DNA from: Arthrobacter sp. Leaf141
GTDB lineage: Bacteria > Actinomycetota > Actinomycetes > Actinomycetales > Micrococcaceae
DNA length: 64,000 bases
Assembly: GCF_001424565.1 (NCBI RefSeq)
Contig: NZ_LMOL01000016.1
Coordinates: 36,523-100,522, forward strand
Reading direction: 5' to 3'
The notes beneath the pieces are model-generated. The model did not search any database. It was given only the letters and a program-made list of their open reading frames with translations, and had not been told where the DNA came from. Position numbers and translations under genes: made by a program. The stretch's first letter is position 1. Each line of letters starts with the position of its first letter. Positions 1-64,000 of the stretch are shown here, piece after piece.

Positions 1-1
1 C

Positions 2-445
2 GGCGTCCCCTACGGCGGCATCGCGATCACCGCCGCCGTGTCCCTGCTCGGGGTCCCGCTGAACTACCTCGTCCCGGCCGACGCCTTCGAAATCGTCCTC
101 AACGTCGCCTCCGTAGGCATCATCATGACCTGGGCCACCATCGTCCTCTGCCAGATCCAACTCAAACGCTGGGCCGACAAAGGCTGGCTGGAACGGCCCA
201 GCTTCCGCATGTTCGGCGCCCCCTACACCGGCTACCTCTCCCTGCTCTTCCTCGTCGGCGTGCTGGTGATGGTGTTCATCGACTCCCCCCTGACCATGCT
301 CGTCACCGGCATCGCCTCAGCACTCATGGTGGCCGGCTGGTTCGCCTGCCGCAAACGCATCCGCGAAATCGCCGAAACCCGCAAGGGCTACACCGGCACC
401 GCCCCCGTCATCGCCAACCCGGCGGCAGACACCTTCAAGAGATAG
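2..445 (+). CDS. Amino acid permease, C-terminal part (APC superfamily), 5' truncated by window edge
   Basis: About 147 C-terminal residues of an amino acid:proton symporter are present; the reading frame is open from base 2, so the start lies outside the window. About four hydrophobic membrane segments can be seen, ending in a basic tail that reads RKRIREIAETRKGYTGTAP. This tail and the preceding helices are typical of AnsP/GabP-type permeases of the APC superfamily, which import asparagine or related amino acids across the plasma membrane. The substrate cannot be decided from the fragment. The gene ends at a TAG and is followed by a strong hairpin shared with the convergent ggt gene. Confidence 0.85.
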   Translation, partial: GVPYGGIAITAAVSLLGVPLNYLVPADAFEIVLNVASVGIIMTWATIVLCQIQLKRWADKGWLERPSFRMFGAPYTGYLSLLFLVGVLVMVFIDSPLTMLVTGIASALMVAGWFACRKRIREIAETRKGYTGTAPVIANPAADTFKR

Positions 446-457
446 CCGGCAGGGCGT

Positions 458-510
458 ACGACGGCGGCACCCGGGTTCCGGAATGATCCGAACCCAGGTG
501 CCGCCGTCGT
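458..510. terminator. Bidirectional terminator-like hairpin between permease and ggt
   Basis: Perfect 14-bp arms (ACGACGGCGGCACC / GGTGCCGCCGTCGT) enclose an inner GGGTTC/GAACCC stem. It lies between the convergent permease and ggt stops, so it probably ends both transcripts. There is no long T tract. Confidence 0.75.
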
Positions 511-530
511 GGTTTAACGCCTGCCGCGGC

Positions 531-2363
531 TCACTTGGCTGGCTTCACCACCATCGCCGAGCCGCCGCCCCGCCTGGCAGGCTCGGCCACGGCCAGCACA
601 CCGCCTGATGGCAGGAACTCAATGGCGGTGGCGGCGCCGATCTCCGCCGCCGAACTGCCTGGCGGGCCGGCAGCCGTGAACTTATGGCCGAACGGGGCCA
701 GGCCCGGGCCGTACCTGTCGATAAAGCCCTGTTCCGCGCTCACCGACGCCGTGTTCCGCTGGGCGGCACGGGGTGCGGCCACGGCGTCGAGGAGGCCCAT
801 CTTGAGATCGATCCTGTTGATCAGGGTCTGCAGGACAGTGGTGATGATGGTGGAACCGCCCGGTGAGCCAAGGGCCAGGAACGGCTTGCCATCCCTGAGC
901 ACGATGGTGGGCGACATGGACGACCGCGGACGCTTGCTCGGCTGGATCCGGTTGGGATCTTCCTCATCAAAGACGGTGGAGAAGTCGGTGAGTTCGTTGT
1001 TCAACAGGAAGCCCCGGCCCGGAACCACAATCCCGGACCCGCCGGTCTGCTCAATGGTCAGGGTGTACTCCACCACGTTGCCCCACTTGTCGGACACCGT
1101 GAGGTTGGTGGTGGAGATGTTCTCCGTATCAGTGTCATTGGCCAACGGGACCGGCGGTGTGGTGCAGGCGCCGTCGTAGGACAAAACATTGCCCGGTTGC
1201 ACGGGTTTGACGGCGGCCTGGAGCGGATTGAGCTGGCAGGCGCGTTCCTTGCCGAAGACCGGGTTGAGGAGCGCTGCGGTGGGAACCGGCACAAAGGCGG
1301 GATCGCCCACATACTCGGCGCGGTCCGCAAACGCGAGCGCGCTTGCCTCCAGGTAATGGTGCAGGACTGACGGCCGGGCTTGTGCAGTGGCCGGCAAATC
1401 GAAGCCGGACAGGATGTTCAGCGCCTCACCCACCGTGGTGCCGCCGCTGCTGGAGGGTGCCATGCCGTGGACGTCATAGCCGCGGTAGCTCACCTTGGTG
1501 GCTGCCTGGTCAATTGCCCGGTAGTTGGCCAGGTCCGCCACCGTCATGGAGCCTGGCGGAACCGGCAGCTCCGTGTCGGCAGCTTTGGGTGGGGCCTGGA
1601 CCGTGGCCGCAATCTCCCCGGCGAGCGGGCCGGTGTAGAAGGCGCCGGTTCCCTGCCGGGACAGCAGCCGGTACGTCTCCGCGAGGTCCTTGTTCCTGAA
1701 CACCGACCCCACCACCGGAAGCTGTCCGCCCGGAAGGAACAGCTCTGCAGTGGCAGGGAACGCTTCAAAGCGGGCCTGGTTGTCCTCGGTCTGCTTGCGG
1801 AAGGTGCCGTCGACGACGAAGCCCCGGGTGGCCACCTTGATGGCGGGCTTCAGGGCCTCGGCCAGGCTGACGGTGCCCCAGCGCTCCAGCGCACGTTCCC
1901 AGGTGGCGGGCGTTCCGGGCACACCCACCGAAACGCCGCTGGTCACCAGGTCCGGGCTGAAGGTGTAGGGCCCGCCGGTGGCCGGATTGATGAACGCGTC
2001 ACTGCGGATCCCCGCGGGCGCAGTCTCCCGGCCGTCGATGGTGCCCACCTTCCCGGTGGCCGCGTCATAAAACACAAAGTAGCCGCCGCCGCCAACACCG
2101 GCGCTGTACGGCTCCGTGACGCCCAGCGTCGCTGCTGCCGCAACCGCCGCGTCGGCCGCGTTGCCCCCTTTGCGGAGGACCTCGATGGCCGCCGCGGACG
2201 CTTCGGGATCTACGGTGCTGACGGCACCGCCGGATCCGGTGGCGGTGGCGCTCCGGTCCGTTTGCCGGGGATCGGCAGCGGCCGGCGTCATGATGGCACC
2301 TGTGGTTACGCTCATTGCCAGCACAGCCGTAATGGCTGCGGCCCGGCGTCCCGGATGTGGCAT
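531..2363 (-). CDS. ggt: Gamma-glutamyltransferase (glutathione hydrolase)
   Basis: A 610-residue secreted Ntn-hydrolase that cleaves gamma-glutamyl bonds such as that of glutathione and transfers the glutamyl group to water or amino acids. The ATG at 2363 is preferred over an upstream in-frame codon because AGGAG sits 7 bases before it and the protein then begins with a normal signal peptide (MPHPGRR, a hydrophobic stretch, then a TPAAA-type cleavage region). The proenzyme cleavage site and nucleophile are visible as STTNLTVSDKWGN; the second Thr, about residue 419, should become the N terminus of the small subunit. The NNELTDFS and SPGGS motifs of the small subunit are present. The gene stands alone, convergent with the permease. 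Confidence 0.95.
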   Translation of the reverse strand: MPHPGRRAAAITAVLAMSVTTGAIMTPAAADPRQTDRSATATGSGGAVSTVDPEASAAAIEVLRKGGNAADAAVAAAATLGVTEPYSAGVGGGGYFVFYDAATGKVGTIDGRETAPAGIRSDAFINPATGGPYTFSPDLVTSGVSVGVPGTPATWERALERWGTVSLAEALKPAIKVATRGFVVDGTFRKQTEDNQARFEAFPATAELFLPGGQLPVVGSVFRNKDLAETYRLLSRQGTGAFYTGPLAGEIAATVQAPPKAADTELPVPPGSMTVADLANYRAIDQAATKVSYRGYDVHGMAPSSSGGTTVGEALNILSGFDLPATAQARPSVLHHYLEASALAFADRAEYVGDPAFVPVPTAALLNPVFGKERACQLNPLQAAVKPVQPGNVLSYDGACTTPPVPLANDTDTENISTTNLTVSDKWGNVVEYTLTIEQTGGSGIVVPGRGFLLNNELTDFSTVFDEEDPNRIQPSKRPRSSMSPTIVLRDGKPFLALGSPGGSTIITTVLQTLINRIDLKMGLLDAVAAPRAAQRNTASVSAEQGFIDRYGPGLAPFGHKFTAAGPPGSSAAEIGAATAIEFLPSGGVLAVAEPARRGGGSAMVVKPAK

Positions 2364-2450
2364 GGTTGCTCCTAACGGGGTGGGTGAGGTGCGCCACACC
2401 TTACTCCCGCGCCACGTTCAGTTCAACGACGAACCTCCCGGAGGAACAGC

Positions 2451-3767
2451 ATGACCAACTGGCGGATCAGGGATTTCCACTCTGCTGACCTGGACGGCAT
2501 CCTGCACCTGTGGGAGACCCTCAAGGCCCACAACGTGGAGCCGGTGTACGCCCTGTCCGAGGTCCTGGCCTCCTGCGAAAAGGACCATGCCGTGGTGGCG
2601 GTACAGGGCGAACAGGTGGTGGGTGCCGCGGTGGGCCGCGCTGCGCACGACCAGGGCTGGATCGTTTTCCTGGCCACCCTGCCCGAATACCGCGGGCGGG
2701 GCATCGGCACCTCCCTGCTTGCCGCCGTCGAGAACCGGATGGCGCCCCACGGGCTCAACAAGCTGTCGGCGTTGATGCCCGAATCCGAAACCCGCGTGGA
2801 AGCATTCCTGAGCCGCGGCTTCGCATTAAAGAAGAACCTGCGCTATTTCGAGCGGACCATTCCGGTGCAGCGGCAGGAACTTGGCGCCCTGGGCCAGCTG
2901 GGCGGCCGCATCCTGGCCCGGGACCTCTGGGAGAACGTCGCCGGCATGCGCAAGGAAAAGGAACTACTCGAACGCAGGCTGGTGCTGCCGTTGGCCGAGG
3001 CTGACCTGGCGGACGAGTTCGGTGTGGTGCCGCCGCGCGCAGTGGTCCTCTTCGGCCCGCCCGGCACGGGCAAAACCACGTTTGCCAAGGCCATCGCGTC
3101 CCGGCTGGAGTGGCCGTTTGTGGAGGTCTTCCCGTCCCGGCTGGCCGCCGATCCCCAGGGCCTGGCTGGCGCCCTGCGGGAGACTTTCCTCGAAATCGCG
3201 GAGCTGGAACACGCCGTGGTGTTCATCGACGAGGTGGAGGAGATCGCCTCGCAGCGTTCCGGCGAGCCCCCCTCGCCCCTGCAGGGCGTCACCAACGAGC
3301 TCCTGAAGATCATCCCGGCCTTCCGCGAACAGCCCGGCCGGCTGCTGGTGTGCGCCACCAACTTCATCCGGGCCCTGGACACGGCGTTCCTGCGGCATGG
3401 GCGGTTCGACTACGTCATCCCCATCGGGCTGCCCGACCGGCAGGCGCGCACTGCCATGTGGCAGCGCTTCATCCCGGCCGCAGTGGTGGACACCGTGGAC
3501 GTGGAGCTGCTGGTGGAACGCACGGAGGGCTTCTCACCGGCGGACATCGAATACGCTGCCCGCAGCGCCTCCCAGCGGGCACTGGAAAAAGCAGTGTACG
3601 ACGACGGCGGGCTGGCAACCGGTGGCGGCGCGGCCGCCCGGGCGGCAGTACGCCGTGGTCCAGCCACCCAGGATTACCTGGACGCCATCGGGGACACCCG
3701 CACCACCGTCAGCGCCGAGGTACACGAGGACTTTCTGGTCGACATCAACGCTTTGGGACGGGTCTGA
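2451..3767 (+). CDS. GNAT acetyltransferase fused to AAA+ ATPase
   Basis: A 438-residue two-domain protein. Residues 1-140 are a GNAT acetyltransferase fold with the acetyl-CoA loop YRGRGIGTSLL near residue 84. Residues 150-390 are an AAA+ ATPase: Walker A GPPGTGKTT near 203, Walker B VVFIDEVEE near 257, sensor 1 LLVCATNF near 303, and an arginine-finger region RHGRFDYVIP. The AAA+ part resembles FtsH/Cdc48-type modules but has no protease domain or membrane segment. GGAGG lies 7 bases before the ATG, so the start is firm. The acetylated substrate and what the ATPase remodels are unknown. The gene overlaps no neighbour and is followed 18 bases later by ltrA. The domain calls are secure; the function is not. 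Confidence 0.85.
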   Translation: MTNWRIRDFHSADLDGILHLWETLKAHNVEPVYALSEVLASCEKDHAVVAVQGEQVVGAAVGRAAHDQGWIVFLATLPEYRGRGIGTSLLAAVENRMAPHGLNKLSALMPESETRVEAFLSRGFALKKNLRYFERTIPVQRQELGALGQLGGRILARDLWENVAGMRKEKELLERRLVLPLAEADLADEFGVVPPRAVVLFGPPGTGKTTFAKAIASRLEWPFVEVFPSRLAADPQGLAGALRETFLEIAELEHAVVFIDEVEEIASQRSGEPPSPLQGVTNELLKIIPAFREQPGRLLVCATNFIRALDTAFLRHGRFDYVIPIGLPDRQARTAMWQRFIPAAVVDTVDVELLVERTEGFSPADIEYAARSASQRALEKAVYDDGGLATGGGAAARAAVRRGPATQDYLDAIGDTRTTVSAEVHEDFLVDINALGRV

Positions 3768-3773
3768 CCCGGC

Positions 3774-3779
3774 TATCTT
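3774..3779 (+). promoter_or_regulatory. -10 hexamer of ltrA, leaderless type
   Basis: TATCTT ends 6 bases before the ATG at 3786, and a weak -35 (TTTGGG, 3752-3757) lies 16 bases upstream. No ribosome binding site is visible, so the transcript probably begins at the start codon. Confidence 0.5.
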
Positions 3780-3785
3780 TGAACC

Positions 3786-5048
3786 ATGTCTTCAAACCCC
3801 CTCCGGCACGCCCTTTCCCGCATGGGTGGCCGTGATCCGCACGAGCAGCACCGGGCCGCCACACCTCTGGAACTTTTCTTTGACCTGACCTTCGTCATTG
3901 CCTTTGGCGTGGCCGGAAGCCAGCTGGCCCATGAGGTGGCGGAGGGCAAATTCGTACCCGGCCTGCTGGGGTTTTCCTTCGCCATGTTTGCGGTGATCTG
4001 GGCGTGGATCAACTTCACCTGGTTCGCCAGCGCCTACGACACCGACGACTGGATCTTCCGGGTGGTGACCATGGTGCAGATCGTGGGTGTCCTCATCCTG
4101 ACCATGGGCATCGAGCCGATGTTCCACTCGCTGGTGGAAGGCGAGCATGTGGAGAACCGCGTGATGGTGGCCGGATACGTGCTGATGCGGCTGGCGCTGG
4201 TGGCCCAGTGGCTCCGGGCCGCCCGGCAGGACCCTGCCCGCCGGGAAACGTGCCTGCGCTACGCGAAGTACCTGGCAATAGTTCAGGTGGGGTGGATCGC
4301 CCTATTGCTGGTGGAGACGGACGTGGCCACCACCTTTATGCTGACCATCCCGCTGGTTGTGCTGGAAATGGCCACCCCGTACGCGGCGGAACGGAAAAGC
4401 CGGACACCCTGGCACGCCCACCACATCGCTGAACGCTACGGCCTGCTGGCCATCATTGCGCTGGGCGAATGCCTGATCGGCGCCATCGAAACGCTCCGGG
4501 CCATTGTGGCAACCAACGGCTGGAGCATGGACGCCGCCCTGGTGGGCTTCGGCAGCACAGCACTGGCCTTCGGAATGTGGTGGGTCTACTTTATGCTTCC
4601 GGCCGGCCGCGCCCTGCACGTCCGCAGGCACCGCTCCTACCTCTTCGGCTACGGCCACATCCCCATCTTCGCCGCCATCGCCGCGGCCGGCGCAGGCCTC
4701 CACGTGGCTGCCTACTACATCAACCACGAGGCACACGTTGATGCCGCGGTGGTCATTGCCAGCATTGCCATCCCGGTTGCCGTGTTCAAGACTGCCCTGA
4801 CGTGGCTCTACAGCGTCATGATGAAAAGCGCCGACAAAACCATCCTGGCCGTGACCGCGGGCGTGCTGGTGTTGCTCGCCGCCAGCATTGGCATGGCTGC
4901 AGCGGGAGTACCGGTCACCCTGTGCCTGCTGCTGATTGTCCTGGCCCTCGCCGGTTCCGTGGCAGTTGATGAGTTGCGGGCTTCAGGCCGCATCCACGCC
5001 GCCCTGGAAAAGCTGGAGGCGGAGGCTACCGCTCCCCGTCCGCGATAG
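3786..5048 (+). CDS. ltrA: Low temperature requirement protein A (LtrA) family membrane protein
   Basis: A 420-residue integral membrane protein with ten or more hydrophobic segments. The N-terminal signature TPLELFFDLTFVIAFGVAGSQ is the hallmark of the LtrA family, whose founding member was found in a Listeria mutant unable to grow at low temperature. Its biochemical function is still unknown; a transport role is only supposition. The C-terminal tail is charged and cytoplasmic in appearance. The 3' end overlaps the convergent HD-domain gene by 23 bases. Confidence 0.85.
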   Translation: MSSNPLRHALSRMGGRDPHEQHRAATPLELFFDLTFVIAFGVAGSQLAHEVAEGKFVPGLLGFSFAMFAVIWAWINFTWFASAYDTDDWIFRVVTMVQIVGVLILTMGIEPMFHSLVEGEHVENRVMVAGYVLMRLALVAQWLRAARQDPARRETCLRYAKYLAIVQVGWIALLLVETDVATTFMLTIPLVVLEMATPYAAERKSRTPWHAHHIAERYGLLAIIALGECLIGAIETLRAIVATNGWSMDAALVGFGSTALAFGMWWVYFMLPAGRALHVRRHRSYLFGYGHIPIFAAIAAAGAGLHVAAYYINHEAHVDAAVVIASIAIPVAVFKTALTWLYSVMMKSADKTILAVTAGVLVLLAASIGMAAAGVPVTLCLLLIVLALAGSVAVDELRASGRIHAALEKLEAEATAPRPR

Positions 5049-5673
5049 GATTTCCGTCCGCGTCCAGGTGCGGGCCCGCCTGGTCGTAGGACAGGTTTTC
5101 GTAGTCCGTGGCGTCTTCCTCATCCAGGCGGTCGTCCAGCTCTTCAAGCAGCCACGGGTTGACCCGGGCCAGGATCAGGCGGATGTCTTCTGTTGGCACC
5201 GCGGCGTACAGGACGGGCCGGGCATCCAGGTACTTGGTGACCGGGGGCTTGTCCGGCCATTTGTCAGCAAGCGCCTTGACCCGTTCCGGCAACGAGTTGT
5301 GGGCGTTGTCGGCGATCTTGACCAGGGCCGCGTCGGGGTCCCCGGCGATGTCGCGGATCACCGCTGCGTAGTCGTCCGGGTCGTCGTGCAGCCGCGTGGT
5401 GACGCGTTCGACGATGTTGACGGCCCGTTCCGGTACCCCCATTTCCAGCAGCGCCTGACGGGTGACGGGGGTGTCCTCGGCAATGTCGTGCAGGTACCCC
5501 GCGATCCGGATGTCGTCGTCGAAATCCGCCAAGGCGTCCCCCACCGCCAGGACGTGCTCCCGGTAGGGCCGCTTGAGCTTGTCCTTCTGCCGGTTGTGCG
5601 CCACCTCCGCCAGAACCCTGGCGGTGTCGACGGTAAAGCGGGGCATGGACTCTTCGGGCTGTTGGTCTTGCAT
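5026..5673 (-). CDS. HD-domain hydrolase of the RelA/SpoT type (possible small alarmone hydrolase)
   Basis: A 215-residue soluble protein whose first 130 residues match the metal-dependent HD hydrolase fold of RelA/SpoT enzymes: YREHVLAVGDAL supplies the first His, GYLHDIAEDTPVT gives the HD and ED residues, and VKIADNAHNS matches the conserved LADrLHN segment. No synthetase or ACT domain follows; the last 80 residues are acidic and unassigned. The family suggests hydrolysis of (p)ppGpp or another nucleotide, but that is inference. A TAGGCT hexamer 6 bases before the ATG at 5673 supports this start over the internal ATG at 5646. The gene is convergent with ltrA, with a 23-base overlap. Confidence 0.75.
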   Translation of the reverse strand: MQDQQPEESMPRFTVDTARVLAEVAHNRQKDKLKRPYREHVLAVGDALADFDDDIRIAGYLHDIAEDTPVTRQALLEMGVPERAVNIVERVTTRLHDDPDDYAAVIRDIAGDPDAALVKIADNAHNSLPERVKALADKWPDKPPVTKYLDARPVLYAAVPTEDIRLILARVNPWLLEELDDRLDEEDATDYENLSYDQAGPHLDADGNPIADGER

Positions 5674-5679
5674 GGAACC

Positions 5680-5685
5680 AGCCTA
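5680..5685 (-). promoter_or_regulatory. -10 hexamer of HD hydrolase gene, leaderless type
   Basis: On the minus strand TAGGCT is followed by six bases (GGTTCC) and then the ATG. No ribosome binding site is visible. Confidence 0.5.
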
Positions 5686-5695
5686 TGGGACGGGG

Positions 5696-5896
5696 CTACT
5701 GCTTGCCGTACTTGCGGTGCACAGCCTGCTTGCTCACACCCAGGCACACGGCAATCGCCTCCCAGGACAGGCCCGCCTGCCGAGCGTTCCGGACCAGCGA
5801 TGACTCCGTCCTGTTGACTTCCTTCCGCAACTCGGCCACGGCGTTCAACGCCGCCGCCGGCCCCATCCCGTCCATTGATCCGACCAATGTCTTCAT
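5696..5896 (-). CDS. Small helix-turn-helix DNA-binding protein
   Basis: A 66-residue protein starting MKTLVGSMDGMG. It has a helical N-terminal half (VAELRKEVNRTESSLV) and a C-terminal helix-turn-helix reading GLSWEAIAVCLGVSKQAVHRKYG, the type found in small actinobacterial HTH proteins that often sit next to Clp N-domain genes; no Clp gene is nearby here. The start at 5896 is chosen because GGAGG lies 8 bases upstream, ahead of longer in-frame options. Two identical-arm palindromes sit on its promoter, so it is probably an autorepressor. It lies directly downstream of gluQ on the same strand, with 47 bases between the two reading frames. Confidence 0.75.
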   Translation of the reverse strand: MKTLVGSMDGMGPAAALNAVAELRKEVNRTESSLVRNARQAGLSWEAIAVCLGVSKQAVHRKYGKQ

Positions 5897-5914
5897 CCGG
5901 TCCACCTCCATACC

Positions 5915-5930
5915 GTCAACATTAGTTGAC
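5915..5930. promoter_or_regulatory. Operator 1, GTCAAC-N4-GTTGAC
   Basis: A 16-bp palindrome with perfect 6-bp arms. It covers the -10 hexamer TAATGT (5919-5924, minus strand) of the small HTH gene. Confidence 0.7.
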
Positions 5931-5942
5931 GGACGCGGCATC

Positions 5943-5958
5943 GTCAACCAAGGTTGAC
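5943..5958. promoter_or_regulatory. Operator 2, GTCAAC-N4-GTTGAC, over the -35 box
   Basis: Second copy with identical arms, 28 bp from the first. It overlaps the -35 hexamer TTGACG (5942-5947, minus strand), which is 17 bases from TAATGT. The gluQ stop codon (5944-5946) also lies inside it. Confidence 0.7.
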
Positions 5959-6849
5959 GGAGGGCGGACCCTGTGGCCGCCAGATCCACGGCTGCCGGGA
6001 CAGGCGGTCCGGATCAAAGGCCCCCAGGGCGTTGCCCAGGGGCCCCGGTGGCAGCTCCAGGGAGGACAGGATGGAGTCCCGCACGGAATCCGCGGGGACG
6101 CCGCCGGCCGCCAGGTCCGTCAGGGTCACAGCACCGTCGCGCTTGGCCAGCCGCACTCCCTGGCCATTGAGCACCAAGGGGACATGGACATATTCCGGAA
6201 CGGGAATATTCAAGAGGGACGCGAGGTAGGCCTGGCGCGGAGTTGATGGGAGCAGGTCGTCGCCGCGGACCACTTGGTCGATCCCCTGCTCGGCATCGTC
6301 CACAACCACTGCCAGGTTATAGGCGGTGACGCCGTCATTGCGGCGCAGGACAAAGTCGTCCACGACGCCGGTAAAGTCCCCGTGCAGCCGGTCGTGGACC
6401 ATGATGGCCGAAACTCCGGCGCGCAACCTGATGGCAGCCGGGCGCATGGCGCGCTTTTCGGCCCGCTCAGGGCCCATAAGGTTCCGACAGGTGCCCGGAT
6501 AGGCGCCCTGCGGCGCGTGCGGCGCAGACGGCGCCTCCTGGATTTCCCGCCGGGTGCAAAAACACTCATACGTCAGTCCAGCCGCCTCAAGTCCATCCAG
6601 GGCAGCAGCATAAAGCGCTCCGCGGTCCGTTTGCCGGACTGCAGCGCCGTCCCAGGTCAGTCCCACGGCAGCCAGATCCCTCAACTGCGCCGCTTCGGAC
6701 CCCGCCCGGGCCCGGTCCAGGTCCTCCACGCGCAGCAGGAACTTCCGGCCCGTGGACCTGGCGAAAAGCCAGGCCAGGACTGCCGTGCGCAGGTTGCCCA
6801 CATGCAGGTCACCCGAAGGGCTGGGAGCAAAGCGGCCGGCGGAATCCAT
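5944..6849 (-). CDS. gluQ: Glutamyl-Q tRNA(Asp) synthetase
   Basis: A 301-residue paralogue of the catalytic half of glutamyl-tRNA synthetase. GluQ activates glutamate and attaches it to queuosine at the wobble position of tRNA(Asp). The class I HIGH-type motif appears as APSPSGDLHVGNLRTA near residue 8, the KMSKS equivalent as RLAKRDGA near 237, and zinc-binding cysteines as ECFCTRRE followed by YPGTC. There is no anticodon-binding domain, as expected. The TGA stop falls inside an operator of the next gene. The start is supported by TAGGCT 6 bases upstream. Confidence 0.92.
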   Translation of the reverse strand: MDSAGRFAPSPSGDLHVGNLRTAVLAWLFARSTGRKFLLRVEDLDRARAGSEAAQLRDLAAVGLTWDGAAVRQTDRGALYAAALDGLEAAGLTYECFCTRREIQEAPSAPHAPQGAYPGTCRNLMGPERAEKRAMRPAAIRLRAGVSAIMVHDRLHGDFTGVVDDFVLRRNDGVTAYNLAVVVDDAEQGIDQVVRGDDLLPSTPRQAYLASLLNIPVPEYVHVPLVLNGQGVRLAKRDGAVTLTDLAAGGVPADSVRDSILSSLELPPGPLGNALGAFDPDRLSRQPWIWRPQGPPSVNLG

Positions 6850-6855
6850 GGTTCA

Positions 6856-6861
6856 AGCCTA
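6856..6861 (-). promoter_or_regulatory. -10 hexamer of gluQ, leaderless type
   Basis: TAGGCT on the minus strand, then TGAACC, then the ATG of gluQ. The same hexamer and spacing occur at several other genes in the window. Confidence 0.5.
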
Positions 6862-6958
6862 TGCGGAAGGGCATCGCCGGTCCGCACAGGCTGCGCAGCC
6901 GCGTTCCCGCTGCATAGCCCCATCTCGACCGCACAGCCGCACCTCGACCGCACAGCAC

Positions 6959-7016
6959 AAGGGCCCCTCAGCTACCGATGCTCCGGTGACCGGACGTCGG
7001 TGGCTCAGGGGCCCTT
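6959..7016. other. Large imperfect inverted repeat (58 nt hairpin)
   Basis: The outer arms AAGGGCCCCT/AGGGGCCCTT are perfect. They continue inward as CAGCTACCGATG against CGTCGGTGGCTC with one mismatch and G-U pairs, then TCCGG/CCGGA around a TGA loop. It lies between two divergent genes, so it is not placed as a terminator for either. It could end an unseen small transcript. Confidence 0.7.
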
Positions 7017-7261
7017 GCCGTGGGCGGCGCGGAGAGACGATGCGTGAACAAGAGTCAATCAGCGGGCGGCCTCCTTGCGGGAAGCGGATCCAGCGCGTCC
7101 GGGTGGTGTGTGCCGGAAGGCCGTCAGCCTGCGGGTTTGGCGGTAGCCGCTGCCCTGTTGCCACTATTTCAGCAAGAGACCTACAGTTGGTGCAAGAGGC
7201 TGGCTTATCCTTGATCAGATTGACCAATAAGCACACAGTCGACCGGCAGGAGTTGAACAGA

Positions 7262-7720
7262 TTGCAGGAACTTGATGCAACGGACCGGCGGATCCTCCGG
7301 GCCCTGGATGCTGACCCGCGGGTTCCCATCATGGTGCTGGCACAGAAACTGGGCCTGGCGCGCGGCACGGTGCAGTCCCGGCTGGAGCGCATGGGCGCTT
7401 CCGGCGCGCTGCGGCCCAACAGCAGCCGCGTCCTTCCGGGGGCGCTGGGGCGCGGGGTGGCGGCCGCCGTGAGCGCAGAGCTGGACCAGAGCCACCTGAA
7501 CGAAGCCATCGACGCCCTGCGCAGGATCCCGGAGGTCCTGGAATGCCACGCGCCCGCCGGGGACACAGACCTGCTGATCCGTGTGGTGGCCACCAGCCCT
7601 GACGATCTCTACCGGGTATCGGAGGAAATCCGACTGTGCCCGGGCATTGTGCGCACCTCCACCAGCATGTTCCTGCGCGAAGTCATTCCCTACCGCACCA
7701 CCGGGCTGCTGGCGGACTGA
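7262..7720 (+). CDS. Lrp/AsnC family transcriptional regulator
   Basis: About 152 residues: an N-terminal winged HTH (LDATDRRILRALDADPRVPI, then LAQKLGLARGTVQSRLERM) and a C-terminal RAM domain ending FLREVIPYR. This is the usual Lrp layout, in which the RAM domain binds an amino acid and the HTH binds DNA. No ATG is available near the conserved start; TTG at 7262 with CAGGAG nine bases upstream is the best candidate, and TTG at 7253 is the alternative. It is divergent from gluQ and immediately upstream of the WXG gene. Its effector is unknown. Confidence 0.85.
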   Translation: MQELDATDRRILRALDADPRVPIMVLAQKLGLARGTVQSRLERMGASGALRPNSSRVLPGALGRGVAAAVSAELDQSHLNEAIDALRRIPEVLECHAPAGDTDLLIRVVATSPDDLYRVSEEIRLCPGIVRTSTSMFLREVIPYRTTGLLAD

Positions 7721-7802
7721 GCGCGGGGACGGGGACATCTCCCCATCGCCGCCTGCCCCCATCCCGGTTAAGCTTGCACGGAACATCCAATCGGGGGTAG
7801 GC

Positions 7803-9284
7803 ATGACGGGCACTTTCTACGGCGGCGACGTGGCGCAGCTCCGGCGACTCGCCAGGGACCTCGCGGGTGGAGCGACCCGGCTCGAGGCCCTGTGCCGGCA
7901 GCTCAGCACCACTGTGGGCACCGGCGCCTGGAAAGGCCGCGACGGCGACCGCTTCCGCAGCGACTGGACGGGAACGCATGTAAAGCTGCTGCGCTCCGCC
8001 ACGGCCGGACTGGAAGCAGCGGCCAAGGCCGTCCTGGCCAACGCCGATGAGCAGGAGAAGGCCAGCACCGGCGGGAACGGCGGATCCGGCGGCCCGCAGG
8101 GAACCGGCCCAGCCGACGCCAAGGCGCAGGAGCTGACCAACACCCTGGCGGCCATGACGCCCGCCGAACGGCAGGCCTACCTGCAGAGCCAGGAATTCCG
8201 GGACTGGGCCTTGGCCAACCCCGCTGCAGCGAAAGCTGCCATGGATGCTGCCGCCGATTCGGGCCTGATCTCCAAAAACTCGCCGGAGTACGCCGCGTTC
8301 CTCAGCGACTACTGGAACCACCAGGCAATGCTGGACATGGGCATCGACCCTGCCAGCTGGGACACCGCCCTGGGCACCGAACCGAACTGGGAAACCATCA
8401 GGAGCGTCTACGACTTCTACGGGCAGGCCTACCTGGCCAACCCGGACCTTCAATGGGCGGGAATGGCCAACATGATCGGCCCTTCCTTCGCCGGCGGATT
8501 CCGGGACATGGCGATGCTGCGCGACCTGGCCCAACAGATCGCGGACAACCCGGTCTCGGACATCCCGCTGCCCATCCTGGATCAGATCGAGGACCTCGCG
8601 GGGATGACCGACGAGGAGATCCGCTTTTATGAAACCAGCATGCTGGACATGAACAAGGAAATCTTCCTGGACCAGGCCCGGCAGCACCAGGCCTACCTGG
8701 ACGGCGGACTGGCCGAGATCAACCGGCTCCGCGATTCCGGCGCCATCGATCCAGGCACCGCCGCGGCCTGGGCCGACATCGATTCCGGTGATCCAGGCCG
8801 CGTCCAGGAAGGAAACACCTCCCTGCTCTACCGCGAGCAAAACGAGATCATCGCCGATGACTACGACGCCATGAGCAACCATCCCGGTGGGGAAGCCGTG
8901 ACCTACCTGGTGACCCTGGCCGGCGAACCGTCCATCCCCGGCGCCCGGAGCTATCCCGAGGTCTTCCCGTACACCTTCAGCGTGGAGAGCCCTGGAACGC
9001 AGAACATCCCCTTCACCAACTGGGACAACCCCACCCAGTTCCGCACCGACTTCACCACGGGCTTCCCGGACGGCAACATTGCCAACGCCGACCAGCGCTG
9101 GGAGCTGATCCGCCAGGACACCCTCCCCGCCTACCAGGACCTGCTGGCCACGGATCCGGACCGGGCCGCGCAGATCATCGGCTCGGACTTCGATGACCGG
9201 GTGGAGCAGTACCGGCCCATCAACAACATCCCAGGCATCATGGACCGGTTTGTGGACGGCTTCGGGGCGGAGGTCCACCAATGA
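7803..9284 (+). CDS. WXG100-domain protein with long C-terminal region of unknown function
   Basis: A 493-residue protein. Residues 1-85 form a WXG100/ESAT-6-like helical hairpin with the signature GAWKGRDGDRFRSDW near residue 40. A Gly-rich linker follows (near 85-105), then about 390 mostly acidic residues that I cannot assign. No signal peptide is present, which fits type VII (Esx-like) export; no type VII core gene is in the window. The stop overlaps the start of the lipoprotein gene by 4 bases (ATGA), so the pair is translated together. The long tail suggests a secreted effector or enzyme. I see no toxin motif. Confidence 0.75.
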   Translation: MTGTFYGGDVAQLRRLARDLAGGATRLEALCRQLSTTVGTGAWKGRDGDRFRSDWTGTHVKLLRSATAGLEAAAKAVLANADEQEKASTGGNGGSGGPQGTGPADAKAQELTNTLAAMTPAERQAYLQSQEFRDWALANPAAAKAAMDAAADSGLISKNSPEYAAFLSDYWNHQAMLDMGIDPASWDTALGTEPNWETIRSVYDFYGQAYLANPDLQWAGMANMIGPSFAGGFRDMAMLRDLAQQIADNPVSDIPLPILDQIEDLAGMTDEEIRFYETSMLDMNKEIFLDQARQHQAYLDGGLAEINRLRDSGAIDPGTAAAWADIDSGDPGRVQEGNTSLLYREQNEIIADDYDAMSNHPGGEAVTYLVTLAGEPSIPGARSYPEVFPYTFSVESPGTQNIPFTNWDNPTQFRTDFTTGFPDGNIANADQRWELIRQDTLPAYQDLLATDPDRAAQIIGSDFDDRVEQYRPINNIPGIMDRFVDGFGAEVHQ

Positions 9285-9946
9285 CGGCCACCCGCACAAC
9301 CGGAGCCCGGCCGCACCGGCGAGGTACCGCCGTCGTCCGCCTGCTCCTGCCCGTACTGGCACTTGGCCTGACGCTGGGCGGCTGCCAGGCCGCTCCACCC
9401 ACCTCCACCGACCCGACCTCACAGGGGAGCACCGTGACAACCTCAGAATTCTCCACCCTCGACGCCGCCGGCGTGGCCACCATCCGCGAGTCGAAGGCCG
9501 CGCGGCTGGACATGAGCTCCGGCCGGCTGGAAAAATCGGCCGTCAACGTCACGGACGACAGTTACGGCCCGGAGATCAACACCCGCGACGCCGGGAAAAT
9601 CAGCCTGTCCATCACGGCGCCCAACGGGGAGGTCTCCGGCGAAACGGACCGGATCCGCTTCAACACCACCGGCAGCCGCCCCGACTTCAGCGAGGTCACC
9701 TACTTCCTCACGGCGGACTCGGCAGCCGACTACTTCAGCCTGGTCCGCGATGGGGTCCGGCGCTACGGCATCGACAGCGGCTCGGCGGAGCGGTGGATCA
9801 GCAGCGCCGAGGCTGCCCCGGATGCCAAAAGCGACTTCTCCCTGACATCCGGAAACGCCACGGGGCTGGAAATCACCTACGACCTCAGGTACGACGGCGG
9901 CGCAGGCACCAGGGTGATCATCGTCCACGTCCTGCCGGCAGGCTGA
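9281..9946 (+). CDS. Lipoprotein of unknown function
   Basis: A 221-residue protein with an Arg-rich N terminus, a hydrophobic segment and a lipobox LTLGGC near residue 34, so it should be anchored outside the cell membrane. The remainder is hydrophilic and rich in Ser, Thr and Asp, and looks like a compact beta-rich domain (near 60-220). I recognise no family. Its 4-base overlap with the WXG100 gene means the two are cotranslated. A role as a surface partner or immunity factor for the WXG protein is a guess from position only. Confidence 0.75.
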   Translation: MTATRTTGARPHRRGTAVVRLLLPVLALGLTLGGCQAAPPTSTDPTSQGSTVTTSEFSTLDAAGVATIRESKAARLDMSSGRLEKSAVNVTDDSYGPEINTRDAGKISLSITAPNGEVSGETDRIRFNTTGSRPDFSEVTYFLTADSAADYFSLVRDGVRRYGIDSGSAERWISSAEAAPDAKSDFSLTSGNATGLEITYDLRYDGGAGTRVIIVHVLPAG

Positions 9947-9964
9947 GCCCGTCCCGGCAGCTGC

Positions 9965-10420
9965 CTAGACCGGCGGCCCGGCGTTGGATTTGAGGTTCTT
10001 CATCACCAGCGTGGAAGTCAGCCGCTCCACGCCCGGCAGGGACGTCAGTTCAGCATCGTAGAACCGCTGGTATGCCGGCAGGTCGGCCGCGATGACCTTC
10101 AACAGGTAGTCCGGCGAACCAAAGAGCCGCTGGGCCTCCACCACGTTGGGGTTTGCTGCCACCCGGCTCTCGAAGATCTCCATGGTGGCCCGGTCCACTT
10201 GGCGGAGGGTGACAAACACAATCGCTTCGAACCCCAGGCCCACAGCGGCCGGGTCCACGTCCGCCTTGTAACCGCGGATCACACCTGAGCGCTCCAGGTC
10301 ACGGAGCCGGCGGTGGCACGGCGCCACGGTCAGGCCCACCTTCGCGGCCAGCGCCGTGGCCGTCATCCGGCCATCCTCCTGCAGGTGGCGCAAAATATTC
10401 CTGTCAATATGGTCAATCAC
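9965..10420 (-). CDS. Lrp/AsnC family regulator of the adjacent LysE exporter
   Basis: A 151-residue Lrp-type protein: HTH at residues 4-55 (DRNILRHLQEDGRM ... VAPCHRRLRDLERSGVI) and RAM domain at 65-145. It starts with GTG at 10420; TACGCT 6 bases upstream supports a leaderless start. It is transcribed divergently from a LysE-family exporter with 81 bases between them. This arrangement is known for amino acid export pairs in which the regulator senses the exported amino acid, so that role is likely but not shown. Confidence 0.88.
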   Translation of the reverse strand: MIDHIDRNILRHLQEDGRMTATALAAKVGLTVAPCHRRLRDLERSGVIRGYKADVDPAAVGLGFEAIVFVTLRQVDRATMEIFESRVAANPNVVEAQRLFGSPDYLLKVIAADLPAYQRFYDAELTSLPGVERLTSTLVMKNLKSNAGPPV

Positions 10421-10426
10421 GCAATA

Positions 10427-10432
10427 AGCGTA
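10427..10432 (-). promoter_or_regulatory. -10 hexamer of Lrp gene, leaderless type
   Basis: TACGCT on the minus strand, six bases, then the GTG start at 10420. Confidence 0.45.
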
Positions 10433-10488
10433 CTGTCGCGGCGTCCATCAGGGCTAAAACCGGACAGCACTTATGGCGCGATCTTTCC

Positions 10489-10494
10489 TAAAGT
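10489..10494 (+). promoter_or_regulatory. -10 hexamer of lysE-type gene, leaderless type
   Basis: TAAAGT lies 7 bases before the GTG at 10502. No ribosome binding site is visible. Confidence 0.45.
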
Positions 10495-10501
10495 TTCTTT
10501 T

Positions 10502-11137
10502 GTGAACCCCCAACTGTTTCTTGCGTTTGTGCTGGTGGCTGCCGCCCTGGCCTGCACCCCCGGCGTGGACTGGGCCTACTCCATCACGGCCGGCCTGCGG
10601 CAGCGCAGCTTTGTCCCCGCGGTGGCCGGGCTGTGCAGCGGATATGTCCTGCACACCGTCCTGCTGGTGGCCGGCCTCGCGGTGGTGCTGACCGGCATGC
10701 CCGGTGTGCTGGCCTGGCTGACCCTGGCCGGCGCCGGCTACCTGATCTGGCTGGGTGCCGGCACCATCAGGTCCTGGCGCGGTGCGAGCTTCGCAGCGGC
10801 GGACGCCGGCGGCGGTACCAGGCTGCGGACATTCCTGCAGGGCATGGGCACCAGCGGCATCAACCCCAAGGGACTGCTCTTCTACGTGGCACTGGTGCCG
10901 CAGTTTGTCAGCGCAGACGCCGCCTTGCCCGTCCCGGTGCAGTCCGGGGTGCTGGGCATGACCTTTGTCCTCCTGGCCGGACTGGTGTACACGGCGGTGG
11001 CGCTGCTCTCGCGAACGCTGCTGCACAGCAGGCCCGGGGCCGCCAGGGTGGTGACCCTGACCAGCGGGATCATCATGCTGGTGCTGGGTTCGGTACTCGT
11101 GGCCGAACAGGTCCTGCCGCTGGCCGCAGGACTTTAG
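10502..11137 (+). CDS. LysE family amino acid exporter
   Basis: A 211-residue membrane protein with about six hydrophobic segments and the LysE/RhtB family features: the N-terminal TPGVDWAYSITAGLRQ segment and GTSGINPKGLLFYVALVPQFV in the middle. The family exports amino acids such as lysine, arginine, threonine or homoserine. GTG at 10502 is the only start that gives the normal family N terminus (MNPQLFLAFVLVA). The last 4 bases overlap the convergent gene at 11134 through shared stop codons (TTAG). Confidence 0.88.
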   Translation: MNPQLFLAFVLVAAALACTPGVDWAYSITAGLRQRSFVPAVAGLCSGYVLHTVLLVAGLAVVLTGMPGVLAWLTLAGAGYLIWLGAGTIRSWRGASFAAADAGGGTRLRTFLQGMGTSGINPKGLLFYVALVPQFVSADAALPVPVQSGVLGMTFVLLAGLVYTAVALLSRTLLHSRPGAARVVTLTSGIIMLVLGSVLVAEQVLPLAAGL

Positions 11138-12120
11138 TCCCCCGTATCGCCGCCCAGCCGTTCCCATTCCTGCTTCCAGATCCGGCGGGAATCCTGGTCG
11201 CGCCGGATCCGTTCCTGCTCGTCGATGTCCCGCCGGCCTGGCGTTTCGGAGGGTTTCCGCAACCATTCCCTGGGGGACATCCCGCGGCGGCTGATTTCGA
11301 TGACCAGCGCTGTGCGGTCCGCCATGGCATCGTTGCGAAGGACCATGGCCGTGCCCCGCCGCCGCAGGACTTCGGAGATGGCGTCCTGGGCCTCGTCCAG
11401 CCAGCCCTCCCGGCGCAGGGCCCGGGCCCGCACCAGCAGCAGGGCAGCAGACAGGTCGTCCTCGTTCAGCAGGCCTTCCGTCCAGGCGATGACCGCGCCG
11501 GTCCGGCCCAGCGTCAGGGCCAGGGAACTGCGGGCCAGTGCCGAGGGAAGCGACGGCGGAAGCCAGCTGACAGCATGCAGCGCATCCTCCAGGCGCCCGG
11601 TCTCCCGCAGCGCATGCGAGAGGGCCAGCAGCACCGATTCCTCGCTGAACAGGACCGGCACCTCGACTTTTTCCGCCACCTCGACGCGGGTGACCACCCG
11701 CGAAAGGTACGTAACGGCGTAGCGGTTGGCGTCGTCGTCGTTCCGAAGGTCGAATCCGCGGCGCAGCAGTTCCGAGGCGCGCCGGTAGCCGGCATTCCGG
11801 TAGGACTGGAGGCCCGCCATCAAATGGCTCAGGCCGGCCCAGCCGGGATGGTCCCGGGCCAGGGCAAGGAGCCGGTCCGGCCGCCCTGAGGCGTAGACGG
11901 CCTGGTGGAAGGTTTTAGCGGTCCGGGATTCGCGCCGGCCCAACCGCGGGATGTCCCCTTCGACGGCCAGGGGGGCGGAGTCGCGGACGCCGAGCATCCC
12001 CGAGAGCAGTCCGCCCACGCTGTCCGTCAGGCCGCGGACGGGCGTCCATAACTGGGCTGTGCCGAACGGCGTGAGGTCGCGGGTGTCCTGATAGATCGGT
12101 TTGGCATCCCCAACGGTCAT
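11134..12120 (-). CDS. Uncharacterised protein, possibly TPR-like
   Basis: A 328-residue soluble protein that I do not recognise. Residues 70-260 are almost entirely helical, with repeated Ala/Leu/Arg-rich stretches (YRRASELLRRGFDLRND, SHALRETGRLEDALHAV, RARALRREGWLDEAQDAI) that resemble tetratricopeptide units of about 34 residues. The C terminus is highly charged. No signal peptide or membrane segment is present. TAGCAT 6 bases upstream of the ATG supports the start. The next gene upstream (12130) points the same way and lies only 9 bases away, but the TAGCAT box inside that gap suggests a separate start of transcription. Confidence 0.7.
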   Translation of the reverse strand: MTVGDAKPIYQDTRDLTPFGTAQLWTPVRGLTDSVGGLLSGMLGVRDSAPLAVEGDIPRLGRRESRTAKTFHQAVYASGRPDRLLALARDHPGWAGLSHLMAGLQSYRNAGYRRASELLRRGFDLRNDDDANRYAVTYLSRVVTRVEVAEKVEVPVLFSEESVLLALSHALRETGRLEDALHAVSWLPPSLPSALARSSLALTLGRTGAVIAWTEGLLNEDDLSAALLLVRARALRREGWLDEAQDAISEVLRRRGTAMVLRNDAMADRTALVIEISRRGMSPREWLRKPSETPGRRDIDEQERIRRDQDSRRIWKQEWERLGGDTGD

Positions 12121-12126
12121 GGTTCC

Positions 12127-12132
12127 ATGCTA
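12127..12132 (-). promoter_or_regulatory. -10 hexamer of the 12120 gene, leaderless type
   Basis: TAGCAT on the minus strand, then GGAACC, then the ATG. It overlaps the last codon of the upstream gene. Confidence 0.4.
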
Positions 12133-12534
12133 TCCAAGGAGCTGGGTGCCCGGGGCGGGGCCCTTGGACCGTTCCATGAACCACTCGGTGAACGCCGCTG
12201 CACGGCCGGATCCGTCCATCCGTACCACCCAGAGGTTCTCGTAACTGGGACCCTCCACGTAGACGGTGACCCCTTGGACGAAGGCAGTGGCGCCGTCCGT
12301 ACCCAGCAGCTCCCAGGTGAAGGACCAGGCCCCGGGCTCGTCCCTGGCGGCGAGCCACCTGTCGGTGATCTCCTGCCGCCCCCGCCACGGGTGCGGATCG
12401 TGGGGGCGGGTCTCGTAGACCGCGTCCCCGGTGAAAAGGCCGCCGATGTCTTCAGGCCGGTTGCTGGCCCACGCCGCCTGGTAACGCTCCATCCACGCCG
12501 CGATGTGTCCGGCGGCCATCGTGCTTTCCGTCAT
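12130..12534 (-). CDS. NTF2-like / SnoaL-fold protein
   Basis: A 134-residue protein with the cone-shaped NTF2-like fold pattern: an N-terminal helix with WMERYQAAWASNRPEDIGGLFTGDAVYETRP, then HPWRGRQEITDRWLA, followed by beta strands (WSFTWELLGTDGATAFVQGVTVY and ENLWVVRMDG). The family covers small isomerases, dehydratases and ligand-binding proteins; no activity can be assigned here. TAGAAC lies 6 bases before the ATG. Confidence 0.75.
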   Translation of the reverse strand: MTESTMAAGHIAAWMERYQAAWASNRPEDIGGLFTGDAVYETRPHDPHPWRGRQEITDRWLAARDEPGAWSFTWELLGTDGATAFVQGVTVYVEGPSYENLWVVRMDGSGRAAAFTEWFMERSKGPAPGTQLLG

Positions 12535-12540
12535 CCATCC

Positions 12541-12546
12541 GTTCTA
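12541..12546 (-). promoter_or_regulatory. -10 hexamer of the NTF2-like gene, leaderless type
   Basis: TAGAAC on the minus strand, six bases (GGATGG), then the ATG at 12534. Confidence 0.35.
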
Positions 12547-12573
12547 CGCCGGGCGCCGCGGCCCGGCAAGTGC

Positions 12574-13077
12574 CTAGCCGTTGACTGCGGCCACCCATAC
12601 GCCGATCACCCAGGTGCTGGCTGCGAGCGCGGCCAAGCCGAACTCCACCAGCATGCCCAGGCCGGTGGCTTTCAGGGCAGCCCAGCTGCCGGCCGCGGCG
12701 GTCCGGAAGTGCCGGGTCCTGAACAGTTCGCTGACCAGCAGCCCGACGGCGAAACCAACAAACAGGCCCACCACCGGAATGACGAACATGCCCACCACCG
12801 CTGCCGCCAGGCCGGCCATGATGCTGCGGCCGGGGATGGCGTGCTGCCTGAGCTTGCGCCCGGTCAGGACGGCGCTGGCCGCCATGCCGGCCACCACAAA
12901 CAGCATGCCTACCGCAAAAACCACCCACCCGGCCGTGCCGGCGCCGCCCCAGACGGCCCAGGCCAGGAGGCTGGCGCCAATCAGGATGCTGCCCGGCAGG
13001 ACCGGGATGATGGTGCCTGCAACGCCTACCGCAATGGCCAGGCCGCACAGGATGGTCACGAGGGTTTCCGGGCTCAT
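12574..13077 (-). CDS. DUF456 family membrane protein
   Basis: A 167-residue, Gly/Ala-rich membrane protein with about four to five hydrophobic segments. The N-terminal LCGLAIAVGVAGTIIPVLPGSILIG region matches the DUF456 family, which has no established function. It stands between the NTF2-like gene and malic enzyme on the same strand. TAAACT six bases before the ATG suggests its own leaderless promoter. Confidence 0.8.
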   Translation of the reverse strand: MSPETLVTILCGLAIAVGVAGTIIPVLPGSILIGASLLAWAVWGGAGTAGWVVFAVGMLFVVAGMAASAVLTGRKLRQHAIPGRSIMAGLAAAVVGMFVIPVVGLFVGFAVGLLVSELFRTRHFRTAAAGSWAALKATGLGMLVEFGLAALAASTWVIGVWVAAVNG

Positions 13078-13083
13078 GCCCCC

Positions 13084-13089
13084 AGTTTA
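13084..13089 (-). promoter_or_regulatory. -10 hexamer of the DUF456 gene, leaderless type
   Basis: TAAACT on the minus strand, six bases (GGGGGC), then ATG. The G-rich spacer could also act as a weak ribosome binding site. Confidence 0.45.
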
Positions 13090-13100
13090 TGGCCGGGAAA

Positions 13101-14297
13101 CTAGCCGGCTTCCACCGCGGCGGCGACGGCGGCTGTCACGGCCGGGGCAACCCGGGGATCCAGCGGGCTCGGAACGATGTAGTCGACGGCCAGGTCCGCC
13201 GCGGCCAGGTCTGCGATGGCCCGGGCCGCGGCCAGCTTCATGGCCGGCGTGATCCGGCGGGCGCCGGCATCCAGCGCACCGCGGAAGATCCCCGGGAACG
13301 CCAGGACGTTGTTGATCTGGTTGGGGAAGTCACTGCGCCCGGTGGCCACCACGGCTGCGTACTTCACGGCGACTTCGGGGAGGACTTCCGGGTCCGGGTT
13401 GGAAAGGGCAAACACGATGGAGTCCCGGTTCATCAGGGCCAGGTGGGTTTCGTCCAGCTTGGAGGAGGAAACGCCGATGAAGACATCCGCGCCGGCGAGG
13501 GCTTCGGCCGGGCCGCCTTCCACCCCGCGGGGGTTGCTGCGGCCGGCGATCTCCGCCTTCTTGCCCGCGGCTCCGGCAAGGTCCGGCCGGGCGCTGTTGA
13601 TAACGCCGCGGGAGTCCAGCAGGACCACATCGGTGACGGCCGCGGAGAGCAGGATTTCGGCGACGGCGATGCCGGCCGCCCCGGCGCCGGACACCACAAC
13701 GCGCAGTTGACCAAGTTCGCGGCCGGTGACTTTGGCGGCATTGGTCAGTGCGGCCAGGGCCACCACTGCTGTGCCGTGCTGGTCATCATGCATCACAGGG
13801 CAGTCCAGGGCTTCGATGAGCTTCTCCTCAAGCTCGAAGCACCGGGGCGCCGCGACGTCCTCGAGGTTCACGGCACCAAAGCTGGGGCGTAGCCGGACCA
13901 GGGTCTCCACGATCTCGTCAACATCGGTGGTGTTCAGCACCAGCGGGATGGAGTCGAGGTCGCCGAAGGTCTTGAACAGGGCGGATTTGCCCTCCATCAC
14001 GGGGAGCGAGGCGCTGGGGCCGATGTTGCCCAGGCCCAGGACGGCGGTCCCGTCGCTGACCACAACCACCAGCCGCTCGGCCCAGGTGAGGGTGCGGGCC
14101 AGTTCCGGATTCCTGTGGATGGCCCGGCTGACCTCGGCCACGCCGGGGGTGTAGGCGATGGACAGATCCCGCTTGTTGGTCAGCGGCACCGTGCTGGTGA
14201 TAGAGAGCTTGCCACCCCGGTGGGCGTCGAAGATCTCGGCCTCGGTCAGGTCTGTGGCTGCGGAATTGTCGATGGCTGTGGCTGCGTCAATGGACAC
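13101..14297 (-). CDS. NAD(P)-dependent malic enzyme
   Basis: A 398-residue enzyme that oxidatively decarboxylates malate to pyruvate, linking the TCA cycle to pyruvate and NAD(P)H supply. Malic enzyme motifs are clear: LSIAYTPGVAEVSR near the N terminus, VVVVSDGTAVLGLGNIGP, the metal and substrate segment CPVMHDDQHGTAVV, and the Rossmann motif VVSGAGAAGIAVAEI. The length fits the short bacterial form without a phosphotransacetylase tail. The GTG at 14297 is preferred because AGGAG lies 8 bases upstream; an in-frame ATG 36 bases further upstream lacks one. NAD versus NADP preference cannot be read with confidence. Confidence 0.93.
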   Translation of the reverse strand: MSIDAATAIDNSAATDLTEAEIFDAHRGGKLSITSTVPLTNKRDLSIAYTPGVAEVSRAIHRNPELARTLTWAERLVVVVSDGTAVLGLGNIGPSASLPVMEGKSALFKTFGDLDSIPLVLNTTDVDEIVETLVRLRPSFGAVNLEDVAAPRCFELEEKLIEALDCPVMHDDQHGTAVVALAALTNAAKVTGRELGQLRVVVSGAGAAGIAVAEILLSAAVTDVVLLDSRGVINSARPDLAGAAGKKAEIAGRSNPRGVEGGPAEALAGADVFIGVSSSKLDETHLALMNRDSIVFALSNPDPEVLPEVAVKYAAVVATGRSDFPNQINNVLAFPGIFRGALDAGARRITPAMKLAAARAIADLAAADLAVDYIVPSPLDPRVAPAVTAAVAAAVEAG

Positions 14298-14587
14298 GTC
14301 GTTGTCTCCTGGTCTGCCGTGGGCGCACGGCATGGGGGCTCCGGCCCGGGCGGGCGGGGCGCAGGTGATGGGTGCGGCGGGCCCTGGGGTGCGGGTCCGG
14401 AAGTCTGCAGAACCCGGAACGGCAAGGGATGGATCCTCCCGGCCGCTCCGTTACTCCATGCTAGGCAACGGGAGGACGCTGAATGGTCTTCCGCGCTGCC
14501 AAACCCACCTCGGGGGCCACATTTAGGACTTAAGTGACGGTTATCACGGCATTATGGATGATTTATTTCCGGATTGGTCTAGACCGG
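14298..14587. other. Intergenic region malic enzyme / TetR (290 bp)
   Basis: No gene is visible. It should contain the malic enzyme promoter. The half next to the TetR stop is AT-rich (14520-14575) and includes a perfect 10-bp palindrome GGTCTAGACC at 14576-14585, close to the TetR stop codon. Confidence 0.5.
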
Positions 14588-15196
14588 TTACGCCGTCCGA
14601 GGCAGGGTGAGGCCGGTGTCGACGGCCGGAGCCAGGCGCGCGCAGGCCTTCTTCAGGTCTTCCTCCGCTTCGAAGAGGGACAGCCGGCGGTTCCGCACGG
14701 ACTGGACCAGACCGGTGATGGCGGGGAGCAGCAGCCGGGCGGTGGTGGCATCCCCGCCGGCATCAATAATGAGTTTCCCTGCGAGCGAGTCCGTGTCCTG
14801 CAGCAGGGCGGTGGTGTCCAGCTCCGGAAGGTAGACGCCACGGACCAGGCACTGCTCCACGGCGGGCTGCATCACGCGCAGGTGGAAGACTTCCATCACC
14901 GCACCGGTCAGCATCCGGCCGCCCCGGCGTGCCGATGGCTTGGGCGCGGCGGCCCGCAGCTCCCCCAGCTGGTGCCGGTAAAGAGCGAGCATCAGGTGGG
15001 TGGGGGTGGGAAAATAGCGGCACACGGTGCCCAGCGGAACGTCCGACCTTTCCGCCACCTCAGGAAGGTCCACGGCGTCCAGGCCCTTGCGCGCGGGGCC
15101 GGCAGCAGCATCGAGGATGCGCAGGTACCGCAGGCGTTGCCGCGGGGCAGAAGGCATTTCAGCCATGGGCGGATGGTCTGGAGTGGTCTCAGGCAT
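14588..15196 (-). CDS. TetR family transcriptional regulator
   Basis: About 202 residues. The N-terminal HTH runs from residue 18 to 65 (RYLRILDAAAGPARKGLDAVDLPEVAERSDVPLG in part, then TVCRYFPTPTHLMLALYRH), the standard TetR DNA-binding domain, and a helical ligand-binding domain of low similarity follows. The exact start is uncertain: ATG at 15196 has no ribosome binding site, and in-frame ATGs at 15166 and 15157 are possible. Its target is not evident; neighbours are malic enzyme and an MFS carrier. Confidence 0.8.
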   Translation of the reverse strand: MPETTPDHPPMAEMPSAPRQRLRYLRILDAAAGPARKGLDAVDLPEVAERSDVPLGTVCRYFPTPTHLMLALYRHQLGELRAAAPKPSARRGGRMLTGAVMEVFHLRVMQPAVEQCLVRGVYLPELDTTALLQDTDSLAGKLIIDAGGDATTARLLLPAITGLVQSVRNRRLSLFEAEEDLKKACARLAPAVDTGLTLPRTA

Positions 15197-15321
15197 CAAT
15201 ATTCCGGGGTTGTGTGTGGCGGTGCAGCAGCACGGAGCGTCCCCATCACGTGCCGCCTGCGATCCGCTTCAACTATACGGCAGGGTAACTTTCCGGATTC
15301 AGTCCACGGTGTTGATGCGGC

Positions 15322-16620
15322 TCAGTCCACGTTTTTGATTTTGAGGACAAACACGGCACCCAGCAGGCCGATCACAGCCGCCGTGCTGAACAGCGTGACG
15401 TAGCCGCCGAATTGACGCACCGAAAGATAGGCAACGAGCGGCGCCACCATCTGGGGCAGCGAGTTGGCAATATTAATAACGCCCATGTCCTTGCCCCGGT
15501 CCACGGCGAAGGGCAGGACCTGGGTCAACAGGGCAAAGTCCACGGCCAAATAGGCCCCGAACCCGATCCCCAGGACGGCGGCACCGGCGAGCGCGCCGGG
15601 CCAGACCGGGAAAAACGCCATGATGGCGCCCGCCATCGCGATGATGATGGATGATCCGATGACGAACGGCTTCCGCCTGCCCACCCGGTCGCTCCAGGGT
15701 CCGGCGATGACTGCGGTGATCATGACCATCACCGCGTAAATGCCCGTCAGGACCAGGACGCCGGTGGCGGGATCCTGGTGGCCAATGACGTCGCGGAGGA
15801 AAAACAGGAGGTACACGATGGTCAACTGGTTGCCCACATTGACCAGGAAGCGGGTGAGCCAGGCCCAGGCAAAGTCGGGGTACACAAAAGGGCTGATATA
15901 GAAGCCCTTGATGAAGGTGCGCGGCCGGAAGGCCCGGAGCCCTGCCGCGGGCAGGGGGGGATCGTTCCGGTGGAAGATGTAGGGCAGCACCGAGAGCAGC
16001 AAGGCGGCCGCGCACAGCCAGTACCCCACCATGTAGTTTCCGGTGACCACAGCGCCGAAGACAGCGCCGGTCAGGATTCCCAGGGTCTGACCCATGGCGG
16101 CAAGCCCGCCCACACCACCGCGCTGCTTGAGCGGCACCCTGTCCGGGACGGCGGCGGTGATGGCCGCGTACGCGGCATTGGCGCCAAGCTGGACCAGGCA
16201 CCAGAAAAGCACCATCATGGCCACGGTGACGGCACCTGACATGGCCAGCAACGCCGCGGTGGCCAGGATGGCACCGGCCAGCACCCACGGGGCGCGGCGG
16301 CCAAAGCGTGACGTGGTGCGGTCCGAGAAGGCGCCGAACAGCGGGTTGGCCACCAGGGACACGGCTGCGCCGCAGCCAGTGACCAGTGAAAGGATGGCTT
16401 CCTTGCTGGGCGCGTCAATGGCGATGGCCTGCTGGCCGATGAAGATGTTGATGGGGCCAAAGAACGCGGCATTGATGCCCACATTCACCAGGACCAGGCC
16501 CGTCACCCACCGGGCAGTGACCTTCTGCGTGGGTTCCGACAGCGCTGCCGCTGCAGGAGGCAGCGCCGTAGCATCAGCCGCGGCAGGATCCGGCGGCGCG
16601 GAAGGGTCGGACGGGCTCAT
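15322..16620 (-). CDS. MFS transporter (SLC45/GPH-like sugar carrier)
   Basis: A 432-residue protein with 12 predicted membrane segments after a Pro/Ala-rich cytoplasmic N terminus. The loop 2-3 motif reads FGAFSDRTTSRFGRRAPWV, and the equivalent in the second half is GPWSDRVGRRKPFV. This pattern is typical of MFS carriers related to sugar:cation symporters. The substrate is unknown. AGGAG lies 10 bases before the ATG. It is divergent from rraA across a 118-bp region with an inverted repeat. Confidence 0.82.
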   Translation of the reverse strand: MSPSDPSAPPDPAAADATALPPAAAALSEPTQKVTARWVTGLVLVNVGINAAFFGPINIFIGQQAIAIDAPSKEAILSLVTGCGAAVSLVANPLFGAFSDRTTSRFGRRAPWVLAGAILATAALLAMSGAVTVAMMVLFWCLVQLGANAAYAAITAAVPDRVPLKQRGGVGGLAAMGQTLGILTGAVFGAVVTGNYMVGYWLCAAALLLSVLPYIFHRNDPPLPAAGLRAFRPRTFIKGFYISPFVYPDFAWAWLTRFLVNVGNQLTIVYLLFFLRDVIGHQDPATGVLVLTGIYAVMVMITAVIAGPWSDRVGRRKPFVIGSSIIIAMAGAIMAFFPVWPGALAGAAVLGIGFGAYLAVDFALLTQVLPFAVDRGKDMGVINIANSLPQMVAPLVAYLSVRQFGGYVTLFSTAAVIGLLGAVFVLKIKNVD

Positions 16621-16680
16621 GATGGTGCTCTCCTGACAGGGGCGGCGGGTCGGAAAATCAGACTATCGTGGGCGGTAGCG

Positions 16681-16699
16681 GGCCGTTTGTCATACGGCC
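16681..16699. promoter_or_regulatory. Inverted repeat GGCCGT-N7-ACGGCC between MFS and rraA
   Basis: Perfect 6-bp arms lie in the divergent intergenic region, about 60 bp upstream of the MFS start and 40 bp upstream of rraA. It could be an operator for either gene. Confidence 0.45.
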
Positions 16700-16738
16700 T
16701 GGAATTTCAGCGACAAGCCAGGCATCGAGGAGAACACC

Positions 16739-17236
16739 ATGAGCGAAGCAGCCACGCCAGGGGCGGGCACCGGCGTCAACACCGCGGATCTTTACGACGA
16801 GCGCGGCGACGAACTGGCGTCCGTGGCGCTGCAGTTCCAGTCCCTGGGCGGCCGCACCCACTTCAGCGGTCCCGTGCGGACTGTCCGGTGTTTCCAGGAC
16901 AACGCCCTGGTCAAGTCCACCCTGGCCACCCCGGGCAACGGCGCGGTGCTGGTAGTGGACGGCGGCGGCTCGCTGGGCACGGCGCTGATGGGGGACATGA
17001 TTGCCGAAAGCGCTGTTGCGAACGGTTGGGCCGGCGTCGTGATCAACGGGGCGATCCGTGACCGCGCGGCAATCTCGGAACTGGACCTGGGCGTCAAGGC
17101 ACTGGGCAGCAACCCGAAAAAAAGTGCCAAGGCCGGCGCGGGTGAAGTGGATGTTGAAGTGGTCATCGACGGCGTGACGTTCCGGCCGGGTGCCACTGTA
17201 TGGTGCGATCCGGACGGCGTCCTCGTCGCCCCCTGA
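16739..17236 (+). CDS. rraA: RraA-family protein / HMG aldolase-like
   Basis: A 165-residue protein of the RraA fold. Key residues GGSLGTALMGDMIAESAVANGW and NGAIRDRAAISELDLGVKALGSNPKKS are present, including the Arg-Asp pair that binds pyruvate and the metal in 4-hydroxy-4-methyl-2-oxoglutarate aldolases. Escherichia coli RraA inhibits RNase E, but homologues with this RD pair often have aldolase or oxaloacetate decarboxylase activity, so the regulator name should be used with care. GAGGAG lies 7 bases before the ATG. Confidence 0.9.
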   Translation: MSEAATPGAGTGVNTADLYDERGDELASVALQFQSLGGRTHFSGPVRTVRCFQDNALVKSTLATPGNGAVLVVDGGGSLGTALMGDMIAESAVANGWAGVVINGAIRDRAAISELDLGVKALGSNPKKSAKAGAGEVDVEVVIDGVTFRPGATVWCDPDGVLVAP

Positions 17237-17284
17237 CGCGGAGGTCCGGAAAGTTTTTTTCCGTCACGGGAAGAAATGCGGGAG

Positions 17285-17310
17285 TAAGATAGTTACTGAA
17301 AGCAACTATC
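17285..17310 (+). promoter_or_regulatory. Promoter -10 and operator GATAGTT-N9-AACTATC of the EmrB-type MFS gene
   Basis: TAAGAT (17285-17290) is a good -10 hexamer. It overlaps a 23-bp dyad with perfect 7-bp arms at 17288-17294 and 17304-17310, covering the expected transcription start. A repressor bound here would block transcription. No regulator gene adjoins it. Confidence 0.6.
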
Positions 17311-17345
17311 AATGCTGCATCCCCCTTTTACTTCCTGGAGACCCC

Positions 17346-18995
17346 ATGTCCAAAGCCACCACGGCGCGCCCTGCCGGCGAAGCGCTGACCCAGCGCCAGA
17401 TTGTCACCGTGATGGTGGGATTGATGCTGGGCATGTTCCTGGCATCCCTGGACCAGACCATCGTGTCCACGTCCATTTACACCATCGCCAACGACCTTGA
17501 CGGGCTCTCCCTCCAGGCGTGGGCCACCACCGCGTACCTGATCACCTCCACCGTCACCACCCCCCTCTACGGCAAGCTGAGCGACATTTTCGGCCGCCGG
17601 CCGCTGTACCTGGCAGCGATCGTGATCTTCCTGGTGGGCTCCCTCTACGCGGGTTCGGTGCACTCGATGACCGAACTGGCGATCGCCCGCGGCGTCCAGG
17701 GACTGGGCGCCGGCGGCCTGCTGGCACTGGCGCTGACCATCATCGGCGACATCGTTTCCCTCAAGGACCGGGCCAAGTACCAGGGCTACTTTATGTCCGT
17801 CTTCGGCATCTCCTCGGTGCTGGGTCCCGTGGTGGGTGGCGCGTTTGCCGGCTCGGCCAACATCCTGGGCTTTGACGGCTGGCGCTGGGTGTTCTTCATC
17901 AACCTGCCCATCGGCCTGGCCGCGCTCACCGTGGTGTTCCTGTTCCTCCACCTGCCCGCCAAGCACGTCAAGCAGAAGATCGACTACTGGGGCGCAGCCG
18001 CCATCACGCTGGCCATCGTCCCGCTCCTGCTGGTGGCCGAGCAGGGCCGCAGCTGGGGCTGGGCGTCCGCCAATTCGTTCCTTTGCTACGGGCTGGGGGT
18101 TGCCGGGATCGTGTGGTTCATCCTGGCCGAAAAGCGGGCCGGCGACTACGCACTGATCCCGCTGCGGCTGTTCCGGAACGCCACATTCGGCCTGTCCTCG
18201 CTGCTGAACTTCATCATCGGCATCGGCATGTTCGGCGCCATCGCCATGCTCCCCATGTACCTGCAGCTGGTCAAGGGCCTCACCCCCACCGAAGCCGGCC
18301 TGATGATGATCACGTTCACCGTGGGCATCCTCACCGGTTCCATCACCGCCGGACGGACCATCTCGGCGTCGGGCACATACCGGATCTTCCCCATCCTGGG
18401 CACGGCCATCCTCACGGCGTCCGCCCTGGTGATGGGAACGGTCCTGGGCGTGGACACCGGCCTCTGGGTGCCCGGCCTGATCGCTGTGTTCTTCGGCATG
18501 GGCCTGGGCTTCTGCATGCAGCCGCTGACTCTTGCCATGCAGGTTTCCGTCCCGGCCAGGGACATGGGCGTGGGAACGTCTTCCGCTGCGTTCTTCCGGT
18601 CCATGGGCGGCGCAGTGGGCACTGCAGTGTTCATCTCCATGCTGTTCAGCGTGGCGGCCGGCCGGATCGCGGACGGCATGAAGTCCGCCATGGGCAGCGC
18701 CGACTACCAGGCAGTCCTGAAGGACCCGGCGGTGGCCGCGGACCCCGCCAACGCCAAACTCTACGAGTTCTTCCAGAACGGCGCCTCCAACGACTCCCTG
18801 AACGACACCAGCTGGCTGCACACCGCCAACAGCGTCCTCACCCGCCCCATCACCGAAGGTTTCGCCTACGCGATCGACGCCGTGATGCTGACCGCGGCCG
18901 TCCTGACCGGCATTGCGTTCCTCATCAGCTTCGCCCTGCCCAACAAGAAACTGACGGATCCCAAGGCGGCCCGCGAATCGGCAGCAGCGCACTAG
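17346..18995 (+). CDS. DHA2-type MFS multidrug efflux transporter (EmrB/QacA family)
   Basis: A 549-residue protein with 14 predicted membrane segments, the DHA2 family number. Conserved elements include LASLDQTIVSTSIYTIANDL in segment 1 and YGKLSDIFGRRPLYL in the loop 2-3 motif. Members are proton-driven exporters of drugs and other hydrophobic compounds. The ATG at 17346 has CTGGAG upstream and gives the normal family N terminus; the open frame extends further upstream without a start signal. The operator over the promoter suggests induction by a substrate via a MarR- or TetR-type repressor encoded elsewhere. Confidence 0.88.
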   Translation: MSKATTARPAGEALTQRQIVTVMVGLMLGMFLASLDQTIVSTSIYTIANDLDGLSLQAWATTAYLITSTVTTPLYGKLSDIFGRRPLYLAAIVIFLVGSLYAGSVHSMTELAIARGVQGLGAGGLLALALTIIGDIVSLKDRAKYQGYFMSVFGISSVLGPVVGGAFAGSANILGFDGWRWVFFINLPIGLAALTVVFLFLHLPAKHVKQKIDYWGAAAITLAIVPLLLVAEQGRSWGWASANSFLCYGLGVAGIVWFILAEKRAGDYALIPLRLFRNATFGLSSLLNFIIGIGMFGAIAMLPMYLQLVKGLTPTEAGLMMITFTVGILTGSITAGRTISASGTYRIFPILGTAILTASALVMGTVLGVDTGLWVPGLIAVFFGMGLGFCMQPLTLAMQVSVPARDMGVGTSSAAFFRSMGGAVGTAVFISMLFSVAAGRIADGMKSAMGSADYQAVLKDPAVAADPANAKLYEFFQNGASNDSLNDTSWLHTANSVLTRPITEGFAYAIDAVMLTAAVLTGIAFLISFALPNKKLTDPKAARESAAAH

Positions 18996-19032
18996 CGCAG
19001 CAGCCGGGCCGGGGCGGGGAGCAGGGTGCCCG

Positions 19033-19054
19033 CGGACCCCGGCAAACGGGTCCG
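19033..19054 (+). terminator. Weak hairpin after MFS gene
   Basis: CGGACCC / GGGTCCG with an 8-base loop, about 35 bases after the stop. There is no T tract, so a terminator role is uncertain. Confidence 0.3.
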
Positions 19055-19078
19055 GAGTGGAACAGGGGGCCGGGGCGT

Positions 19079-19091
19079 GGAACACTGTTCC
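19079..19091. promoter_or_regulatory. Palindrome GGAACA-C-TGTTCC upstream of the sugar porter
   Basis: A 13-bp perfect dyad lies 83 bp before the sugar porter start. The half-site GTGGAACA is also repeated 20 bp upstream (19057-19064 and 19077-19084). It may be an operator. Confidence 0.45.
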
Positions 19092-19173
19092 CTGTGCTCC
19101 GGCCCTGACCGCCGCACCCGCAGCCGACGACGTCCGCGCCACACACCTCCATCCCAACAACCCAGGGAGCACC

Positions 19174-20613
19174 ATGCCCACTGACCAGGAGCAGTCAAAC
19201 GCCAAAATCCCGCGGCGGGTGATCTGGCTGGCGCTCGCAGGCGCAGTGGGCGGATTCCTGTTCGGCTTCGACTCGTCCGTGGTCAACGGTGCCGTGGACG
19301 CAATGAAGGATGAATTCGCGCTCTCCGAGGCCGTCACCGGGTTCGCCGTGGCCATCGCCCTCCTGGGCTGCGCCGTGGGCGCCTACCTTGCCGGTAAGGT
19401 GGCGGACCGCTACGGCCGCATCCCCGCCATGAAGCTGGGCGCACTGCTCTTCCTGGTCAGCGCCATCGGCACCGGGTTCGCCTTCAGTGTCTGGGACCTG
19501 GTCTTCTGGCGCCTGGTGGGCGGCCTGGGCATCGGCCTGGCGTCAGTGATCGCGCCGGCGTATATCTCCGAGATATCCCCCCGCAAGGTCCGCGGCCGGC
19601 TGGCCTCGCTGCAGCAGCTGGCCATCACCACCGGCATCTTTGCCGCACTGCTTTCCGACGCACTCTTCGCCAACACCGCCGGCGGCGCCGACCAGCCCTT
19701 CTGGCTGGGAATCGAAGCCTGGCGGTGGATGTTCCTGGCCGCAGCCGTTCCGGCCGTTGTGTACGGCTGGGTGGCCTTCACGCTTCCCGAGTCACCGCGC
19801 TTCCTGGTGTTCCTGGGCAAGGAGGACGAGGCCCGCAAGGTGTTCGGCACCATTGCCCCCGCCGAGGATACCGACCGGCAGATCCGGGAAATCCGGGATG
19901 CCATCGAAGAGGACAAGCTGGCCGGCCAGAAGGGCTCGCTGCGCGGAAAGACCTTCGGCCTGCAGGCAGTGGTCTGGGTGGGTATTACCCTGTCCGTGCT
20001 GCAGCAGTTCGTGGGCATCAACGTGATCTTCTACTACTCCACCACGCTCTGGAAGGCGGTGGGCTTCCGCGAGGAGGACTCCCTCACCATCTCCGTGGCT
20101 ACGGCTGTCACCAACATCCTGGTGACCCTGGTTGCCATTGCCCTGGTGGACCGGATCGGCCGCCGCCCCATTTTGCTGACCGGTTCCATCGGCATGGCGG
20201 TCTCCCTGGGCACCATGGCCCTAGCGTTCTCCTCGGCCACCGGTTCTGGTGAGGACATCACCCTGCCCGGCGCCTGGGGGCCGGTGGCACTGGTGGCCGC
20301 CAACATCTTTGTGGTCAGCTTCGGCGCCTCCTGGGGACCGCTGGTGTGGGTGCTGCTGGGCGAGATCTTCCCGTCCCGGATCCGGGCCCGCGCCTTGGGT
20401 GTGGCGGCAGCAGCGCAGTGGGTGGCAAACTTCGCCATCACCCTCAGCTTCCCGGTCATGGCAGCCGGCTCGCTGCCGCTGACCTACGCCATGTACGCAC
20501 TGTTCGCGGCGGCGTCCTTCTTCTTTGTGATGTTCAAGGTCCCGGAGACCAACGGCATGTCGCTGGAGCAGGCGGAAACCCTGTTTGTGGCCAAGGGCTC
20601 CAAAAAGGGCTGA
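19174..20613 (+). CDS. MFS sugar porter (hexose/pentose:proton symporter)
   Basis: A 479-residue carrier with 12 membrane segments and all sugar porter signatures: GGFLFGFDSSVVNGA in segment 1, VADRYGRIPAMKLG, the PESPRFL motif after segment 6, QQFVGINVIFYYS in segment 7, VDRIGRRPILLTG and the C-terminal PETNG. It resembles XylE, GalP and GlcP, which import xylose, galactose or glucose with a proton; which sugar is not clear. The ATG at 19174 has GGGAG upstream, while the longer open frame has no start signal. Confidence 0.92.
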   Translation: MPTDQEQSNAKIPRRVIWLALAGAVGGFLFGFDSSVVNGAVDAMKDEFALSEAVTGFAVAIALLGCAVGAYLAGKVADRYGRIPAMKLGALLFLVSAIGTGFAFSVWDLVFWRLVGGLGIGLASVIAPAYISEISPRKVRGRLASLQQLAITTGIFAALLSDALFANTAGGADQPFWLGIEAWRWMFLAAAVPAVVYGWVAFTLPESPRFLVFLGKEDEARKVFGTIAPAEDTDRQIREIRDAIEEDKLAGQKGSLRGKTFGLQAVVWVGITLSVLQQFVGINVIFYYSTTLWKAVGFREEDSLTISVATAVTNILVTLVAIALVDRIGRRPILLTGSIGMAVSLGTMALAFSSATGSGEDITLPGAWGPVALVAANIFVVSFGASWGPLVWVLLGEIFPSRIRARALGVAAAAQWVANFAITLSFPVMAAGSLPLTYAMYALFAAASFFFVMFKVPETNGMSLEQAETLFVAKGSKKG

Positions 20614-20676
20614 TCCCCCGGCCCTCATCCTCCCGGCGTCATCCTTCCGGCGGCGTCCCCGGTTGAACCGTCCCGA

Positions 20677-20682
20677 TAGGTT
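20677..20682 (+). promoter_or_regulatory. -10 hexamer of the ABC ATPase gene, leaderless type
   Basis: TAGGTT, six bases (TGGAGG), then the ATG at 20689. The GGAGG abuts the ATG too closely to be a normal ribosome binding site, which fits a leaderless start better. Confidence 0.45.
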
Positions 20683-20688
20683 TGGAGG

Positions 20689-21375
20689 ATGACGGAATCG
20701 GGGGCGGTACTTGAGGCCGGGCAGCTGCTGGTGGGGTACGGCGGCGTGCCGGTGTGCGGCGAAGTCACCCTGGCGGTAAGGGCCGGCGAGATCCTGGGCG
20801 TGGTGGGAGTCAACGGGGCCGGCAAGTCCACCGTGGCGCAGACCCTTGCCGGGCGCCAGCCGGCGCTCTCCGGCGACGTCCGGATCCACGGCCTGCTGGT
20901 GGACCGGGACGCGGTGAACTTCCGCCGGCAGGTCGCGGCAGTGTTCGACGACGACCTCTTCTTTCCGTCCCTCAGCGTGGCCGAGCACCTGCTCCTGGTG
21001 GCCCGTGGCCATTCGCTGGCCAACGCGGAGGAATGCGTGGCCGCCGAACTGGACTTTTTTGGCCTCACTGACCGGGCCACAGCGGTTCCGGACGCCCTCT
21101 CATCAGGGCAGCGGCGGCGGCTGCTGCTGGCCGCGGGGTTTATCCGGCCGGCCTCGCTGCTGATCCTCGATGAACCGGAACAGCGGCTGGACCCCGTAAT
21201 GCGTGACGCCCTGGCCGGCCGGATCCGGGAGCACGCTGCCGCCGGCGGGGCTGTCCTGCTGGTGACGCACGATCCCACGCTCCTGGTCCGGACAGCCACT
21301 TCCTGCCTGGTGATCAAGGCGGAGGTGGCTACGGTCCCGGCTGACGAAGGGGCGGCATTCATTGCAGGCCTCTAA
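20689..21375 (+). CDS. ABC transporter ATP-binding protein
   Basis: A 228-residue ABC ATPase: Walker A GVNGAGKS near residue 43, signature LSSGQRRR near 139, Walker B LLILDEPEQRLD near 157 and the switch His in LLVTHD. The signature has SSGQ instead of the usual SGGQ, as is common in small actinobacterial exporters. It overlaps the next gene, a membrane protein, so the two probably form one exporter. The substrate is unknown. Confidence 0.88.
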   Translation: MTESGAVLEAGQLLVGYGGVPVCGEVTLAVRAGEILGVVGVNGAGKSTVAQTLAGRQPALSGDVRIHGLLVDRDAVNFRRQVAAVFDDDLFFPSLSVAEHLLLVARGHSLANAEECVAAELDFFGLTDRATAVPDALSSGQRRRLLLAAGFIRPASLLILDEPEQRLDPVMRDALAGRIREHAAAGGAVLLVTHDPTLLVRTATSCLVIKAEVATVPADEGAAFIAGL

Positions 21376-22957
21376 GGCTCCCGGTCTGGTCACGCCCGGG
21401 CCGGAACGCCGGCTGGCCCGGGAAGCAGTGGCCTTCACCAGGGCGCAGTCGCGAACCTACAACCGCTCCCTGACAAGCCTGGGAGATGCCTTTGCGGACA
21501 TCTACACGTCCGTCCTGGCGTTCGGCTGCGCGGCCGCGATGGCGGTCTCCTTCGTGTTTGCCCTCCGGGACGGGATCGAAGGCAACGATCCCGGGCGAAG
21601 CGGCCTGGTTACGGGAAGTCCGCTGCAGCTGCCGGCCGCCGTCCTGTGGTTCCTCATGACGTACGCGGCCCTCGCGGGCATCCTCACCGTGGCCCGCCGC
21701 CTTGGTCCGGTGGCTGTCACCGGCGCGCAGGGCGCCTGGTGGCTGCCGTTGCCTGTGGACAGGGGACCGATGGTGCTGCCCACCTTCCGGCGCCGGATCC
21801 TGTGGGTGGGGCTGGGCAGCGCCGTGGGCTACCTGCCGTTCAGCCTGTTGACTGGCCTGGACCTGACGGTTGGCGCGCATGCCGCGGCCGCGGCAACCTT
21901 CGGCGCAGCCGCCCTGACCGTCCTGGGCGCCGCCGCCATCCTGCAGCTCGGGCCGCAGGGTGCGCGTACCGGCCGCCGGGCCGGGGCTGCCGTCATTGCG
22001 CTGGTCCTTGCCCTGCTGGCCCTCCTGCCGCGGGTCGCGGGCACCGGCTGGCCGCCGGGGATGCCGGGGCTGGGAGCGGTGGCGCTGGCGGTGGCTGCCG
22101 CCGTCGTCGTTTTGACGGTTGCCCTCCGGCGCGCGGGAACCGTCGGCAGCACCGAACTGATCCGGGGCGGCGCCGTGTCCGGCCACGCCGGGGCGTCGGT
22201 GTTTTTCCTGGATGCAAACGAGCTGCTCCGCTCCCTTGCCGGCGAACCCCGGCCCGCGGCGGCCGGACGCGCCGCTGAGCTGTACCGGCGGCCCACGCGG
22301 GGTCCGTTGGCCGGACTGGTCAGGGCGGACATTGCCGCATTCCTCCGCTTGCAGCCGGGGTTTACCGCTCCCGGGCTGTGGCTGGCCGCCTGCCTGGCGC
22401 TGATGATTTCCGACGCCGGCCTTCCGGCGCCGATGCTGCTGGCCTTTGTGGCTGTGGCCGGGTGCGCCGTGGCCAGCGGAATGGGGACGGTGGCCCGTCG
22501 GACGGCCCTGCTGCCCGAACTGGACGCCCTCCTGCCGCTGTCCCCTGCCCAGGTCCGCGCCAGCAGGATGCTGATGCCGGCCGCCGCCCTTGCCCTGTGG
22601 ATGACGGTGCTGACGGGAACGCTGGTGCTGCTGGGGGCCGGCGGGCCATTGCTGGTGCTGATGGGCGCGCTGGCCGGCCTGGGAATGGGCGCCGGGACGG
22701 TCCGGGGCGCCACCCGGCCCGCGGCCGACTGGACCTTGCCGCCGGTGGATACGCCGATGGGCCCGGTTCCCCGGACCCAACTGGCTTCCTTGCTGCGCGG
22801 ACTGGATGCCACCATCCTGTGCCTGCTGCCCACGGGCCTGGCCCTGTACCTGGGCCAGGCCTTCCCGGCACTGCTGGCGGCCCAGGCGGTGGTGAGCGGG
22901 GCGGCGGTGCTGCTCGTCCTGCTGTCCGGTCCCGCCCGGCCCGGCGCCGGGCGGTAG
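21362..22957 (+). CDS. DUF6297-type membrane protein, permease partner of the ABC ATPase
   Basis: About 531 residues with a cytoplasmic N terminus and roughly ten to twelve hydrophobic segments. It does not match the common ABC permease families; it resembles the actinobacterial DUF6297 proteins that sit beside a lone ABC ATPase. The start is uncertain: TTG at 21362 overlaps the ATPase stop by 14 bases, and GTG at 21428 is a shorter option with GGGAAG upstream. It ends one base short of the convergent MFS gene. Confidence 0.7.
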   Translation: MQASKAPGLVTPGPERRLAREAVAFTRAQSRTYNRSLTSLGDAFADIYTSVLAFGCAAAMAVSFVFALRDGIEGNDPGRSGLVTGSPLQLPAAVLWFLMTYAALAGILTVARRLGPVAVTGAQGAWWLPLPVDRGPMVLPTFRRRILWVGLGSAVGYLPFSLLTGLDLTVGAHAAAAATFGAAALTVLGAAAILQLGPQGARTGRRAGAAVIALVLALLALLPRVAGTGWPPGMPGLGAVALAVAAAVVVLTVALRRAGTVGSTELIRGGAVSGHAGASVFFLDANELLRSLAGEPRPAAAGRAAELYRRPTRGPLAGLVRADIAAFLRLQPGFTAPGLWLAACLALMISDAGLPAPMLLAFVAVAGCAVASGMGTVARRTALLPELDALLPLSPAQVRASRMLMPAAALALWMTVLTGTLVLLGAGGPLLVLMGALAGLGMGAGTVRGATRPAADWTLPPVDTPMGPVPRTQLASLLRGLDATILCLLPTGLALYLGQAFPALLAAQAVVSGAAVLLVLLSGPARPGAGR

Positions 22958-22958
22958 C

Positions 22959-24200
22959 TCAGACCAGGTGCGGTTCGTGCGCCGTCAGGTACTTGCGGCC
23001 GCTGTACGCCACCAGGATGGCCACGGCCATGGCCACGGCTCCGGCGAAGAACGGCACCTGCGGGCCGAAGTGCTCACCCAGCTGGGCCGCCAGGAAGGGT
23101 GCCAGGGCGCCGCCCATCCAGCGGACGAAGTTGTAGCCGGCGGACGCGACGGGCCGGGGTGAGTCGGAGACGCCCATGGCCAGTTCCGTGTACACGGTGT
23201 TGTTGACGCCCAGCAGCGCGCCGGCCACGATGACCAGGACCACTACTGCGGGCACCGAGTTTCCGGCGGCCAGGCCGATGCCCACCAGGTCCAGCAGCAG
23301 CAGCGTGAGGGTGCCGGTGAGGACCTTGACGGCGCCGAACCTGTTCTGCAGGACGGGGGCCACAAACACGCTGAACAATGCAACTGCCACGCCCCAGCCA
23401 AAGAACACGCCACCGATGCCGTAGGCGTCCATGCCCAGGATGAAGGGGGTGAAGGCCAGGATGGTGAAGAAGCCGTAGTTGTAGAAGAGGCCGCTGGCGG
23501 CGGTGGTGCGCAGGCCCTTGTGGCCCAGGGCCAGGAGCGGGTCGCGGAGCCGGACCTTGGCCTGGGGCTTGGGGGTTTTGGGCAGCAGCGCCAGGAGGGC
23601 GATGAAGGCGATGGCCATCAGCACACCGGTGCCGAAGAACGGAGCCCGCCACTGCCAGCCGCCCAGCAGGGCACCCAGGAGGGGGCCGAGCGAGATGCCC
23701 AGGCCGAGGGCTGCCTCATAGAGGATGATGGCTGTTCCGGCGCCGCCGCTGGCCACGCCGACGATGACCGCCAGCGCGGTGGCTACAAAGAGGGCGTTGC
23801 CCAGGCCCCAGCCGGCGCGGAAGCCGACCAGTTCGTTGACGCTGGTGGCGGTGCCGCTGAGCGAGGCAAACACCACGATGATGCCCAGGCCGATCAGGAG
23901 GGTCCGCTTGCCGCCGATCCGTGATGACACCCAGCCGGTCACCAGCATGGCGATGGCGGTGACCAGGAAGTAGCTGGTGAACAGCAGTGATACTTCGCTG
24001 GGGCTGGCGTCCAGGTTCTTGGCGATGGCGGGGAGGATGGGGTCAACCAGCCCGATGCCCATAAACGCAAACACCGCGGCGATTGCGGTGGCCCACACAG
24101 CCTTGGGCTGTTTGAGGAACGATGCCTTTTCGGCCTTGAGGGTGTCTTCTGCGTCCGGCAGTGCTGCTGCCGGCTGTGCTCCTGCGAGCGTGCCCTTCAT
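22959..24200 (-). CDS. MFS transporter controlled by adjacent MarR
   Basis: A 413-residue, 12-segment carrier of the DHA1 drug:proton antiporter kind, with GLVDPILPAIAKNL in segment 1, VTGWVSSRIGGKRTLL in loop 2-3, and an antiporter-like stretch EAALGLGISLGPLLGALLGG in segment 5. The ATG at 24200 is chosen because CAGGAG lies about 9 bases upstream. It follows the MarR gene on the same strand after 108 bases, so MarR probably represses this exporter and its inducer may be the exported compound. Confidence 0.87.
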   Translation of the reverse strand: MKGTLAGAQPAAALPDAEDTLKAEKASFLKQPKAVWATAIAAVFAFMGIGLVDPILPAIAKNLDASPSEVSLLFTSYFLVTAIAMLVTGWVSSRIGGKRTLLIGLGIIVVFASLSGTATSVNELVGFRAGWGLGNALFVATALAVIVGVASGGAGTAIILYEAALGLGISLGPLLGALLGGWQWRAPFFGTGVLMAIAFIALLALLPKTPKPQAKVRLRDPLLALGHKGLRTTAASGLFYNYGFFTILAFTPFILGMDAYGIGGVFFGWGVAVALFSVFVAPVLQNRFGAVKVLTGTLTLLLLDLVGIGLAAGNSVPAVVVLVIVAGALLGVNNTVYTELAMGVSDSPRPVASAGYNFVRWMGGALAPFLAAQLGEHFGPQVPFFAGAVAMAVAILVAYSGRKYLTAHEPHLV

Positions 24201-24228
24201 GGGAAAAATCTCCTGATTCACGGGTTTG

Positions 24229-24249
24229 CGTCGACTTTTGGGGTCGACG
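24229..24249 (-). other. Hairpin CGTCGAC / GTCGACG between MarR and MFS
   Basis: Perfect 7-bp arms surround a 7-base loop in the MarR-MFS intergenic gap. It may be an attenuator or RNA end that sets the MarR to MFS ratio. Confidence 0.4.
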
Positions 24250-24308
24250 GCGGTGTGCGCGCCGGACGTGCGGGCGGCGCGTGGTGGCCGGGCATCCCGG
24301 CGGGGTGG

Positions 24309-24752
24309 TCAGCCTGCGGCGTTGATCTTCGCGATGACGGGCAGCGCCGCCGCCAGGGCGGCCCGGTCGTTGTCATCGAGGGATTCGAGGATGGCGGCCA
24401 CGGCCGCGTTGCGTTTGCGGTTGGCGGCGTCGACGGCGCTGCGCCCCGCCGGCGTGATGTCCACCAGGACGGCGCGGGAGTCGTGCGGATCCGGGCCCCG
24501 GCTGGCCAGGCCGGCTTTCTCCAGCTTGATGATCTGTTCCGTGGCGCTGGGAACCTTGACGCCGAGGTTGCGGGCAATGTCCCCCACCCGGACGCCGCCG
24601 TCGAACAGCATCTTGAGTGTGCTGATCTGGACCGAGCTGAGCTCCCCTTCGGAATCGAGCCGCCGGGCCAGGTAGACGCTCAGGCGCAGGTTTTCGCGGA
24701 AATCCTGGGCCAGGGCCAGCAACTGGGGGTCGGTGATCAGAGGGATACTCAT
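24309..24752 (-). CDS. MarR family transcriptional regulator
   Basis: A 147-residue winged-HTH protein: recognition region VRVGDIARNLGVKVPSATEQIIKLEKAG and the wing with DPHDSRAVLVDITPAG, which is the conserved D-x-R-s of MarR proteins. It heads an operon with the MFS exporter. Two identical-arm palindromes lie on its own promoter, which indicates autorepression. The -10 hexamer ends only 8 bases before the ATG and no ribosome binding site exists, so the mRNA is probably leaderless. Confidence 0.9.
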   Translation of the reverse strand: MSIPLITDPQLLALAQDFRENLRLSVYLARRLDSEGELSSVQISTLKMLFDGGVRVGDIARNLGVKVPSATEQIIKLEKAGLASRGPDPHDSRAVLVDITPAGRSAVDAANRKRNAAVAAILESLDDNDRAALAAALPVIAKINAAG

Positions 24753-24754
24753 AC

Positions 24755-24767
24755 TTAGGTATCCTAA
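24755..24767. promoter_or_regulatory. MarR operator box A, TTAGG-TAT-CCTAA
   Basis: A perfect 5-3-5 palindrome overlaps the -10 hexamer TAGGAT (24761-24766, minus strand) of the MarR gene. Confidence 0.75.
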
Positions 24768-24770
24768 TAG

Positions 24771-24783
24771 TTAGGGTGCCTAA
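24771..24783. promoter_or_regulatory. MarR operator box B, TTAGG-GTG-CCTAA
   Basis: Second palindrome with identical arms, 16 bp from box A. It fills the 18-base spacer between -10 and the -35 TTGACC (24785-24790, minus strand). Confidence 0.75.
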
Positions 24784-24801
24784 TGGTCAAGTGGCCTTGC
24801 A

Positions 24802-25311
24802 TCAGAAGACCAGCTTCATGCCCAGGTGGCTGCCCGTGAACCCCAGCCGGGAGTAGAAGCGCTGCGCGTCGGTCCGGGACTTGTCGGTGGTCAGCTGCAC
24901 CATGGTGCAGCCCCGGCGCCGGGACTCCGCAATGGCCCACCGGATCATGATCCCGCCCAGGCCGTGGCTCCGCAGCTCCGCCGCCACGCGGACAGCTTCG
25001 ATCTGCGCGCGCCACGACCCCTGCCGGGAAAGGCCGGGGAGCATGCTCAGCTGGCAGGTTGCAGCCATGGTGTCGCTGCCGTCCTGGCCAAGGAACCGGC
25101 CCACCACCAGTTGGTGGGCGGGGTCGGCGTCGATCGCGGTGAACGCTGCCAGGTACGGTGCGAGGTCTGCCTGGTCCTCGCGACCGGCGCCCAGCCGGTC
25201 ATCGGCGAGGAGCCGCAGGATGTCCGGAAGGTCCGCGCTGGTGGCCTCACGCAGGAGGAACGTGCCGCCGGCAACATCGGTGGACAGGAGCGCTGCGGGG
25301 GGCGTCGTCAT
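24802..25311 (-). CDS. GNAT family N-acetyltransferase
   Basis: A 169-residue acetyltransferase. It has the acetyl-CoA loop as ELRSHGLGGIMIRWAI near residue 113 and the C-terminal AQRFYSRLGFTGSHLGM. The N-terminal part ADLPDILRLLADD is the usual first helix. Its substrate is unknown. ATG at 25311 is preferred to the GTG three codons upstream because TAGCGT lies 7 bases before it. It stands alone upstream of the MarR promoter. Confidence 0.85.
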   Translation of the reverse strand: MTTPPAALLSTDVAGGTFLLREATSADLPDILRLLADDRLGAGREDQADLAPYLAAFTAIDADPAHQLVVGRFLGQDGSDTMAATCQLSMLPGLSRQGSWRAQIEAVRVAAELRSHGLGGIMIRWAIAESRRRGCTMVQLTTDKSRTDAQRFYSRLGFTGSHLGMKLVF

Positions 25312-25318
25312 GCGCCCC

Positions 25319-25324
25319 ACGCTA
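25319..25324 (-). promoter_or_regulatory. -10 hexamer of the GNAT gene, leaderless type
   Basis: TAGCGT on the minus strand, seven bases, then the ATG at 25311. Confidence 0.4.
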
Positions 25325-25350
25325 CCCGTGCGCCCCGGCGTCGGGCGAGT

Positions 25351-26109
25351 TCAGGAGAAGTAGACCCCGATCCGGTTCCCGTCGATTTCCTCGATCCGGA
25401 TGTCGATGTCGTAGACGTCGCGCAGCATGGCCTGCTGCATGATCTGCCGGGGGCTGCCCTGGTGGACCAGCCGGCCGTCCTTCATGGCCAGGATGGTGTC
25501 CGAGTAGCAGGACGCGAAGTTGATGTCGTGGACCACCAGCACCACCGTTTTGCCGAGGTCGTCGGCCAGGCGGCGGAGCAGCCGCATCATCTCCACGGAG
25601 TGCTTCATGTCCAGGTTGTTGAGCGGCTCGTCCAGCAGGAGGTAGGAGGTGTCCTGGGCCAGCACCATGGCGATAAAGGCGCGTTGGCGCTGGCCGCCGG
25701 AGAGCTCATCAACGAACTTGTCCGCCATGGGCGTCAGGTCGAGGTGGCCAATGGCTTCCTCGATCTTGGCCTTGTCCGCCACCGTGGGGCGGCCGCCGGA
25801 GTGCGGGAACCGGCCAAAAGCCACCAGGTCGCGCACGGTGAGCCGCATGGTGAGGTGGTTTTCCTGCCGCAGGATGGCCATGGTCCGTGCCAGCTCGCGG
25901 CTGTCGGTGCCGGCGACGTCCAGCCCCGCCACCGAGACGGCGCCGGATTCCAGCGGCTGCAGCCTGCTGATCAGGGCCAGCAGGGTGGATTTCCCGGCGC
26001 CGTTGGGCCCGATGATGGAGGTGATGCCGCCCTGGGGGATGGTGCAGGTGACGTCGTCCAGGACGGCCACGCCGCCGTAGCTCTTGGAGACGTTGCGGAC
26101 TTCGATCAT
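25351..26109 (-). CDS. Iron-siderophore ABC transporter, ATP-binding protein
   Basis: A 252-residue ATPase of the FepC/FhuC type: Walker A GPNGAGKST near residue 34, signature LSGGQRQRAFIA near 136, Walker B YLLLDEPLNNLD and the His loop VVLVVHD. It ends the operon binding protein, permease, permease, ATPase, and would power import of a ferric siderophore. Its order and sequence most resemble the Bacillus YclNOPQ (petrobactin-type) system, though the ligand cannot be fixed. 37 bases separate it from the second permease. Confidence 0.93.
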   Translation of the reverse strand: MIEVRNVSKSYGGVAVLDDVTCTIPQGGITSIIGPNGAGKSTLLALISRLQPLESGAVSVAGLDVAGTDSRELARTMAILRQENHLTMRLTVRDLVAFGRFPHSGGRPTVADKAKIEEAIGHLDLTPMADKFVDELSGGQRQRAFIAMVLAQDTSYLLLDEPLNNLDMKHSVEMMRLLRRLADDLGKTVVLVVHDINFASCYSDTILAMKDGRLVHQGSPRQIMQQAMLRDVYDIDIRIEEIDGNRIGVYFS

Positions 26110-26146
26110 GGCCGGGCCCCGAAGCCGGAGCGGGGGGTGGGGCGGA

Positions 26147-27208
26147 TCATTTGAGCGAGCCTTTCAGGAGCAGGTAGAGGAACAGGATGCCGCCGGTGAA
26201 TTCGATGACAACGCTCAGGGCGGCGCCGAAGCCGAAGACCTTTTCCAGGACCAGCTGGCCGCCCACCAGGGCCACGGCGCCGATCAGCACGACGATGGGC
26301 AGCAGCCAGGCGTGGCTGAACCCGCGGCACAGCTGGTAGCCCAGGCTGACCACCAGCAGGCCGAAGAAGGTCACGGGTCCTACCAGCGCCGTGGAGACGG
26401 CCACCATCAGCGAGCAGCCCAGCAGTACCAGCATGACCACCCGCCGGTGGTCCACCCCCACGTTGATGGCCACTTCGCGGCCCAGCGCCAGGACATCCAG
26501 GGTGTGCCGGGAACGCCACACGGCGGCGCAGACGGCCAGGATGATCAGCGCGGAGACTCCCAGCAGGGCGGGGTCCACGTTGTTGAAGGAGGCGAAAAAG
26601 AGGTCCTGCAGGATGATGAATTCGCTGGGTTCCATCAGCCGCTGCAGCAGGGAGGAGAAGCCCCGGAACAGGCTGCCCAGGATCACGCCCACCAGCAGGA
26701 GCAGGTGCAGGGACCGGGCGGCGCCGGTGAACATCCAGCGGTACAGCAGCGCACTGAAGGCCACCATCAGCAGCACCTCGAGGCCGAATTGCAGGGTGGG
26801 CGGTGCGGCCACGACGGTGGCGGCGCCCAGCGTGAACGTCAGGGCCGTCTGGATCAGGATGTACAGCGAGTCGAAGCCCATAATGGAGGGCGTCAGGATG
26901 CGGTTGGCGGTGACGGTCTGGAACAGCAGGGTGGACACGCCCACAGCCACCGCTACCAGCAGCATGGCGGCCACCTTGATGGCGCGGCGGGGCAGGATGT
27001 AGCCCACGTTCCCCTTGAGGTCGAAGAACAGGAACAAGCAGACGACGGCGGCCGCCAGGACCAGCAGCACGGCCGCCACCAGGTGCGGCGGGGCGTTGCG
27101 GATGGCGGCTTTGAGGCGGCGGCCGGCTCCGGTCCGGGCCGGACCATGCGGCACCCGGGGGCCAGCGGGCACACCGGGGCGGGCAGGGGCGGGGGCTGTT
27201 TCAGGCAT
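26147..27208 (-). CDS. Iron-siderophore ABC transporter, permease 2
   Basis: A 353-residue FecCD-family permease with about eight to nine membrane segments after a Pro-rich basic N terminus. ALGREVAINVGVDHRRVVMLVLLG is the cytoplasmic coupling helix region that contacts the ATPase. The stretch GGILFLYLLLKGSLK closes the protein. Its start overlaps the end of permease 1 by 8 bases. It resembles YclO-type permeases. Confidence 0.92.
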   Translation of the reverse strand: MPETAPAPARPGVPAGPRVPHGPARTGAGRRLKAAIRNAPPHLVAAVLLVLAAAVVCLFLFFDLKGNVGYILPRRAIKVAAMLLVAVAVGVSTLLFQTVTANRILTPSIMGFDSLYILIQTALTFTLGAATVVAAPPTLQFGLEVLLMVAFSALLYRWMFTGAARSLHLLLLVGVILGSLFRGFSSLLQRLMEPSEFIILQDLFFASFNNVDPALLGVSALIILAVCAAVWRSRHTLDVLALGREVAINVGVDHRRVVMLVLLGCSLMVAVSTALVGPVTFFGLLVVSLGYQLCRGFSHAWLLPIVVLIGAVALVGGQLVLEKVFGFGAALSVVIEFTGGILFLYLLLKGSLK

Positions 27209-28208
27209 TGCGCTTCTTCAGGATCAGGATGAGGAACACGATGGCGCCCACCACGGACATCACCATGCCCACCGGGACCTCGTAGGGGTAGCGGATGGTG
27301 CGGCCGATGATGTCGCAGGCCAGCACAAAGGTGGCCCCCATCAGGGCGGTCCAGGGGACGGACCGGCGGAGGTTGTCACCGAAGACCAGGGAGACGATGT
27401 TGGGCACCACCAGCCCCAGGAACGGGACCGCGCCCACGGTGGTGACCACCACGGCGGAGATCAGCGAGACAATCACCAGTCCCAGCCGCATGGTGCGGGC
27501 GTAGTTGAGGCCCAGGTTGGTGGTGAAGTCCTGTCCCATGCCGGCTACGGTGAAACGGTCCGCCGCCAGGAGGCCCACCAGCATCAGGACCGCCACGATC
27601 CAGAGCAGTTCGTAGCGGCCCCGCAGCACGCCGGAGAAGTCGCCGATCATCCAGTTGCTGAGCGTCTGCAGGAGGTCGAAGCGGTAGGCGAAGAAGGTGG
27701 TGATGGCGGCGATGACGCCGCCCAGCATGATGCCCACCAGCGGAATGAGGAGCGTGTTGCGGACGGGCAGGCGGCGGAGGATGGCCAGGAAAAGCGCCGT
27801 TCCCAGCAGGGCGAACCCGCTGGCCACCAGCATTTTGACCAGCATGGGCGCGGCGGGGGCGAAGACGGTGACCACCAGGATGCCAAGGGTGGCGGCTTCA
27901 ACGGTGCCCACGGTGGAGGGTTCCACAAACCGGTTCCGGGCCATGAGCTGCATGATGAGCCCCGCCACGGCCACGGCCATCCCGGCGAGGACCACGGCCA
28001 GGGTCCGCGGCACCCGGGAAATCCAGAAGACCTCGGCCGTTGCCTGGTCACCGGACAGCAGGGCGGGGAGGGAGACGTCGCTGACGCCGATGAACATGCT
28101 GGCCGCAGCCAGGGCCAGCACGCCGGCAACGGCCGCAGCCAGGCCCGCCGTCCTGCGGGCCTGGCTGGGGGGTGCCGGCGCGGCCGGGCGCACGGCGGTG
28201 ACGGTCAT
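27201..28208 (-). CDS. Iron-siderophore ABC transporter, permease 1
   Basis: A 335-residue FecCD-family permease. WISRVPRTLAVVLAGMAVAVAGLIMQLMARNR carries the family's R-x-PR-x-L and G-x2-MQ motifs, and VGAVPFLGLVVPNIVSLVFGDNLRR is the conserved late segment. It pairs with permease 2 to form the transmembrane channel. It follows the binding-protein gene by 23 bases. Confidence 0.93.
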   Translation of the reverse strand: MTVTAVRPAAPAPPSQARRTAGLAAAVAGVLALAAASMFIGVSDVSLPALLSGDQATAEVFWISRVPRTLAVVLAGMAVAVAGLIMQLMARNRFVEPSTVGTVEAATLGILVVTVFAPAAPMLVKMLVASGFALLGTALFLAILRRLPVRNTLLIPLVGIMLGGVIAAITTFFAYRFDLLQTLSNWMIGDFSGVLRGRYELLWIVAVLMLVGLLAADRFTVAGMGQDFTTNLGLNYARTMRLGLVIVSLISAVVVTTVGAVPFLGLVVPNIVSLVFGDNLRRSVPWTALMGATFVLACDIIGRTIRYPYEVPVGMVMSVVGAIVFLILILKKRNA

Positions 28209-28231
28209 GGCTGCGGCAACCCGGGCTGGGC

Positions 28232-29182
28232 TCAGGCTACGGAGCCGGCCACGGCATCAACCATGGCCTTGACGTTGTTCAGGCCGTAGCCCACGATGTA
28301 CCAGCCGGCGGGGTCCAGGTTGACGATCCTGCCGTTTTTGGCGGCGTTGGTGGACTTGACCAGCTCGTTGTCCAGGATGGGGTTGACGGTGGAACCTTCG
28401 GTGCCGATCGCGGTGTCGCGGTTGATGACGTAGAGGATGTCCGGGTTGGTCGCCTTGATGTACTCGAAGGAGACGGCTTCGCCGTGGCTGCCCTCGCTCT
28501 TGACCTCCGCGGCGGTGGGCACGCCCAGGACGTCGTGGATGATGCCGAAGCGCGAGCCTGCGCCGTAGGCCGTGACTTCGCCGCCGGAGGTCAGCACGAT
28601 CAGGCCCTTGCCGGCGCCGGCGGCCTTGGCCTTGGTTTCAGTCACGGTGGCGTCCACGGCCGCGAGCTGCTCTTCAACTGCTGCCGACTTGTCGAAGATG
28701 GCCCCCAGCTTTTCGCTCTGGGACTTGAAGCTGGCCATCGGGTCTTTGGCGTCGATGGACAGGTCGATCGTGGGGGCGATCTTGCTCAGCTCGGCGTACG
28801 CGCCGGCGGTGCGGCCGGTGATGATGATGAGGTCCGGGTCGCCGGCGCTGACGGCTTCAAAATCGGGTTCCTTCAGGGAGCCGATCTTGGTGTACTTGGC
28901 GTCGGCGTACTTTTCCAGGGATGCGGGGTAGCTGGCCTCGGGGACACCGGCCGGGTCCACGCCGAGGGCATCCATGGTGTCGAGGATGCCAAGGTCAAAC
29001 GTGAAGACCTTCTCCGGGTTGACCGGAACTCCTGCGGTGCTGCCCTGGGCGTGCTCCACGGTGATCGTCCTGGCTTCCCCTTCAACGGACGTTGCTGTTG
29101 CGCTCCCGCCGCATGCGGTCACGGCCAGGAGGGCCGCCCCCGTCGCAAGCGCCCCCAGGTAGCTCGACAGTCTCTTCTTCAC
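28232..29182 (-). CDS. Iron-siderophore ABC transporter, substrate-binding lipoprotein
   Basis: A 316-residue lipoprotein: basic start, hydrophobic core, and lipobox VTACGGS near residue 24, followed by a periplasmic-binding fold (NPEKVFTFDLGILDTMDALGV, LIIITGRTAGAYAELSKIAPTIDLS, DILYVINRD). It captures the ferric siderophore outside the cell. The GTG at 29182 is chosen because GGAG lies about 7 bases upstream. It is the first gene of the iron operon and follows an IdeR-like box, so iron should repress it. Confidence 0.92.
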   Translation of the reverse strand: MKKRLSSYLGALATGAALLAVTACGGSATATSVEGEARTITVEHAQGSTAGVPVNPEKVFTFDLGILDTMDALGVDPAGVPEASYPASLEKYADAKYTKIGSLKEPDFEAVSAGDPDLIIITGRTAGAYAELSKIAPTIDLSIDAKDPMASFKSQSEKLGAIFDKSAAVEEQLAAVDATVTETKAKAAGAGKGLIVLTSGGEVTAYGAGSRFGIIHDVLGVPTAAEVKSEGSHGEAVSFEYIKATNPDILYVINRDTAIGTEGSTVNPILDNELVKSTNAAKNGRIVNLDPAGWYIVGYGLNNVKAMVDAVAGSVA

Positions 29183-29245
29183 GTCATTCTCCAGTTTCCG
29201 GTAATACGTCACAACTCTGTTGCCTAATACCGGGAAGCCTATAAG

Positions 29246-29264
29246 TAAGGAAAGGCTAACTTCA
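29246..29264. promoter_or_regulatory. IdeR/DtxR-type iron box
   Basis: TAAGGAAAGGCTAACTTCA matches the 19-bp IdeR/DtxR consensus (TWAGGTTAGSCTAACCTWA) at about 15 positions. On the minus strand it lies in the spacer after a -35-like TTGAAG (29260-29265) and before TATAGG (29238-29243), so bound IdeR would block the promoter when iron is plentiful. Confidence 0.7.
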
Positions 29265-29312
29265 AAACGAAAAACGTCATGCGGTGCATATTGTGCGGCG
29301 GATCACACTCAA

Positions 29313-29344
29313 CGACGCCGGCACCCAGGTGGGTGCCGGCGTCG
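29313..29344 (-). terminator. Terminator-like hairpin after mtlD
   Basis: Perfect 14-bp arms (CGACGCCGGCACCC / GGGTGCCGGCGTCG) around an AGGT loop, 39 bases beyond the mtlD stop and before the iron operon promoter. Confidence 0.75.
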
Positions 29345-29382
29345 CGGGCAGTGGTCAAGCACCCGGCGGGCCGGGCTGCGGC

Positions 29383-30546
29383 TCAGGCGGGAGTACCGGC
29401 CACCTCGGCCTGGCGCTCTTCCACCAGGGTTGCCACCGCCTGGAACAGTGGGTGGCCCGGCTCCAGCCCGGTGATCCTGGCCGTGGCATCCGCGGCGCTG
29501 GCGGACGCCAGGATCTGCGTCAGTTCAGTGGCTTCGGCATCGGCGGGGTCGTTGAAGCGCAGGGCCGCCGCCATGGCCCCCAGGAGCGCCTCCGGGACGA
29601 TGCCCTGTTCCGCCAGCTGCGCGGCGGGACCCACAAACCGTTCGTTCCGGCTGAGTTTGCGCAGGGGCGCCCGGCCCACCCGGTTCACGGTGTCCGGGAG
29701 GTGCGAGTTGGAGAACCGGACCAGGATCTTCTGGACGTAGGCTTCCTGCTCATCGGCGTTGAAGCCGTGCTTGGAGACCAGCAGCTGCTTGGTCTCCGCC
29801 AGCACGGCGCGTACGTCCTCGGCCACGTCCTGGTCCGCCATGGCGTCCGAGATCTTCTCCAGCCCGGCCTCAAACCCGAAATAGGCGGCCGAGGCGTGCC
29901 CCGTGTTGACGGTGAAGAGCTTCCGTTCAATGTACGGCGCGAGGTCGTCCACAAATGTGGCGCCGGGGATTTCCGGGGCGTTCCCGGCGAACGGTGTCCG
30001 GTCGATGACCCACTCGTAAAACGTCTCCACCGTGACGTCCAGGCCCTGGCCGGGTTCCTGGTTGGGGACGATCCGGTCCACGGCGGTGTTGGCGAACACC
30101 GCGCGGCCGGCCAGCGCACCCTGGCCGGCTTCCGGACTGGCACCCACTTCGGCGGCCAGGATGTCCGTGGCGTTGATGGCGTTTTCGCAGGCCATCACCT
30201 GCAGTGGCGCGAGGTCCGCGGACCTCGCCGCGAGGCCCTTGGCGATCACGGGTGCCACGAACTTCAGGATGTGGGGTCCGACGGCGGTGGTCACCACGTC
30301 TGCCGTGGCGATCTCCGCGACCAGGTCGGCTTCCTGGCTGCCGGAGTTCAGCGCCCGGAAGTTGTCCACGGAATGCACCGTGGGCTCCTCCCCCACCGCG
30401 TGGACCCGGTAGCTGGAAGCCGCTGACAGCTGGTCGATCAAACCTTCCGCAACGTCTGCAAACACCACCTCGTAGCCGGCCTCGTGGAGCAGCAGCCCCA
30501 CGAAGCCGCGGCCGATGTTGCCGGCGCCGAAATGTACTGCCTTCAC
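29383..30546 (-). CDS. mtlD: Mannitol-1-phosphate 5-dehydrogenase
   Basis: A 387-residue NAD-dependent long-chain dehydrogenase that converts mannitol-1-phosphate to fructose-6-phosphate. The N-terminal MKAVHFGAGNIGRGFVG is the diagnostic NAD-binding motif of MtlD. KLFTVNTGHASAAYFG carries the catalytic-region residues. It starts with GTG that shares a base with the TAG stop of mtlA (TAGTG), so translation is coupled. Together with mtlA it allows growth on mannitol. Confidence 0.95.
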   Translation of the reverse strand: MKAVHFGAGNIGRGFVGLLLHEAGYEVVFADVAEGLIDQLSAASSYRVHAVGEEPTVHSVDNFRALNSGSQEADLVAEIATADVVTTAVGPHILKFVAPVIAKGLAARSADLAPLQVMACENAINATDILAAEVGASPEAGQGALAGRAVFANTAVDRIVPNQEPGQGLDVTVETFYEWVIDRTPFAGNAPEIPGATFVDDLAPYIERKLFTVNTGHASAAYFGFEAGLEKISDAMADQDVAEDVRAVLAETKQLLVSKHGFNADEQEAYVQKILVRFSNSHLPDTVNRVGRAPLRKLSRNERFVGPAAQLAEQGIVPEALLGAMAAALRFNDPADAEATELTQILASASAADATARITGLEPGHPLFQAVATLVEERQAEVAGTPA

Positions 30547-32540
30547 TATGAGTTGACCTTTCCGAAGAGCTCCAGGACTTCCTCCACGGTGGTGGCTTCC
30601 TCGAGGCGGGCCACCTGGGCCTTGTCCGTGAAGACCTTGGCGATGGAGGACAGGATGTGCAGGTGTTCGTTGTTGACGCCGGCCACGCCCACCACAAACT
30701 TGACCTGCTTGCCGTTCCAGTCGATGCCCTGCGGGTAGCGGATCACCGAGACGGCGGACTTGATGATGTGGTCCTTGGCGGCGTTGGTGCCGTGCGGGAT
30801 GGCCAGGAAGCTGCCCATGTAGGTGGACACCGATTCCTCGCGTTCGTGCATGGCGTCAACGTAGCCCTGGTCCACGGCGCCGCGGGCCAGGAGCAGCCGG
30901 CCGGCTTCGTCGATGGCCGCGTCACGGGTGGTGGCCGATCCGGTCAGCACCACGCTTTCGCGGGCCAGGATGTCTGCGCCGGGGGCGGTTGCGGCGGGTT
31001 CCGCCGCAGCCGCCGGGGCGGGCGCTGCGGCCTCGGAGGCGTGTGCTGCCGTGCCGGCGTCGGAGTTGCTTTGCCGGACCAGCTCAACGATCTCGTCGTA
31101 CTTGGGGCTGTTCATGAAGTTGTCCACCGAATAATGGGTGGCACTCGCCGTGGCAGGCATGGCCCGTTCGGTCAGGTCCTGGTGCGTCACCACGATGTCG
31201 TAGGTGTCGCTCAGGTTGGCGATGGCCGAATTGGTGACCTTGACGTCAGGGAAGCCTGCCGCCTTGATCTTGTTCCGAAGCACCGAGGCGCCCATGGCGC
31301 TGGAGCCCATACCGGCGTCGCACGCGAAAACCACGGAGCGGACCGGACCGGCGAGCACTGCAACGTTGCCGGAACCGCCGCCCAGGTGGCTGGAGACAGA
31401 GCTCTTTTTGCCCTTCATGCCCTCCATCCTGGAGGTGGCGGCGCTGAGGTCGCCCTCGCCCTTGTCCTTGGACGCCCGGAGGATGACCGCTGCCACCAGG
31501 AAGGAAGCCGCGGTGGCCAGCACCACAGCGAGGGTGACGCCAATGTAGCTGTCGCTGGCGGCCTGCGCGTAGACGGCGATGATGGAGCCCGGGGCCACCG
31601 GGGCCCGGAAACCAGCGCCGGTCAGGGACAGGGTGGCGATGCCGGTCATGCCGCCGGCGATGGCGGCGAGGATCAGGGCCGGCTTCATCAGGACGTACGG
31701 GAAGTAGATCTCGTGGATGCCGCCGAAGAAGTGGATGATTGCTGCGCCGGGGGCGGACGCCTTGGCAGCGCCACGGCCGAACAGCATAAAGGCAAGCAGG
31801 ATGCCCAGGCCCGGGCCGGGGTTGGCTTCGAGGAGGAACAGGATGGACTTGCCGTCCACCTGCGCCTGCTGGATGCCCAGGGGCGTCAGCACACCGTGGT
31901 TGATGGCGTTGTTGAGGAAGAGGACCTTGGCGGGTTCAATGAAGATGCTGGTCAGCGGCAGCAGGCCGTTGTTCACCAGGAACTCCACCACCTTGCCGGC
32001 AGCGTCCGTGAAGGCCGCCACCAGGGGCGAGATGGCGAAGAAGCCGATCAGCGCCAGGATGGCGCCCCAGATGCCGGCCGAGAAGTTGTTGACCAGCATC
32101 TCGAAGCCGGGCCGGATTTTGCCGTCCCACAACGCATCGAGCTTCTTCATGGTCCATCCGCCCAGGGGGCCCATGATCATGGCACCGATGAACATGGGGA
32201 TGCCGGCGCCCACAATGACGCCCATGGTGCCGATGGCCCCCACCACGCCGCCGCGGACATCGTGGACCATCCGGCCGCCGGTGTAGCCGATCAGGAGGGG
32301 CAGCAGGTAGGTGATCATGGGCCCGACGATGCCCACGTTGGGATCGCCGTCGGCGTTGGTTCCGAAACCGCCCAGTTCGGGGATCGGGATGTAGCCCTTT
32401 TCAATGAACAGGGCCGTGATGAGGCCCCAGGCGATGAACGCGCCGATGTTGGGCATGATCATGCCGGACAGGAAGGTCCCGAACTTTTGGACGTGGACCC
32501 GCGCGCTGGTGCGTGGTTTTGCAACTGTCTCTGTTGCCAT
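30546..32540 (-). CDS. mtlA: PTS mannitol transporter, fused EIICBA
   Basis: A 664-residue mannitol permease and kinase. IIC (about residues 15-345) is the membrane channel with FGTFLSGMIMPNIGAFIAWG at its start and GGIHEIYFPYVLM late. IIB follows with the phosphocysteine loop VVFACDAGMGSSAMGA near 404. An Ala/Pro-rich linker leads to IIA (about 520-664), whose phospho-His is in FLAIPHGTN. Phosphate passes from PEP through enzyme I, HPr, IIA and IIB to incoming mannitol. AGGAA precedes the ATG. The TetR gene lies 93 bases upstream on the same strand and ptsI beyond it. Confidence 0.96.
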   Translation of the reverse strand: MATETVAKPRTSARVHVQKFGTFLSGMIMPNIGAFIAWGLITALFIEKGYIPIPELGGFGTNADGDPNVGIVGPMITYLLPLLIGYTGGRMVHDVRGGVVGAIGTMGVIVGAGIPMFIGAMIMGPLGGWTMKKLDALWDGKIRPGFEMLVNNFSAGIWGAILALIGFFAISPLVAAFTDAAGKVVEFLVNNGLLPLTSIFIEPAKVLFLNNAINHGVLTPLGIQQAQVDGKSILFLLEANPGPGLGILLAFMLFGRGAAKASAPGAAIIHFFGGIHEIYFPYVLMKPALILAAIAGGMTGIATLSLTGAGFRAPVAPGSIIAVYAQAASDSYIGVTLAVVLATAASFLVAAVILRASKDKGEGDLSAATSRMEGMKGKKSSVSSHLGGGSGNVAVLAGPVRSVVFACDAGMGSSAMGASVLRNKIKAAGFPDVKVTNSAIANLSDTYDIVVTHQDLTERAMPATASATHYSVDNFMNSPKYDEIVELVRQSNSDAGTAAHASEAAAPAPAAAAEPAATAPGADILARESVVLTGSATTRDAAIDEAGRLLLARGAVDQGYVDAMHEREESVSTYMGSFLAIPHGTNAAKDHIIKSAVSVIRYPQGIDWNGKQVKFVVGVAGVNNEHLHILSSIAKVFTDKAQVARLEEATTVEEVLELFGKVNS

Positions 32541-32633
32541 GTGATTTCCTAACCGTCATTCCTGCTGCTCCGCAGGATGGTCCGATGATTTCCGACGACG
32601 TGCTGCTGATGGAACGGGTGCGCCGTGCCTCGG

Positions 32634-33359
32634 CTAGGCCGGGCTGGCTGAGATGCGGTGAAGCCATTCGAGGAACAGCTTGAGTTCCGAGCTGGAAAGC
32701 TGGTCCGAGTGCGAGGCCTGAAGCGCGGCATTCAGGGCTATCGCCGCCACCACCACCGAGGATCTCCCGGAATCCCCCGCTGCCGAGCCGCTGGCGGGCT
32801 CGGCGGACACCGCAAAGATCATGGCGTCCCGGGTCATGGTGGACAGTTCGAGGTTGCGTTCGGTGGCGGGCTCCGCAATCAGCATTAGCGTCACACCCAC
32901 GTTGGCCGCCAGGATGGACCTGGCCGCTTCCCGGGGCTGGACGTTCAGCTGGCCCGCCGCCGCTGCCTTGTTCAGCATTTCCTCCATCAGCGCCTCGGCA
33001 TCGGCGACGATGGCGGGGCGGTTTTCCGGGCGGATGTTGCCGAACATCACCAGGTACAGTTCCGGCTGGTTAAGGCCGAACTGGACATGGTTGTCCCACA
33101 TTCTCCGGATGTCCTCAAGAGGCTTTCCGGAGGGGGCAAAATCCCTTTCACCCGCGACGTACTCTTCAAACCCTGCGGCGACAACGGCGTCGAACAGACC
33201 TTCCTTGTCACCGAAGTGGTGGTAAAGCGTGGGCGCCGTGACCCCTGCCAGTTGCGTGATCTGGCGGGTGGAAACGGGCGCGCCGGCAGACTTGGCCAAC
33301 AGCTCCGCGGCAGCACGGAGCAGCCGCATTTTCGGGGGAAGCTGGCCATCCAAACTCAT
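32634..33359 (-). CDS. TetR family regulator beside PTS genes
   Basis: A 241-residue TetR protein: HTH at about residues 8-55 (LLRAAAELLAKSAG, STRQITQLAGVTAPTLYHHFGDKEGLFDAV), then a helical effector domain. It lies between mtlA and the divergent ptsI, and a 15-bp dyad sits in the ptsI side intergenic region over its own -10. It probably controls itself and ptsI, and perhaps mtlA by read-through. The effector is unknown. TAGGGT lies 7 bases before the ATG. Confidence 0.88.
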   Translation of the reverse strand: MSLDGQLPPKMRLLRAAAELLAKSAGAPVSTRQITQLAGVTAPTLYHHFGDKEGLFDAVVAAGFEEYVAGERDFAPSGKPLEDIRRMWDNHVQFGLNQPELYLVMFGNIRPENRPAIVADAEALMEEMLNKAAAAGQLNVQPREAARSILAANVGVTLMLIAEPATERNLELSTMTRDAMIFAVSAEPASGSAAGDSGRSSVVVAAIALNAALQASHSDQLSSSELKLFLEWLHRISASPA

Positions 33360-33366
33360 AACCGCT

Positions 33367-33372
33367 ACCCTA
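33367..33372 (-). promoter_or_regulatory. -10 hexamer of the TetR gene, leaderless type
   Basis: TAGGGT on the minus strand, seven bases, then the ATG at 33359. A second candidate -10 (TATAGG) lies upstream inside the dyad, which would give a short leader. Confidence 0.4.
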
Positions 33373-33377
33373 GCACC

Positions 33378-33392
33378 TATAGCATCGCTATA
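33378..33392. promoter_or_regulatory. Dyad TATAGC-ATC-GCTATA between TetR and ptsI
   Basis: Perfect 6-3-6 palindrome in the divergent intergenic region. It overlaps a TetR-gene promoter and lies about 15 bp upstream of TACAAT (33407-33412), the likely -10 of ptsI. It is a probable TetR operator. Confidence 0.65.
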
Positions 33393-33519
33393 TGAACTGA
33401 ATCACATACAATTTTTTCAGGCACGTTTTCCGCCTCCGGACGTAGCAGTCCGCCGGCGGCACCGGCAGGGCGCCGGAGATCTTGACGGGCCTGGCTACCG
33501 GCAGAGAATAGGACCTTCA

Positions 33520-35205
33520 GTGCAGAACTTCCCAGGAGTAGGCGTCAGCCCCGGCCGCATCATCGGCACCATCCGCCAGATGCCCAAACCGATCAGCGAA
33601 CCGCCCGCGGGGGAACAGCTGGCCGAAGGAACCACGGCGGAGGAAGCCACTGCAGCGCTGAAAGCAGCCTCGCAGTCGGTCCACGACGAGCTCAAGGCCC
33701 GCGCAGCCCATGCCATCGGGGACGGCAAGGCCGTCCTGGAAGCCACGGCACTGATGGCCAAGGACACCATGTTGATCAAGGGTGCAGCCAAGCTGGTGGC
33801 CAGGGGCATCTCCAGCGAGCGGGCCATCTGGGAATCCGGCTCCTCGGTCTCGGAGATGCTCCACAACCTGGGCGGCTACATGGCGGAGCGCGCCACGGAC
33901 GTCCTGGATGTCCGGGCCCGGATTGTGGCCGAGCTCCGCGGCGTCCCGGCACCCGGCATCCCCACGTCCGCCACGCCGTTTGTGCTGGTGGCCGAGGACC
34001 TGGCGCCCGCTGACACCGCAACCCTGGATCCCAACAAGGTCCTGGCCCTGGTGACTGCCGGCGGCGGTCCGCAGTCCCACACGGCCATCATTGCGCGTTC
34101 CCTTGGCCTGCCGGCCGTTGTGGCCGCCGTGGGCGTGGATGAACTCCAGGACGGCACCGAGGTCTACGTGGATGGCGCCGCCGGTACCATCACGGCCGCT
34201 CCCGATGATTCGCTGCGCGAGGCTGCCACGGCCTGGGCGGCCACGGCGTCCCTGCTGGCTGAATTCAGCGGCACGGGCATCACCGCGGACGGGCATCTGG
34301 TGCCCCTGCTGGCGAATGTTGGCGGCGGCAAGGACGCTGAGGCGGCGGCCAAGCTGGGCGCGCAGGGTGTTGGCCTGTTCCGCACCGAGTTCTGCTTCCT
34401 GGAACGGGACTCCGAGCCGTCCGTTGAGGAGCAGGCCGCGGCCTACAAGAGCGTTTTCGACGCTTTCCCGGGCAAAAAGGTGGTCCTGCGGACGCTGGAT
34501 GCCGGCGCCGACAAGCCGCTGCCGTTCCTGACCGACTCCACCGAGCCCAACCCGGCCCTTGGCGTCCGCGGGTACCGCACCGACTTCACCACACCAGGGG
34601 TCCTGGACCGGCAGCTCGAAGCCATTGCCCTGGCCGAAAAGCAGTCCGAGGCGGACGTGTGGGTTATGGCCCCCATGATTTCGACGGCGGAGGAAGCGGC
34701 CCGGTTCGCTTCCATGTGCTCCGACGCAGGCATTAAAACGCCCGGCGTTATGGTGGAGGTCCCCTCCGCCGCCCTGACCGCCGAGGCGATCCTGCGCGAG
34801 GTGGGCTTCGCCAGCCTGGGCACCAACGACCTCACCCAGTACGCCATGGCCGCGGACCGGCAGCTCGGGCCGCTGGCCAACCTCAACACCCCCTGGCAGC
34901 CCGCCGTCCTGCGGCTGGTGGGACTCACGGTTGAAGGCTCCCGGGCCGAGGGAAACGCCAAGCCTGTTGGCGTCTGCGGCGAGGCCGCTGCCGACCCGGC
35001 CCTCGCCGTCGTCCTCACCGGACTCGGAGTGACCACCCTGTCCATGACGGCCCGTTCGCTGGCCGCTGTTGCGGCAGTGCTCAAGACCGTGACCCTGGCC
35101 GAAGCGAAGGAACTGGCCAAGCTGGCCCTGTCGGCGCCGAGCGCCACCGAGGCGCGGAACTGGGTCCGGGAGAAGCTGCCGGTCCTGGCTGAGCTGGGCC
35201 TCTAA
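33520..35205 (+). CDS. ptsI: PTS enzyme I (phosphoenolpyruvate-protein phosphotransferase)
   Basis: A 561-residue soluble enzyme that takes phosphate from PEP and passes it to HPr. The phospho-His is in GGPQSHTAIIARSLGLPAVV, the PEP site includes GVGLFRTEFCFLER and SLGTNDLTQYAMAADR, and the catalytic Cys is in PVGVCGEAAADP. GTG at 33520 with AGGA 6 bases upstream gives the family N terminus (QNFPGVGVSPGRI); the frame is open further upstream without signals. No HPr gene (ptsH) follows. The stop overlaps that of the convergent hydrolase by 4 bases. Confidence 0.95.
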   Translation: MQNFPGVGVSPGRIIGTIRQMPKPISEPPAGEQLAEGTTAEEATAALKAASQSVHDELKARAAHAIGDGKAVLEATALMAKDTMLIKGAAKLVARGISSERAIWESGSSVSEMLHNLGGYMAERATDVLDVRARIVAELRGVPAPGIPTSATPFVLVAEDLAPADTATLDPNKVLALVTAGGGPQSHTAIIARSLGLPAVVAAVGVDELQDGTEVYVDGAAGTITAAPDDSLREAATAWAATASLLAEFSGTGITADGHLVPLLANVGGGKDAEAAAKLGAQGVGLFRTEFCFLERDSEPSVEEQAAAYKSVFDAFPGKKVVLRTLDAGADKPLPFLTDSTEPNPALGVRGYRTDFTTPGVLDRQLEAIALAEKQSEADVWVMAPMISTAEEAARFASMCSDAGIKTPGVMVEVPSAALTAEAILREVGFASLGTNDLTQYAMAADRQLGPLANLNTPWQPAVLRLVGLTVEGSRAEGNAKPVGVCGEAAADPALAVVLTGLGVTTLSMTARSLAAVAAVLKTVTLAEAKELAKLALSAPSATEARNWVREKLPVLAELGL

Positions 35206-36008
35206 GCCACCGGGTGCTGCGGGTCAGGCGGTAACGCCGAAGCCGTTCGGGCCCGCACCCAGCTGCTGATGGCTGCCGCGGCCACGCCGGCCGCCGTGTG
35301 CTGGAAGACGTGCCCCTGCCCGGCGACTTCGGCCACGGCGCCGTTCCGTGCCGCCGCAGCCAGCCGCCGGCACCACGGCAGCCGGGCCACCGGATCCCTG
35401 GCGCCGCGGAGCACCAGGACCGGCTGGGCCACGCCGGCCAGCCGGTCCTCCATCGCATAGGCCATCATGACCGGCAGTTCGGTGAGGTACCAGCGTGGCC
35501 CGGCCCGGAAGTAATCGGTTAATACGATGCTGTTGGCGCCGGGGGATTCACTGAACATGGCGTCCTTGGTCAGCGCGGCGGCCTGCCGGGGCACACTCCG
35601 CCGGGCCGCGTCCACCACCGGCCCCATCAGCACCACCGCCGTAACGCGGTCGGGTGCCTGCAGCGCCGCTTCAACGGCGAACTGGCTGCCCATGGAATGG
35701 CCCACCACCACAAAGGTGCCGGGCCTTTCGGCGGCCATGGCTCCGAGTACAAAAGCGGCGTAGTCCGCCACCTGCAGCTGCCGCGGCGGCCGCGGAGTCC
35801 CGCCGAAGCCCGGCAGGTCGAACGAGTAGACGTCCGCGTCCCGGGCCAGTTCGCGGTGCAGCCGGGACAGGTACCGGTGCGAAACCCCAATACCGTGCAG
35901 CAACACGTAGGCAGGCCGTTGCCCACCGCCGGTCTGCGGGCCGGCCGTTGCGTACAGGGTGCCGTCCAGTCCGCCGGATTCCACGGCCCGGCCGCCACTT
36001 AACGTCAT
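35202..36008 (-). CDS. Alpha/beta hydrolase
   Basis: A 268-residue alpha/beta-hydrolase. The nucleophile elbow is VVVGHSMGSQFAVEAAL, the oxyanion-side motif is VLLHGIGVSHRYLSR, a candidate acid is in LRGARDPVARLPW, and the catalytic His is in AGQGHVFQHT. The substrate is unknown. The ATG at 36008 is supported by TATGCT 6 bases upstream and by homology to the usual N terminus; the frame continues upstream without support. It is divergent from the HTH gene at 36057 with only 48 bases between them. Confidence 0.82.
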   Translation of the reverse strand: MTLSGGRAVESGGLDGTLYATAGPQTGGGQRPAYVLLHGIGVSHRYLSRLHRELARDADVYSFDLPGFGGTPRPPRQLQVADYAAFVLGAMAAERPGTFVVVGHSMGSQFAVEAALQAPDRVTAVVLMGPVVDAARRSVPRQAAALTKDAMFSESPGANSIVLTDYFRAGPRWYLTELPVMMAYAMEDRLAGVAQPVLVLRGARDPVARLPWCRRLAAAARNGAVAEVAGQGHVFQHTAAGVAAAAISSWVRARTASALPPDPQHPVA

Positions 36009-36014
36009 CGGCCG

Positions 36015-36020
36015 AGCATA
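36015..36020 (-). promoter_or_regulatory. -10 hexamer of the alpha/beta hydrolase gene, leaderless type
   Basis: TATGCT on the minus strand, then CGGCCG, then ATG at 36008. It faces the divergent hexamer at 36045. Confidence 0.5.
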
Positions 36021-36044
36021 CCGCCGGGCCCGGAAGGACGCCGG

Positions 36045-36050
36045 TAGGCT
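36045..36050 (+). promoter_or_regulatory. -10 hexamer of the excisionase-like gene, leaderless type
   Basis: TAGGCT, then GATCCC, then ATG at 36057. Within 48 bp two divergent promoters must share or interlock their -35 regions. Confidence 0.5.
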
Positions 36051-36056
36051 GATCCC

Positions 36057-36461
36057 ATGGCACTGATAGCTCCCAGGATGACCGGCGCCCTGCCCCGTGA
36101 CGATGCCCAGCGCCTGGCCCGCGCGCTGGAGGGAAGCGAGGACATCACCGTCTTTGTGGACGGCACCGTCCATCGGCTGCCGCCATTGGCGGCCGACGCG
36201 GTAGTGGACCTGCTCCGGCGTTTTGGCAGGAGCGAGGCGGTGACTGTCAGCAGCGTCGAGGAGATGCTCACCACCTCCAAGGCGGCCGAACTTGCCGGCA
36301 TCTCGCACACGTACCTGCGGAACATGACGGACCGCGGCGAGATTCCGGTGGAGTACCGCGGCACCCACCGCAGGATCCCGCTGGCGGCGATCCTGGCCTG
36401 GGTGGACCAGCAGAAGCGGGATGCCGTCCCGGGAGCGTCGGGAGAAGCTACAGATGCCTAG
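36057..36461 (+). CDS. Excisionase-family HTH protein, antitoxin-like, without toxin partner
   Basis: A 134-residue protein. The C-terminal half is a MerR/excisionase-type HTH: VSSVEEMLTTSKAAELAGISHTYLRNMTDRGEIPVEYRGTHRRIPLAAILAWVDQQ. The N-terminal half (TGALPRDDAQRLARALEGSEDITVFVDGTVHRLPP in part) matches the small domain seen in antitoxins that pair with PIN-domain toxins in actinobacteria. No PIN gene follows; the next gene is the convergent PucR regulator. It is either a solitary regulator or the remnant of a toxin-antitoxin pair. Confidence 0.75.
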   Translation: MALIAPRMTGALPRDDAQRLARALEGSEDITVFVDGTVHRLPPLAADAVVDLLRRFGRSEAVTVSSVEEMLTTSKAAELAGISHTYLRNMTDRGEIPVEYRGTHRRIPLAAILAWVDQQKRDAVPGASGEATDA

Positions 36462-36470
36462 CCACCAGGC

Positions 36471-37691
36471 CTAGATCCGGGGCCGGCCCGCCCAGCGCCG
36501 CATCTTCAGCGCGGCCGAGAGTTCCAGCCGGGGCATCCCCTTGAGCGGATCAACACCCAGCAGCCGGCGGATCCGGCCCAGCCGGTTGTAGATGCTGCTG
36601 CGGTGCAGGTGCAGCCTGGCCGCCACGTCCTGCACGGAGCCGTCGTTGTCATAAAGCAGCTCCAGCACCGGGATCAATTCGCCGTTCCGGTCGTGGTCCT
36701 CAAGCATCCGGAAGTACACGGAACCGGAGTCCGCCCAGGCGCCCACACCACCGCCGGCGGAGGCCAGGAGCTGGTACACCCCGGTGGAGCGGCAGTCCAC
36801 CAGTTCCCCGAGCTGCGGATCAACCGCAGCGGCTTGCGCCGCCAGCCGCGACTGGCGGTAGGCCTCGGCCAGCCCCCGGGTCCTGCCGAAGCCCTCGCTG
36901 ATGCCTAAGATGATGCGGTGGACCGGCCGGCCCGAACGCTTGGCCAGCTCCAGCTGGTAGTGCACCAGCACCTGCGCATGGTTGGCCCGGCCCGTTGACT
37001 CGCGGAACAGCAGCACCGAATGCGTCTCGGTGCCGGCGCTGAACAGCGCGGCGTCCACCCCCACTGTTGCCTGCAGTGCTGTGGAGCGGTGGATCAGGGT
37101 GGAGGCCAAAGAATCCGGACCGCCGGCCCAGCCGTCAGCGTCCAGGACGGTCACCACCTGCCAGGGTCCGCGGCCTTGGACTTCCTTCCAGCCCGCCACG
37201 GCTGCGACGGCGTTGGGCTCCCCCGCGCAGGCGGCCAGGAATTCACGTTCCCGGCCGCGGCGGAATTCCGATTCGGCGGTGTTGGATTCGAGCAGCAGCC
37301 CGGACAGCGACTCCAGCTCATGGTTGACGGCCGGCAACTGGGTGAGGATCGCCGTCGGGCTTTCCTCCACTGAGTCCTGCTGGACCCAGAGGTACCCCAC
37401 CCGGAAGCCGCGGACCATCAGCGGGACGCAGATGCGGCCCAGCATGCCGAGCGCGCGGTTGGCAGGGACCACCACCGGACGCACCGCGGTGGCGATGCCG
37501 TGGGAGAGCTGCCAGGCGCTGACGTCCGCCGGCACTTTTTTGCTGAGCAGGAAGTTCACCCGGACACGGTCGGCGTGGGACTGGTTGGAGCTGTAGGCGA
37601 GCAGCAAACCGTCGAGGTCCTCCAGGGAGAGGCCGCGGCCCAGTTTCTGCGCCACCTGTTCCACGAGCTGTTCCACACCCTGCTGCTGCAT
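36471..37691 (-). CDS. PucR family transcriptional regulator, divergent from ald
   Basis: A 406-residue regulator. The C-terminal PucR HTH is VQDVAARLHLHRSSIYNRLGRIRRLLGVDP (near 350-380), preceded by a GGDEF-like middle domain; the N-terminal third lacks a recognised PucR motif. Bacillus AdeR, of the same family, activates alanine dehydrogenase in response to alanine, and the divergent position next to ald suggests the same job here. The ATG at 37691 is supported by TACTGT 6 bases upstream; the upstream open frame is not supported. Confidence 0.85.
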   Translation of the reverse strand: MQQQGVEQLVEQVAQKLGRGLSLEDLDGLLLAYSSNQSHADRVRVNFLLSKKVPADVSAWQLSHGIATAVRPVVVPANRALGMLGRICVPLMVRGFRVGYLWVQQDSVEESPTAILTQLPAVNHELESLSGLLLESNTAESEFRRGREREFLAACAGEPNAVAAVAGWKEVQGRGPWQVVTVLDADGWAGGPDSLASTLIHRSTALQATVGVDAALFSAGTETHSVLLFRESTGRANHAQVLVHYQLELAKRSGRPVHRIILGISEGFGRTRGLAEAYRQSRLAAQAAAVDPQLGELVDCRSTGVYQLLASAGGGVGAWADSGSVYFRMLEDHDRNGELIPVLELLYDNDGSVQDVAARLHLHRSSIYNRLGRIRRLLGVDPLKGMPRLELSAALKMRRWAGRPRI

Positions 37692-37697
37692 GGGCCC

Positions 37698-37703
37698 ACA
37701 GTA
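37698..37703 (-). promoter_or_regulatory. -10 hexamer of the PucR gene, leaderless type
   Basis: TACTGT on the minus strand, then GGGCCC, then the ATG at 37691. Confidence 0.45.
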
Positions 37704-37760
37704 CTGCCTGCCGGGCCGCCGCAACGAACGGACATGAGACGACACTTGCCGCCCCGGGCC

Positions 37761-37774
37761 TCGACATGTGTCGA
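37761..37774. promoter_or_regulatory. Dyad TCGACA-TG-TGTCGA between PucR and ald
   Basis: Perfect 6-bp arms, about 150 bp upstream of ald and 70 bp upstream of the regulator start. It is the best candidate for the PucR (AdeR-like) binding site. Confidence 0.55.
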
Positions 37775-37924
37775 ACACGCGCCATCGAAAGTCCCGGAAT
37801 GGCGGGGAACCTTGGCATGGGGCAACGGTGGTCAATGTCGGCTGGCTCACAACCGGATTTATCGTGGAAGTACATCAAACATCAGTACTTTCCGGCGAAT
37901 CCCGCCGAGAACCTGGAGCTTCCC

Positions 37925-39043
37925 GTGATCATCGGCGTCCCCAAAGAAATCAAGAACAACGAGTTCCGCGTAGCCATTACGGCCGCCGGTGTCCACGAAT
38001 TCCAGAGCCACGGCCACACGGTCCTGGTGGAGCGCGGCGCGGGCCTCGGTTCCGGGATCACCGACGAGGAATACGCCATTGCGGGCGCCGAGATCGTCAC
38101 CGACGCGGATGATGTGTGGGGCCGTGCGGACATGGTCATGAAGGTCAAGGAACCCATCGCCGCGGAGTACCACCGGTTCCGTAAGGGCCTGGTGCTTTTC
38201 ACCTATCTGCACCTCGCCGCGGAGCCGGAACTGACCCGCGAACTGATCAATGCCGGCGTCACCGCCATCGCGTACGAAACCGTCCAGGACGGCCGGGCCC
38301 TGCCGCTGCTGGCCCCCATGTCCGAGGTCGCAGGCCGGCTCTCCGTCCAGGTGGGCGCCGCGTCCCTGATGGCACCCGCCGGCGGCAAGGGCGTCCTCCT
38401 GGGCGGCGTCCCGGGCGTCCGCCCCGCCAAGGTTGTGGTCCTCGGCGCCGGCGTCGCGGGCACCAACGCCGCCGCCATGGCCCTGGGCCTGGGTGCAGAC
38501 GTCACCATCATGGACATCAACATCAACCGCCTGCGCGAACTGGACGCCCAGTACCAGGGCCGGCTCAAGACCGTGGCGTCCAACAAGTACGAAATCGAGA
38601 AGTCCGTCATCGACGCGGACCTGGTGATCGGCTCCGTGCTGATCCCCGGCGCCAAGGCACCCAAGCTTGTCACCAACGACCTCGTGGCCCGCATGAAGCC
38701 GGGCTCCGTCCTGGTGGACATCGCGGTGGACCAGGGCGGCTGCTTCGAAGATACCCGCCCCACCACGCACCAGGAACCCACGTACCGGGTCCACAACACC
38801 ATCTTCTACTGCGTGGCCAACATGCCCGGCGCGGTCCCCAACACGTCCACCTACGCCCTGACCAACGTCACGCTCCGGTACGCCGTGTCACTGGCCAACC
38901 TGGGCGTCAAGGCCGCGTTTGACCGTGACCCCGCCCTCGCAGCTGGCCTGAACATCGCTGCAGGCCACGTGGCACACCACTCCGTGTCCGAGGCCCATGG
39001 CCTGCCGCTTACGGCTGACTGGCACGAACTGGTTTCCGCCTAG
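37925..39043 (+). CDS. ald: Alanine dehydrogenase
   Basis: A 372-residue NAD-dependent enzyme that interconverts alanine with pyruvate and ammonia, feeding alanine into central metabolism. Family motifs: IGVPKEIKNNEFRVAITAAGV at the start, TYLHLAAEPELTREL, the nucleotide fold VVLGAGVAGTNAAAMALGLGADV, and VDIAVDQGGCFE near the C terminus. The GTG at 37925 has TGGAG upstream and gives the exact family length. It is divergent from the PucR regulator and its TAG overlaps the convergent oxidoreductase stop. Confidence 0.96.
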   Translation: MIIGVPKEIKNNEFRVAITAAGVHEFQSHGHTVLVERGAGLGSGITDEEYAIAGAEIVTDADDVWGRADMVMKVKEPIAAEYHRFRKGLVLFTYLHLAAEPELTRELINAGVTAIAYETVQDGRALPLLAPMSEVAGRLSVQVGAASLMAPAGGKGVLLGGVPGVRPAKVVVLGAGVAGTNAAAMALGLGADVTIMDININRLRELDAQYQGRLKTVASNKYEIEKSVIDADLVIGSVLIPGAKAPKLVTNDLVARMKPGSVLVDIAVDQGGCFEDTRPTTHQEPTYRVHNTIFYCVANMPGAVPNTSTYALTNVTLRYAVSLANLGVKAAFDRDPALAAGLNIAAGHVAHHSVSEAHGLPLTADWHELVSA

Positions 39044-40107
39044 CCTGCCGAACCGGCCAGCTCCCTGGCCGCTTCAATAATTTTCAAGGTTTCGACGGCG
39101 TCTTCCGGGTCCACCGGCAAAGGCGCCGTCGAAGCTGTTCCACCGCCGGCCAGCCGGTCCGCGAGGAGCCGGTAGAACTCGGGGTACGCACCCCGTTCGG
39201 TGGGCAGCGCGGCCAGGTGTCCGTCCCGGCCCAGCAGCCCGGCCCACTCCGGGGCTTCCACGCCGTATCCGGCGTCCAGTGGACTGCCGCCTGCGGCGAT
39301 ATATGGTTCCTGCGGGTCCACGCCGTGTTTGGTGAATCCACCCACCGAGCCCAGGATCCGGAACCGCGGGCCCTGCTGGGCGCAGAGCATGTTCATGCCG
39401 AGGTGGCTGGTCACTCCCGAGTGGTGCCGGAGTACCAGGAAAGCGTCGTCGTCGACGCGCTCGTCCGAACGGCGCGCCAGCAGCTCGGCGTGGACCACCC
39501 GGGCCGGGCCGAAGAGTACCAGCGCCTGGTCGATCAGGTGGCTGCCAAGGTCAAAGAGCGTGCCGCCGCCATCCACCGCCGTGGCAGTGGCCTTCCAGGC
39601 CTTCGAAATGACGGGCTGCCACCGTTCGAAACGGGACTCGAAGCGGGTCACGGGACCCAGCGCCTCGGCTGCCAGGAGCTTCCGGACGGTCAGGAAGTCA
39701 CCGTCCCAGCGCCGGTTCTGGAACACCGTAAGGACCCGGCCCAGGCTGAGTGCCAGGTCCACCAGCTCCCTGCCTTCCGCGCTGGTGACCGCGAAAGGCT
39801 TGTCCACCACCACGTCCAGCCCGGCCTCCAGCGCGGCCTTCGCGAGCGGGAAATGGGTGGCCGGCGGGGTGGCCAGGACCACCAGGTCCAGGTGGGCCGC
39901 ACGCTCAAGGACCGCGCCGCCGTCGGCCACCACCTCCGCGCCCTGGAGCTGCCGCGCCGCAGCCTGCCGTCCCGTGTCCGACGTGGCCACAAGGTCCAGG
40001 GCGTACCGGGGGTCTGCGGCGATCAGCGGGGCGTGGAAAACGCTCCCGGAGAGGCCGTAGCCCACAATGGCCGTGCGGATGGGGCGGTCTTCGGGGATGC
40101 CGGTCAT
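39040..40107 (-). CDS. Gfo/Idh/MocA family oxidoreductase
   Basis: A 355-residue NAD(P)-dependent oxidoreductase. The Rossmann motif is TAIVGYGLSGSVFHAPLIAA, the conserved E/DKP motif is VVVDKPFAVT, and QNRRWDGDFLTVRKLL and FDLGSHLIDQAL mark the C-terminal substrate domain. Relatives act on sugars, inositols or their derivatives. No sugar operon is adjacent, so the substrate is open. TAGCGT lies 7 bases before the ATG; a GGAGG abuts the ATG too closely to be useful. Confidence 0.9.
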   Translation of the reverse strand: MTGIPEDRPIRTAIVGYGLSGSVFHAPLIAADPRYALDLVATSDTGRQAAARQLQGAEVVADGGAVLERAAHLDLVVLATPPATHFPLAKAALEAGLDVVVDKPFAVTSAEGRELVDLALSLGRVLTVFQNRRWDGDFLTVRKLLAAEALGPVTRFESRFERWQPVISKAWKATATAVDGGGTLFDLGSHLIDQALVLFGPARVVHAELLARRSDERVDDDAFLVLRHHSGVTSHLGMNMLCAQQGPRFRILGSVGGFTKHGVDPQEPYIAAGGSPLDAGYGVEAPEWAGLLGRDGHLAALPTERGAYPEFYRLLADRLAGGGTASTAPLPVDPEDAVETLKIIEAARELAGSAG

Positions 40108-40114
40108 GGCCTCC

Positions 40115-40120
40115 ACGCTA
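40115..40120 (-). promoter_or_regulatory. -10 hexamer of the Gfo/Idh gene, leaderless type
   Basis: TAGCGT on the minus strand, seven bases, then the ATG at 40107. Confidence 0.4.
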
Positions 40121-40148
40121 CTCCCCCACGTTCCGGGCTTAAACGCAG

Positions 40149-40195
40149 ACGCTCCCCCACTTCCAGCCGGTAAAGGCTGCGAGGTGGGGGAGCGT
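40149..40195 (-). terminator. Terminator of the peptide ABC operon
   Basis: Perfect 12-bp arms (ACGCTCCCCCAC / GTGGGGGAGCGT) with an inner CAGCC/GGCTG stem. On the minus strand it follows the binding-protein stop and is followed by GCGTTTAA. Confidence 0.85.
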
Positions 40196-40222
40196 CGCGG
40201 AAAAACTCGGATCAGGTGGGGA

Positions 40223-41941
40223 TTACTTCTTTTCCCAGCCCAGGGTGGTCCAGTCGGGAACCTGCGAGAGGCTCTGGAACAGGGACGGGCCGTAGTTGGC
40301 CAGGCCCGTGCGGACGAAGGAGATTTGCGGGCCGTTGAAGGCCACGCCCATGGAGAAGTACTTCGCCATGTGCTCCTTCTCAACTTCCATGGCCGCCTTG
40401 TTGCGCTCGGCGTTGTCCTCGATGGCGGCGAGGTCGGCAATCTTCTTGTCCAGCTCGGCGTCGCCCAGTTCGTTCTCGTTGGTCTTGGAGTCGTAGTACT
40501 GCTTGACGGCGTCCGTGGCATCCGGGCCCACGGTGTAACCGGAGATGCTCAGGTCGAACTCGCGGCCGCCAATGACCTTGCCGAAGTCCGCAGAGGCGCG
40601 CTGGTCGATGCCAACATCCATGCCGCCGGCCTGGAGCTGCTTCTGCAGGGTCTGGGTGACGGCAAGGGTGGTGGGGTCGTCGCCGAAGTTGCTGATCTTG
40701 AAGGCAGCGGGCTTGCCGTCCTTCTCCATGATGCCGTTGGCGTTCGGGGCGTAGCCGGCGTCGGTCAGCACCTTCTTGGCTGCGTCGGCGCCGGTTTCCT
40801 TGACGGGGTAGTTGTCCTGGTAGTACTCGGAGAACGGCAGCAGCATCATGGAACCGGAGCTGGGCTCCTCCCAGTTCAGGCCGTTGAAGCGAACGGCGCG
40901 GAGGGCCGGACGGTCGACGGCGGCGAAGACGGCCTTGCGGACGGCAACGTCGGTGATGCGCTGGGCATTCATGTTCATGCCGCCTGCGAAGAGGCGCTGG
41001 CCACGGCGGATGTCCGCATCCTTGGTGCCTTCAACCTGCTTGTACAGGGAGATGGTGTTGGTGGAAACGGCATCGATTTCGCCGTTTTTGAATGCGGCTA
41101 CCTGGGCGCTGGTTTCCAGTTGGCGGAAGGTGACGTTGGCCAGGACCGGCTTGGCGCCCCACCACTTCTCATTCGGTGCCAGAGTTACCGTCTTGGCCGC
41201 GGTGTCGTACTGGTCCAGCTTGAACGGGCCGGCCATCCATTCTGGGTGCAGGTCGCCGTTGTAGCCTTCGTTGAAGATTTCCGGGGTGTTCACGGCCGGG
41301 TGGATCAGGCCGAAGAAGAGCGAATCCACCGGGAAGACCGGCTGGGTCGTCTTGACGATGACTTCCTTGTCGCTGCTGCCGGCCTCGACGGATTCAACAA
41401 ACTGGTACGCGCCGGAGCTGACGATGTCGTAGCCGGCGTCGGCGCTCTTGAGGATGTTCCAGGTGTTCTGGAAGGCCTTGACGTCGATCGGAGTGCCGTC
41501 GTTGTAGGTGGCTTTATCGTTGACCTTGATGGTGATGGTCTGCTTGCCGTCCTTCACCTCGCTGTCCACGGTCTCGCAGAAGTCCGTGTTGGGCGTGACC
41601 TTGCCCAGGAAGTCCACCTTCCAGCAGCCGCCGATGCCGCCGCTGTTCATGGCCACCGGGTTCATCGGGATCTGCAGGGCGGAGTTATCCGCTGTGTTGC
41701 CGTTGTTGGAGAAACCGTTGAAGTCCGGGCCGATGTTGCCCAGCGGAAGGGTGACCTTGCCGCCCTGCTCAAGGTCGGCTGCCGGCTTCTCGTTGACGCT
41801 GATGAGCTTTGAGAGGTCGCTGCCCGACTCCTGCCCCTTGGCGGTTTCGGGGCCGGTGGACCCGCCGCCGTTGCCGCATGCCGTCAGCGTAAGAGCCGCA
41901 GCGATGGCTGCTGCTCCGCCGATCTTCGTCAGATTCCTCAT
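40223..41941 (-). CDS. ABC transporter substrate-binding lipoprotein, family 5 (peptide type)
   Basis: A 572-residue lipoprotein with lipobox LTACGNG near residue 22 and a family 5 (DppA/OppA-like) solute-binding fold: YNDGTPIDVKAFQNTWNILKS, the PEWMAGPFKLDQYD and DVAVRKAVFAAVDRPALR stretches, and a long C-terminal lobe. It should present peptides, or in some relatives sugars or opines, to the permeases. GAAGGGAA precedes the ATG. It is the last gene of the operon, 52 bases after the ATPase, and is followed by a strong terminator. Confidence 0.92.
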   Translation of the reverse strand: MRNLTKIGGAAAIAAALTLTACGNGGGSTGPETAKGQESGSDLSKLISVNEKPAADLEQGGKVTLPLGNIGPDFNGFSNNGNTADNSALQIPMNPVAMNSGGIGGCWKVDFLGKVTPNTDFCETVDSEVKDGKQTITIKVNDKATYNDGTPIDVKAFQNTWNILKSADAGYDIVSSGAYQFVESVEAGSSDKEVIVKTTQPVFPVDSLFFGLIHPAVNTPEIFNEGYNGDLHPEWMAGPFKLDQYDTAAKTVTLAPNEKWWGAKPVLANVTFRQLETSAQVAAFKNGEIDAVSTNTISLYKQVEGTKDADIRRGQRLFAGGMNMNAQRITDVAVRKAVFAAVDRPALRAVRFNGLNWEEPSSGSMMLLPFSEYYQDNYPVKETGADAAKKVLTDAGYAPNANGIMEKDGKPAAFKISNFGDDPTTLAVTQTLQKQLQAGGMDVGIDQRASADFGKVIGGREFDLSISGYTVGPDATDAVKQYYDSKTNENELGDAELDKKIADLAAIEDNAERNKAAMEVEKEHMAKYFSMGVAFNGPQISFVRTGLANYGPSLFQSLSQVPDWTTLGWEKK

Positions 41942-41993
41942 GGTGTTCCCTTCGTTGGTGCGGGTGGTGATACTGGTGATGGGTCGGAAAAAT

Positions 41994-44231
41994 CTAGGGT
42001 GCATTGTGTTCCGCCGAATCGTGGACCACAAGCATTTCCTCGTCCAGTTCCCCGTCGGGGAAGAAGCAGGCGAAGCGCTGGTCGACGGGTTCCGCGGAGC
42101 CGGCTTCCAGGACCTGGACGGCCGACGACGGCCCGGCAGCTTCCAGGGGCGGCTCCAGCGTGAGGCACTTTTCCTGCTTCGGCGCCGGCAACGCGGCAAA
42201 AACCGGGCAGCGGGTGGCGAAGTTGCAGCCCTTGGGGGCATCCAGGGGAGAGGGAAGGTCGCCCTTGAGGATGATGCGTTCCCTGGTGCGTTCCAGGTGC
42301 GGGTCCGGTACCGGGATGGCGGACAGGAGGGCCCTGGTGTAGGGGTGGCGGGGGTTATCGAACACCCGGTCCACCTCGCCCACTTCCACGATCTTGCCCA
42401 GGTACATCACGGCAACCCGGTTGGAGATGTGCCGGACCACCGAGAGGTCGTGGGCTACCAGCAGGTAGCTCAGCCCCAGTTCGGCCCGAAGCTTGTCCAG
42501 CAGGTTGATGACGCCGGCCTGGACGGAGACGTCCAGGGCGGAGACCGGTTCGTCCAGGACCACCAGTTTGGGGTTGACTGCCAGGGCCCGGGCGATGCCG
42601 ATGCGCTGGCGCTGGCCCCCGGAGAACTGGTTGGGGAAGCGGTTCACGTGGTCCGGCTGCAGTCCCACGAGCTTCATCAGCTCCATGATCCGCTTCCGGA
42701 TGGCGGGCTTGTCCATTCCCGCGTTCTGCAGCGGTTCGGCGAGGACCTCGTAGACGGTGAACCGGGGGTCAAGGGCGCCGGTGGGGTCCTGGAACACCAT
42801 CTGCAGTTCCCGGCGCATGGCGCTCTTGGTCCGGGCATCAGTGGCTTTTTTGTTGCTGATGCCGCCGATCACCACCTCGCCGTCCTGGTCCTTGTGGAAC
42901 TCCATGATTTCCAGGAGCGTGGTGGTTTTGCCGGAGCCGGACTCCCCCACGATGGAGAAGCATTCGCCCTCGCGGATGTCGAAGCTCAGGCCGTCAACCG
43001 CTTTGACGGTGCCGATCCGCTTCTTCAGCAGTGCGCCCTTGGTCAGCGGGAAGTGCTTGCGGACATCGTTGAGCTGGAGCACCGTAGCGCGTTCGTTGCG
43101 GGGAATCGCGTCGAAACGGGAAACGGGAACGGGCGGGGCGGAGAACACTTCGTGCCCGTCCACGTCCTGGCCAAGGGAGTCCGACTTGATGCACGCGGCG
43201 CTGTGCGGGCCGCTGCCGGCCACGGGCAGCAGCGCCGGTTCGCCCTCGAGGCAGGCGTCGGTGGCCAGGGGGCAGCGGGGCGCGAAGGAGCAGCCGGTGG
43301 GCGCGTGGATGAGGTTCGGCGGGATGCCCTCGATGGGGATCAGGGAGGACTTCTCCGAGACGTCCACGCGGGGCACCGCCCCGAGCAGGCCCAGGGTGTA
43401 GGGCATCCGGGGGTTGTAGTAGATCTCGTCCACCATGCCGGTTTCCACGGGCTTGCCGGCGTACATCACCATGATGTCGTCCGCCATGCCGGCCACCACA
43501 CCGAGGTCGTGGGTGATCATCACCACCGCCGCGCCGGTTTCCTCCTGGGCGGTGTGGAGCACCTCGAGGACCTGGGCCTGGATGGTGACGTCCAAGGCGG
43601 TGGTGGGTTCGTCGGCGATGAGCACCCGAGGGTTGTTGGCGATGGCGATCGCGATCATCACACGCTGCCGCATGCCACCGGAGAATTCGTGCGGGAATGC
43701 CCGCAGCCGGTCCTTGGGGCTGGGGATGCCCACCATGGCCAGCAGTTCGACGGCGCGCGCCTCCTTGGCCTGCTTGCTCATCGCGGGGTTGTGGATGGTC
43801 AGCGCCTCAACGATCTGGGCGCCCACCGTGTAGACGGGGGTCAGGGAGGAGAGCGGGTCCTGGAACACCATGGCGAGGTCGTTCCCGCGGTAGGCGCACA
43901 TGGCCTTGTCACTGAGTCCCAGCAGTTCACTGCCGTGGAGCCGGACTGAGCCGGTTACCTCGGCGGTGGGCGGCAGGAGCCCCATGATGGCCAGGGACGT
44001 GACCGATTTGCCTGAACCCGACTCGCCCACGATGCCCAGGGTCTTGCCGGCCAGCAGGTCGAAGTCCACGCCGCGGACAGCGTGGACCACGCCGTTCTCG
44101 GAATTGAACCGGACGTTCAGGTCCCGCACGGACAGGACGGCGTCGGTGGGGGCGTGGAGGCCGGCGACGTGCAGCCGCTCCACGGTGGACGGGGTGGGCT
44201 CGAAGGCCCCGGTGGTGGTTTCGCTGCTCAT
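41994..44231 (-). CDS. Fused double ABC ATPase (DppD-DppF type)
   Basis: A 745-residue protein that joins the two ATPases of a peptide transporter. The first domain (about 28-345) has GESGSGKSVTS, signature FSGGMRQRVMIAIA and Walker B VLIADEPTTALD; the second (about 385-710) has GESGSGKTTTL, FSGGQRQRIGIARA and LVVLDEPVSALD. Each is followed by the Cys-rich oligopeptide ABC C-terminal motif (FAPRCPLATDAC; FATRCPVF), a possible iron-sulphur site. Its ATG overlaps the permease stop by 4 bases. Fused forms are common in actinobacteria. Confidence 0.94.
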   Translation of the reverse strand: MSSETTTGAFEPTPSTVERLHVAGLHAPTDAVLSVRDLNVRFNSENGVVHAVRGVDFDLLAGKTLGIVGESGSGKSVTSLAIMGLLPPTAEVTGSVRLHGSELLGLSDKAMCAYRGNDLAMVFQDPLSSLTPVYTVGAQIVEALTIHNPAMSKQAKEARAVELLAMVGIPSPKDRLRAFPHEFSGGMRQRVMIAIAIANNPRVLIADEPTTALDVTIQAQVLEVLHTAQEETGAAVVMITHDLGVVAGMADDIMVMYAGKPVETGMVDEIYYNPRMPYTLGLLGAVPRVDVSEKSSLIPIEGIPPNLIHAPTGCSFAPRCPLATDACLEGEPALLPVAGSGPHSAACIKSDSLGQDVDGHEVFSAPPVPVSRFDAIPRNERATVLQLNDVRKHFPLTKGALLKKRIGTVKAVDGLSFDIREGECFSIVGESGSGKTTTLLEIMEFHKDQDGEVVIGGISNKKATDARTKSAMRRELQMVFQDPTGALDPRFTVYEVLAEPLQNAGMDKPAIRKRIMELMKLVGLQPDHVNRFPNQFSGGQRQRIGIARALAVNPKLVVLDEPVSALDVSVQAGVINLLDKLRAELGLSYLLVAHDLSVVRHISNRVAVMYLGKIVEVGEVDRVFDNPRHPYTRALLSAIPVPDPHLERTRERIILKGDLPSPLDAPKGCNFATRCPVFAALPAPKQEKCLTLEPPLEAAGPSSAVQVLEAGSAEPVDQRFACFFPDGELDEEMLVVHDSAEHNAP

Positions 44232-45217
44232 GGGGTCTTCATCTCCGCGCGGTTCTTCCTGGCACTGGTCTTCCGGGCCTTGCCCACGGAGCTGGAACTG
44301 GGATCAAAGGCGTCCCGCAGCCCGTCGTTCATCATGGCCAGCGACCCGGTGAGGAGGAACATCACCGCCAGGGGCACCCAGAACATCCAGGGAAACGTCT
44401 GGACCTGTGAGGTGGCTGCGCCGATCAGCACGCCGAGGCTGACGTCCGGGACCTTGATGCCGATGCCGATGAAGGAGAAGGCCACCTCGGCGAGGATGGC
44501 GCCGGTGACGCCGCGGGTGATGTCGAGGACCAGCAGCGAGCCGATGTTCGGCACCAGGTGCCGCCACACGATCCGACGGGGCGGGACGCCCATGTACTGG
44601 GCGGCCTTGACGAAGTCGCGCTGCATCAGGGACATGGACAGGGACCGGATGAGCCGGGCCGTTCCCATCCAGCTGAAGATCAGCAGGACGATGATCAGCA
44701 GCAGCCACGAGGGCAGGTTCTGCTTGAAGTTGGCGCCGCCCCCGCTGGTGGCCACGGCCACCACCAGCAGCGCGGGCATCATGATGAGCGCCTCGAGGAC
44801 AAAGAGCATCACCTTGTCCACCTTGCCGCCGAAGTAGGCCATGGTGCAGCCGTAGACGGCGGCGATCAGCACCGAGACCAGGCCCACGATCAGGCCGATC
44901 AGGATGGAGATCCGCGTTCCTTCCACGGTCATGGCGTACAGGTCGATGCCTGCCTGTGAGGTGCCCAGGTAGTGCTCCGCGGACGGCGGCATGCCGATGT
45001 TGAAGGGGTCGATGGTCTCCTTGTCCCAGGTGGTGAAGAAGTTGCCCACAAAGGAGAACACCACCAGGGCCAGGAAGATGACCAGCCCGGCCACAGCCGT
45101 TTTGTTGCGCAGGAAGCGCCGGAAGATGATGGTGGATTTGCCAATAACGACGTCGGCGTTTTCCAGGTGTGCGTCCTGGGCAACTGCTGCCGGGTCTACG
45201 GCGTTGAGGTTGGTCAT
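44228..45217 (-). CDS. dppC: Peptide-type ABC transporter permease (DppC-like)
   Basis: A 329-residue permease with six main membrane segments. The BPD_transp coupling motif is REFVKAAQYMGVPPRRIVWRHLVPN-like (sequence here QRDFVKAAQYMGVPPRRI). The long N-terminal extracytoplasmic loop with GMPPSAEHYLGTSQAGIDL is typical of DppC/OppC. It sits 2 bases after dppB and overlaps the ATPase gene. Confidence 0.92.
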   Translation of the reverse strand: MTNLNAVDPAAVAQDAHLENADVVIGKSTIIFRRFLRNKTAVAGLVIFLALVVFSFVGNFFTTWDKETIDPFNIGMPPSAEHYLGTSQAGIDLYAMTVEGTRISILIGLIVGLVSVLIAAVYGCTMAYFGGKVDKVMLFVLEALIMMPALLVVAVATSGGGANFKQNLPSWLLLIIVLLIFSWMGTARLIRSLSMSLMQRDFVKAAQYMGVPPRRIVWRHLVPNIGSLLVLDITRGVTGAILAEVAFSFIGIGIKVPDVSLGVLIGAATSQVQTFPWMFWVPLAVMFLLTGSLAMMNDGLRDAFDPSSSSVGKARKTSARKNRAEMKTP

Positions 45218-45219
45218 GG

Positions 45220-46203
45220 CTACTGCACCCGCACTCTCGGGTCTACAAGCGTGGTGGCGAAGTCCGCCAGGATGGCGCCCAGGGCGAAGATCACGGAGCC
45301 GTACGCCAGGGTGGCGGTGGCCGCGTTGACGTCCTGCAGCGAGATAGCGTCAATGCTCCAGGATCCGACGCCGGGCCAGGCGAAGATCTTTTCGGCGAAG
45401 AAGCCGCCGGCGAAGATGGCCGGGATGGTGAAGGCGATGCTTTGGGCCACGGGGATGAAGGACACGCGCAGGGCGTGCCGGCTGATGGCCTGGTTGCGGG
45501 TCAGTCCCTTGGCGCGCGCCGTTCGGACGAAGTCTGCGTTGACGTTGTCCAGGAGGTATTGGCGCTGGGCGATCTGGTAGGAGCCCCAGCCCACCAGGGT
45601 GATGGCCACCGTGGGCACGGCGTAGTGGCCCACCATGTCCACAAACTGCGCCCACCCGGGCTCCATGCCGGGGGTTGAGATGCCGGTGACGAAGAAGATG
45701 CGGTTGCCCACGGTTTCGTTGATGTTGATGGCGCCCAACTGCACCAGGAAGTAGGCGATGGGGGCCGGCACGATGTAGGCCAGGTAGCTGTATGACGTGA
45801 TGACCCGGTCCTGGAACTTGTACTGGCGGGCGGCGGAGTACACACCCAGCGCGACGCCGATCACCAGGGTCAGCACGATCGAGGCGAGGAAAAGCCGGGT
45901 GGAGATCCACACGCGGTCCCCAAATTCAGCGTTGATGAAGGCGCCATTCGGGCTGCGGCCCCAGTCCCAGCGGGTCACGATGCCGGTGAGCCAGTCAACG
46001 TAGCGCTCCCACGGGTTGAGGTCCGGGTCCAGGCCCTTGAGGCGCATGGAGTTGGCGACCTGCTCCGGAGTGGGGCGGGGGATGCGTTCCTGTTCCAGCA
46101 GCGCCGGTTTGAGGGAGCTGACGGCCAGGAAATATCCGGCAGAGGTGGTCAGAAAGATCATGACCAGGTAAGTGAAGCCGCGTTTGGCAAGGTAGCGGAG
46201 CAT
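45220..46203 (-). CDS. dppB: Peptide-type ABC transporter permease (DppB-like)
   Basis: A 327-residue permease starting RYLAKRGFTYLVMIFLTTSAGYFL, with the coupling motif NADFVRTARAKGLTRNQAISRHALR and a GGFFAEKIFAWPGVGSWSIDAI segment characteristic of DppB/OppB. It forms the channel with the DppC-like protein. It is the first gene of the operon; no clear ribosome binding site precedes its ATG. Confidence 0.92.
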   Translation of the reverse strand: MLRYLAKRGFTYLVMIFLTTSAGYFLAVSSLKPALLEQERIPRPTPEQVANSMRLKGLDPDLNPWERYVDWLTGIVTRWDWGRSPNGAFINAEFGDRVWISTRLFLASIVLTLVIGVALGVYSAARQYKFQDRVITSYSYLAYIVPAPIAYFLVQLGAININETVGNRIFFVTGISTPGMEPGWAQFVDMVGHYAVPTVAITLVGWGSYQIAQRQYLLDNVNADFVRTARAKGLTRNQAISRHALRVSFIPVAQSIAFTIPAIFAGGFFAEKIFAWPGVGSWSIDAISLQDVNAATATLAYGSVIFALGAILADFATTLVDPRVRVQ

Positions 46204-46562
46204 GGGGCGCTACTTCTGTTTCGCCGCCGGCCGTTGGACGGAAGGACACTGCGCGGGTGGCAGCTGGAGTGCCGGGATACGGGGCAAAACAACAATCACG
46301 TGCTGGATCCTTCCGTCATCCCCGGATGAGCGGGGGTTTGCTCCGCCTCACCGGGTTCTGTGCCAGCGGGTGGCTGGCGTCCCGCAGCCTTTGGGGCCGG
46401 TCCTGGTGGACTATGTTGCGGGTCACATTCCAGAGGAAACTATCACAGCCCGCAGCCCGGATTGCGCCGGGACGGCCCGAAAGCTACTGGCCCGTATCAG
46501 ATTGTTATGAACATTCCTGTAAAGCTCATGTGACTGGACCGAGGGTCCGGAACTGACGTAGC
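46204..46562. other. Intergenic region TetR / peptide ABC operon (359 bp)
   Basis: No gene is visible. It must hold the promoter of the ABC operon. Near the TetR stop it contains GGACC-GAG-GGTCC (46536-46548), whose arms equal the core of the TetR operator at 47199-47218; it may be a secondary site or only the end hairpin of the TetR transcript. Confidence 0.5.
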
Positions 46563-47171
46563 CTACGCCCCGCGCACGACGCGTGTGACAAGGTCCTGCC
46601 AGGAAGCCATCAGCCGTTCCGGCGCAACGCCGTGGACCCGGACCAGGTTCAGGAGCCGCTCAGGATCCAGGGTGGCAGCAAGGGAACCGGCCATCAGGCC
46701 AGGCTCGGGGGCATAGCCTTCCTGCCGCAGCAGCATCTCAATATGCCGGTTCCACAGGGCTGCGGCGGGCACTTCAAAACGGCCCCGCGACGCCATTTCC
46801 GCAGCGAGAACCAGGTCCCCGAAAGCCAGTACATACTGGATCCGCCCGATGCCGCAGGCGATCAGCCGCTCAAGGCCGGGCGCGCCCGGACCCAGGGGCG
46901 GCGGCCCGAACATAAACCGCGACTGAAAGTCGGTTTCGGAGTCGTTGAGCAGCGTCACCATCAGCCCGGCTCGGCTGCCGAACCGCCGGAACACGGTGCC
47001 CTTGCCCACGCCGGCGTACTCCGCCAGCCGGTCCATGGTCAGGCCGGCCACCCCGCCCTCCTCAATGAGTTCGCGGGCGGCCCTTAGGAGGCGCTCCCGG
47101 TTCCGGGCGGCGTCACTGCGCTCGGCAGCGGTAACCGGGGCCACTCCCGGCCGCATTGGGATGGAACTCAC
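46563..47171 (-). CDS. TetR family regulator, divergent from FMN reductase
   Basis: A 202-residue TetR protein: HTH at about 20-65 (RERLLRAARELIEEGGVAGLTMDRLAEYAGVGKGTVFRRFGSRAGLM in part), then a helical ligand domain. It starts with GTG; TAGACT 6 bases upstream supports that. A 20-bp perfect-arm palindrome lies between it and the divergent FMN reductase gene, so it very likely represses that gene and itself, responding to a quinone, electrophile or similar compound (inference). Confidence 0.9.
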   Translation of the reverse strand: MSSIPMRPGVAPVTAAERSDAARNRERLLRAARELIEEGGVAGLTMDRLAEYAGVGKGTVFRRFGSRAGLMVTLLNDSETDFQSRFMFGPPPLGPGAPGLERLIACGIGRIQYVLAFGDLVLAAEMASRGRFEVPAAALWNRHIEMLLRQEGYAPEPGLMAGSLAATLDPERLLNLVRVHGVAPERLMASWQDLVTRVVRGA

Positions 47172-47177
47172 AGGTCC

Positions 47178-47183
47178 AGTCTA
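47178..47183 (-). promoter_or_regulatory. -10 hexamer of the TetR gene, leaderless type
   Basis: TAGACT on the minus strand, six bases, then the GTG at 47171. TAATAT at 47194-47199 is an alternative, giving a longer leader and placing the operator in its spacer. Confidence 0.4.
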
Positions 47184-47198
47184 GTCCCCGGGAATATT

Positions 47199-47218
47199 AA
47201 ACGGACCGTGGTCCGTTT
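47199..47218. promoter_or_regulatory. TetR operator AAACGGACC-GT-GGTCCGTTT
   Basis: Perfect 9-bp arms around GT in the 122-bp divergent intergenic region. Length and symmetry are typical of TetR operators. Confidence 0.8.
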
Positions 47219-47293
47219 ACTCTGGATGAAGGCGTTCCGACGCCCCAGTTGTGCTGCGCCGCAACCCCCGCGGCCCGAACCCTAGGAGTCCCC

Positions 47294-47857
47294 ATGTCCA
47301 AGAACACCGTCCTGACGCTCGTCGGCAGCCTCCGCGCCGAGTCCACCAACCAGATGCTGGCCGAAGCAATCCAGCTCAACGCCCCGGAGCACGTCGCTGT
47401 TGTTATCCACGACAGCCTGGGCAACATTCCGTTCTACAATGAGGACATCGACGTAGAAGGTTCCGTTCCAGCCGCCGCCGCCGCGCTGCGTGCCGCTGCC
47501 GCAGAAGCCGGTGCCGTGCTGCTGGTGACCCCCGAGTACAACGGCACCATCCCGGCCCCGCTCAAGAACGCCATCGACTGGCTGTCCCGCCCGTTCGGCG
47601 CCGGCGCCCTGACCGGCAAACCCACCGCCGTCGTCGGAACCGCTTTTGGCCAGTTCGGCGGCGTTTGGGCCCAGGATGAGGCCCGCAAGGCTGCCGGCAT
47701 CGCCGGCGCAAACGTCCTGGCGGACGCCAAGCTGGCTGTTCCCGGCTCGCTGGTCCGGTTCGCCGAACTGCACCCCAAGGACGACGCAGAGGTCGTGGAG
47801 CAGATCAAGGGCGTCTTCGATGCCCTTGACGCCGCAGTCGCAGCACCGGCCGCCTAG
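47294..47857 (+). CDS. NADPH-dependent FMN reductase / quinone reductase
   Basis: A 187-residue flavodoxin-fold enzyme. The FMN phosphate loop is VGSLRAESTNQMLAEAI and the isoalloxazine contact is LVTPEYNGTIPAPLKNAIDW, the family hallmark. Such enzymes reduce FMN, quinones, azo dyes or chromate with NAD(P)H. The ATG at 47294 has TAGGAG upstream. It is divergent from a TetR regulator with a shared operator, so it is probably induced by its substrates or by oxidative stress. Confidence 0.92.
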   Translation: MSKNTVLTLVGSLRAESTNQMLAEAIQLNAPEHVAVVIHDSLGNIPFYNEDIDVEGSVPAAAAALRAAAAEAGAVLLVTPEYNGTIPAPLKNAIDWLSRPFGAGALTGKPTAVVGTAFGQFGGVWAQDEARKAAGIAGANVLADAKLAVPGSLVRFAELHPKDDAEVVEQIKGVFDALDAAVAAPAA

Positions 47858-47998
47858 TACCTCGAGGCGCCTGCCCTGCTGTAACCAACTCTTGTCCCAA
47901 CCGGTACCACCCGGAGATCCCCGGTCCTGCCGCCGGCCGTAACGTTAATCAACCGGAGCCGCCGCGCTGGACGGGCCGGAACGGAAAAGCGGTGCAGG

Positions 47999-48883
47999 AT
48001 GCCAGGAACCGGGGGTGCCGGTCAGGGGCGGGGAACGCGGCAGGCGGCCGTCGCGGCCCTGGCGCTCTGCTGCTGGCTGGGCGCCTGCGCCCCGGCGCCG
48101 GAGGGTGTGCCCGCCCCCACCAACCCTGGCGTTCCGGCCGCCCCGCCGGCGCCCGAGCCGCAGGCTCCGCCCTGGCCGCAGGCCCCAACCACATCCACGG
48201 CGGCGGCTGTTCCGTCCGCAGCTTCGGCGACGCCCGGCGCCCGTCATGCCGCGCCTCCGGTCAGCCCGGCTCCTGCGCCCGGCACTGGCGGGGGCAGTCC
48301 CCCACCGGCGGACACCCCTGGTGCCGCCGCCACCCCCTCCTCGGCACCCTCTTCGGGCCCCGCTGCTGCACCCGTCCCCGGTGCCATACCAACCTCCGGC
48401 GCCAGTGCGCCTTCCGGACTGCGTACCGTCACCACGTACTACGTGCTGCTGGACGACGGCGGCCGGAACGGCGTCCGCTTCGGCTGCAATGACAGCCTGG
48501 TGGGCCTTTCCCGGCAGCTGCCGGCCGCCACTGCCGCGGCACCGCTGCGTGCTGCACTGGGCCCCCTCCTCGGACCAGCGGAATCCGATGACCTTGGGGC
48601 AGCGTTGCCTGCAGGCAGCTACAACGCCCTGGCAGGTGCCACCCTGACGCTCCTGTCCGGCCGCTTCGACGGAACCACCGTCACGGTGTACCTTGCGGGC
48701 GGACTCAACCCCGATGGCGTCTGCGACCTGCCCAGGCTGGAAATGCAGCTGACCCAGACAGCCGTGGCCGCCGTGGGTGCCGTCCGGGCCGAGATCTACA
48801 TCAATGGCGTGCCCTTGGGGCAGGCACTCCGCCTGGACCAAGGGGACGGAACCGCCGGAACGCCGCCACCGGGTGAATCATGA
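47999..48883 (+). CDS. Lipoprotein with Pro/Ala-rich linker and GerMN-like domain
   Basis: A 294-residue lipoprotein. The signal peptide ends in LGAC at residue 30. Residues 31-140 are a low-complexity Pro/Ala/Ser-rich linker that would span the cell wall. Residues 143-280 resemble the GerMN domain found in sporulation and cell-wall lipoproteins: LGPLLGPAESDDLGAALPAG, an LSGRFDGTTVTVYL strand, and QLTQTAVAAVGAVRAEIYINGVP. The function of single-GerMN lipoproteins is not known. The domain call is tentative. No clear ribosome binding site lies before the ATG. Confidence 0.7.
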   Translation: MPGTGGAGQGRGTRQAAVAALALCCWLGACAPAPEGVPAPTNPGVPAAPPAPEPQAPPWPQAPTTSTAAAVPSAASATPGARHAAPPVSPAPAPGTGGGSPPPADTPGAAATPSSAPSSGPAAAPVPGAIPTSGASAPSGLRTVTTYYVLLDDGGRNGVRFGCNDSLVGLSRQLPAATAAAPLRAALGPLLGPAESDDLGAALPAGSYNALAGATLTLLSGRFDGTTVTVYLAGGLNPDGVCDLPRLEMQLTQTAVAAVGAVRAEIYINGVPLGQALRLDQGDGTAGTPPPGES

Positions 48884-48885
48884 TT

Positions 48886-48925
48886 CAACAGCTGTTGCTT
48901 TTCAGGCAACACCCGGTTGTATCCT
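48886..48925. promoter_or_regulatory. Palindrome and promoter before the PLP aminotransferase
   Basis: CAACAGCTGTTG (48886-48897) is a perfect 12-bp palindrome, followed by CAAC-N5-GTTG (48907-48919). TTGCTT (48896-48901) and TATCCT (48920-48925), 18 bases apart, form a promoter; TATCCT ends 6 bases before the GTG start. Confidence 0.5.
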
Positions 48926-48931
48926 GAGGAT

Positions 48932-50224
48932 GTGAGCCACGAAACACTTGATGCCGCCGCGGGTGCGCTGCCGGCCGAAGCCATTGATGCCATCGAACGG
49001 GCCGCAACATCAGCCCACCGCCACCAGGAGCTGTTCTCCGAGCGGGCCGCCCACATCCGGCAGTCAGCCGTCCGGGACGTTTTTGATATCTCGCTCCGCG
49101 AGGGCCTGGTCTCGCTGGCGGGGGGCAGCCCCTACCTGCAGTCACTGCCGCTGGACCGGCTGGCCGCCACAGCGGCACGGATCATCGCCGAAGAGGGCCT
49201 CACCGCGCTGCAGTATGGTGCAGGCCAGGGCACTGCCGAACTCCGGGCCCAGATCTGCGAAGTCATGGCCGCCGAAGGCATCACCGACGCCCGCCCCGAA
49301 AACGTGGTGGTCACCGCCGGCTCCCAGTCGGCGCAGGACGTGGCCACCAAGGTGTTTTGTGACCCGGGGGACGTGGTCCTGGTTGAGGACCCCACCTACG
49401 TGGGCGCCCTGAACACCTTCGAGGCCTACCAGGTCCAGGTGGAAACCGTGCCAATGGATGAGCATGGCCTGGTGCCCGATCTCCTGGAGGCGCGCATCGC
49501 AGCCCTTCAGCTGGCAGGCAGGACCATCAAGTTCCTGTACACCATCCCCAACTTCAACAACCCGTCGGGCATCACCCTCGCGGCGGAACGCCGCCAGCAG
49601 ATCGTCGATATATGCCGTAAAGCGAATATTCTGGTCCTGGAGGACAACCCGTACGGGCTGCTGCGGTTTGACGGCCGGCCACTGGCCCCGTTGCGGGCCG
49701 CTAACCCGGACGACGTCATCTACATGGGCTCCTTTTCGAAGATCTTCGCCCCCGGCCTCCGGATCGGCTGGGCCCTGGTGCCCGCCCACCTGCAGCGCCG
49801 GTACTACCTCGCGGCGGAGTCGGTGACCCTGTGCCCGCCGGCCTTGAACCAGATGCTCGTGTCCGCCTACCTGCGCGACTACGACTGGAAAGGCCAGATC
49901 GAGACCTACCGGGGGCTTTATGCCGAACGCTGCCGCGCCATGATCGAAGCCCTCGAGGAGCACTTGCCTGCAGGTGCCACCTGGACCTCGCCCGACGGGG
50001 GCTTCTTCGTGTGGGTCACCCTGCCGGCGGGCATAGACACCTACCCGCTGCTTTACAAAGCCATTGAGGCCGGTGTGGTGTTTATTCCGGGGGCCGCGTT
50101 CACGCCCTCGGATGAACCGTCCAACAAACTTCGCCTCGCATTCAGCGCCGTTCCCCCCGATGCCATTGCCGAAGGAGTACGCCGGCTGGCGCCGGTCCTT
50201 CAGGAAGCCATCGCGGCGCTGTAG
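48932..50224 (+). CDS. PLP-dependent aminotransferase, class I (2-aminoadipate/LysN-like)
   Basis: A 430-residue fold-type I aminotransferase. GGSPYLQSLPLDRLA and ALQYGAGQGTAELRAQI mark the N terminus, NFNNPSGITLAAERR the substrate/PLP region, and the Schiff-base lysine is in MGSFSKIFAPGLRIGWAL. It resembles the aminotransferase half of MocR regulators and 2-aminoadipate or valine:pyruvate aminotransferases, but has no HTH. The GTG at 48932 is chosen because TATCCT lies 6 bases upstream; TTG at 48917 is less likely. The exact amino acid used is unknown. Confidence 0.88.
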   Translation: MSHETLDAAAGALPAEAIDAIERAATSAHRHQELFSERAAHIRQSAVRDVFDISLREGLVSLAGGSPYLQSLPLDRLAATAARIIAEEGLTALQYGAGQGTAELRAQICEVMAAEGITDARPENVVVTAGSQSAQDVATKVFCDPGDVVLVEDPTYVGALNTFEAYQVQVETVPMDEHGLVPDLLEARIAALQLAGRTIKFLYTIPNFNNPSGITLAAERRQQIVDICRKANILVLEDNPYGLLRFDGRPLAPLRAANPDDVIYMGSFSKIFAPGLRIGWALVPAHLQRRYYLAAESVTLCPPALNQMLVSAYLRDYDWKGQIETYRGLYAERCRAMIEALEEHLPAGATWTSPDGGFFVWVTLPAGIDTYPLLYKAIEAGVVFIPGAAFTPSDEPSNKLRLAFSAVPPDAIAEGVRRLAPVLQEAIAAL

Positions 50225-50270
50225 CGTAGGCAGCACAAACCCTGACACACCAAGCGAAGGAGCAAGGCGC

Positions 50271-50699
50271 ATGAGCGGAATCATCGTTGTAGGGGTCGAC
50301 GGCAGCGACACGGCCAAGCGGGCCGCAGAGTCCGCACGGGACCTGGCAGCCGCCCTGGGAGCCTCGCTGCACGTGGTGTCGGCTTTCGACAGCGACCGGA
50401 CAGAGGTTTTCGGCAGCGGCAGCGACCAGTGGATCGTTTCCGACGCGGACGCCGCCGAACACGTGGCGCGGACCGTTGCGGACTCCCTGGGCAGCAGTGT
50501 CGCCGTGACCTACTCCGCAGCCCGGGGCAGGCCGGCAGATGCCCTTATTAAGGAAGCTGTGCGGCGGGAAGCACGCATCATCGTGGTGGGAAACCGGCGG
50601 ATGCAGGGGATCGGCCGGGTGCTGGGCAGTGTGGCCAACAGCGTGGCCCACAACGCCCCGTGCGATGTGTACATCGCGAACACCTACGACGCCGACTAG
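50271..50699 (+). CDS. Universal stress protein (UspA family)
   Basis: A 142-residue single-domain USP: VVGVDGSDTAKRAAESARDLA at the start and the ATP-binding motif VVGNRRMQGIGRVLGSVANSVAHNAPCDVYI (G-2x-G-9x-G(S/T)) near the end, so it probably binds ATP. GAAGGAG precedes the ATG by about 9 bases. A hairpin after the stop suggests it is transcribed alone. Confidence 0.92.
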   Translation: MSGIIVVGVDGSDTAKRAAESARDLAAALGASLHVVSAFDSDRTEVFGSGSDQWIVSDADAAEHVARTVADSLGSSVAVTYSAARGRPADALIKEAVRREARIIVVGNRRMQGIGRVLGSVANSVAHNAPCDVYIANTYDAD

Positions 50700-50710
50700 C
50701 AGCGTTCCGC

Positions 50711-50755
50711 GGACGCTCCCCGCTGTGGCCATTGTCGCGGCGGGGGGTGTCCGTT
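50711..50755 (+). terminator. Terminator-like hairpin after the usp gene
   Basis: A 13-bp stem with two G-U pairs (GGACGCTCCCCGC / GCGGGGGGTGTCC) followed by GTTCT, about 12 bases after the stop. Confidence 0.6.
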
Positions 50756-50851
50756 CTCACGCCCGGATCGCGGTTTCCGCCCGGGGCGAACGATAAAATT
50801 GAAGCAGCCCCAATGGTGCGGACCAGACCACCAGCACCCAAAGGGGCATCC

Positions 50852-51187
50852 TTGATCACTCTCCAGCGCCGCCAGCTCGTAGGCCACGACATCCTGCTGG
50901 CACGGCACGGCAACCACATCTGCTCGATGCGGGTGGACCGGAGCAACGGCACCGTCGTGGCGCTGCTCGACGACGGCAGCGTTGACAGTGCCCCGAACAC
51001 CATCGCCCCCGGCCTGCGGCTTCCCGAAACGGTGGGCAGCACCCTGCGGGACGACTGGAAATTCCTGGCGGCCTGGGGCGCAGCAACGGCGGTCCTGGGA
51101 ACGGTGATGACAATGGCGGCGGTGACTATCGGCGCCACGCTGGATCCTTCGACGCTGGAGATGCTGGCCGCTTACCCGGCGTACTGA
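50852..51187 (+). CDS. Small uncharacterised membrane protein
   Basis: About 111 residues that I do not recognise. The first 70 residues are hydrophilic with a beta-rich look (LLARHGNHICSMRVDRSNG, then VVALLDDGSVDSAPNTIAPG), followed by one hydrophobic segment near 75-95 (FLAAWGAATAVLGTVMTMAAVTIG). The start is uncertain: TTG at 50852 has AGGGG upstream; ATG at 50813 is an alternative. TAAAAT at 50794-50799 may be its -10. It is convergent with the PAP2 gene. Confidence 0.6.
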   Translation: MITLQRRQLVGHDILLARHGNHICSMRVDRSNGTVVALLDDGSVDSAPNTIAPGLRLPETVGSTLRDDWKFLAAWGAATAVLGTVMTMAAVTIGATLDPSTLEMLAAYPAY

Positions 51188-51203
51188 TCCCGGCCGGGGC
51201 TAG

Positions 51204-51833
51204 CTAGCCCACCAACCAGCCCTGCAGGAGCCACCAGATCCCGGCCATCACCACACCGCCGAACAAGGTGCCCGCCACTACCTGCGCCAGGGTATGTGCC
51301 CGCAGGACCACCCGGGACCACCCCACGGCCGGGACCAGCAGCACGAGCGGCAGCCATGCCGGTCCCAGCATCAGCACGGCGATGACCGTGGACGAGGAAA
51401 TTGCCGCCGCGTGGCCGCTGATTTTCCAGAAGGGGCTCACTGCCGCCAGGACCACCACGCCGCCCACCACGGCCAGGACCATGGCGGTGACACTGGGCGG
51501 AGCCCCGGTTGCGGCCAGCACCAACAGCCCCACCCCAATGGAGACCAGGGTCAGGACCAGCACGGGGGCGCGTTGCTTGCGGTTGCTGATGTGGTGGTCG
51601 CTGACACGTCCCAGCCGGACCAGGATGAGCAGCAGGCCCAGCGGAAGCAGGCAGACAAACACGGCCGCCAGCGCCCCGTAGCCCAGTGTTCCAGGCAAGC
51701 CCGGGGTGGTCAGCGGGCTCAGCAGAAGCTGTGCACTGACCACCACCGGCGGCTGGAGGATTTCGGTGATCCAGCGGGCAGCCCTGTTTTTTGCCCTGAT
51801 GATTCCGGCGGCCGGCACCGCAGCTTCAGTCAA
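51204..51833 (-). CDS. PAP2-family membrane phosphatase-like protein
   Basis: A 209-residue membrane protein with about six segments. PAP2 elements are visible but diverged: RKQRAPVL in place of Kxxxxxx[14 protein letters not shown] for PSGH, and [13 protein letters not shown] for SR-x5-H-x3-D. The final Asp is replaced, so activity is uncertain. Relatives dephosphorylate lipid phosphates. The TTG start overlaps the end of the E2 gene (51826-51833) on the same strand; GTG at 51818 is another option. Confidence 0.7.
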
Positions 51834-53334
51834 GGAGCAGCGCCGGCTCCTCCAGAATGGCGGCTACGTCCGCCATGAACCGGGCGGACAGGTCGCCGTC
51901 CACAACGCGGTGGTCGAAGGAACCACCCAGCGTGGTGATCCACCGGGGGATGACCTCGCCGTCCAGGACCCAGGGCTTCTGCTTGATGGTGCCGAAGGCT
52001 ACGATCGCCACTTCGCCCGGGTTGATGATGGGAGTCCCCGTGTCGATGCCGAGGGCGCCGATGTTGGTCACTGTCAGGGTGCCGCCCTGCATTTCTGCGG
52101 GTTGGGTCTTGCCGGCCCGGGCGGTGGTGGCAAGGTTGTTCAACGCCAGCGCCAGTTCCTTCAGGGAAAGGTCCTGGGCGTTTTTGATGTTGGGCACCAT
52201 CAGCCCGCGCGGGGTGGCGGCGGCGATTCCCAGGTTCATGTAGTGCTTGATCTGGATTTCGGCGGTGTCTGCCGCGCCGTTGTCCACCCAGGTGGCGTTG
52301 ACGCTCGGGTTCCTGGCGGCGGCCCAGATGACAGCCTTGGCAAGGATCAGGAGCGGAGAAACCCTGACGCCCTCGAAGTCCCTGGATGCCTTGAGCCGCT
52401 TGACGAACTCCATGGTCCGGCTGGCGTCCACATCCACGAAGATACTCACGTGCGGGGCCGAGAACGCCGACTCCACCATGGCCCGGGCCGTGGCCTTGCG
52501 GACACCCTTGACGGGGATGGTTTCCACACGCTGGTCCTGCGGCTTGCCGGCCTTGCCCCAGAAGCCGTCTGCCTTGTCCAGCTCGGCATCGCGCTGCGAC
52601 TGGTAGCTCACCAGGTCCTCCCTGGTGACCTCACCACGCAGCCCGGTGGCCACAACGTCCGCGAGGTCAATACCGAGGTCGCGGGCGATCTTGCGAACCG
52701 GGGGCTTGGCGAGGACACGGTTGACCAGGCCGGTGATGGTGCCACCAAGGGTGGGCCTGGTGTCCTCGGCTCCGGCGGGGGCGGCAGGCACCGCCACCGG
52801 GCCGGCCGCGGGCACGCTGGCCGGCGCCGGCGCCGGCGCAGTGGCGGGCGCGGGCGTGGCAGCGGGGCGTGCGGCCTGCGCAGGCGCCGCCGCTGTCTTG
52901 CGGGGGCGGCGCTTCACGGCGTCGGCTTTGGGGCCCGAACCCACCAGCGGACCGCCGGCCGGCCGCGCTCCCGGTGTTCCGGCGTCGTCCGCTGCTGCCG
53001 CGTCATCGCCGGCGTCCGCGGGCAAGGTGCCGTACATCAATTGGGCAGGAGCCTCGGGCGCACGGACATCGGCGGGGGTGGGGTCGCCTGCAACGTCATC
53101 GCTCACACTGATGATGGCGGTGCCAACATCGATGGTGACGCCTTCGGGCACCAGCAGTTCCCTGACGGTCCCGGCGAACGGGGACGGCAGCTCCACGATC
53201 GACTTGGCGGTTTCGATCTCGCAGATGACGTCGTTGACGGCCACGGTGTCGCCGGGCTTAACCTTCCAGGCGACGATTTCCGCCTCCGTGAGCCCCTCGC
53301 CGACGTCGGGCAGGTTGAACTTGTTTAAAGTCAT
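51826..53334 (-). CDS. bkdC: Branched-chain 2-oxoacid dehydrogenase E2 (dihydrolipoamide acyltransferase)
   Basis: A 502-residue acyltransferase, the core of the complex. Residues 1-78 are one lipoyl domain with the lipoylated Lys in [12 protein letters not shown]; an Ala/Pro-rich linker (95-200) follows; the E1/E3-binding domain is [22 protein letters not shown]; the catalytic domain carries [15 protein letters not shown] with the active-site His. It lies 7 bases after E1beta. The three genes oxidise 2-oxoacids from Val, Leu and Ile and supply acyl-CoA primers for branched fatty acids. No E3 gene is in the operon. Confidence 0.93.
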
Positions 53335-53341
53335 GGTGTCC

Positions 53342-54322
53342 TCAGTAGGAGAGGGCGCGGTCCAGCGCCTCCAGGATGCGGTCGATGTCCGGCAGGTAGT
53401 CTTCCTCCACCTTGGCCACCGGGTAAGGCATGTGGAAGCCGCCCACCCTGATGACCGGGGCTTCCAGCGAATGGAAGGCCCGTTCACTGATGCGGGCCGC
53501 GATTTCGCCGCCGATCCCGCCGAAGGTAGGTGCCTCGTGGGCCACAATGAGCCGGCCGGTCTTTTTGACCGATGCGGTGACAGTGTCGAAGTCGATCGGG
53601 GAGATGGAGCGGAGGTCGATCACTTCGACGCTGTGGCCGTCCTCTGCCGCCGCGTTGGCAGCTGCGAGTGCCACCGGGACCAGCGGGCCATACACCACCA
53701 CCGTGGCGTCCGTACCCTCACGGAGGACATGTGCCTTGAACGGATCAGCGGAGGCGCCGGGAGACGTTGTGTCCACCTCACCCTTGAGCCAATAGCGGCG
53801 CTTCGGTTCGAAGACAATCACCGGGTCCTGGCAGTCCACTGCCTGCTGGATCATCCAGTAGGCGTCGTGCGGGTTGGAGGGGGTGATGATCCGCAGGCCG
53901 GCCGTGTGGGCAAACAACGCTTCCGGCGACTCTGAATGGTGCTCGATGGAGCCGATGCCACCGCCGTAGGGGATGCGGATCACCACGGGGACAGTCAGGT
54001 TGCCGTTGCTGCGCGAGTGCATCTTGGCCAGTTGCGTGGTGATCTGGTTGAAGCCGGGGAACACAAAGCCGTCAAACTGGATTTCGCAGACGGGCCGGTA
54101 CCCGCTCAAGGCCAGCCCGATGGCGGTGCCGATGATGCCGGATTCCGCCAGGGGTGTGTCGACGACCCGGTCCGGGCCGAACTCGCCGATCAGGCCGTCA
54201 GTGACCCGGTAGACACCGCCCAGGGGCCCGATATCCTCGCCCATCAGCAGAGATTTGGGGTTCGCACCCAAAGTGGCGCGGAGGCCTTCGTTGATGGCCT
54301 TGGCGATGGTCATGGTGGTCAT
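53342..54322 (-). CDS. bkdB: Branched-chain 2-oxoacid dehydrogenase E1 beta
   Basis: A 326-residue transketolase-like subunit: [27 protein letters not shown]-type segment ([20 protein letters not shown]), [15 protein letters not shown] and [19 protein letters not shown]. The [10 protein letters not shown] region distinguishes branched-chain from many pyruvate enzymes. It pairs with E1alpha to bind thiamine diphosphate. The ATG shares a base with the E1alpha stop. Confidence 0.93.
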
Positions 54323-55557
54323 CAGTGGCCTGCCTTTGCTGCTGCCGGGCTGCCGGATTCGTCCGGGCCGGCGAACCCTGCACTGTATTCCTCGAACCAG
54401 GCCAGCTCCTCGGCCACCAGCGGGTGCGCCTCGACATAGGTGTTGGCGAAGGCGGTTCGGATGTCCGGCGTTTCCAGGTCGTGGGTGGTGCGCCGGACGT
54501 AGGCGGCGAGGTCGTCGCCGTCGGCCTTGACCTTGGCGAAGAAGTCGTCGTCCGCCATGCCCTCGGCGCGCAGGTGAATTTCCAGGCGGGCCAGGGGATC
54601 CTTGGCGCGCCAGGCGTCCTCCTCCGACGACGGCCGGTACTTTGTGGGGTCATCGGCTGTGGTGTGGGCGCCAACACGGTAGGTGAACGCTTCGATCAGG
54701 ACGGGTCCGTGGCCCTGGCGGGCGTGTTCGAGCGCCCATTCCGTCACGGCGTGCACGGCGATGACATCGTTCCCGTCCACCCGGATGCCCGGGAATCCGT
54801 AGCCCTTGGCGCGGTTTGAGAGCGGCACCCGGGTCTGGACGTTGCTGGGCACGGAGATGGCCCAGTGGTTGTTCTGGCAGAAGAACACCACGGGGGCGTT
54901 GTACGAGGAGGCGAAGACCATCGATTCGTGCACATCGCCCTCGGAGCTGGCGCCGTCCCCGAAGTAGGCCATCACAGCCGCCTTGGGCAGCGCGGCCGCG
55001 TTCCCGGCGGCTGCCGCAAGCTTCTGGTCCCGCTGGATGCCCATGGCGTACCCCACGGCGTGCGGGGTCTGCGCCGCCAGGACCAGGGTGTAGAGGTGGA
55101 AGTTGGTGTCCTTGGGGTTCCAGCCGCCATTGGAGACGCCGCGGAACTGGCGCAGGAGCTCAGCCAGATCAACGTTGCGGGTCAGTGCCACACCGTGTTC
55201 ACGGTAGGTGGGGAAGATGTAATCCTGGGGCTGGCTGGCCCGGCCCGAGCCGATCTGCGCAGCTTCCTGGCCGGTGAGCGGCACCCACAGGGCCAGCTGG
55301 CCCTGCCGCTGCAGGGCGGTGGCCTCGACATCAAAGCGCCGGATGGCCGCCATGTCGGCGTACAGGCCGCGGAGCACGTCCGGCGTCAGTTTTGCCGCGT
55401 ACTTGCTGAACACCGGGTCCGACCCGAGCGTTCCGTCGGGGCCCAGCAGCTGGACCATGTGCGCGGGGGGTGCACCCAGCACGGCTTCCGCATCAGCTTC
55501 GCGCTGATCGTCAACAGCTGTTCCGTCGAACTCGGTGGAAGGCAGATGTGTGCCCAT
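54322..55557 (-). CDS. bkdA: Branched-chain 2-oxoacid dehydrogenase E1 alpha
   Basis: A 411-residue subunit with the thiamine diphosphate motif YFGDGASSEGDVHESMVFASSYNAPVVFFCQNN, the phosphorylation-loop-like YRVGAHTTADDPTKYRP, and ALQRQGQLALWVPLTGQEAAQIGS near the N terminus. AAGGAG precedes the ATG at 55557. It heads the bkd operon, downstream of a symmetrical 40-bp dyad. A pyruvate preference cannot be excluded, but the pattern fits branched-chain enzymes better. Confidence 0.92.
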   Translation of the reverse strand: MGTHLPSTEFDGTAVDDQREADAEAVLGAPPAHMVQLLGPDGTLGSDPVFSKYAAKLTPDVLRGLYADMAAIRRFDVEATALQRQGQLALWVPLTGQEAAQIGSGRASQPQDYIFPTYREHGVALTRNVDLAELLRQFRGVSNGGWNPKDTNFHLYTLVLAAQTPHAVGYAMGIQRDQKLAAAAGNAAALPKAAVMAYFGDGASSEGDVHESMVFASSYNAPVVFFCQNNHWAISVPSNVQTRVPLSNRAKGYGFPGIRVDGNDVIAVHAVTEWALEHARQGHGPVLIEAFTYRVGAHTTADDPTKYRPSSEEDAWRAKDPLARLEIHLRAEGMADDDFFAKVKADGDDLAAYVRRTTHDLETPDIRTAFANTYVEAHPLVAEELAWFEEYSAGFAGPDESGSPAAAKAGH

Positions 55558-55605
55558 ACCGTCTCCTTGCTTGCCGCATCCAGGTTGGATGCAATGTCGC
55601 TGGGA

Positions 55606-55645
55606 TATATGCCTTCACAGGAATACATTCCCGGTACGGCATATA
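55606..55645. promoter_or_regulatory. Nested 40-bp dyad upstream of the bkd operon
   Basis: Inner palindrome GGAAT-AC-ATTCC (55620-55631) and outer arms TATATGCC (55606-55613) and GGCATATA (55638-55645) share one dyad axis, with 6-base spacers on both sides. It lies 49-88 bp before the E1alpha start, where a regulator would act. Confidence 0.65.
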
Positions 55646-55706
55646 CATTGGCTTACTGATCCTAACTTTATCTTCAGTAGGTAGCGCCGCGGCCACTTGT
55701 TAAGCG

Positions 55707-56825
55707 CTAGGAACCCCGGGGCGCCTTTGTATAGTCCGCACAGAGCTGCAGGAAGCGGGTGTTGGCCTCGGCTTCACCGATGCTCACCCGGACACCCTCA
55801 TCCGGAAACAACCGGACCGACAGTGCCCTTGCCGCCGCTTCCGCGGCGAAACCGGCACTGTCGGATCCCAAGGCCAGCCAGACGAAGTTGCCCTGGGCTT
55901 CCGGGACAGCCCAGTCCAGGTGCCGCAGCCCCGCAACCACACGGTCGCGTTCGTCCACCAGGGTTTGTACCCTTCCTACAACTTCGGGGAAATTCTGCAG
56001 TGAAACGACGGCTGCCTTTTCGGCGATCTGCGACACCGCAAACGGCGTGGCAGCCGCCCGGAGGTACTGCGTGATGCCGGGATTACTGACGCTGTAGCCC
56101 ACCCTGAGCCCGGCCAGTCCATGGGCCTTCGAGAAGGTCCGCAGCACCACTACATTGGGATAGCCGCGGTAGAGGTCGATGCCGTCCACGGCCCCGTCCG
56201 ACCGGACGAACTCCTGGTAGGCCTCATCGATGACCACCACCACGTCCGCAGGCACGGCACGGATGAAGGACTCGGTTTCGGCTGCCTGGAGCGCCGGTCC
56301 TGTGGGGTTGTTGGGCGTGCAGAGCAGAATGACGCGGGTCCGGGCAGAAACGGCGGCCGCCATGGCCGCGAGGTCGTGCCGGCCGTCCGGGGTGACAGGG
56401 ATGCGGACGCTTTCAGCGCCGGCCAAACCAACGCTGATGGGATAGGCCTCGAAGGAACGCCAGGCGTAGATCACTTCATCCGGCTTGCCGTCTTCGTTCC
56501 GGCCGGCAAAGGCGGCCAGGATCTGGTTCAGCGCTCCGAGGCTGCCTGCCCCGGTCACGATGTCGTCCGATGGGACGTCCAGGAAATCCGCGAGCTCCGA
56601 GCGCAGCCGGCTGCTCAGCGGATCAGGGTAACGGTTGACGTCCGATTGCTCCGCGATGGCCGCCAGGACGGCGGGCAACGGCGGCAACGGGTTCTCGTTC
56701 GACGAGAGTTTGTAGCTGTCCAGTCCTTCGACAACGGCCGGCGGTTTGCCGGCGGCGTAGCGGGGCAACCCGGCCACCACCGGACGCGGCGGGATTGCGC
56801 CGCCCAGGGACTCTGCTGAGGTCAT
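55707..56825 (-). CDS. hisC: HisC-type aminotransferase (histidinol-phosphate or aromatic)
   Basis: A 372-residue class II aminotransferase: KLSSNENPLPPLPAVLAAI at the N terminus, LLCTPNNPTGPALQAAE, VVIDEAYQEFV, and the PLP lysine in VVLRTFSKAHGLAGLRVGYSVS. The sequence fits HisC/Pat enzymes; actinobacteria often carry a second copy acting on phenylalanine, and no his genes are nearby, so an aromatic role is as likely. The ATG at 56825 has GGAGGGC upstream and also TAGGCT 7 bases before it. The longer open frame upstream is unsupported. Confidence 0.87.
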   Translation of the reverse strand: MTSAESLGGAIPPRPVVAGLPRYAAGKPPAVVEGLDSYKLSSNENPLPPLPAVLAAIAEQSDVNRYPDPLSSRLRSELADFLDVPSDDIVTGAGSLGALNQILAAFAGRNEDGKPDEVIYAWRSFEAYPISVGLAGAESVRIPVTPDGRHDLAAMAAAVSARTRVILLCTPNNPTGPALQAAETESFIRAVPADVVVVIDEAYQEFVRSDGAVDGIDLYRGYPNVVVLRTFSKAHGLAGLRVGYSVSNPGITQYLRAAATPFAVSQIAEKAAVVSLQNFPEVVGRVQTLVDERDRVVAGLRHLDWAVPEAQGNFVWLALGSDSAGFAAEAAARALSVRLFPDEGVRVSIGEAEANTRFLQLCADYTKAPRGS

Positions 56826-56832
56826 GCCCTCC

Positions 56833-56838
56833 AGCCTA
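56833..56838 (-). promoter_or_regulatory. -10 hexamer of the hisC-type gene, leaderless type
   Basis: TAGGCT on the minus strand, then GGAGGGC, then the ATG at 56825. Confidence 0.4.
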
Positions 56839-56915
56839 CTTCTCCCACCGCCCCGGCCTGGGGCAATTGCTGCCCGGTCCAGCCCGTTTCCGTGCGGTGT
56901 GGAACCATGGAGGGC

Positions 56916-57344
56916 ATGGGTTCCTTTCTCCTGCGGGTCATCGTCAACGCTGCGGCAATCTGGGTGGCCGGCTGGGTCCTTCCCGGCCTGGAGATCTCCA
57001 GCGGCGCGGCATCGGACGTCGTGGCAAAAACCGGCGTCACTGAAAACACCGACACCATCGGCATTGTCCTTGCCTATCTGTTCATCGGCGCCATCTTCGG
57101 GGTGGTCAACGCCTTTGTCCGGCCCTTGGTCCGCGCCCTGGCGCTGCCAATCACCATCCTGACCCTTGGCCTGTTCACCGTGGTGATCAACGCTGGCATG
57201 CTTTTCCTGACAGCCTGGATCAGCAGTTACACCCCGGTGCATTTCACCATTGACTCGTTTTTCTGGACGGCAGTCCTGGCAGCCGTCATCATCTCGCTGG
57301 TCTCCCTTGTGGCGGGCATCCTGCCGGGCCTCAACCGGCGGTAA
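56916..57344 (+). CDS. Phage holin-like four-TMS membrane protein (superfamily IV)
   Basis: About 142 residues with four hydrophobic segments. The conserved loop GAIFGVVNAFVRPLVRALALPITILTLGLF is the hallmark of the widespread bacterial holin-4-like family (PF04020), which is chromosomal and of unknown function; it is not evidence of a prophage. The start is uncertain: ATG at 56916 has GGAGG just upstream, ATG at 56907 is nine bases earlier. It is convergent with the hydrolase gene, 20 bases away. Confidence 0.82.
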   Translation: MGSFLLRVIVNAAAIWVAGWVLPGLEISSGAASDVVAKTGVTENTDTIGIVLAYLFIGAIFGVVNAFVRPLVRALALPITILTLGLFTVVINAGMLFLTAWISSYTPVHFTIDSFFWTAVLAAVIISLVSLVAGILPGLNRR

Positions 57345-57364
57345 GATCCGGCCAGGTCCTTTCC

Positions 57365-58759
57365 TCACCTCCCACCCAGGCCACGCTCCCTGCCCCGCGG
57401 TTCCGTGGCCGGCGCCCGCCGCGGCAGCTCCCGGGACCGGGTGAGCTGGAACCTCGTAGCGGTGGCACTGCCGCCAGCTCCCAGCAGAACACCCAGCGCC
57501 GCAGTGGTGGACACCAGGGAAGGGTCGGAGCTGGCGGCGACCAGCCGCGCGCCGTTTTCGTAGCCGCTGAGGCTGTGGCCGGCACCCAGCCCGCCCTCCC
57601 CCGGGCCGGCAACGGGCGGGCTGCCAAGGGTTACGGTGACACGGTCCCGGGTGTCCGGGTTGGGGGTGCCGTCCGCGCCCGGCACCCAGTCTGCCCGGTG
57701 TTCCAGATGCAGGGACCCAACACCCGGCGGAGCGTTGATTCCCGCCACCGGAGACCCTGCCGTCAGCACGTAGCCGACGTTGTACTCGTGGCGGATCCGC
57801 GGGTCCGCCACGAGGTTCATGGCGTGGATGCCGCCCTGGCTGTAGCCCACGGCCACCACCGACGCGCCCGGTTCAGCGCCCGCCGCCCGGAGCGCCGACA
57901 AGATGGCGGCGTCGATTTCCGCCGAGCCGTAGAACATTCCTTCGGCTATGCCGGCCTCGTCGAACGGGTTCTCCCCTCCCATCCGGCTGCCGGCGGCCTG
58001 GGTGCCCGGAACCACCACCACGTACGTCTTGGCCGGACCGGCGCCCACGGCCAGGATCTCAATGAACCCGGCGCCGCGGGCGTCGATGAGCCGGACACGT
58101 TCCAGCAGCCCGGCCGGTGAGCTGTCCAGGGCCACGGACAGCGTTTCCTCCTGCCGGAGCTGCAGCGGCCTGGGCCGAAGGAAACCCATCAGCAGGTCCC
58201 GGAGCTGCGGTGCCCGGGCGATCCGGCGTCGGGTGTCCGCGGATTCCAGCCCCAGGGTGGACACCAGCCCTTCCACGGAGCTCCGGTCCGGTACTCCGGT
58301 GCCGGCCATGGTGGCCATCGAACCCCGGATGTCCGCAACGCCTGCGAACCCCAGGAACCGGACGGCGTCCGCCCGCCATTCCGCCAGTTCATACTCGCGC
58401 CGGCAGTCGCGGATGCGGGTACTGAGCTGCTGCATCTCCTGCCGGACAAGGCGGAGGCTCCACTGGCTGTTCCGCACCGCAGCGACATGCGGCGCCGCCG
58501 ACCACGGCGCCGCACCAGCGATCACGCCCAGTTGCTCACCGATCCTGCCCACCTCCGTTTCCGCTGCCAGGAGGTCAGCTGCGAGGGAATCCAGCTTCTC
58601 CGCACCACCCGTCAGCTCCTCGAGCTGAACGGCTATCCCGCCGGCGCCGCCACGGATGGTCAGGTACCCGTCCCGGGCAGGGCCGGACAGGCCGATCCCG
58701 CCGCCCTCCGCCTGCGGGTAGCCGGACACATTGCCGGCGGCAAGCCTGCGCGCGGACAT
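57365..58759 (-). CDS. Alpha/beta-hydrolase-like protein with helical N-terminal domain, second gene of a WXG-type pair
   Basis: A 464-residue protein. Residues 1-150 are helical and contain AEWRADAVRFLGF, like an ESX-type or WXG helical hairpin; residues 210-400 are an alpha/beta hydrolase with VVVPGTQAAGS and the nucleophile elbow VVAVGYSQGGIHAMNL, and a likely His in GAGHSLSGY. The C-terminal tail is basic. Lipase, esterase or peptidoglycan-directed activity is possible but unproven. Its ATG overlaps the stop of the preceding gene (TGATG), so the two are coupled. Confidence 0.7.
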   Translation of the reverse strand: MSARRLAAGNVSGYPQAEGGGIGLSGPARDGYLTIRGGAGGIAVQLEELTGGAEKLDSLAADLLAAETEVGRIGEQLGVIAGAAPWSAAPHVAAVRNSQWSLRLVRQEMQQLSTRIRDCRREYELAEWRADAVRFLGFAGVADIRGSMATMAGTGVPDRSSVEGLVSTLGLESADTRRRIARAPQLRDLLMGFLRPRPLQLRQEETLSVALDSSPAGLLERVRLIDARGAGFIEILAVGAGPAKTYVVVVPGTQAAGSRMGGENPFDEAGIAEGMFYGSAEIDAAILSALRAAGAEPGASVVAVGYSQGGIHAMNLVADPRIRHEYNVGYVLTAGSPVAGINAPPGVGSLHLEHRADWVPGADGTPNPDTRDRVTVTLGSPPVAGPGEGGLGAGHSLSGYENGARLVAASSDPSLVSTTAALGVLLGAGGSATATRFQLTRSRELPRRAPATEPRGRERGLGGR

Positions 58760-59091
58760 CACGGCCAGCCCGGGAACGCCTGGCCGGGGAGGCTTCCGCC
58801 GGCCAAAGTGGAGCTTCCGGACAACGGGACTTCCGGAACGAAGCGTGACACTGCCGCGCGGGCCTCCGCCAACCGTTCCAGGGACTGCGCCAGGGCGGCC
58901 GCCTGGATCGACACCGCCTCCCGGTACGCCTGTCCCGCCGGGGACTGCCACTCAAGCAGCTGGATATCCCGGCACCCGGCAAGGACCTGCTCAACACGCA
59001 CCGAACAGCCCGCCAGCCGGGACACCAGGTGCCCCACCGCCTCCTGCGCGCCGGCTCCGGACCATGGGTCCGTCACCGCATCCGTGACCAT
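58759..59091 (-). CDS. Small WXG100-like helical protein
   Basis: A 110-residue protein with the WXG100 shape: helix (EAVGHLVSRLAGCSVRVEQVLAGC), a turn with LLEWQSPAGQAYREAV, and a second helix (AALAQSLERLAEARAAV). W-x-S replaces W-x-G, as in some family members. GGGAGG precedes the ATG by 7 bases. It overlaps the hydrolase-like gene by one base. It may be the export partner of the next protein. No type VII secretion core lies in the window. Confidence 0.7.
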   Translation of the reverse strand: MVTDAVTDPWSGAGAQEAVGHLVSRLAGCSVRVEQVLAGCRDIQLLEWQSPAGQAYREAVSIQAAALAQSLERLAEARAAVSRFVPEVPLSGSSTLAGGSLPGQAFPGWP

Positions 59092-59354
59092 TTTGTCCCT
59101 CCCTGCTCCGTACCCCACCTGCCTTGTGCGGCCTCGTACTGCCTGCTTTTTGACCCCTGACTTGTGCCGCCGCCGCAATCTCTTTGCCGACAGGCACCAC
59201 GCTACGAACGGCCGGCGCGCCGGCCAAGAACCGTTGCGGCCTATGTGGACAAGGTGCGAAGCCAGCAGCCACCCCTGACCGGGCAACCGCCCCTGCACGG
59301 GTAACAAGGAAGGCCGGCTTAAGCGCCGCACCAGGTTCGTGAAAGAATCAGCAC
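59092..59354. other. Intergenic region WXG-like pair / purB (263 bp)
   Basis: No gene is visible. It holds divergent promoters. A perfect 16-bp palindrome GGCCGGCGCGCCGGCC lies at 59210-59225, and AAGAAT (59343-59348) ends 6 bases before the purB ATG and may be its -10. Confidence 0.5.
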
Positions 59355-60797
59355 ATGCCTGAAACTGCCGCCACAGCTGACACCCGTACGCCCTCCGGAC
59401 GACTCGCCCTCGCCGCGTCCCCGGAGCAGATCGCCCTGGGCCCGCTGGACGGCCGCTACCAGTCCGCCGTCGCGCCCCTCGTGGACTACCTGTCCGAGGC
59501 GGCCCTGAACCGTGACCGTGTAGCCGTTGAAGTTGAATGGCTCATCCACCTGACCAGCAACAACGTTCTTCCCGGCGCGGGTCCGCTGACGGCGGACCAG
59601 CAGGCAAAGCTCCGCGCCATCGTGACGGAGTTCAATGCCGCGTCAGTGGTTGAACTCGCTGAAATCGAGGCTGTCACGGTGCACGACGTCAAGGCCGTGG
59701 AGTACTACATCGGCCGCCGGCTGGACGGGATCGGCATCACCAACCTGACCGCCATGGTCCACTTCGGCTGCACGTCCGAGGACATCAACAACCTTTCGTA
59801 CGCCCTGGGTGTCAAGGGCGCGGTGGAGGACGTGTGGCTCCCGGCCGCGCGCACGCTCGTGGCGCAGATCAGCCGGATGGCCGAGGAAAACCGGGCGGTC
59901 CCCATGCTGTCCCGCACCCACGGCCAGCCCGCCACCCCCACCACGCTGGGCAAGGAACTGGCCGTCATTGCGCACCGCCTCACCCGCCAGCTGGACCGCA
60001 TTTCCAGCACTGAGTACCTGGGCAAGATCAACGGTGCCACCGGCACCTACGCGGCCCACGTCGCTTCCGTTCCGGGCGCCGACTGGCAGCAGGTGGCCAG
60101 GTCCTTCGTGGAAGGCCTGGGCCTGGCCTGGAACCCGCTCACCACCCAGATCGAAAGCCACGACTGGCAGGCTGAACTGTACGCCGACGTCGCACGCTTC
60201 AACCGCATCCTGCACAACGTCTGCACGGACATCTGGAGCTACATTTCCATCGGCTACTTCGCACAGGTTCCCGTGGCAGGCGCCACCGGGTCCTCCACAA
60301 TGCCGCACAAGGTCAACCCCATCCGCTTCGAAAACGCCGAGGCCAACCTGGAAATTTCCTCCGGGCTGCTGGACGTCCTGGGCTCCACCCTGGTCACGTC
60401 CCGCTGGCAGCGCGACCTGACCGACTCCTCCAGCCAGCGCAACATCGGTGTGGCCTTCGGCCACTCGCTGCTTGCCATCTCCAACGTGGCCAAAGGCCTG
60501 GAGCGCCTTGACGTGGCCGAGGACGTCCTTGCCGGCGATCTCGACACCAACTGGGAAGTGCTGGGCGAGGCCATCCAGATGGTGATGCGCGCAGAGGCGA
60601 TCGCCGGCGTCGAGGGCATGGAGAACCCCTACGAGCGGCTGAAGGACCTCACCCGCGGACAGCGTGTGGACGGCGCCCGCATGCAGGAGTTCGTCCAGGG
60701 CCTTGGCCTGTCCGCTGACGCCGAAGCCCGCCTGCTGGCCCTTACGCCGGGCAAGTACACGGGTATCGCCGACCAGCTGGTAGACCACCTCAAGTAG
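59355..60797 (+). CDS. purB: Adenylosuccinate lyase
   Basis: A 480-residue enzyme of purine synthesis. It cleaves SAICAR and adenylosuccinate, releasing fumarate. The family signature is GSSTMPHKVNPIRFENAE, with the catalytic His in SRTHGQPATPTTLGKEL and CTSEDINNLSYAL near residue 138. The length and LGPLDGRYQS start fit the Escherichia coli type. No ribosome binding site is obvious before the ATG. A strong terminator follows the stop. Confidence 0.96.
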   Translation: MPETAATADTRTPSGRLALAASPEQIALGPLDGRYQSAVAPLVDYLSEAALNRDRVAVEVEWLIHLTSNNVLPGAGPLTADQQAKLRAIVTEFNAASVVELAEIEAVTVHDVKAVEYYIGRRLDGIGITNLTAMVHFGCTSEDINNLSYALGVKGAVEDVWLPAARTLVAQISRMAEENRAVPMLSRTHGQPATPTTLGKELAVIAHRLTRQLDRISSTEYLGKINGATGTYAAHVASVPGADWQQVARSFVEGLGLAWNPLTTQIESHDWQAELYADVARFNRILHNVCTDIWSYISIGYFAQVPVAGATGSSTMPHKVNPIRFENAEANLEISSGLLDVLGSTLVTSRWQRDLTDSSSQRNIGVAFGHSLLAISNVAKGLERLDVAEDVLAGDLDTNWEVLGEAIQMVMRAEAIAGVEGMENPYERLKDLTRGQRVDGARMQEFVQGLGLSADAEARLLALTPGKYTGIADQLVDHLK

Positions 60798-60827
60798 GCT
60801 CCAGCGCCGGGGCAGTTGCCCGACGGC

Positions 60828-60861
60828 GGGACCGGACCTTTCGAAGGTCCGGTCCCGTTTT
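60828..60861 (+). terminator. Rho-independent terminator of purB
   Basis: Perfect 13-bp arms (GGGACCGGACCTT / AAGGTCCGGTCCC) with a TCG loop and then GTTTT. It is the best-formed terminator in the window. Confidence 0.92.
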
Positions 60862-60885
60862 GCGTCCCAGTGCCAGACTGGAACC

Positions 60886-61563
60886 ATGAAGCTGCTGCTG
60901 ATCCGTCATGGCCAGACGCCCGGAAACGTCTTGGGCCAGCTGGACACCGCCCACCCCGGCCCCGGCCTTACCGAACTGGGCCAGCGCCAGGCCGAAGCCA
61001 TGGCCCGGTCCCTGGCCAACGAGCCCATCGGGGCCCTGTATGCGTCCACCCTGGTGCGGACACAGCTGACGGCAGCACCCCTGGGCCACCGCCAGGGCCT
61101 GGATGTGACGGTGCTTGATGGCCTGCACGAGATCGAGGCCGGCGCCCTGGAGAAGCTGACCGACCACGAGTCCCACCTCCGCTACATCGGGACCGTGATT
61201 TCCTGGATCGCCGGGGACCTGGACCGCCGGATGCCTGCAGGCCCTGACGGCCACGCGTTTTTTGGGCGCTTTGATGCCGCAGTGGCGCATGTGGTGGACC
61301 AGGCGGAGCAGGCGGGCCACGGCACGGTGGCGATCGTCAGCCACGGCGCGGCCATCCGCACCTGGGCGGGCCGTCGGGTGTCGGGCGCCGGCCCCGACTT
61401 CGCCAACCGGCACGTCCTGGAAAACACCGGGATTGTGGCGGTGGAGGGCGGACCAGCGGACGGCTGGACGCTGGTCCATTGGGATGGCAGCCCCGTGGGC
61501 GGCCTGGCCCTGGCGGATCCCACTGCGGAGGATCCGACGGGCACCACCCTGGCCGGCGGCTAG
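60886..61563 (+). CDS. Histidine phosphatase family protein (phosphoglycerate mutase-like)
   Basis: A 225-residue phosphatase: the RHG motif LLLIRHGQTPGN with the phospho-accepting His, LYASTLVRTQLTAAPL, HEIEAGALEKL, and the second catalytic His in VAIVSHGAAIRTW. Family members dephosphorylate small phosphoesters; the substrate is unknown. It begins 25 bases after the purB terminator. Its stop overlaps the convergent kinase stop by 4 bases (CTAG). Confidence 0.9.
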   Translation: MKLLLIRHGQTPGNVLGQLDTAHPGPGLTELGQRQAEAMARSLANEPIGALYASTLVRTQLTAAPLGHRQGLDVTVLDGLHEIEAGALEKLTDHESHLRYIGTVISWIAGDLDRRMPAGPDGHAFFGRFDAAVAHVVDQAEQAGHGTVAIVSHGAAIRTWAGRRVSGAGPDFANRHVLENTGIVAVEGGPADGWTLVHWDGSPVGGLALADPTAEDPTGTTLAGG

Positions 61564-62495
61564 GGAACAGGGCGGCCAAGCCGCGCCGCAGCGTCCGCGG
61601 CTTCCGCAGCCGTGGGCCGTGCGGCGCTGTCCATGGCGGTCAAAGACCTGAGGAATGCGCCCCATTCCGGGCCCAGGACGTCAGGGACCTCCGGGGCCCG
61701 GAGGGTCCTGGCAACGAGCGATTCGATGGCCGTACCGGGGAAGGCCTTGGTGCCGGTAAGGACTTCGAGCAGGACCAGCCCCATGGAATAGACATCCCAG
61801 GACGGCCGGGTGTTGGCCCCGGCGGCCTGTTCAGGACTCATGTAGTGGACCGTCCCGGACGAGATGCCGAGCTCCGCAGCGGAGCCCGCCGCCGCTGCGA
61901 TGCCGAAGTCGATGATCCGGACCGGGCTCCGGCGCAGGCCACTCAGCATCAGGTTGGCAGGCTTGATGTCCCGGTGGACCAGGCCGCCCGCGTGCAGGTG
62001 GGCCAGGGCGCCGAACAGGTCCGCCGACCAACGGGCCACCTCGGCCGGGTGGTGGCCGCCGGCCTGCGCCGCCGCGGCCAGGCTGCTTCCATGGGCCAGC
62101 TCCTGCACCAGGAAGGGCCGCCCATGGTGGGGGCCGCCGCTGATGGTGCCTGCTGTAATAAAGCTGATGATGGCCGGGTGCTGCAGCGAGGCCATGACGG
62201 CAGCCTCGTGCAGCAGGCGGTCCGGTTGCCCTTCGGGGCGGTGGAACCCGATCTTCACGGCCACATCCGGACCGCCCGCGGAGTCAACGGCCCGGTACAC
62301 CTCAGCTGCCGCACCGCGGCCAAGCCGCTCGCGGAGGCCCAGGGTGGCGGGCAGGCCAGTTGATCGGCTGCCGGAGCTGCGGGGCTCTGCCGGCTGCGGC
62401 GGGACACGGGGCAGGGTCCTGCCAGGCCGGGCAGCCAGGGCGTAGGCAGGCAGGGCGGAGGCGCGCCGGCGGGCAGCCGGCACGGTGGTGCTCAC
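61560..62495 (-). CDS. Serine/threonine protein kinase, soluble
   Basis: A 311-residue Hanks-type kinase: glycine loop LGRGAAAEVYRAV near residue 56, Lys in VAVKIGF, Glu in LHEAAVMASL, catalytic loop LVHRDIKPANLML, DFG as IIDFGIA, and TVHYMSPEQ as the activation-segment end. All catalytic residues are present. There is no membrane segment or PASTA domain, so it is cytoplasmic. The GTG start at 62495 overlaps the TGA of the small Cys protein (GTGA), so the two are translated together. Confidence 0.9.
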   Translation of the reverse strand: MSTTVPAARRRASALPAYALAARPGRTLPRVPPQPAEPRSSGSRSTGLPATLGLRERLGRGAAAEVYRAVDSAGGPDVAVKIGFHRPEGQPDRLLHEAAVMASLQHPAIISFITAGTISGGPHHGRPFLVQELAHGSSLAAAAQAGGHHPAEVARWSADLFGALAHLHAGGLVHRDIKPANLMLSGLRRSPVRIIDFGIAAAAGSAAELGISSGTVHYMSPEQAAGANTRPSWDVYSMGLVLLEVLTGTKAFPGTAIESLVARTLRAPEVPDVLGPEWGAFLRSLTAMDSAARPTAAEAADAAARLGRPVP

Positions 62496-62818
62496 GCGGA
62501 CAGGGCGGTGGTGCGCCGGCGGGACGGGCCCGCAGACAACGTTTCCGGAGTGGCGGCGTCTCCGCCAGGCAGCCGGGCATCCAGCTGGAACCCGCAGCTG
62601 CAGCGCCACACCGGGGGAAGGTGGACCGGGCCGCCGCCTGCAGGTCCAAAGGTGTAGTCCGCCGCTGTGGAGCGGGGCGTAAACAGGACCATGGCCGTAC
62701 CACAATGGACCGCTTCGCTGCCCGTCACCCCGCGGGGGCTCCAGGACCCGGTGATGTGACGGGGCGCAGGACGGCCGTTGTGCTGCATAACTTCCGGAAA
62801 GGCGACCAAGGTTTTCAC
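62492..62818 (-). CDS. Small Cys-containing protein coupled to the kinase
   Basis: About 108 residues, unrecognised. It reads as a compact domain with EAVHCGTAMVLFTP, DYTFGPAGGGPVHLPPVWRCSCGFQLDAR and a basic, Ser/Thr-rich tail RRRTTALSA. The three Cys (HCG, then CSCG) could bind a metal. The GTG at 62818 has TGGAG close upstream; ATG at 62788 is an alternative. Because it overlaps the kinase start, it may be a substrate, sensor or partner of the kinase; the Thr-rich tail makes a substrate role plausible but unproven. Confidence 0.6.
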   Translation of the reverse strand: MKTLVAFPEVMQHNGRPAPRHITGSWSPRGVTGSEAVHCGTAMVLFTPRSTAADYTFGPAGGGPVHLPPVWRCSCGFQLDARLPGGDAATPETLSAGPSRRRTTALSA

Positions 62819-62847
62819 AACTCCATCGGGAGGGATCCAGCATCTTG

Positions 62848-62884
62848 ATCGTAAGCATACATATTACTAGCCAAACTAGCTAGT
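62848..62884 (-). promoter_or_regulatory. Promoter and CTAG-rich operator of the Cys-protein/kinase operon
   Basis: -35 TTTGGC (62870-62875) and -10 TACGAT (62848-62853) on the minus strand are 16 bases apart. ACTAGCTAGT (62875-62884), a perfect palindrome, and another ACTAG (62866-62870) flank the -35. It overlaps the end of the MarR gene. Confidence 0.6.
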
Positions 62885-63379
62885 CGCTTCGGGGCCCTCC
62901 AGGGCTTCGGTCATCCGCTGCAGGAAGTCCACCACGATCCGGGCCTGGTCTGCGGTGAGGGTTTCCGCCACCGACATCATCCTGCGGTGCATGGCGCCGA
63001 GCGTATGCCGCACCTCCTGATCGGATTCACCCGTGGGAATGACAATGATGGAGCGTCGGTCCGAGGGGTGCGCCTCCCTGCGGACGTGCCCGCTGGCCAC
63101 CAGGCGGTCGATCAGCGTTGTGGTGGACGCGCTGGTGATGCCCAGGAACAGGCTCAGGTCTTTGGGTACTGAGGATTTTCCCGCCGCCTGGGACCGGAGG
63201 AGGTACCGCAGGGCCAGGATGTCCGTCTCGCCCATTCCCATGGAGTCGCGGGTGGATTTGCGGACACCCGTTTCGGCTGTGCGGTAGTCCCGCAGTGACT
63301 TCAGCACGGCAGCGCTGCTGTCCAGTTGCCCGTCGGGTCCGTACCAGTAGCCGGAGCCCTCATTACCCGCAGAAGCCAT
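62876..63379 (-). CDS. MarR family transcriptional regulator
   Basis: A 167-residue winged-HTH protein: recognition region PKDLSLFLGITSASTTTLIDRLVASGHV and wing RREAHPSDRRSIIVIP, with the conserved D-R-R. The N-terminal 40 residues are an extension without assignment. The ATG at 63379 is preceded by TAAGAT with six bases between, and no ribosome binding site, so the mRNA is probably leaderless. The AACTAG core occurs both before this gene and in the kinase operon promoter, so it may control both. Confidence 0.87.
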   Translation of the reverse strand: MASAGNEGSGYWYGPDGQLDSSAAVLKSLRDYRTAETGVRKSTRDSMGMGETDILALRYLLRSQAAGKSSVPKDLSLFLGITSASTTTLIDRLVASGHVRREAHPSDRRSIIVIPTGESDQEVRHTLGAMHRRMMSVAETLTADQARIVVDFLQRMTEALEGPEATS

Positions 63380-63385
63380 GCGAAC

Positions 63386-63408
63386 ATCTTAGTCCACCTG
63401 CTAACTAG
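63386..63408 (-). promoter_or_regulatory. -10 hexamer and possible operator of the MarR gene
   Basis: TAAGAT (63386-63391, minus strand) is 6 bases before the ATG. TTAG-N8-CTAA and AACTAG (63403-63408) lie just upstream and resemble the CTAG-rich site of the kinase operon. Confidence 0.5.
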
Positions 63409-63522
63409 GCAATCGAACAACAGGGACTTCGCGTTATCCGTCCGCTTACCCCCGTGAAACACCGGCGTAACCGCGCACTCGTAGCCTTGGTTTGCATAAC
63501 CCTTCGGCGAATCGAGGCAGAC

Positions 63523-64000
63523 ATGCAGACCAACCCACGGCTGAACATCAGGCAGGTGGCCTGGTCCAACCCTGTGGGTGCCGATCTGCGCCGGGCCCAG
63601 CAGGCGGAACTTGATGCCCGCTTCGGGACACCGGATCACGAACCCGGCCAGCCGCCGTCGGGCGCTGACTGTGCCGTTTTCCTGGTGGCCTACGACAAGG
63701 GTTCCGGGCAGCCCGTGGGCTGCGGCGGGCTGCGGATACTGGACGCGCTGACGGCCGAAATCAAACGGCTGTACGTCCTGCCGTACACGCGGGGCTCCGG
63801 AGTGGCCAGCTCAATCCTCGCCGCCCTTGAGGCGGAGGCGTTCAGGCAGGGCATCACGCGGATCAAAGCGGAAGCCGGATCGGCCCAGCCGGATGGACGG
63901 AACTTCTACGAGAACAGCGGCTTCGAACCGGTCCCGAACTTCGGCGCCTACGCGGGCGTGGAGCACTCCTACTGCTACGCCAAGTCCATCAACGCCCGGA
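63523..64000 (+). CDS. GNAT family N-acetyltransferase, 3' truncated by window edge
   Basis: 159 codons are open from the ATG at 63523 to the window end, with no stop. GAGG lies 5 bases before the ATG. The GNAT core is visible: PVGCGGLRILDALTAEIKRLYVLP followed by the acetyl-CoA region TRGSGVASSILAALEAEA and RNFYENSGFEPV. The substrate is unknown, and the C-terminal end is missing. Confidence 0.85.
   Translation, partial: MQTNPRLNIRQVAWSNPVGADLRRAQQAELDARFGTPDHEPGQPPSGADCAVFLVAYDKGSGQPVGCGGLRILDALTAEIKRLYVLPYTRGSGVASSILAALEAEAFRQGITRIKAEAGSAQPDGRNFYENSGFEPVPNFGAYAGVEHSYCYAKSINAR

Follow-up and report, generated by a model that had tools for sequence, protein, structure and literature searches.

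In the window analysed here (the whole 64,000-nucleotide stretch of DNA), a single uninterrupted frame on the forward strand, opening with an ATG at 2451 and closing with a stop codon at 3765-3767, encodes a protein of 438 residues in which a GNAT acetyltransferase domain precedes an AAA ATPase module. This raises the question of whether the fusion is genuine and, if so, what an acetyltransferase fold does in front of an ATPase. The first-pass annotation had read a GNAT domain and an AAA module with intact Walker A, Walker B, sensor 1 and arginine finger in one chain, which was confirmed both by Pfam and by the sequence. More specifically, Acetyltransf_1 (PF00583) matched residues 30-124 with 47.9 bits (cut-off 20.7), AAA (PF00004) residues 198-326 with 86.4 bits (cut-off 21.2) and AAA_lid_3 (PF17862) residues 349-380 with 29.1 bits, above its curated cut-off; the GNAT motif A reads R81-G-R-G84-I-G86. 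Coordinates are collected in Table 1. A scan of positions 2300-5200 found no sigma-70-like promoter, and terminator-like sites in the same interval (three, against a mean of 1.6 in shuffled sequence) were present in about the number expected by chance. A structure model built from 36 close sequences had a mean pLDDT of 46.6, too poor for use.

Table 1. Features of the GNAT-AAA gene and of the gene downstream of it, in window coordinates
Feature	Position	Strand	Basis
Shine-Dalgarno-like GGAGG	2440..2444	+	6 bases 5' of the ATG, seen in the sequence
GNAT-AAA fusion gene, 438 aa	2451..3767	+	one open frame; full-length conservation in homologues
GNAT domain, residues 4-135	2460..2855	+	PF00583 (matched part 30-124); phmmer to 2pdo
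GNAT motif A RGRGIG (acetyl-CoA loop), residues 81-86, intact	2691..2708	+	sequence
F119 at the usual GNAT Tyr place (Y...GF)	2805..2807	+	comparison of members and other GNATs
Linker, residues 136-157, with conserved G151-G152	2856..2921	+	alignment of members
Classical AAA module and lid, residues 158-380	2922..3590	+	PF00004, PF17862, VCP-like matches
Walker A GPPGTGKT, residues 202-209	3054..3077	+	pattern in 175/175 rows
Pore loop 1 position DPQG, residues 234-237	3150..3161	+	alignment with VCP-like ATPase and controls
Walker B VVFIDE, residues 256-261	3216..3233	+	D260 and E261 in 175/175 rows
Sensor 1 Asn N304	3360..3362	+	175/175 rows
Arginine fingers R315 and R318, in LRHGRFD	3393..3404	+	each in 175/175 rows
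Variable C-terminal tail, residues 381-438	3591..3764	+	mean pairwise identity 33% vs 58% for AAA
LtrA-family membrane protein gene	3786..5048	+	PF06772; 18 bases 3' of the fusion gene

Distribution and genomic setting of the fusion

Whole-genome searches detected a match in 55 of 197 genomes of the family sample, and 57 of the 58 matches begin at or before residue 5, reach residue 385 or beyond and contain no internal stop, the remaining one being a fragment beside an intact copy. The order sample gave a match in 27 of 198 genomes and the class sample in 58 of 394 (57 by inspection, the match in G589 being an ordinary AAA match), while 29 of 396 genomes of the phylum sample had rows at 40% identity or more when read by eye, the automatic phylum tally of 107 also taking in ordinary AAA proteins. 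These samples overlap, and the best four or eight candidates were scored per genome, so that absences are uncertain. Together, reading the match rows by eye, we counted 147 distinct actinobacterial genomes with a member, down to 40% identity, and in 145 of them the match runs from the GNAT half at least as far as residue 380; the exceptions are a frame-broken copy in G398 and a copy in G805 that begins at residue 48, near the end of its contig. A natural split into two genes was seen in none of the family, order, class and phylum genome searches. The first-pass annotation had named a frame error joining two genes, or orthologues always encoded separately, as grounds for refutation; neither applies, and an assembly join is ruled out by the wide recurrence of the fusion without internal stops. 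The GNAT-AAA gene is a genuine single-protein fusion and represents a widespread actinobacterial family.

Among the best 80 of 284 loci of a contig scan, all 89-96% identical, 78 are titled Arthrobacter or Pseudarthrobacter. Plasmids contribute 23 matching records at E <=1e-25, all from actinobacterial genera, and in 22 of these the match spans 80% or more of the protein. The NCBI name 'bifunctional GNAT family N-acetyltransferase/ATP-binding protein' is attached to three of the records, and a homologue bearing it, on plasmid pROB01, aligns to residues 1-432 at 48% identity, with the same full-length two-domain architecture; the architecture is thus already named in databases.

Some genomes hold additional or damaged copies. 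The one apparent AAA-only copy, in G548 (locus L210, 5974-7349, minus strand) was rejected as such, since its GNAT part lies in an overlapping frame directly upstream, making it a frame-broken second copy in a genome that also has a full-length one. The sole copy in G398 (L206) is also frame-broken, and G079 and G934 hold fragments in addition to full-length copies. Besides a closer copy, G164 and G006 (L182 and L183) each contain another complete GNAT-AAA gene, which has diverged to 60% identity with that of the window.

Upstream of the fusion gene lies a divergent gamma-glutamyltranspeptidase gene, and co-transcription with the LtrA gene downstream is possible, although this pairing is not conserved in the wider family. 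With a simple gene-calling procedure the fusion was recognised at 112 of 124 loci, including 35 of the 43 wider loci. Next downstream in these 112 lies an LtrA gene of the same orientation (19 loci), a gene for a Pyr4-like membrane protein (16) or, on the opposite strand, an HD-domain gene (14). Conserved neighbours had been proposed as a route to a partner; inspection of the 43 wider loci revealed no conserved partner gene, any neighbour cluster occurring in five of them at most, and no recurrent neighbour outside Arthrobacter relatives was seen among the loci examined. The fusion gene looks self-sufficient, and its patchy spread together with the plasmid copies suggests that it moves between strains. 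A phage origin was considered and rejected: of 44 matching phage records, not one spans 80% of the protein, and the viral contig matches listed include at least ten weak ones, all at 33% identity or less and all stopping short of the GNAT half. On two plasmids typed as conjugative, from Arthrobacter sp. D5-1 and Paenarthrobacter ureafaciens (L179 and L180, 4458-9314), whose regions are nearly identical, the fusion gene follows the isocitrate lyase and malate synthase genes of the glyoxylate shunt. Elsewhere in the window, 5944-6849 on the minus strand encodes the catalytic domain of an aminoacyl-tRNA synthetase of the Glu/Gln type in a short form (PF00749, 301 aa), by its size likely a glutamyl-Q tRNA(Asp) synthetase.

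Unequal conservation of the GNAT and AAA halves

The two halves were compared in a diverse set of 43 members, each less than 75% identical to the others. Their alignment contains 40 invariant columns, of which the start residue M1 is the sole one in the GNAT half, and mean pairwise identity is 34% in the GNAT domain (residues 4-135) against 58% in the AAA module (158-380), the latter being higher in 903 of 903 pairs. The first glycine of the acetyl-CoA loop, G84, is kept in 33 members and absent in ten, and the G-x-[GAS] core of the loop, intact in the window protein, is broken in 13. A strict motif-A pattern, found in 148 of 175 homologue rows and in 29 of the 43 diverse members, was superseded by this position-based count of the glycine core because, among 29 other GNATs encoded in the genome, it misses six that retain the core. 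These 29 controls, taken from 33 other GNAT matches in the genome, include 23 that fit the strict pattern, and the glycine core of the six misses was recognised by eye. Further PF00583 matches in the window lie at 24838-25143 (minus strand) and 63670-63924 (plus strand), in frames of 182 and 205 codons.

The GNAT fold mostly outlasts its acetyl-CoA loop, being kept in most members without the loop, since PF00583 is still found in 39 of the 43 diverse members at E <=0.01. The history of the loop was followed on the best tree, which was computed from residues 136-438 alone, the GNAT half being left out. The fewest changes are five for the loss of G84 and seven for the broken core, and the strict pattern requires eight, of which six are forced by well-supported branches, against a mean of 12 when shuffled. 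The losses are thus clustered rather than scattered, repeated but confined to a few old events. The tyrosine usual in GNATs, which we take to be the general acid, is absent in 42 of the 43, with Leu or Phe in its place. Counted by eye, the same tyrosine is present in 18 of 25 end-aligned other GNATs of the genome and absent in seven, so that its absence does not exclude catalysis. Taken together, what is new here is that the halves evolve unequally, the ATPase residues being invariant and the acetyltransferase site often eroded; the N-terminal part may therefore serve as a handle or a sensor and not as an enzyme.

Among close orthologues the picture is different. Median dN/dS is 0.029 for the GNAT half and 0.034 for the AAA half (60 comparisons, the first 60 taken, between orthologues 78-95% identical), and the strict motif-A pattern occurs in 94 of the 95 rows that are at least 85% identical. 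These low ratios and the preserved loop indicate strong selection on the GNAT half in Arthrobacter relatives, where it may bind acetyl-CoA or use it. Such evidence bears on the main rival to the reading that we favour below, namely a true bifunctional enzyme, in which the GNAT half would acetylate a protein or a small molecule, the AAA half would expose or release the target or regulate the acetyltransferase, and the broken loops would be secondary losses. The RGRGIG of the window protein, its near-constancy in close rows and a purifying selection equal in both halves are what would be expected of it, and so are the similarity to YpeA, the nearest solved relative of the GNAT half (2pdo, phmmer E 8.3e-8), and the name 'bifunctional' that NCBI gives to homologues. 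The diverse set argues the other way, with a loop core lost through at least seven changes, a nearly universal absence of the tyrosine and a GNAT half in which nothing beyond M1 is invariant; weighing both, we regard a bifunctional enzyme as somewhat unlikely, if a serious contender.

The ATPase module and its pore loop

The features of a classical AAA ATPase are present in the AAA half (PF00004): both Walker motifs, sensor 1, and two arginine fingers in the second region of homology. All 175 homologue rows (174 distinct, the window protein having entered twice) carry K208, D260, E261, N304, R315 and R318. The solved structures nearest to this half are VCP/Cdc48-like ATPases, over residues 160-378 of the query, and the profile comparison to VCP-like ATPases covers profile positions 156-417. 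The NCBIfam models for CDC48 (119.6 of the 802.65 bits needed) and for the proteasome-activating nucleotidase PAN (126.8 of 500) did not reach their cut-offs.

The pore loop 1 place is occupied by DPQG, with no aromatic-hydrophobic pair such as that of VCP and FtsH, a departure that the first-pass annotation, while correct on the intact AAA motifs, had missed. An aromatic-hydrophobic-Gly pore loop 1 is the hallmark of the AAA type that threads its substrates by aromatic paddles, a mode of action established for AAA unfoldases; the D1 pore loop of VCP is itself non-aromatic, an exception in some species. A VCP-like ATPase shows KYYG and KWVG aligned to DPQG. In six control alignments, two gave KYYG and KFVG, an FtsH-like protein of the same genome gave MFVG and a viral contig protein KWVN, while L003 and L004 were not usefully aligned through the loop, L003 having KYVG slightly further on. 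An aromatic residue occurs within residues 229-241 in three of the 175 rows, in one of the three outside the loop proper, as judged by eye. By this feature the fusion protein falls outside the aromatic-paddle threading type, and because the aromatic pair is lacking, remodelling probably does not proceed by the usual threading.

Resemblance of the AAA half to the anti-phage ATPase IetA raises a second alternative, an accessory defence or conflict protein, for which the patchy occurrence of the gene (55 of the 197 family genomes) and its presence on 23 plasmid records would be fitting. The IetA match in PADLOC reached 101.6 bits, and the NCBIfam anti-phage ATPase model NF042959 scored 98.2 bits, far under its cut-off of 510 and lower than the PAN, CDC48 and FtsH models; with no neighbour cluster in more than five of the 43 wider loci, we judge a defence role improbable. 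A third alternative, a metabolic small-molecule acetyltransferase or a resistance enzyme for which the AAA half provides no more than a scaffold for oligomerisation, would suit a lone gene with varied neighbours, metabolic ones included. It is highly improbable, since a role as scaffold alone would not preserve Walker B, sensor 1 and both arginine fingers in every one of the 175 rows.

Proposed mode of action and relation to known systems

We tentatively favour, with a little less than even confidence, a ring ATPase that remodels a partner protein bound by its GNAT-fold domain, with acetyl-CoA bound or used in some lineages. According to this reading, the protein would be a self-contained AAA ATPase of the classical, Cdc48/VCP type, most likely assembled as a hexameric ring, whose AAA half would spend ATP on remodelling a partner, probably without the usual aromatic-paddle threading. 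The GNAT-fold domain would serve as a recognition or regulatory N-domain that binds the target and, where the acetyl-CoA loop is intact, as in the window protein, it may bind acetyl-CoA and sense or still use it. The invariant ATPase residues, the eroded GNAT site, the odd pore loop and the VCP-like character of the AAA half all point in this direction. Against it stands the GNAT half of close orthologues, which is as constrained as the AAA half and keeps its loop, as expected if the domain is active or binds CoA in Arthrobacter relatives. On the same side count the other GNATs of the genome that lack the tyrosine or miss the strict pattern, the clustering of the loop losses, the non-aromatic D1 loop of VCP and a search of the neighbourhood that revealed no partner. 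The first-pass annotation had proposed ATP-driven remodelling of a protein whose acetylation state is changed or sensed. The remodelling is well supported by the invariant ATPase residues and by the proximity to VCP/Cdc48; acetylation being changed is the weaker part, given the broken cores and the missing tyrosine, and sensing or binding fits the family better.

If the GNAT half has been repurposed, the family would form a natural series from intact to broken acetyl-CoA loops under one invariant ATPase, and, if true, this series could serve to test how the fold of an enzyme is converted to recognition and whether an AAA machine can be steered by acetyl-CoA or by acetylation. A stronger proposition, that the family forms a novel class of AAA machines whose targeting or acyl-CoA-sensing N-domain is an acetyltransferase fold that has ceased to be an enzyme, whose ring remodelling is steered by the level of acetyl-CoA or the acetylation of the partner and whose pore works without aromatic paddles, strikes us as quite unlikely.

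A literature search in which subscription journals were thinly covered found no description of a GNAT-AAA fusion, and the matching passages of PMC7159879 and PMC7641849 do not describe one. The fusion joins two large families and is absent from the GNAT architectures reviewed in a passage of PMC11254643. There, multi-domain bacterial lysine acetyltransferases are divided into types I-V, built with an acyl-CoA-synthetase-like domain, with a smaller effector-binding domain, or from the GNAT domain alone or repeated. The fusion shares with them a GNAT joined to a potentially regulating domain, but none of the types I-V, as set out in that passage, contains an AAA module, and the term AAA has no occurrence in its main text (PMC11254643).

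Among individual proteins, IetA (spelled IteA in NCBIfam) has a related AAA module, but the match is confined to the AAA part and lies far below the NCBIfam cut-off, and the fusion comes without a recurrent partner gene. On the GNAT side, comparison with YpeA-type acetyltransferases shows residues 5-118 aligning to 2pdo and RGRGI in both loops; in contrast to them, the protein is fused to an ATPase, obtains 53 of the 124 bits set for PRK03624, below the cut-off, and belongs to a family in which neither the acetyl-CoA loop nor the tyrosine is kept throughout. With the VCP-like, Cdc48-type ATPases, the fusion shares the AAA module, Walker A and B, sensor 1 and both arginine fingers, but it has one AAA module instead of two, a GNAT N-domain, DPQG where the aligned VCP-like ATPase has KYYG and KWVG, and scores below the CDC48 and PAN cut-offs of NCBIfam.
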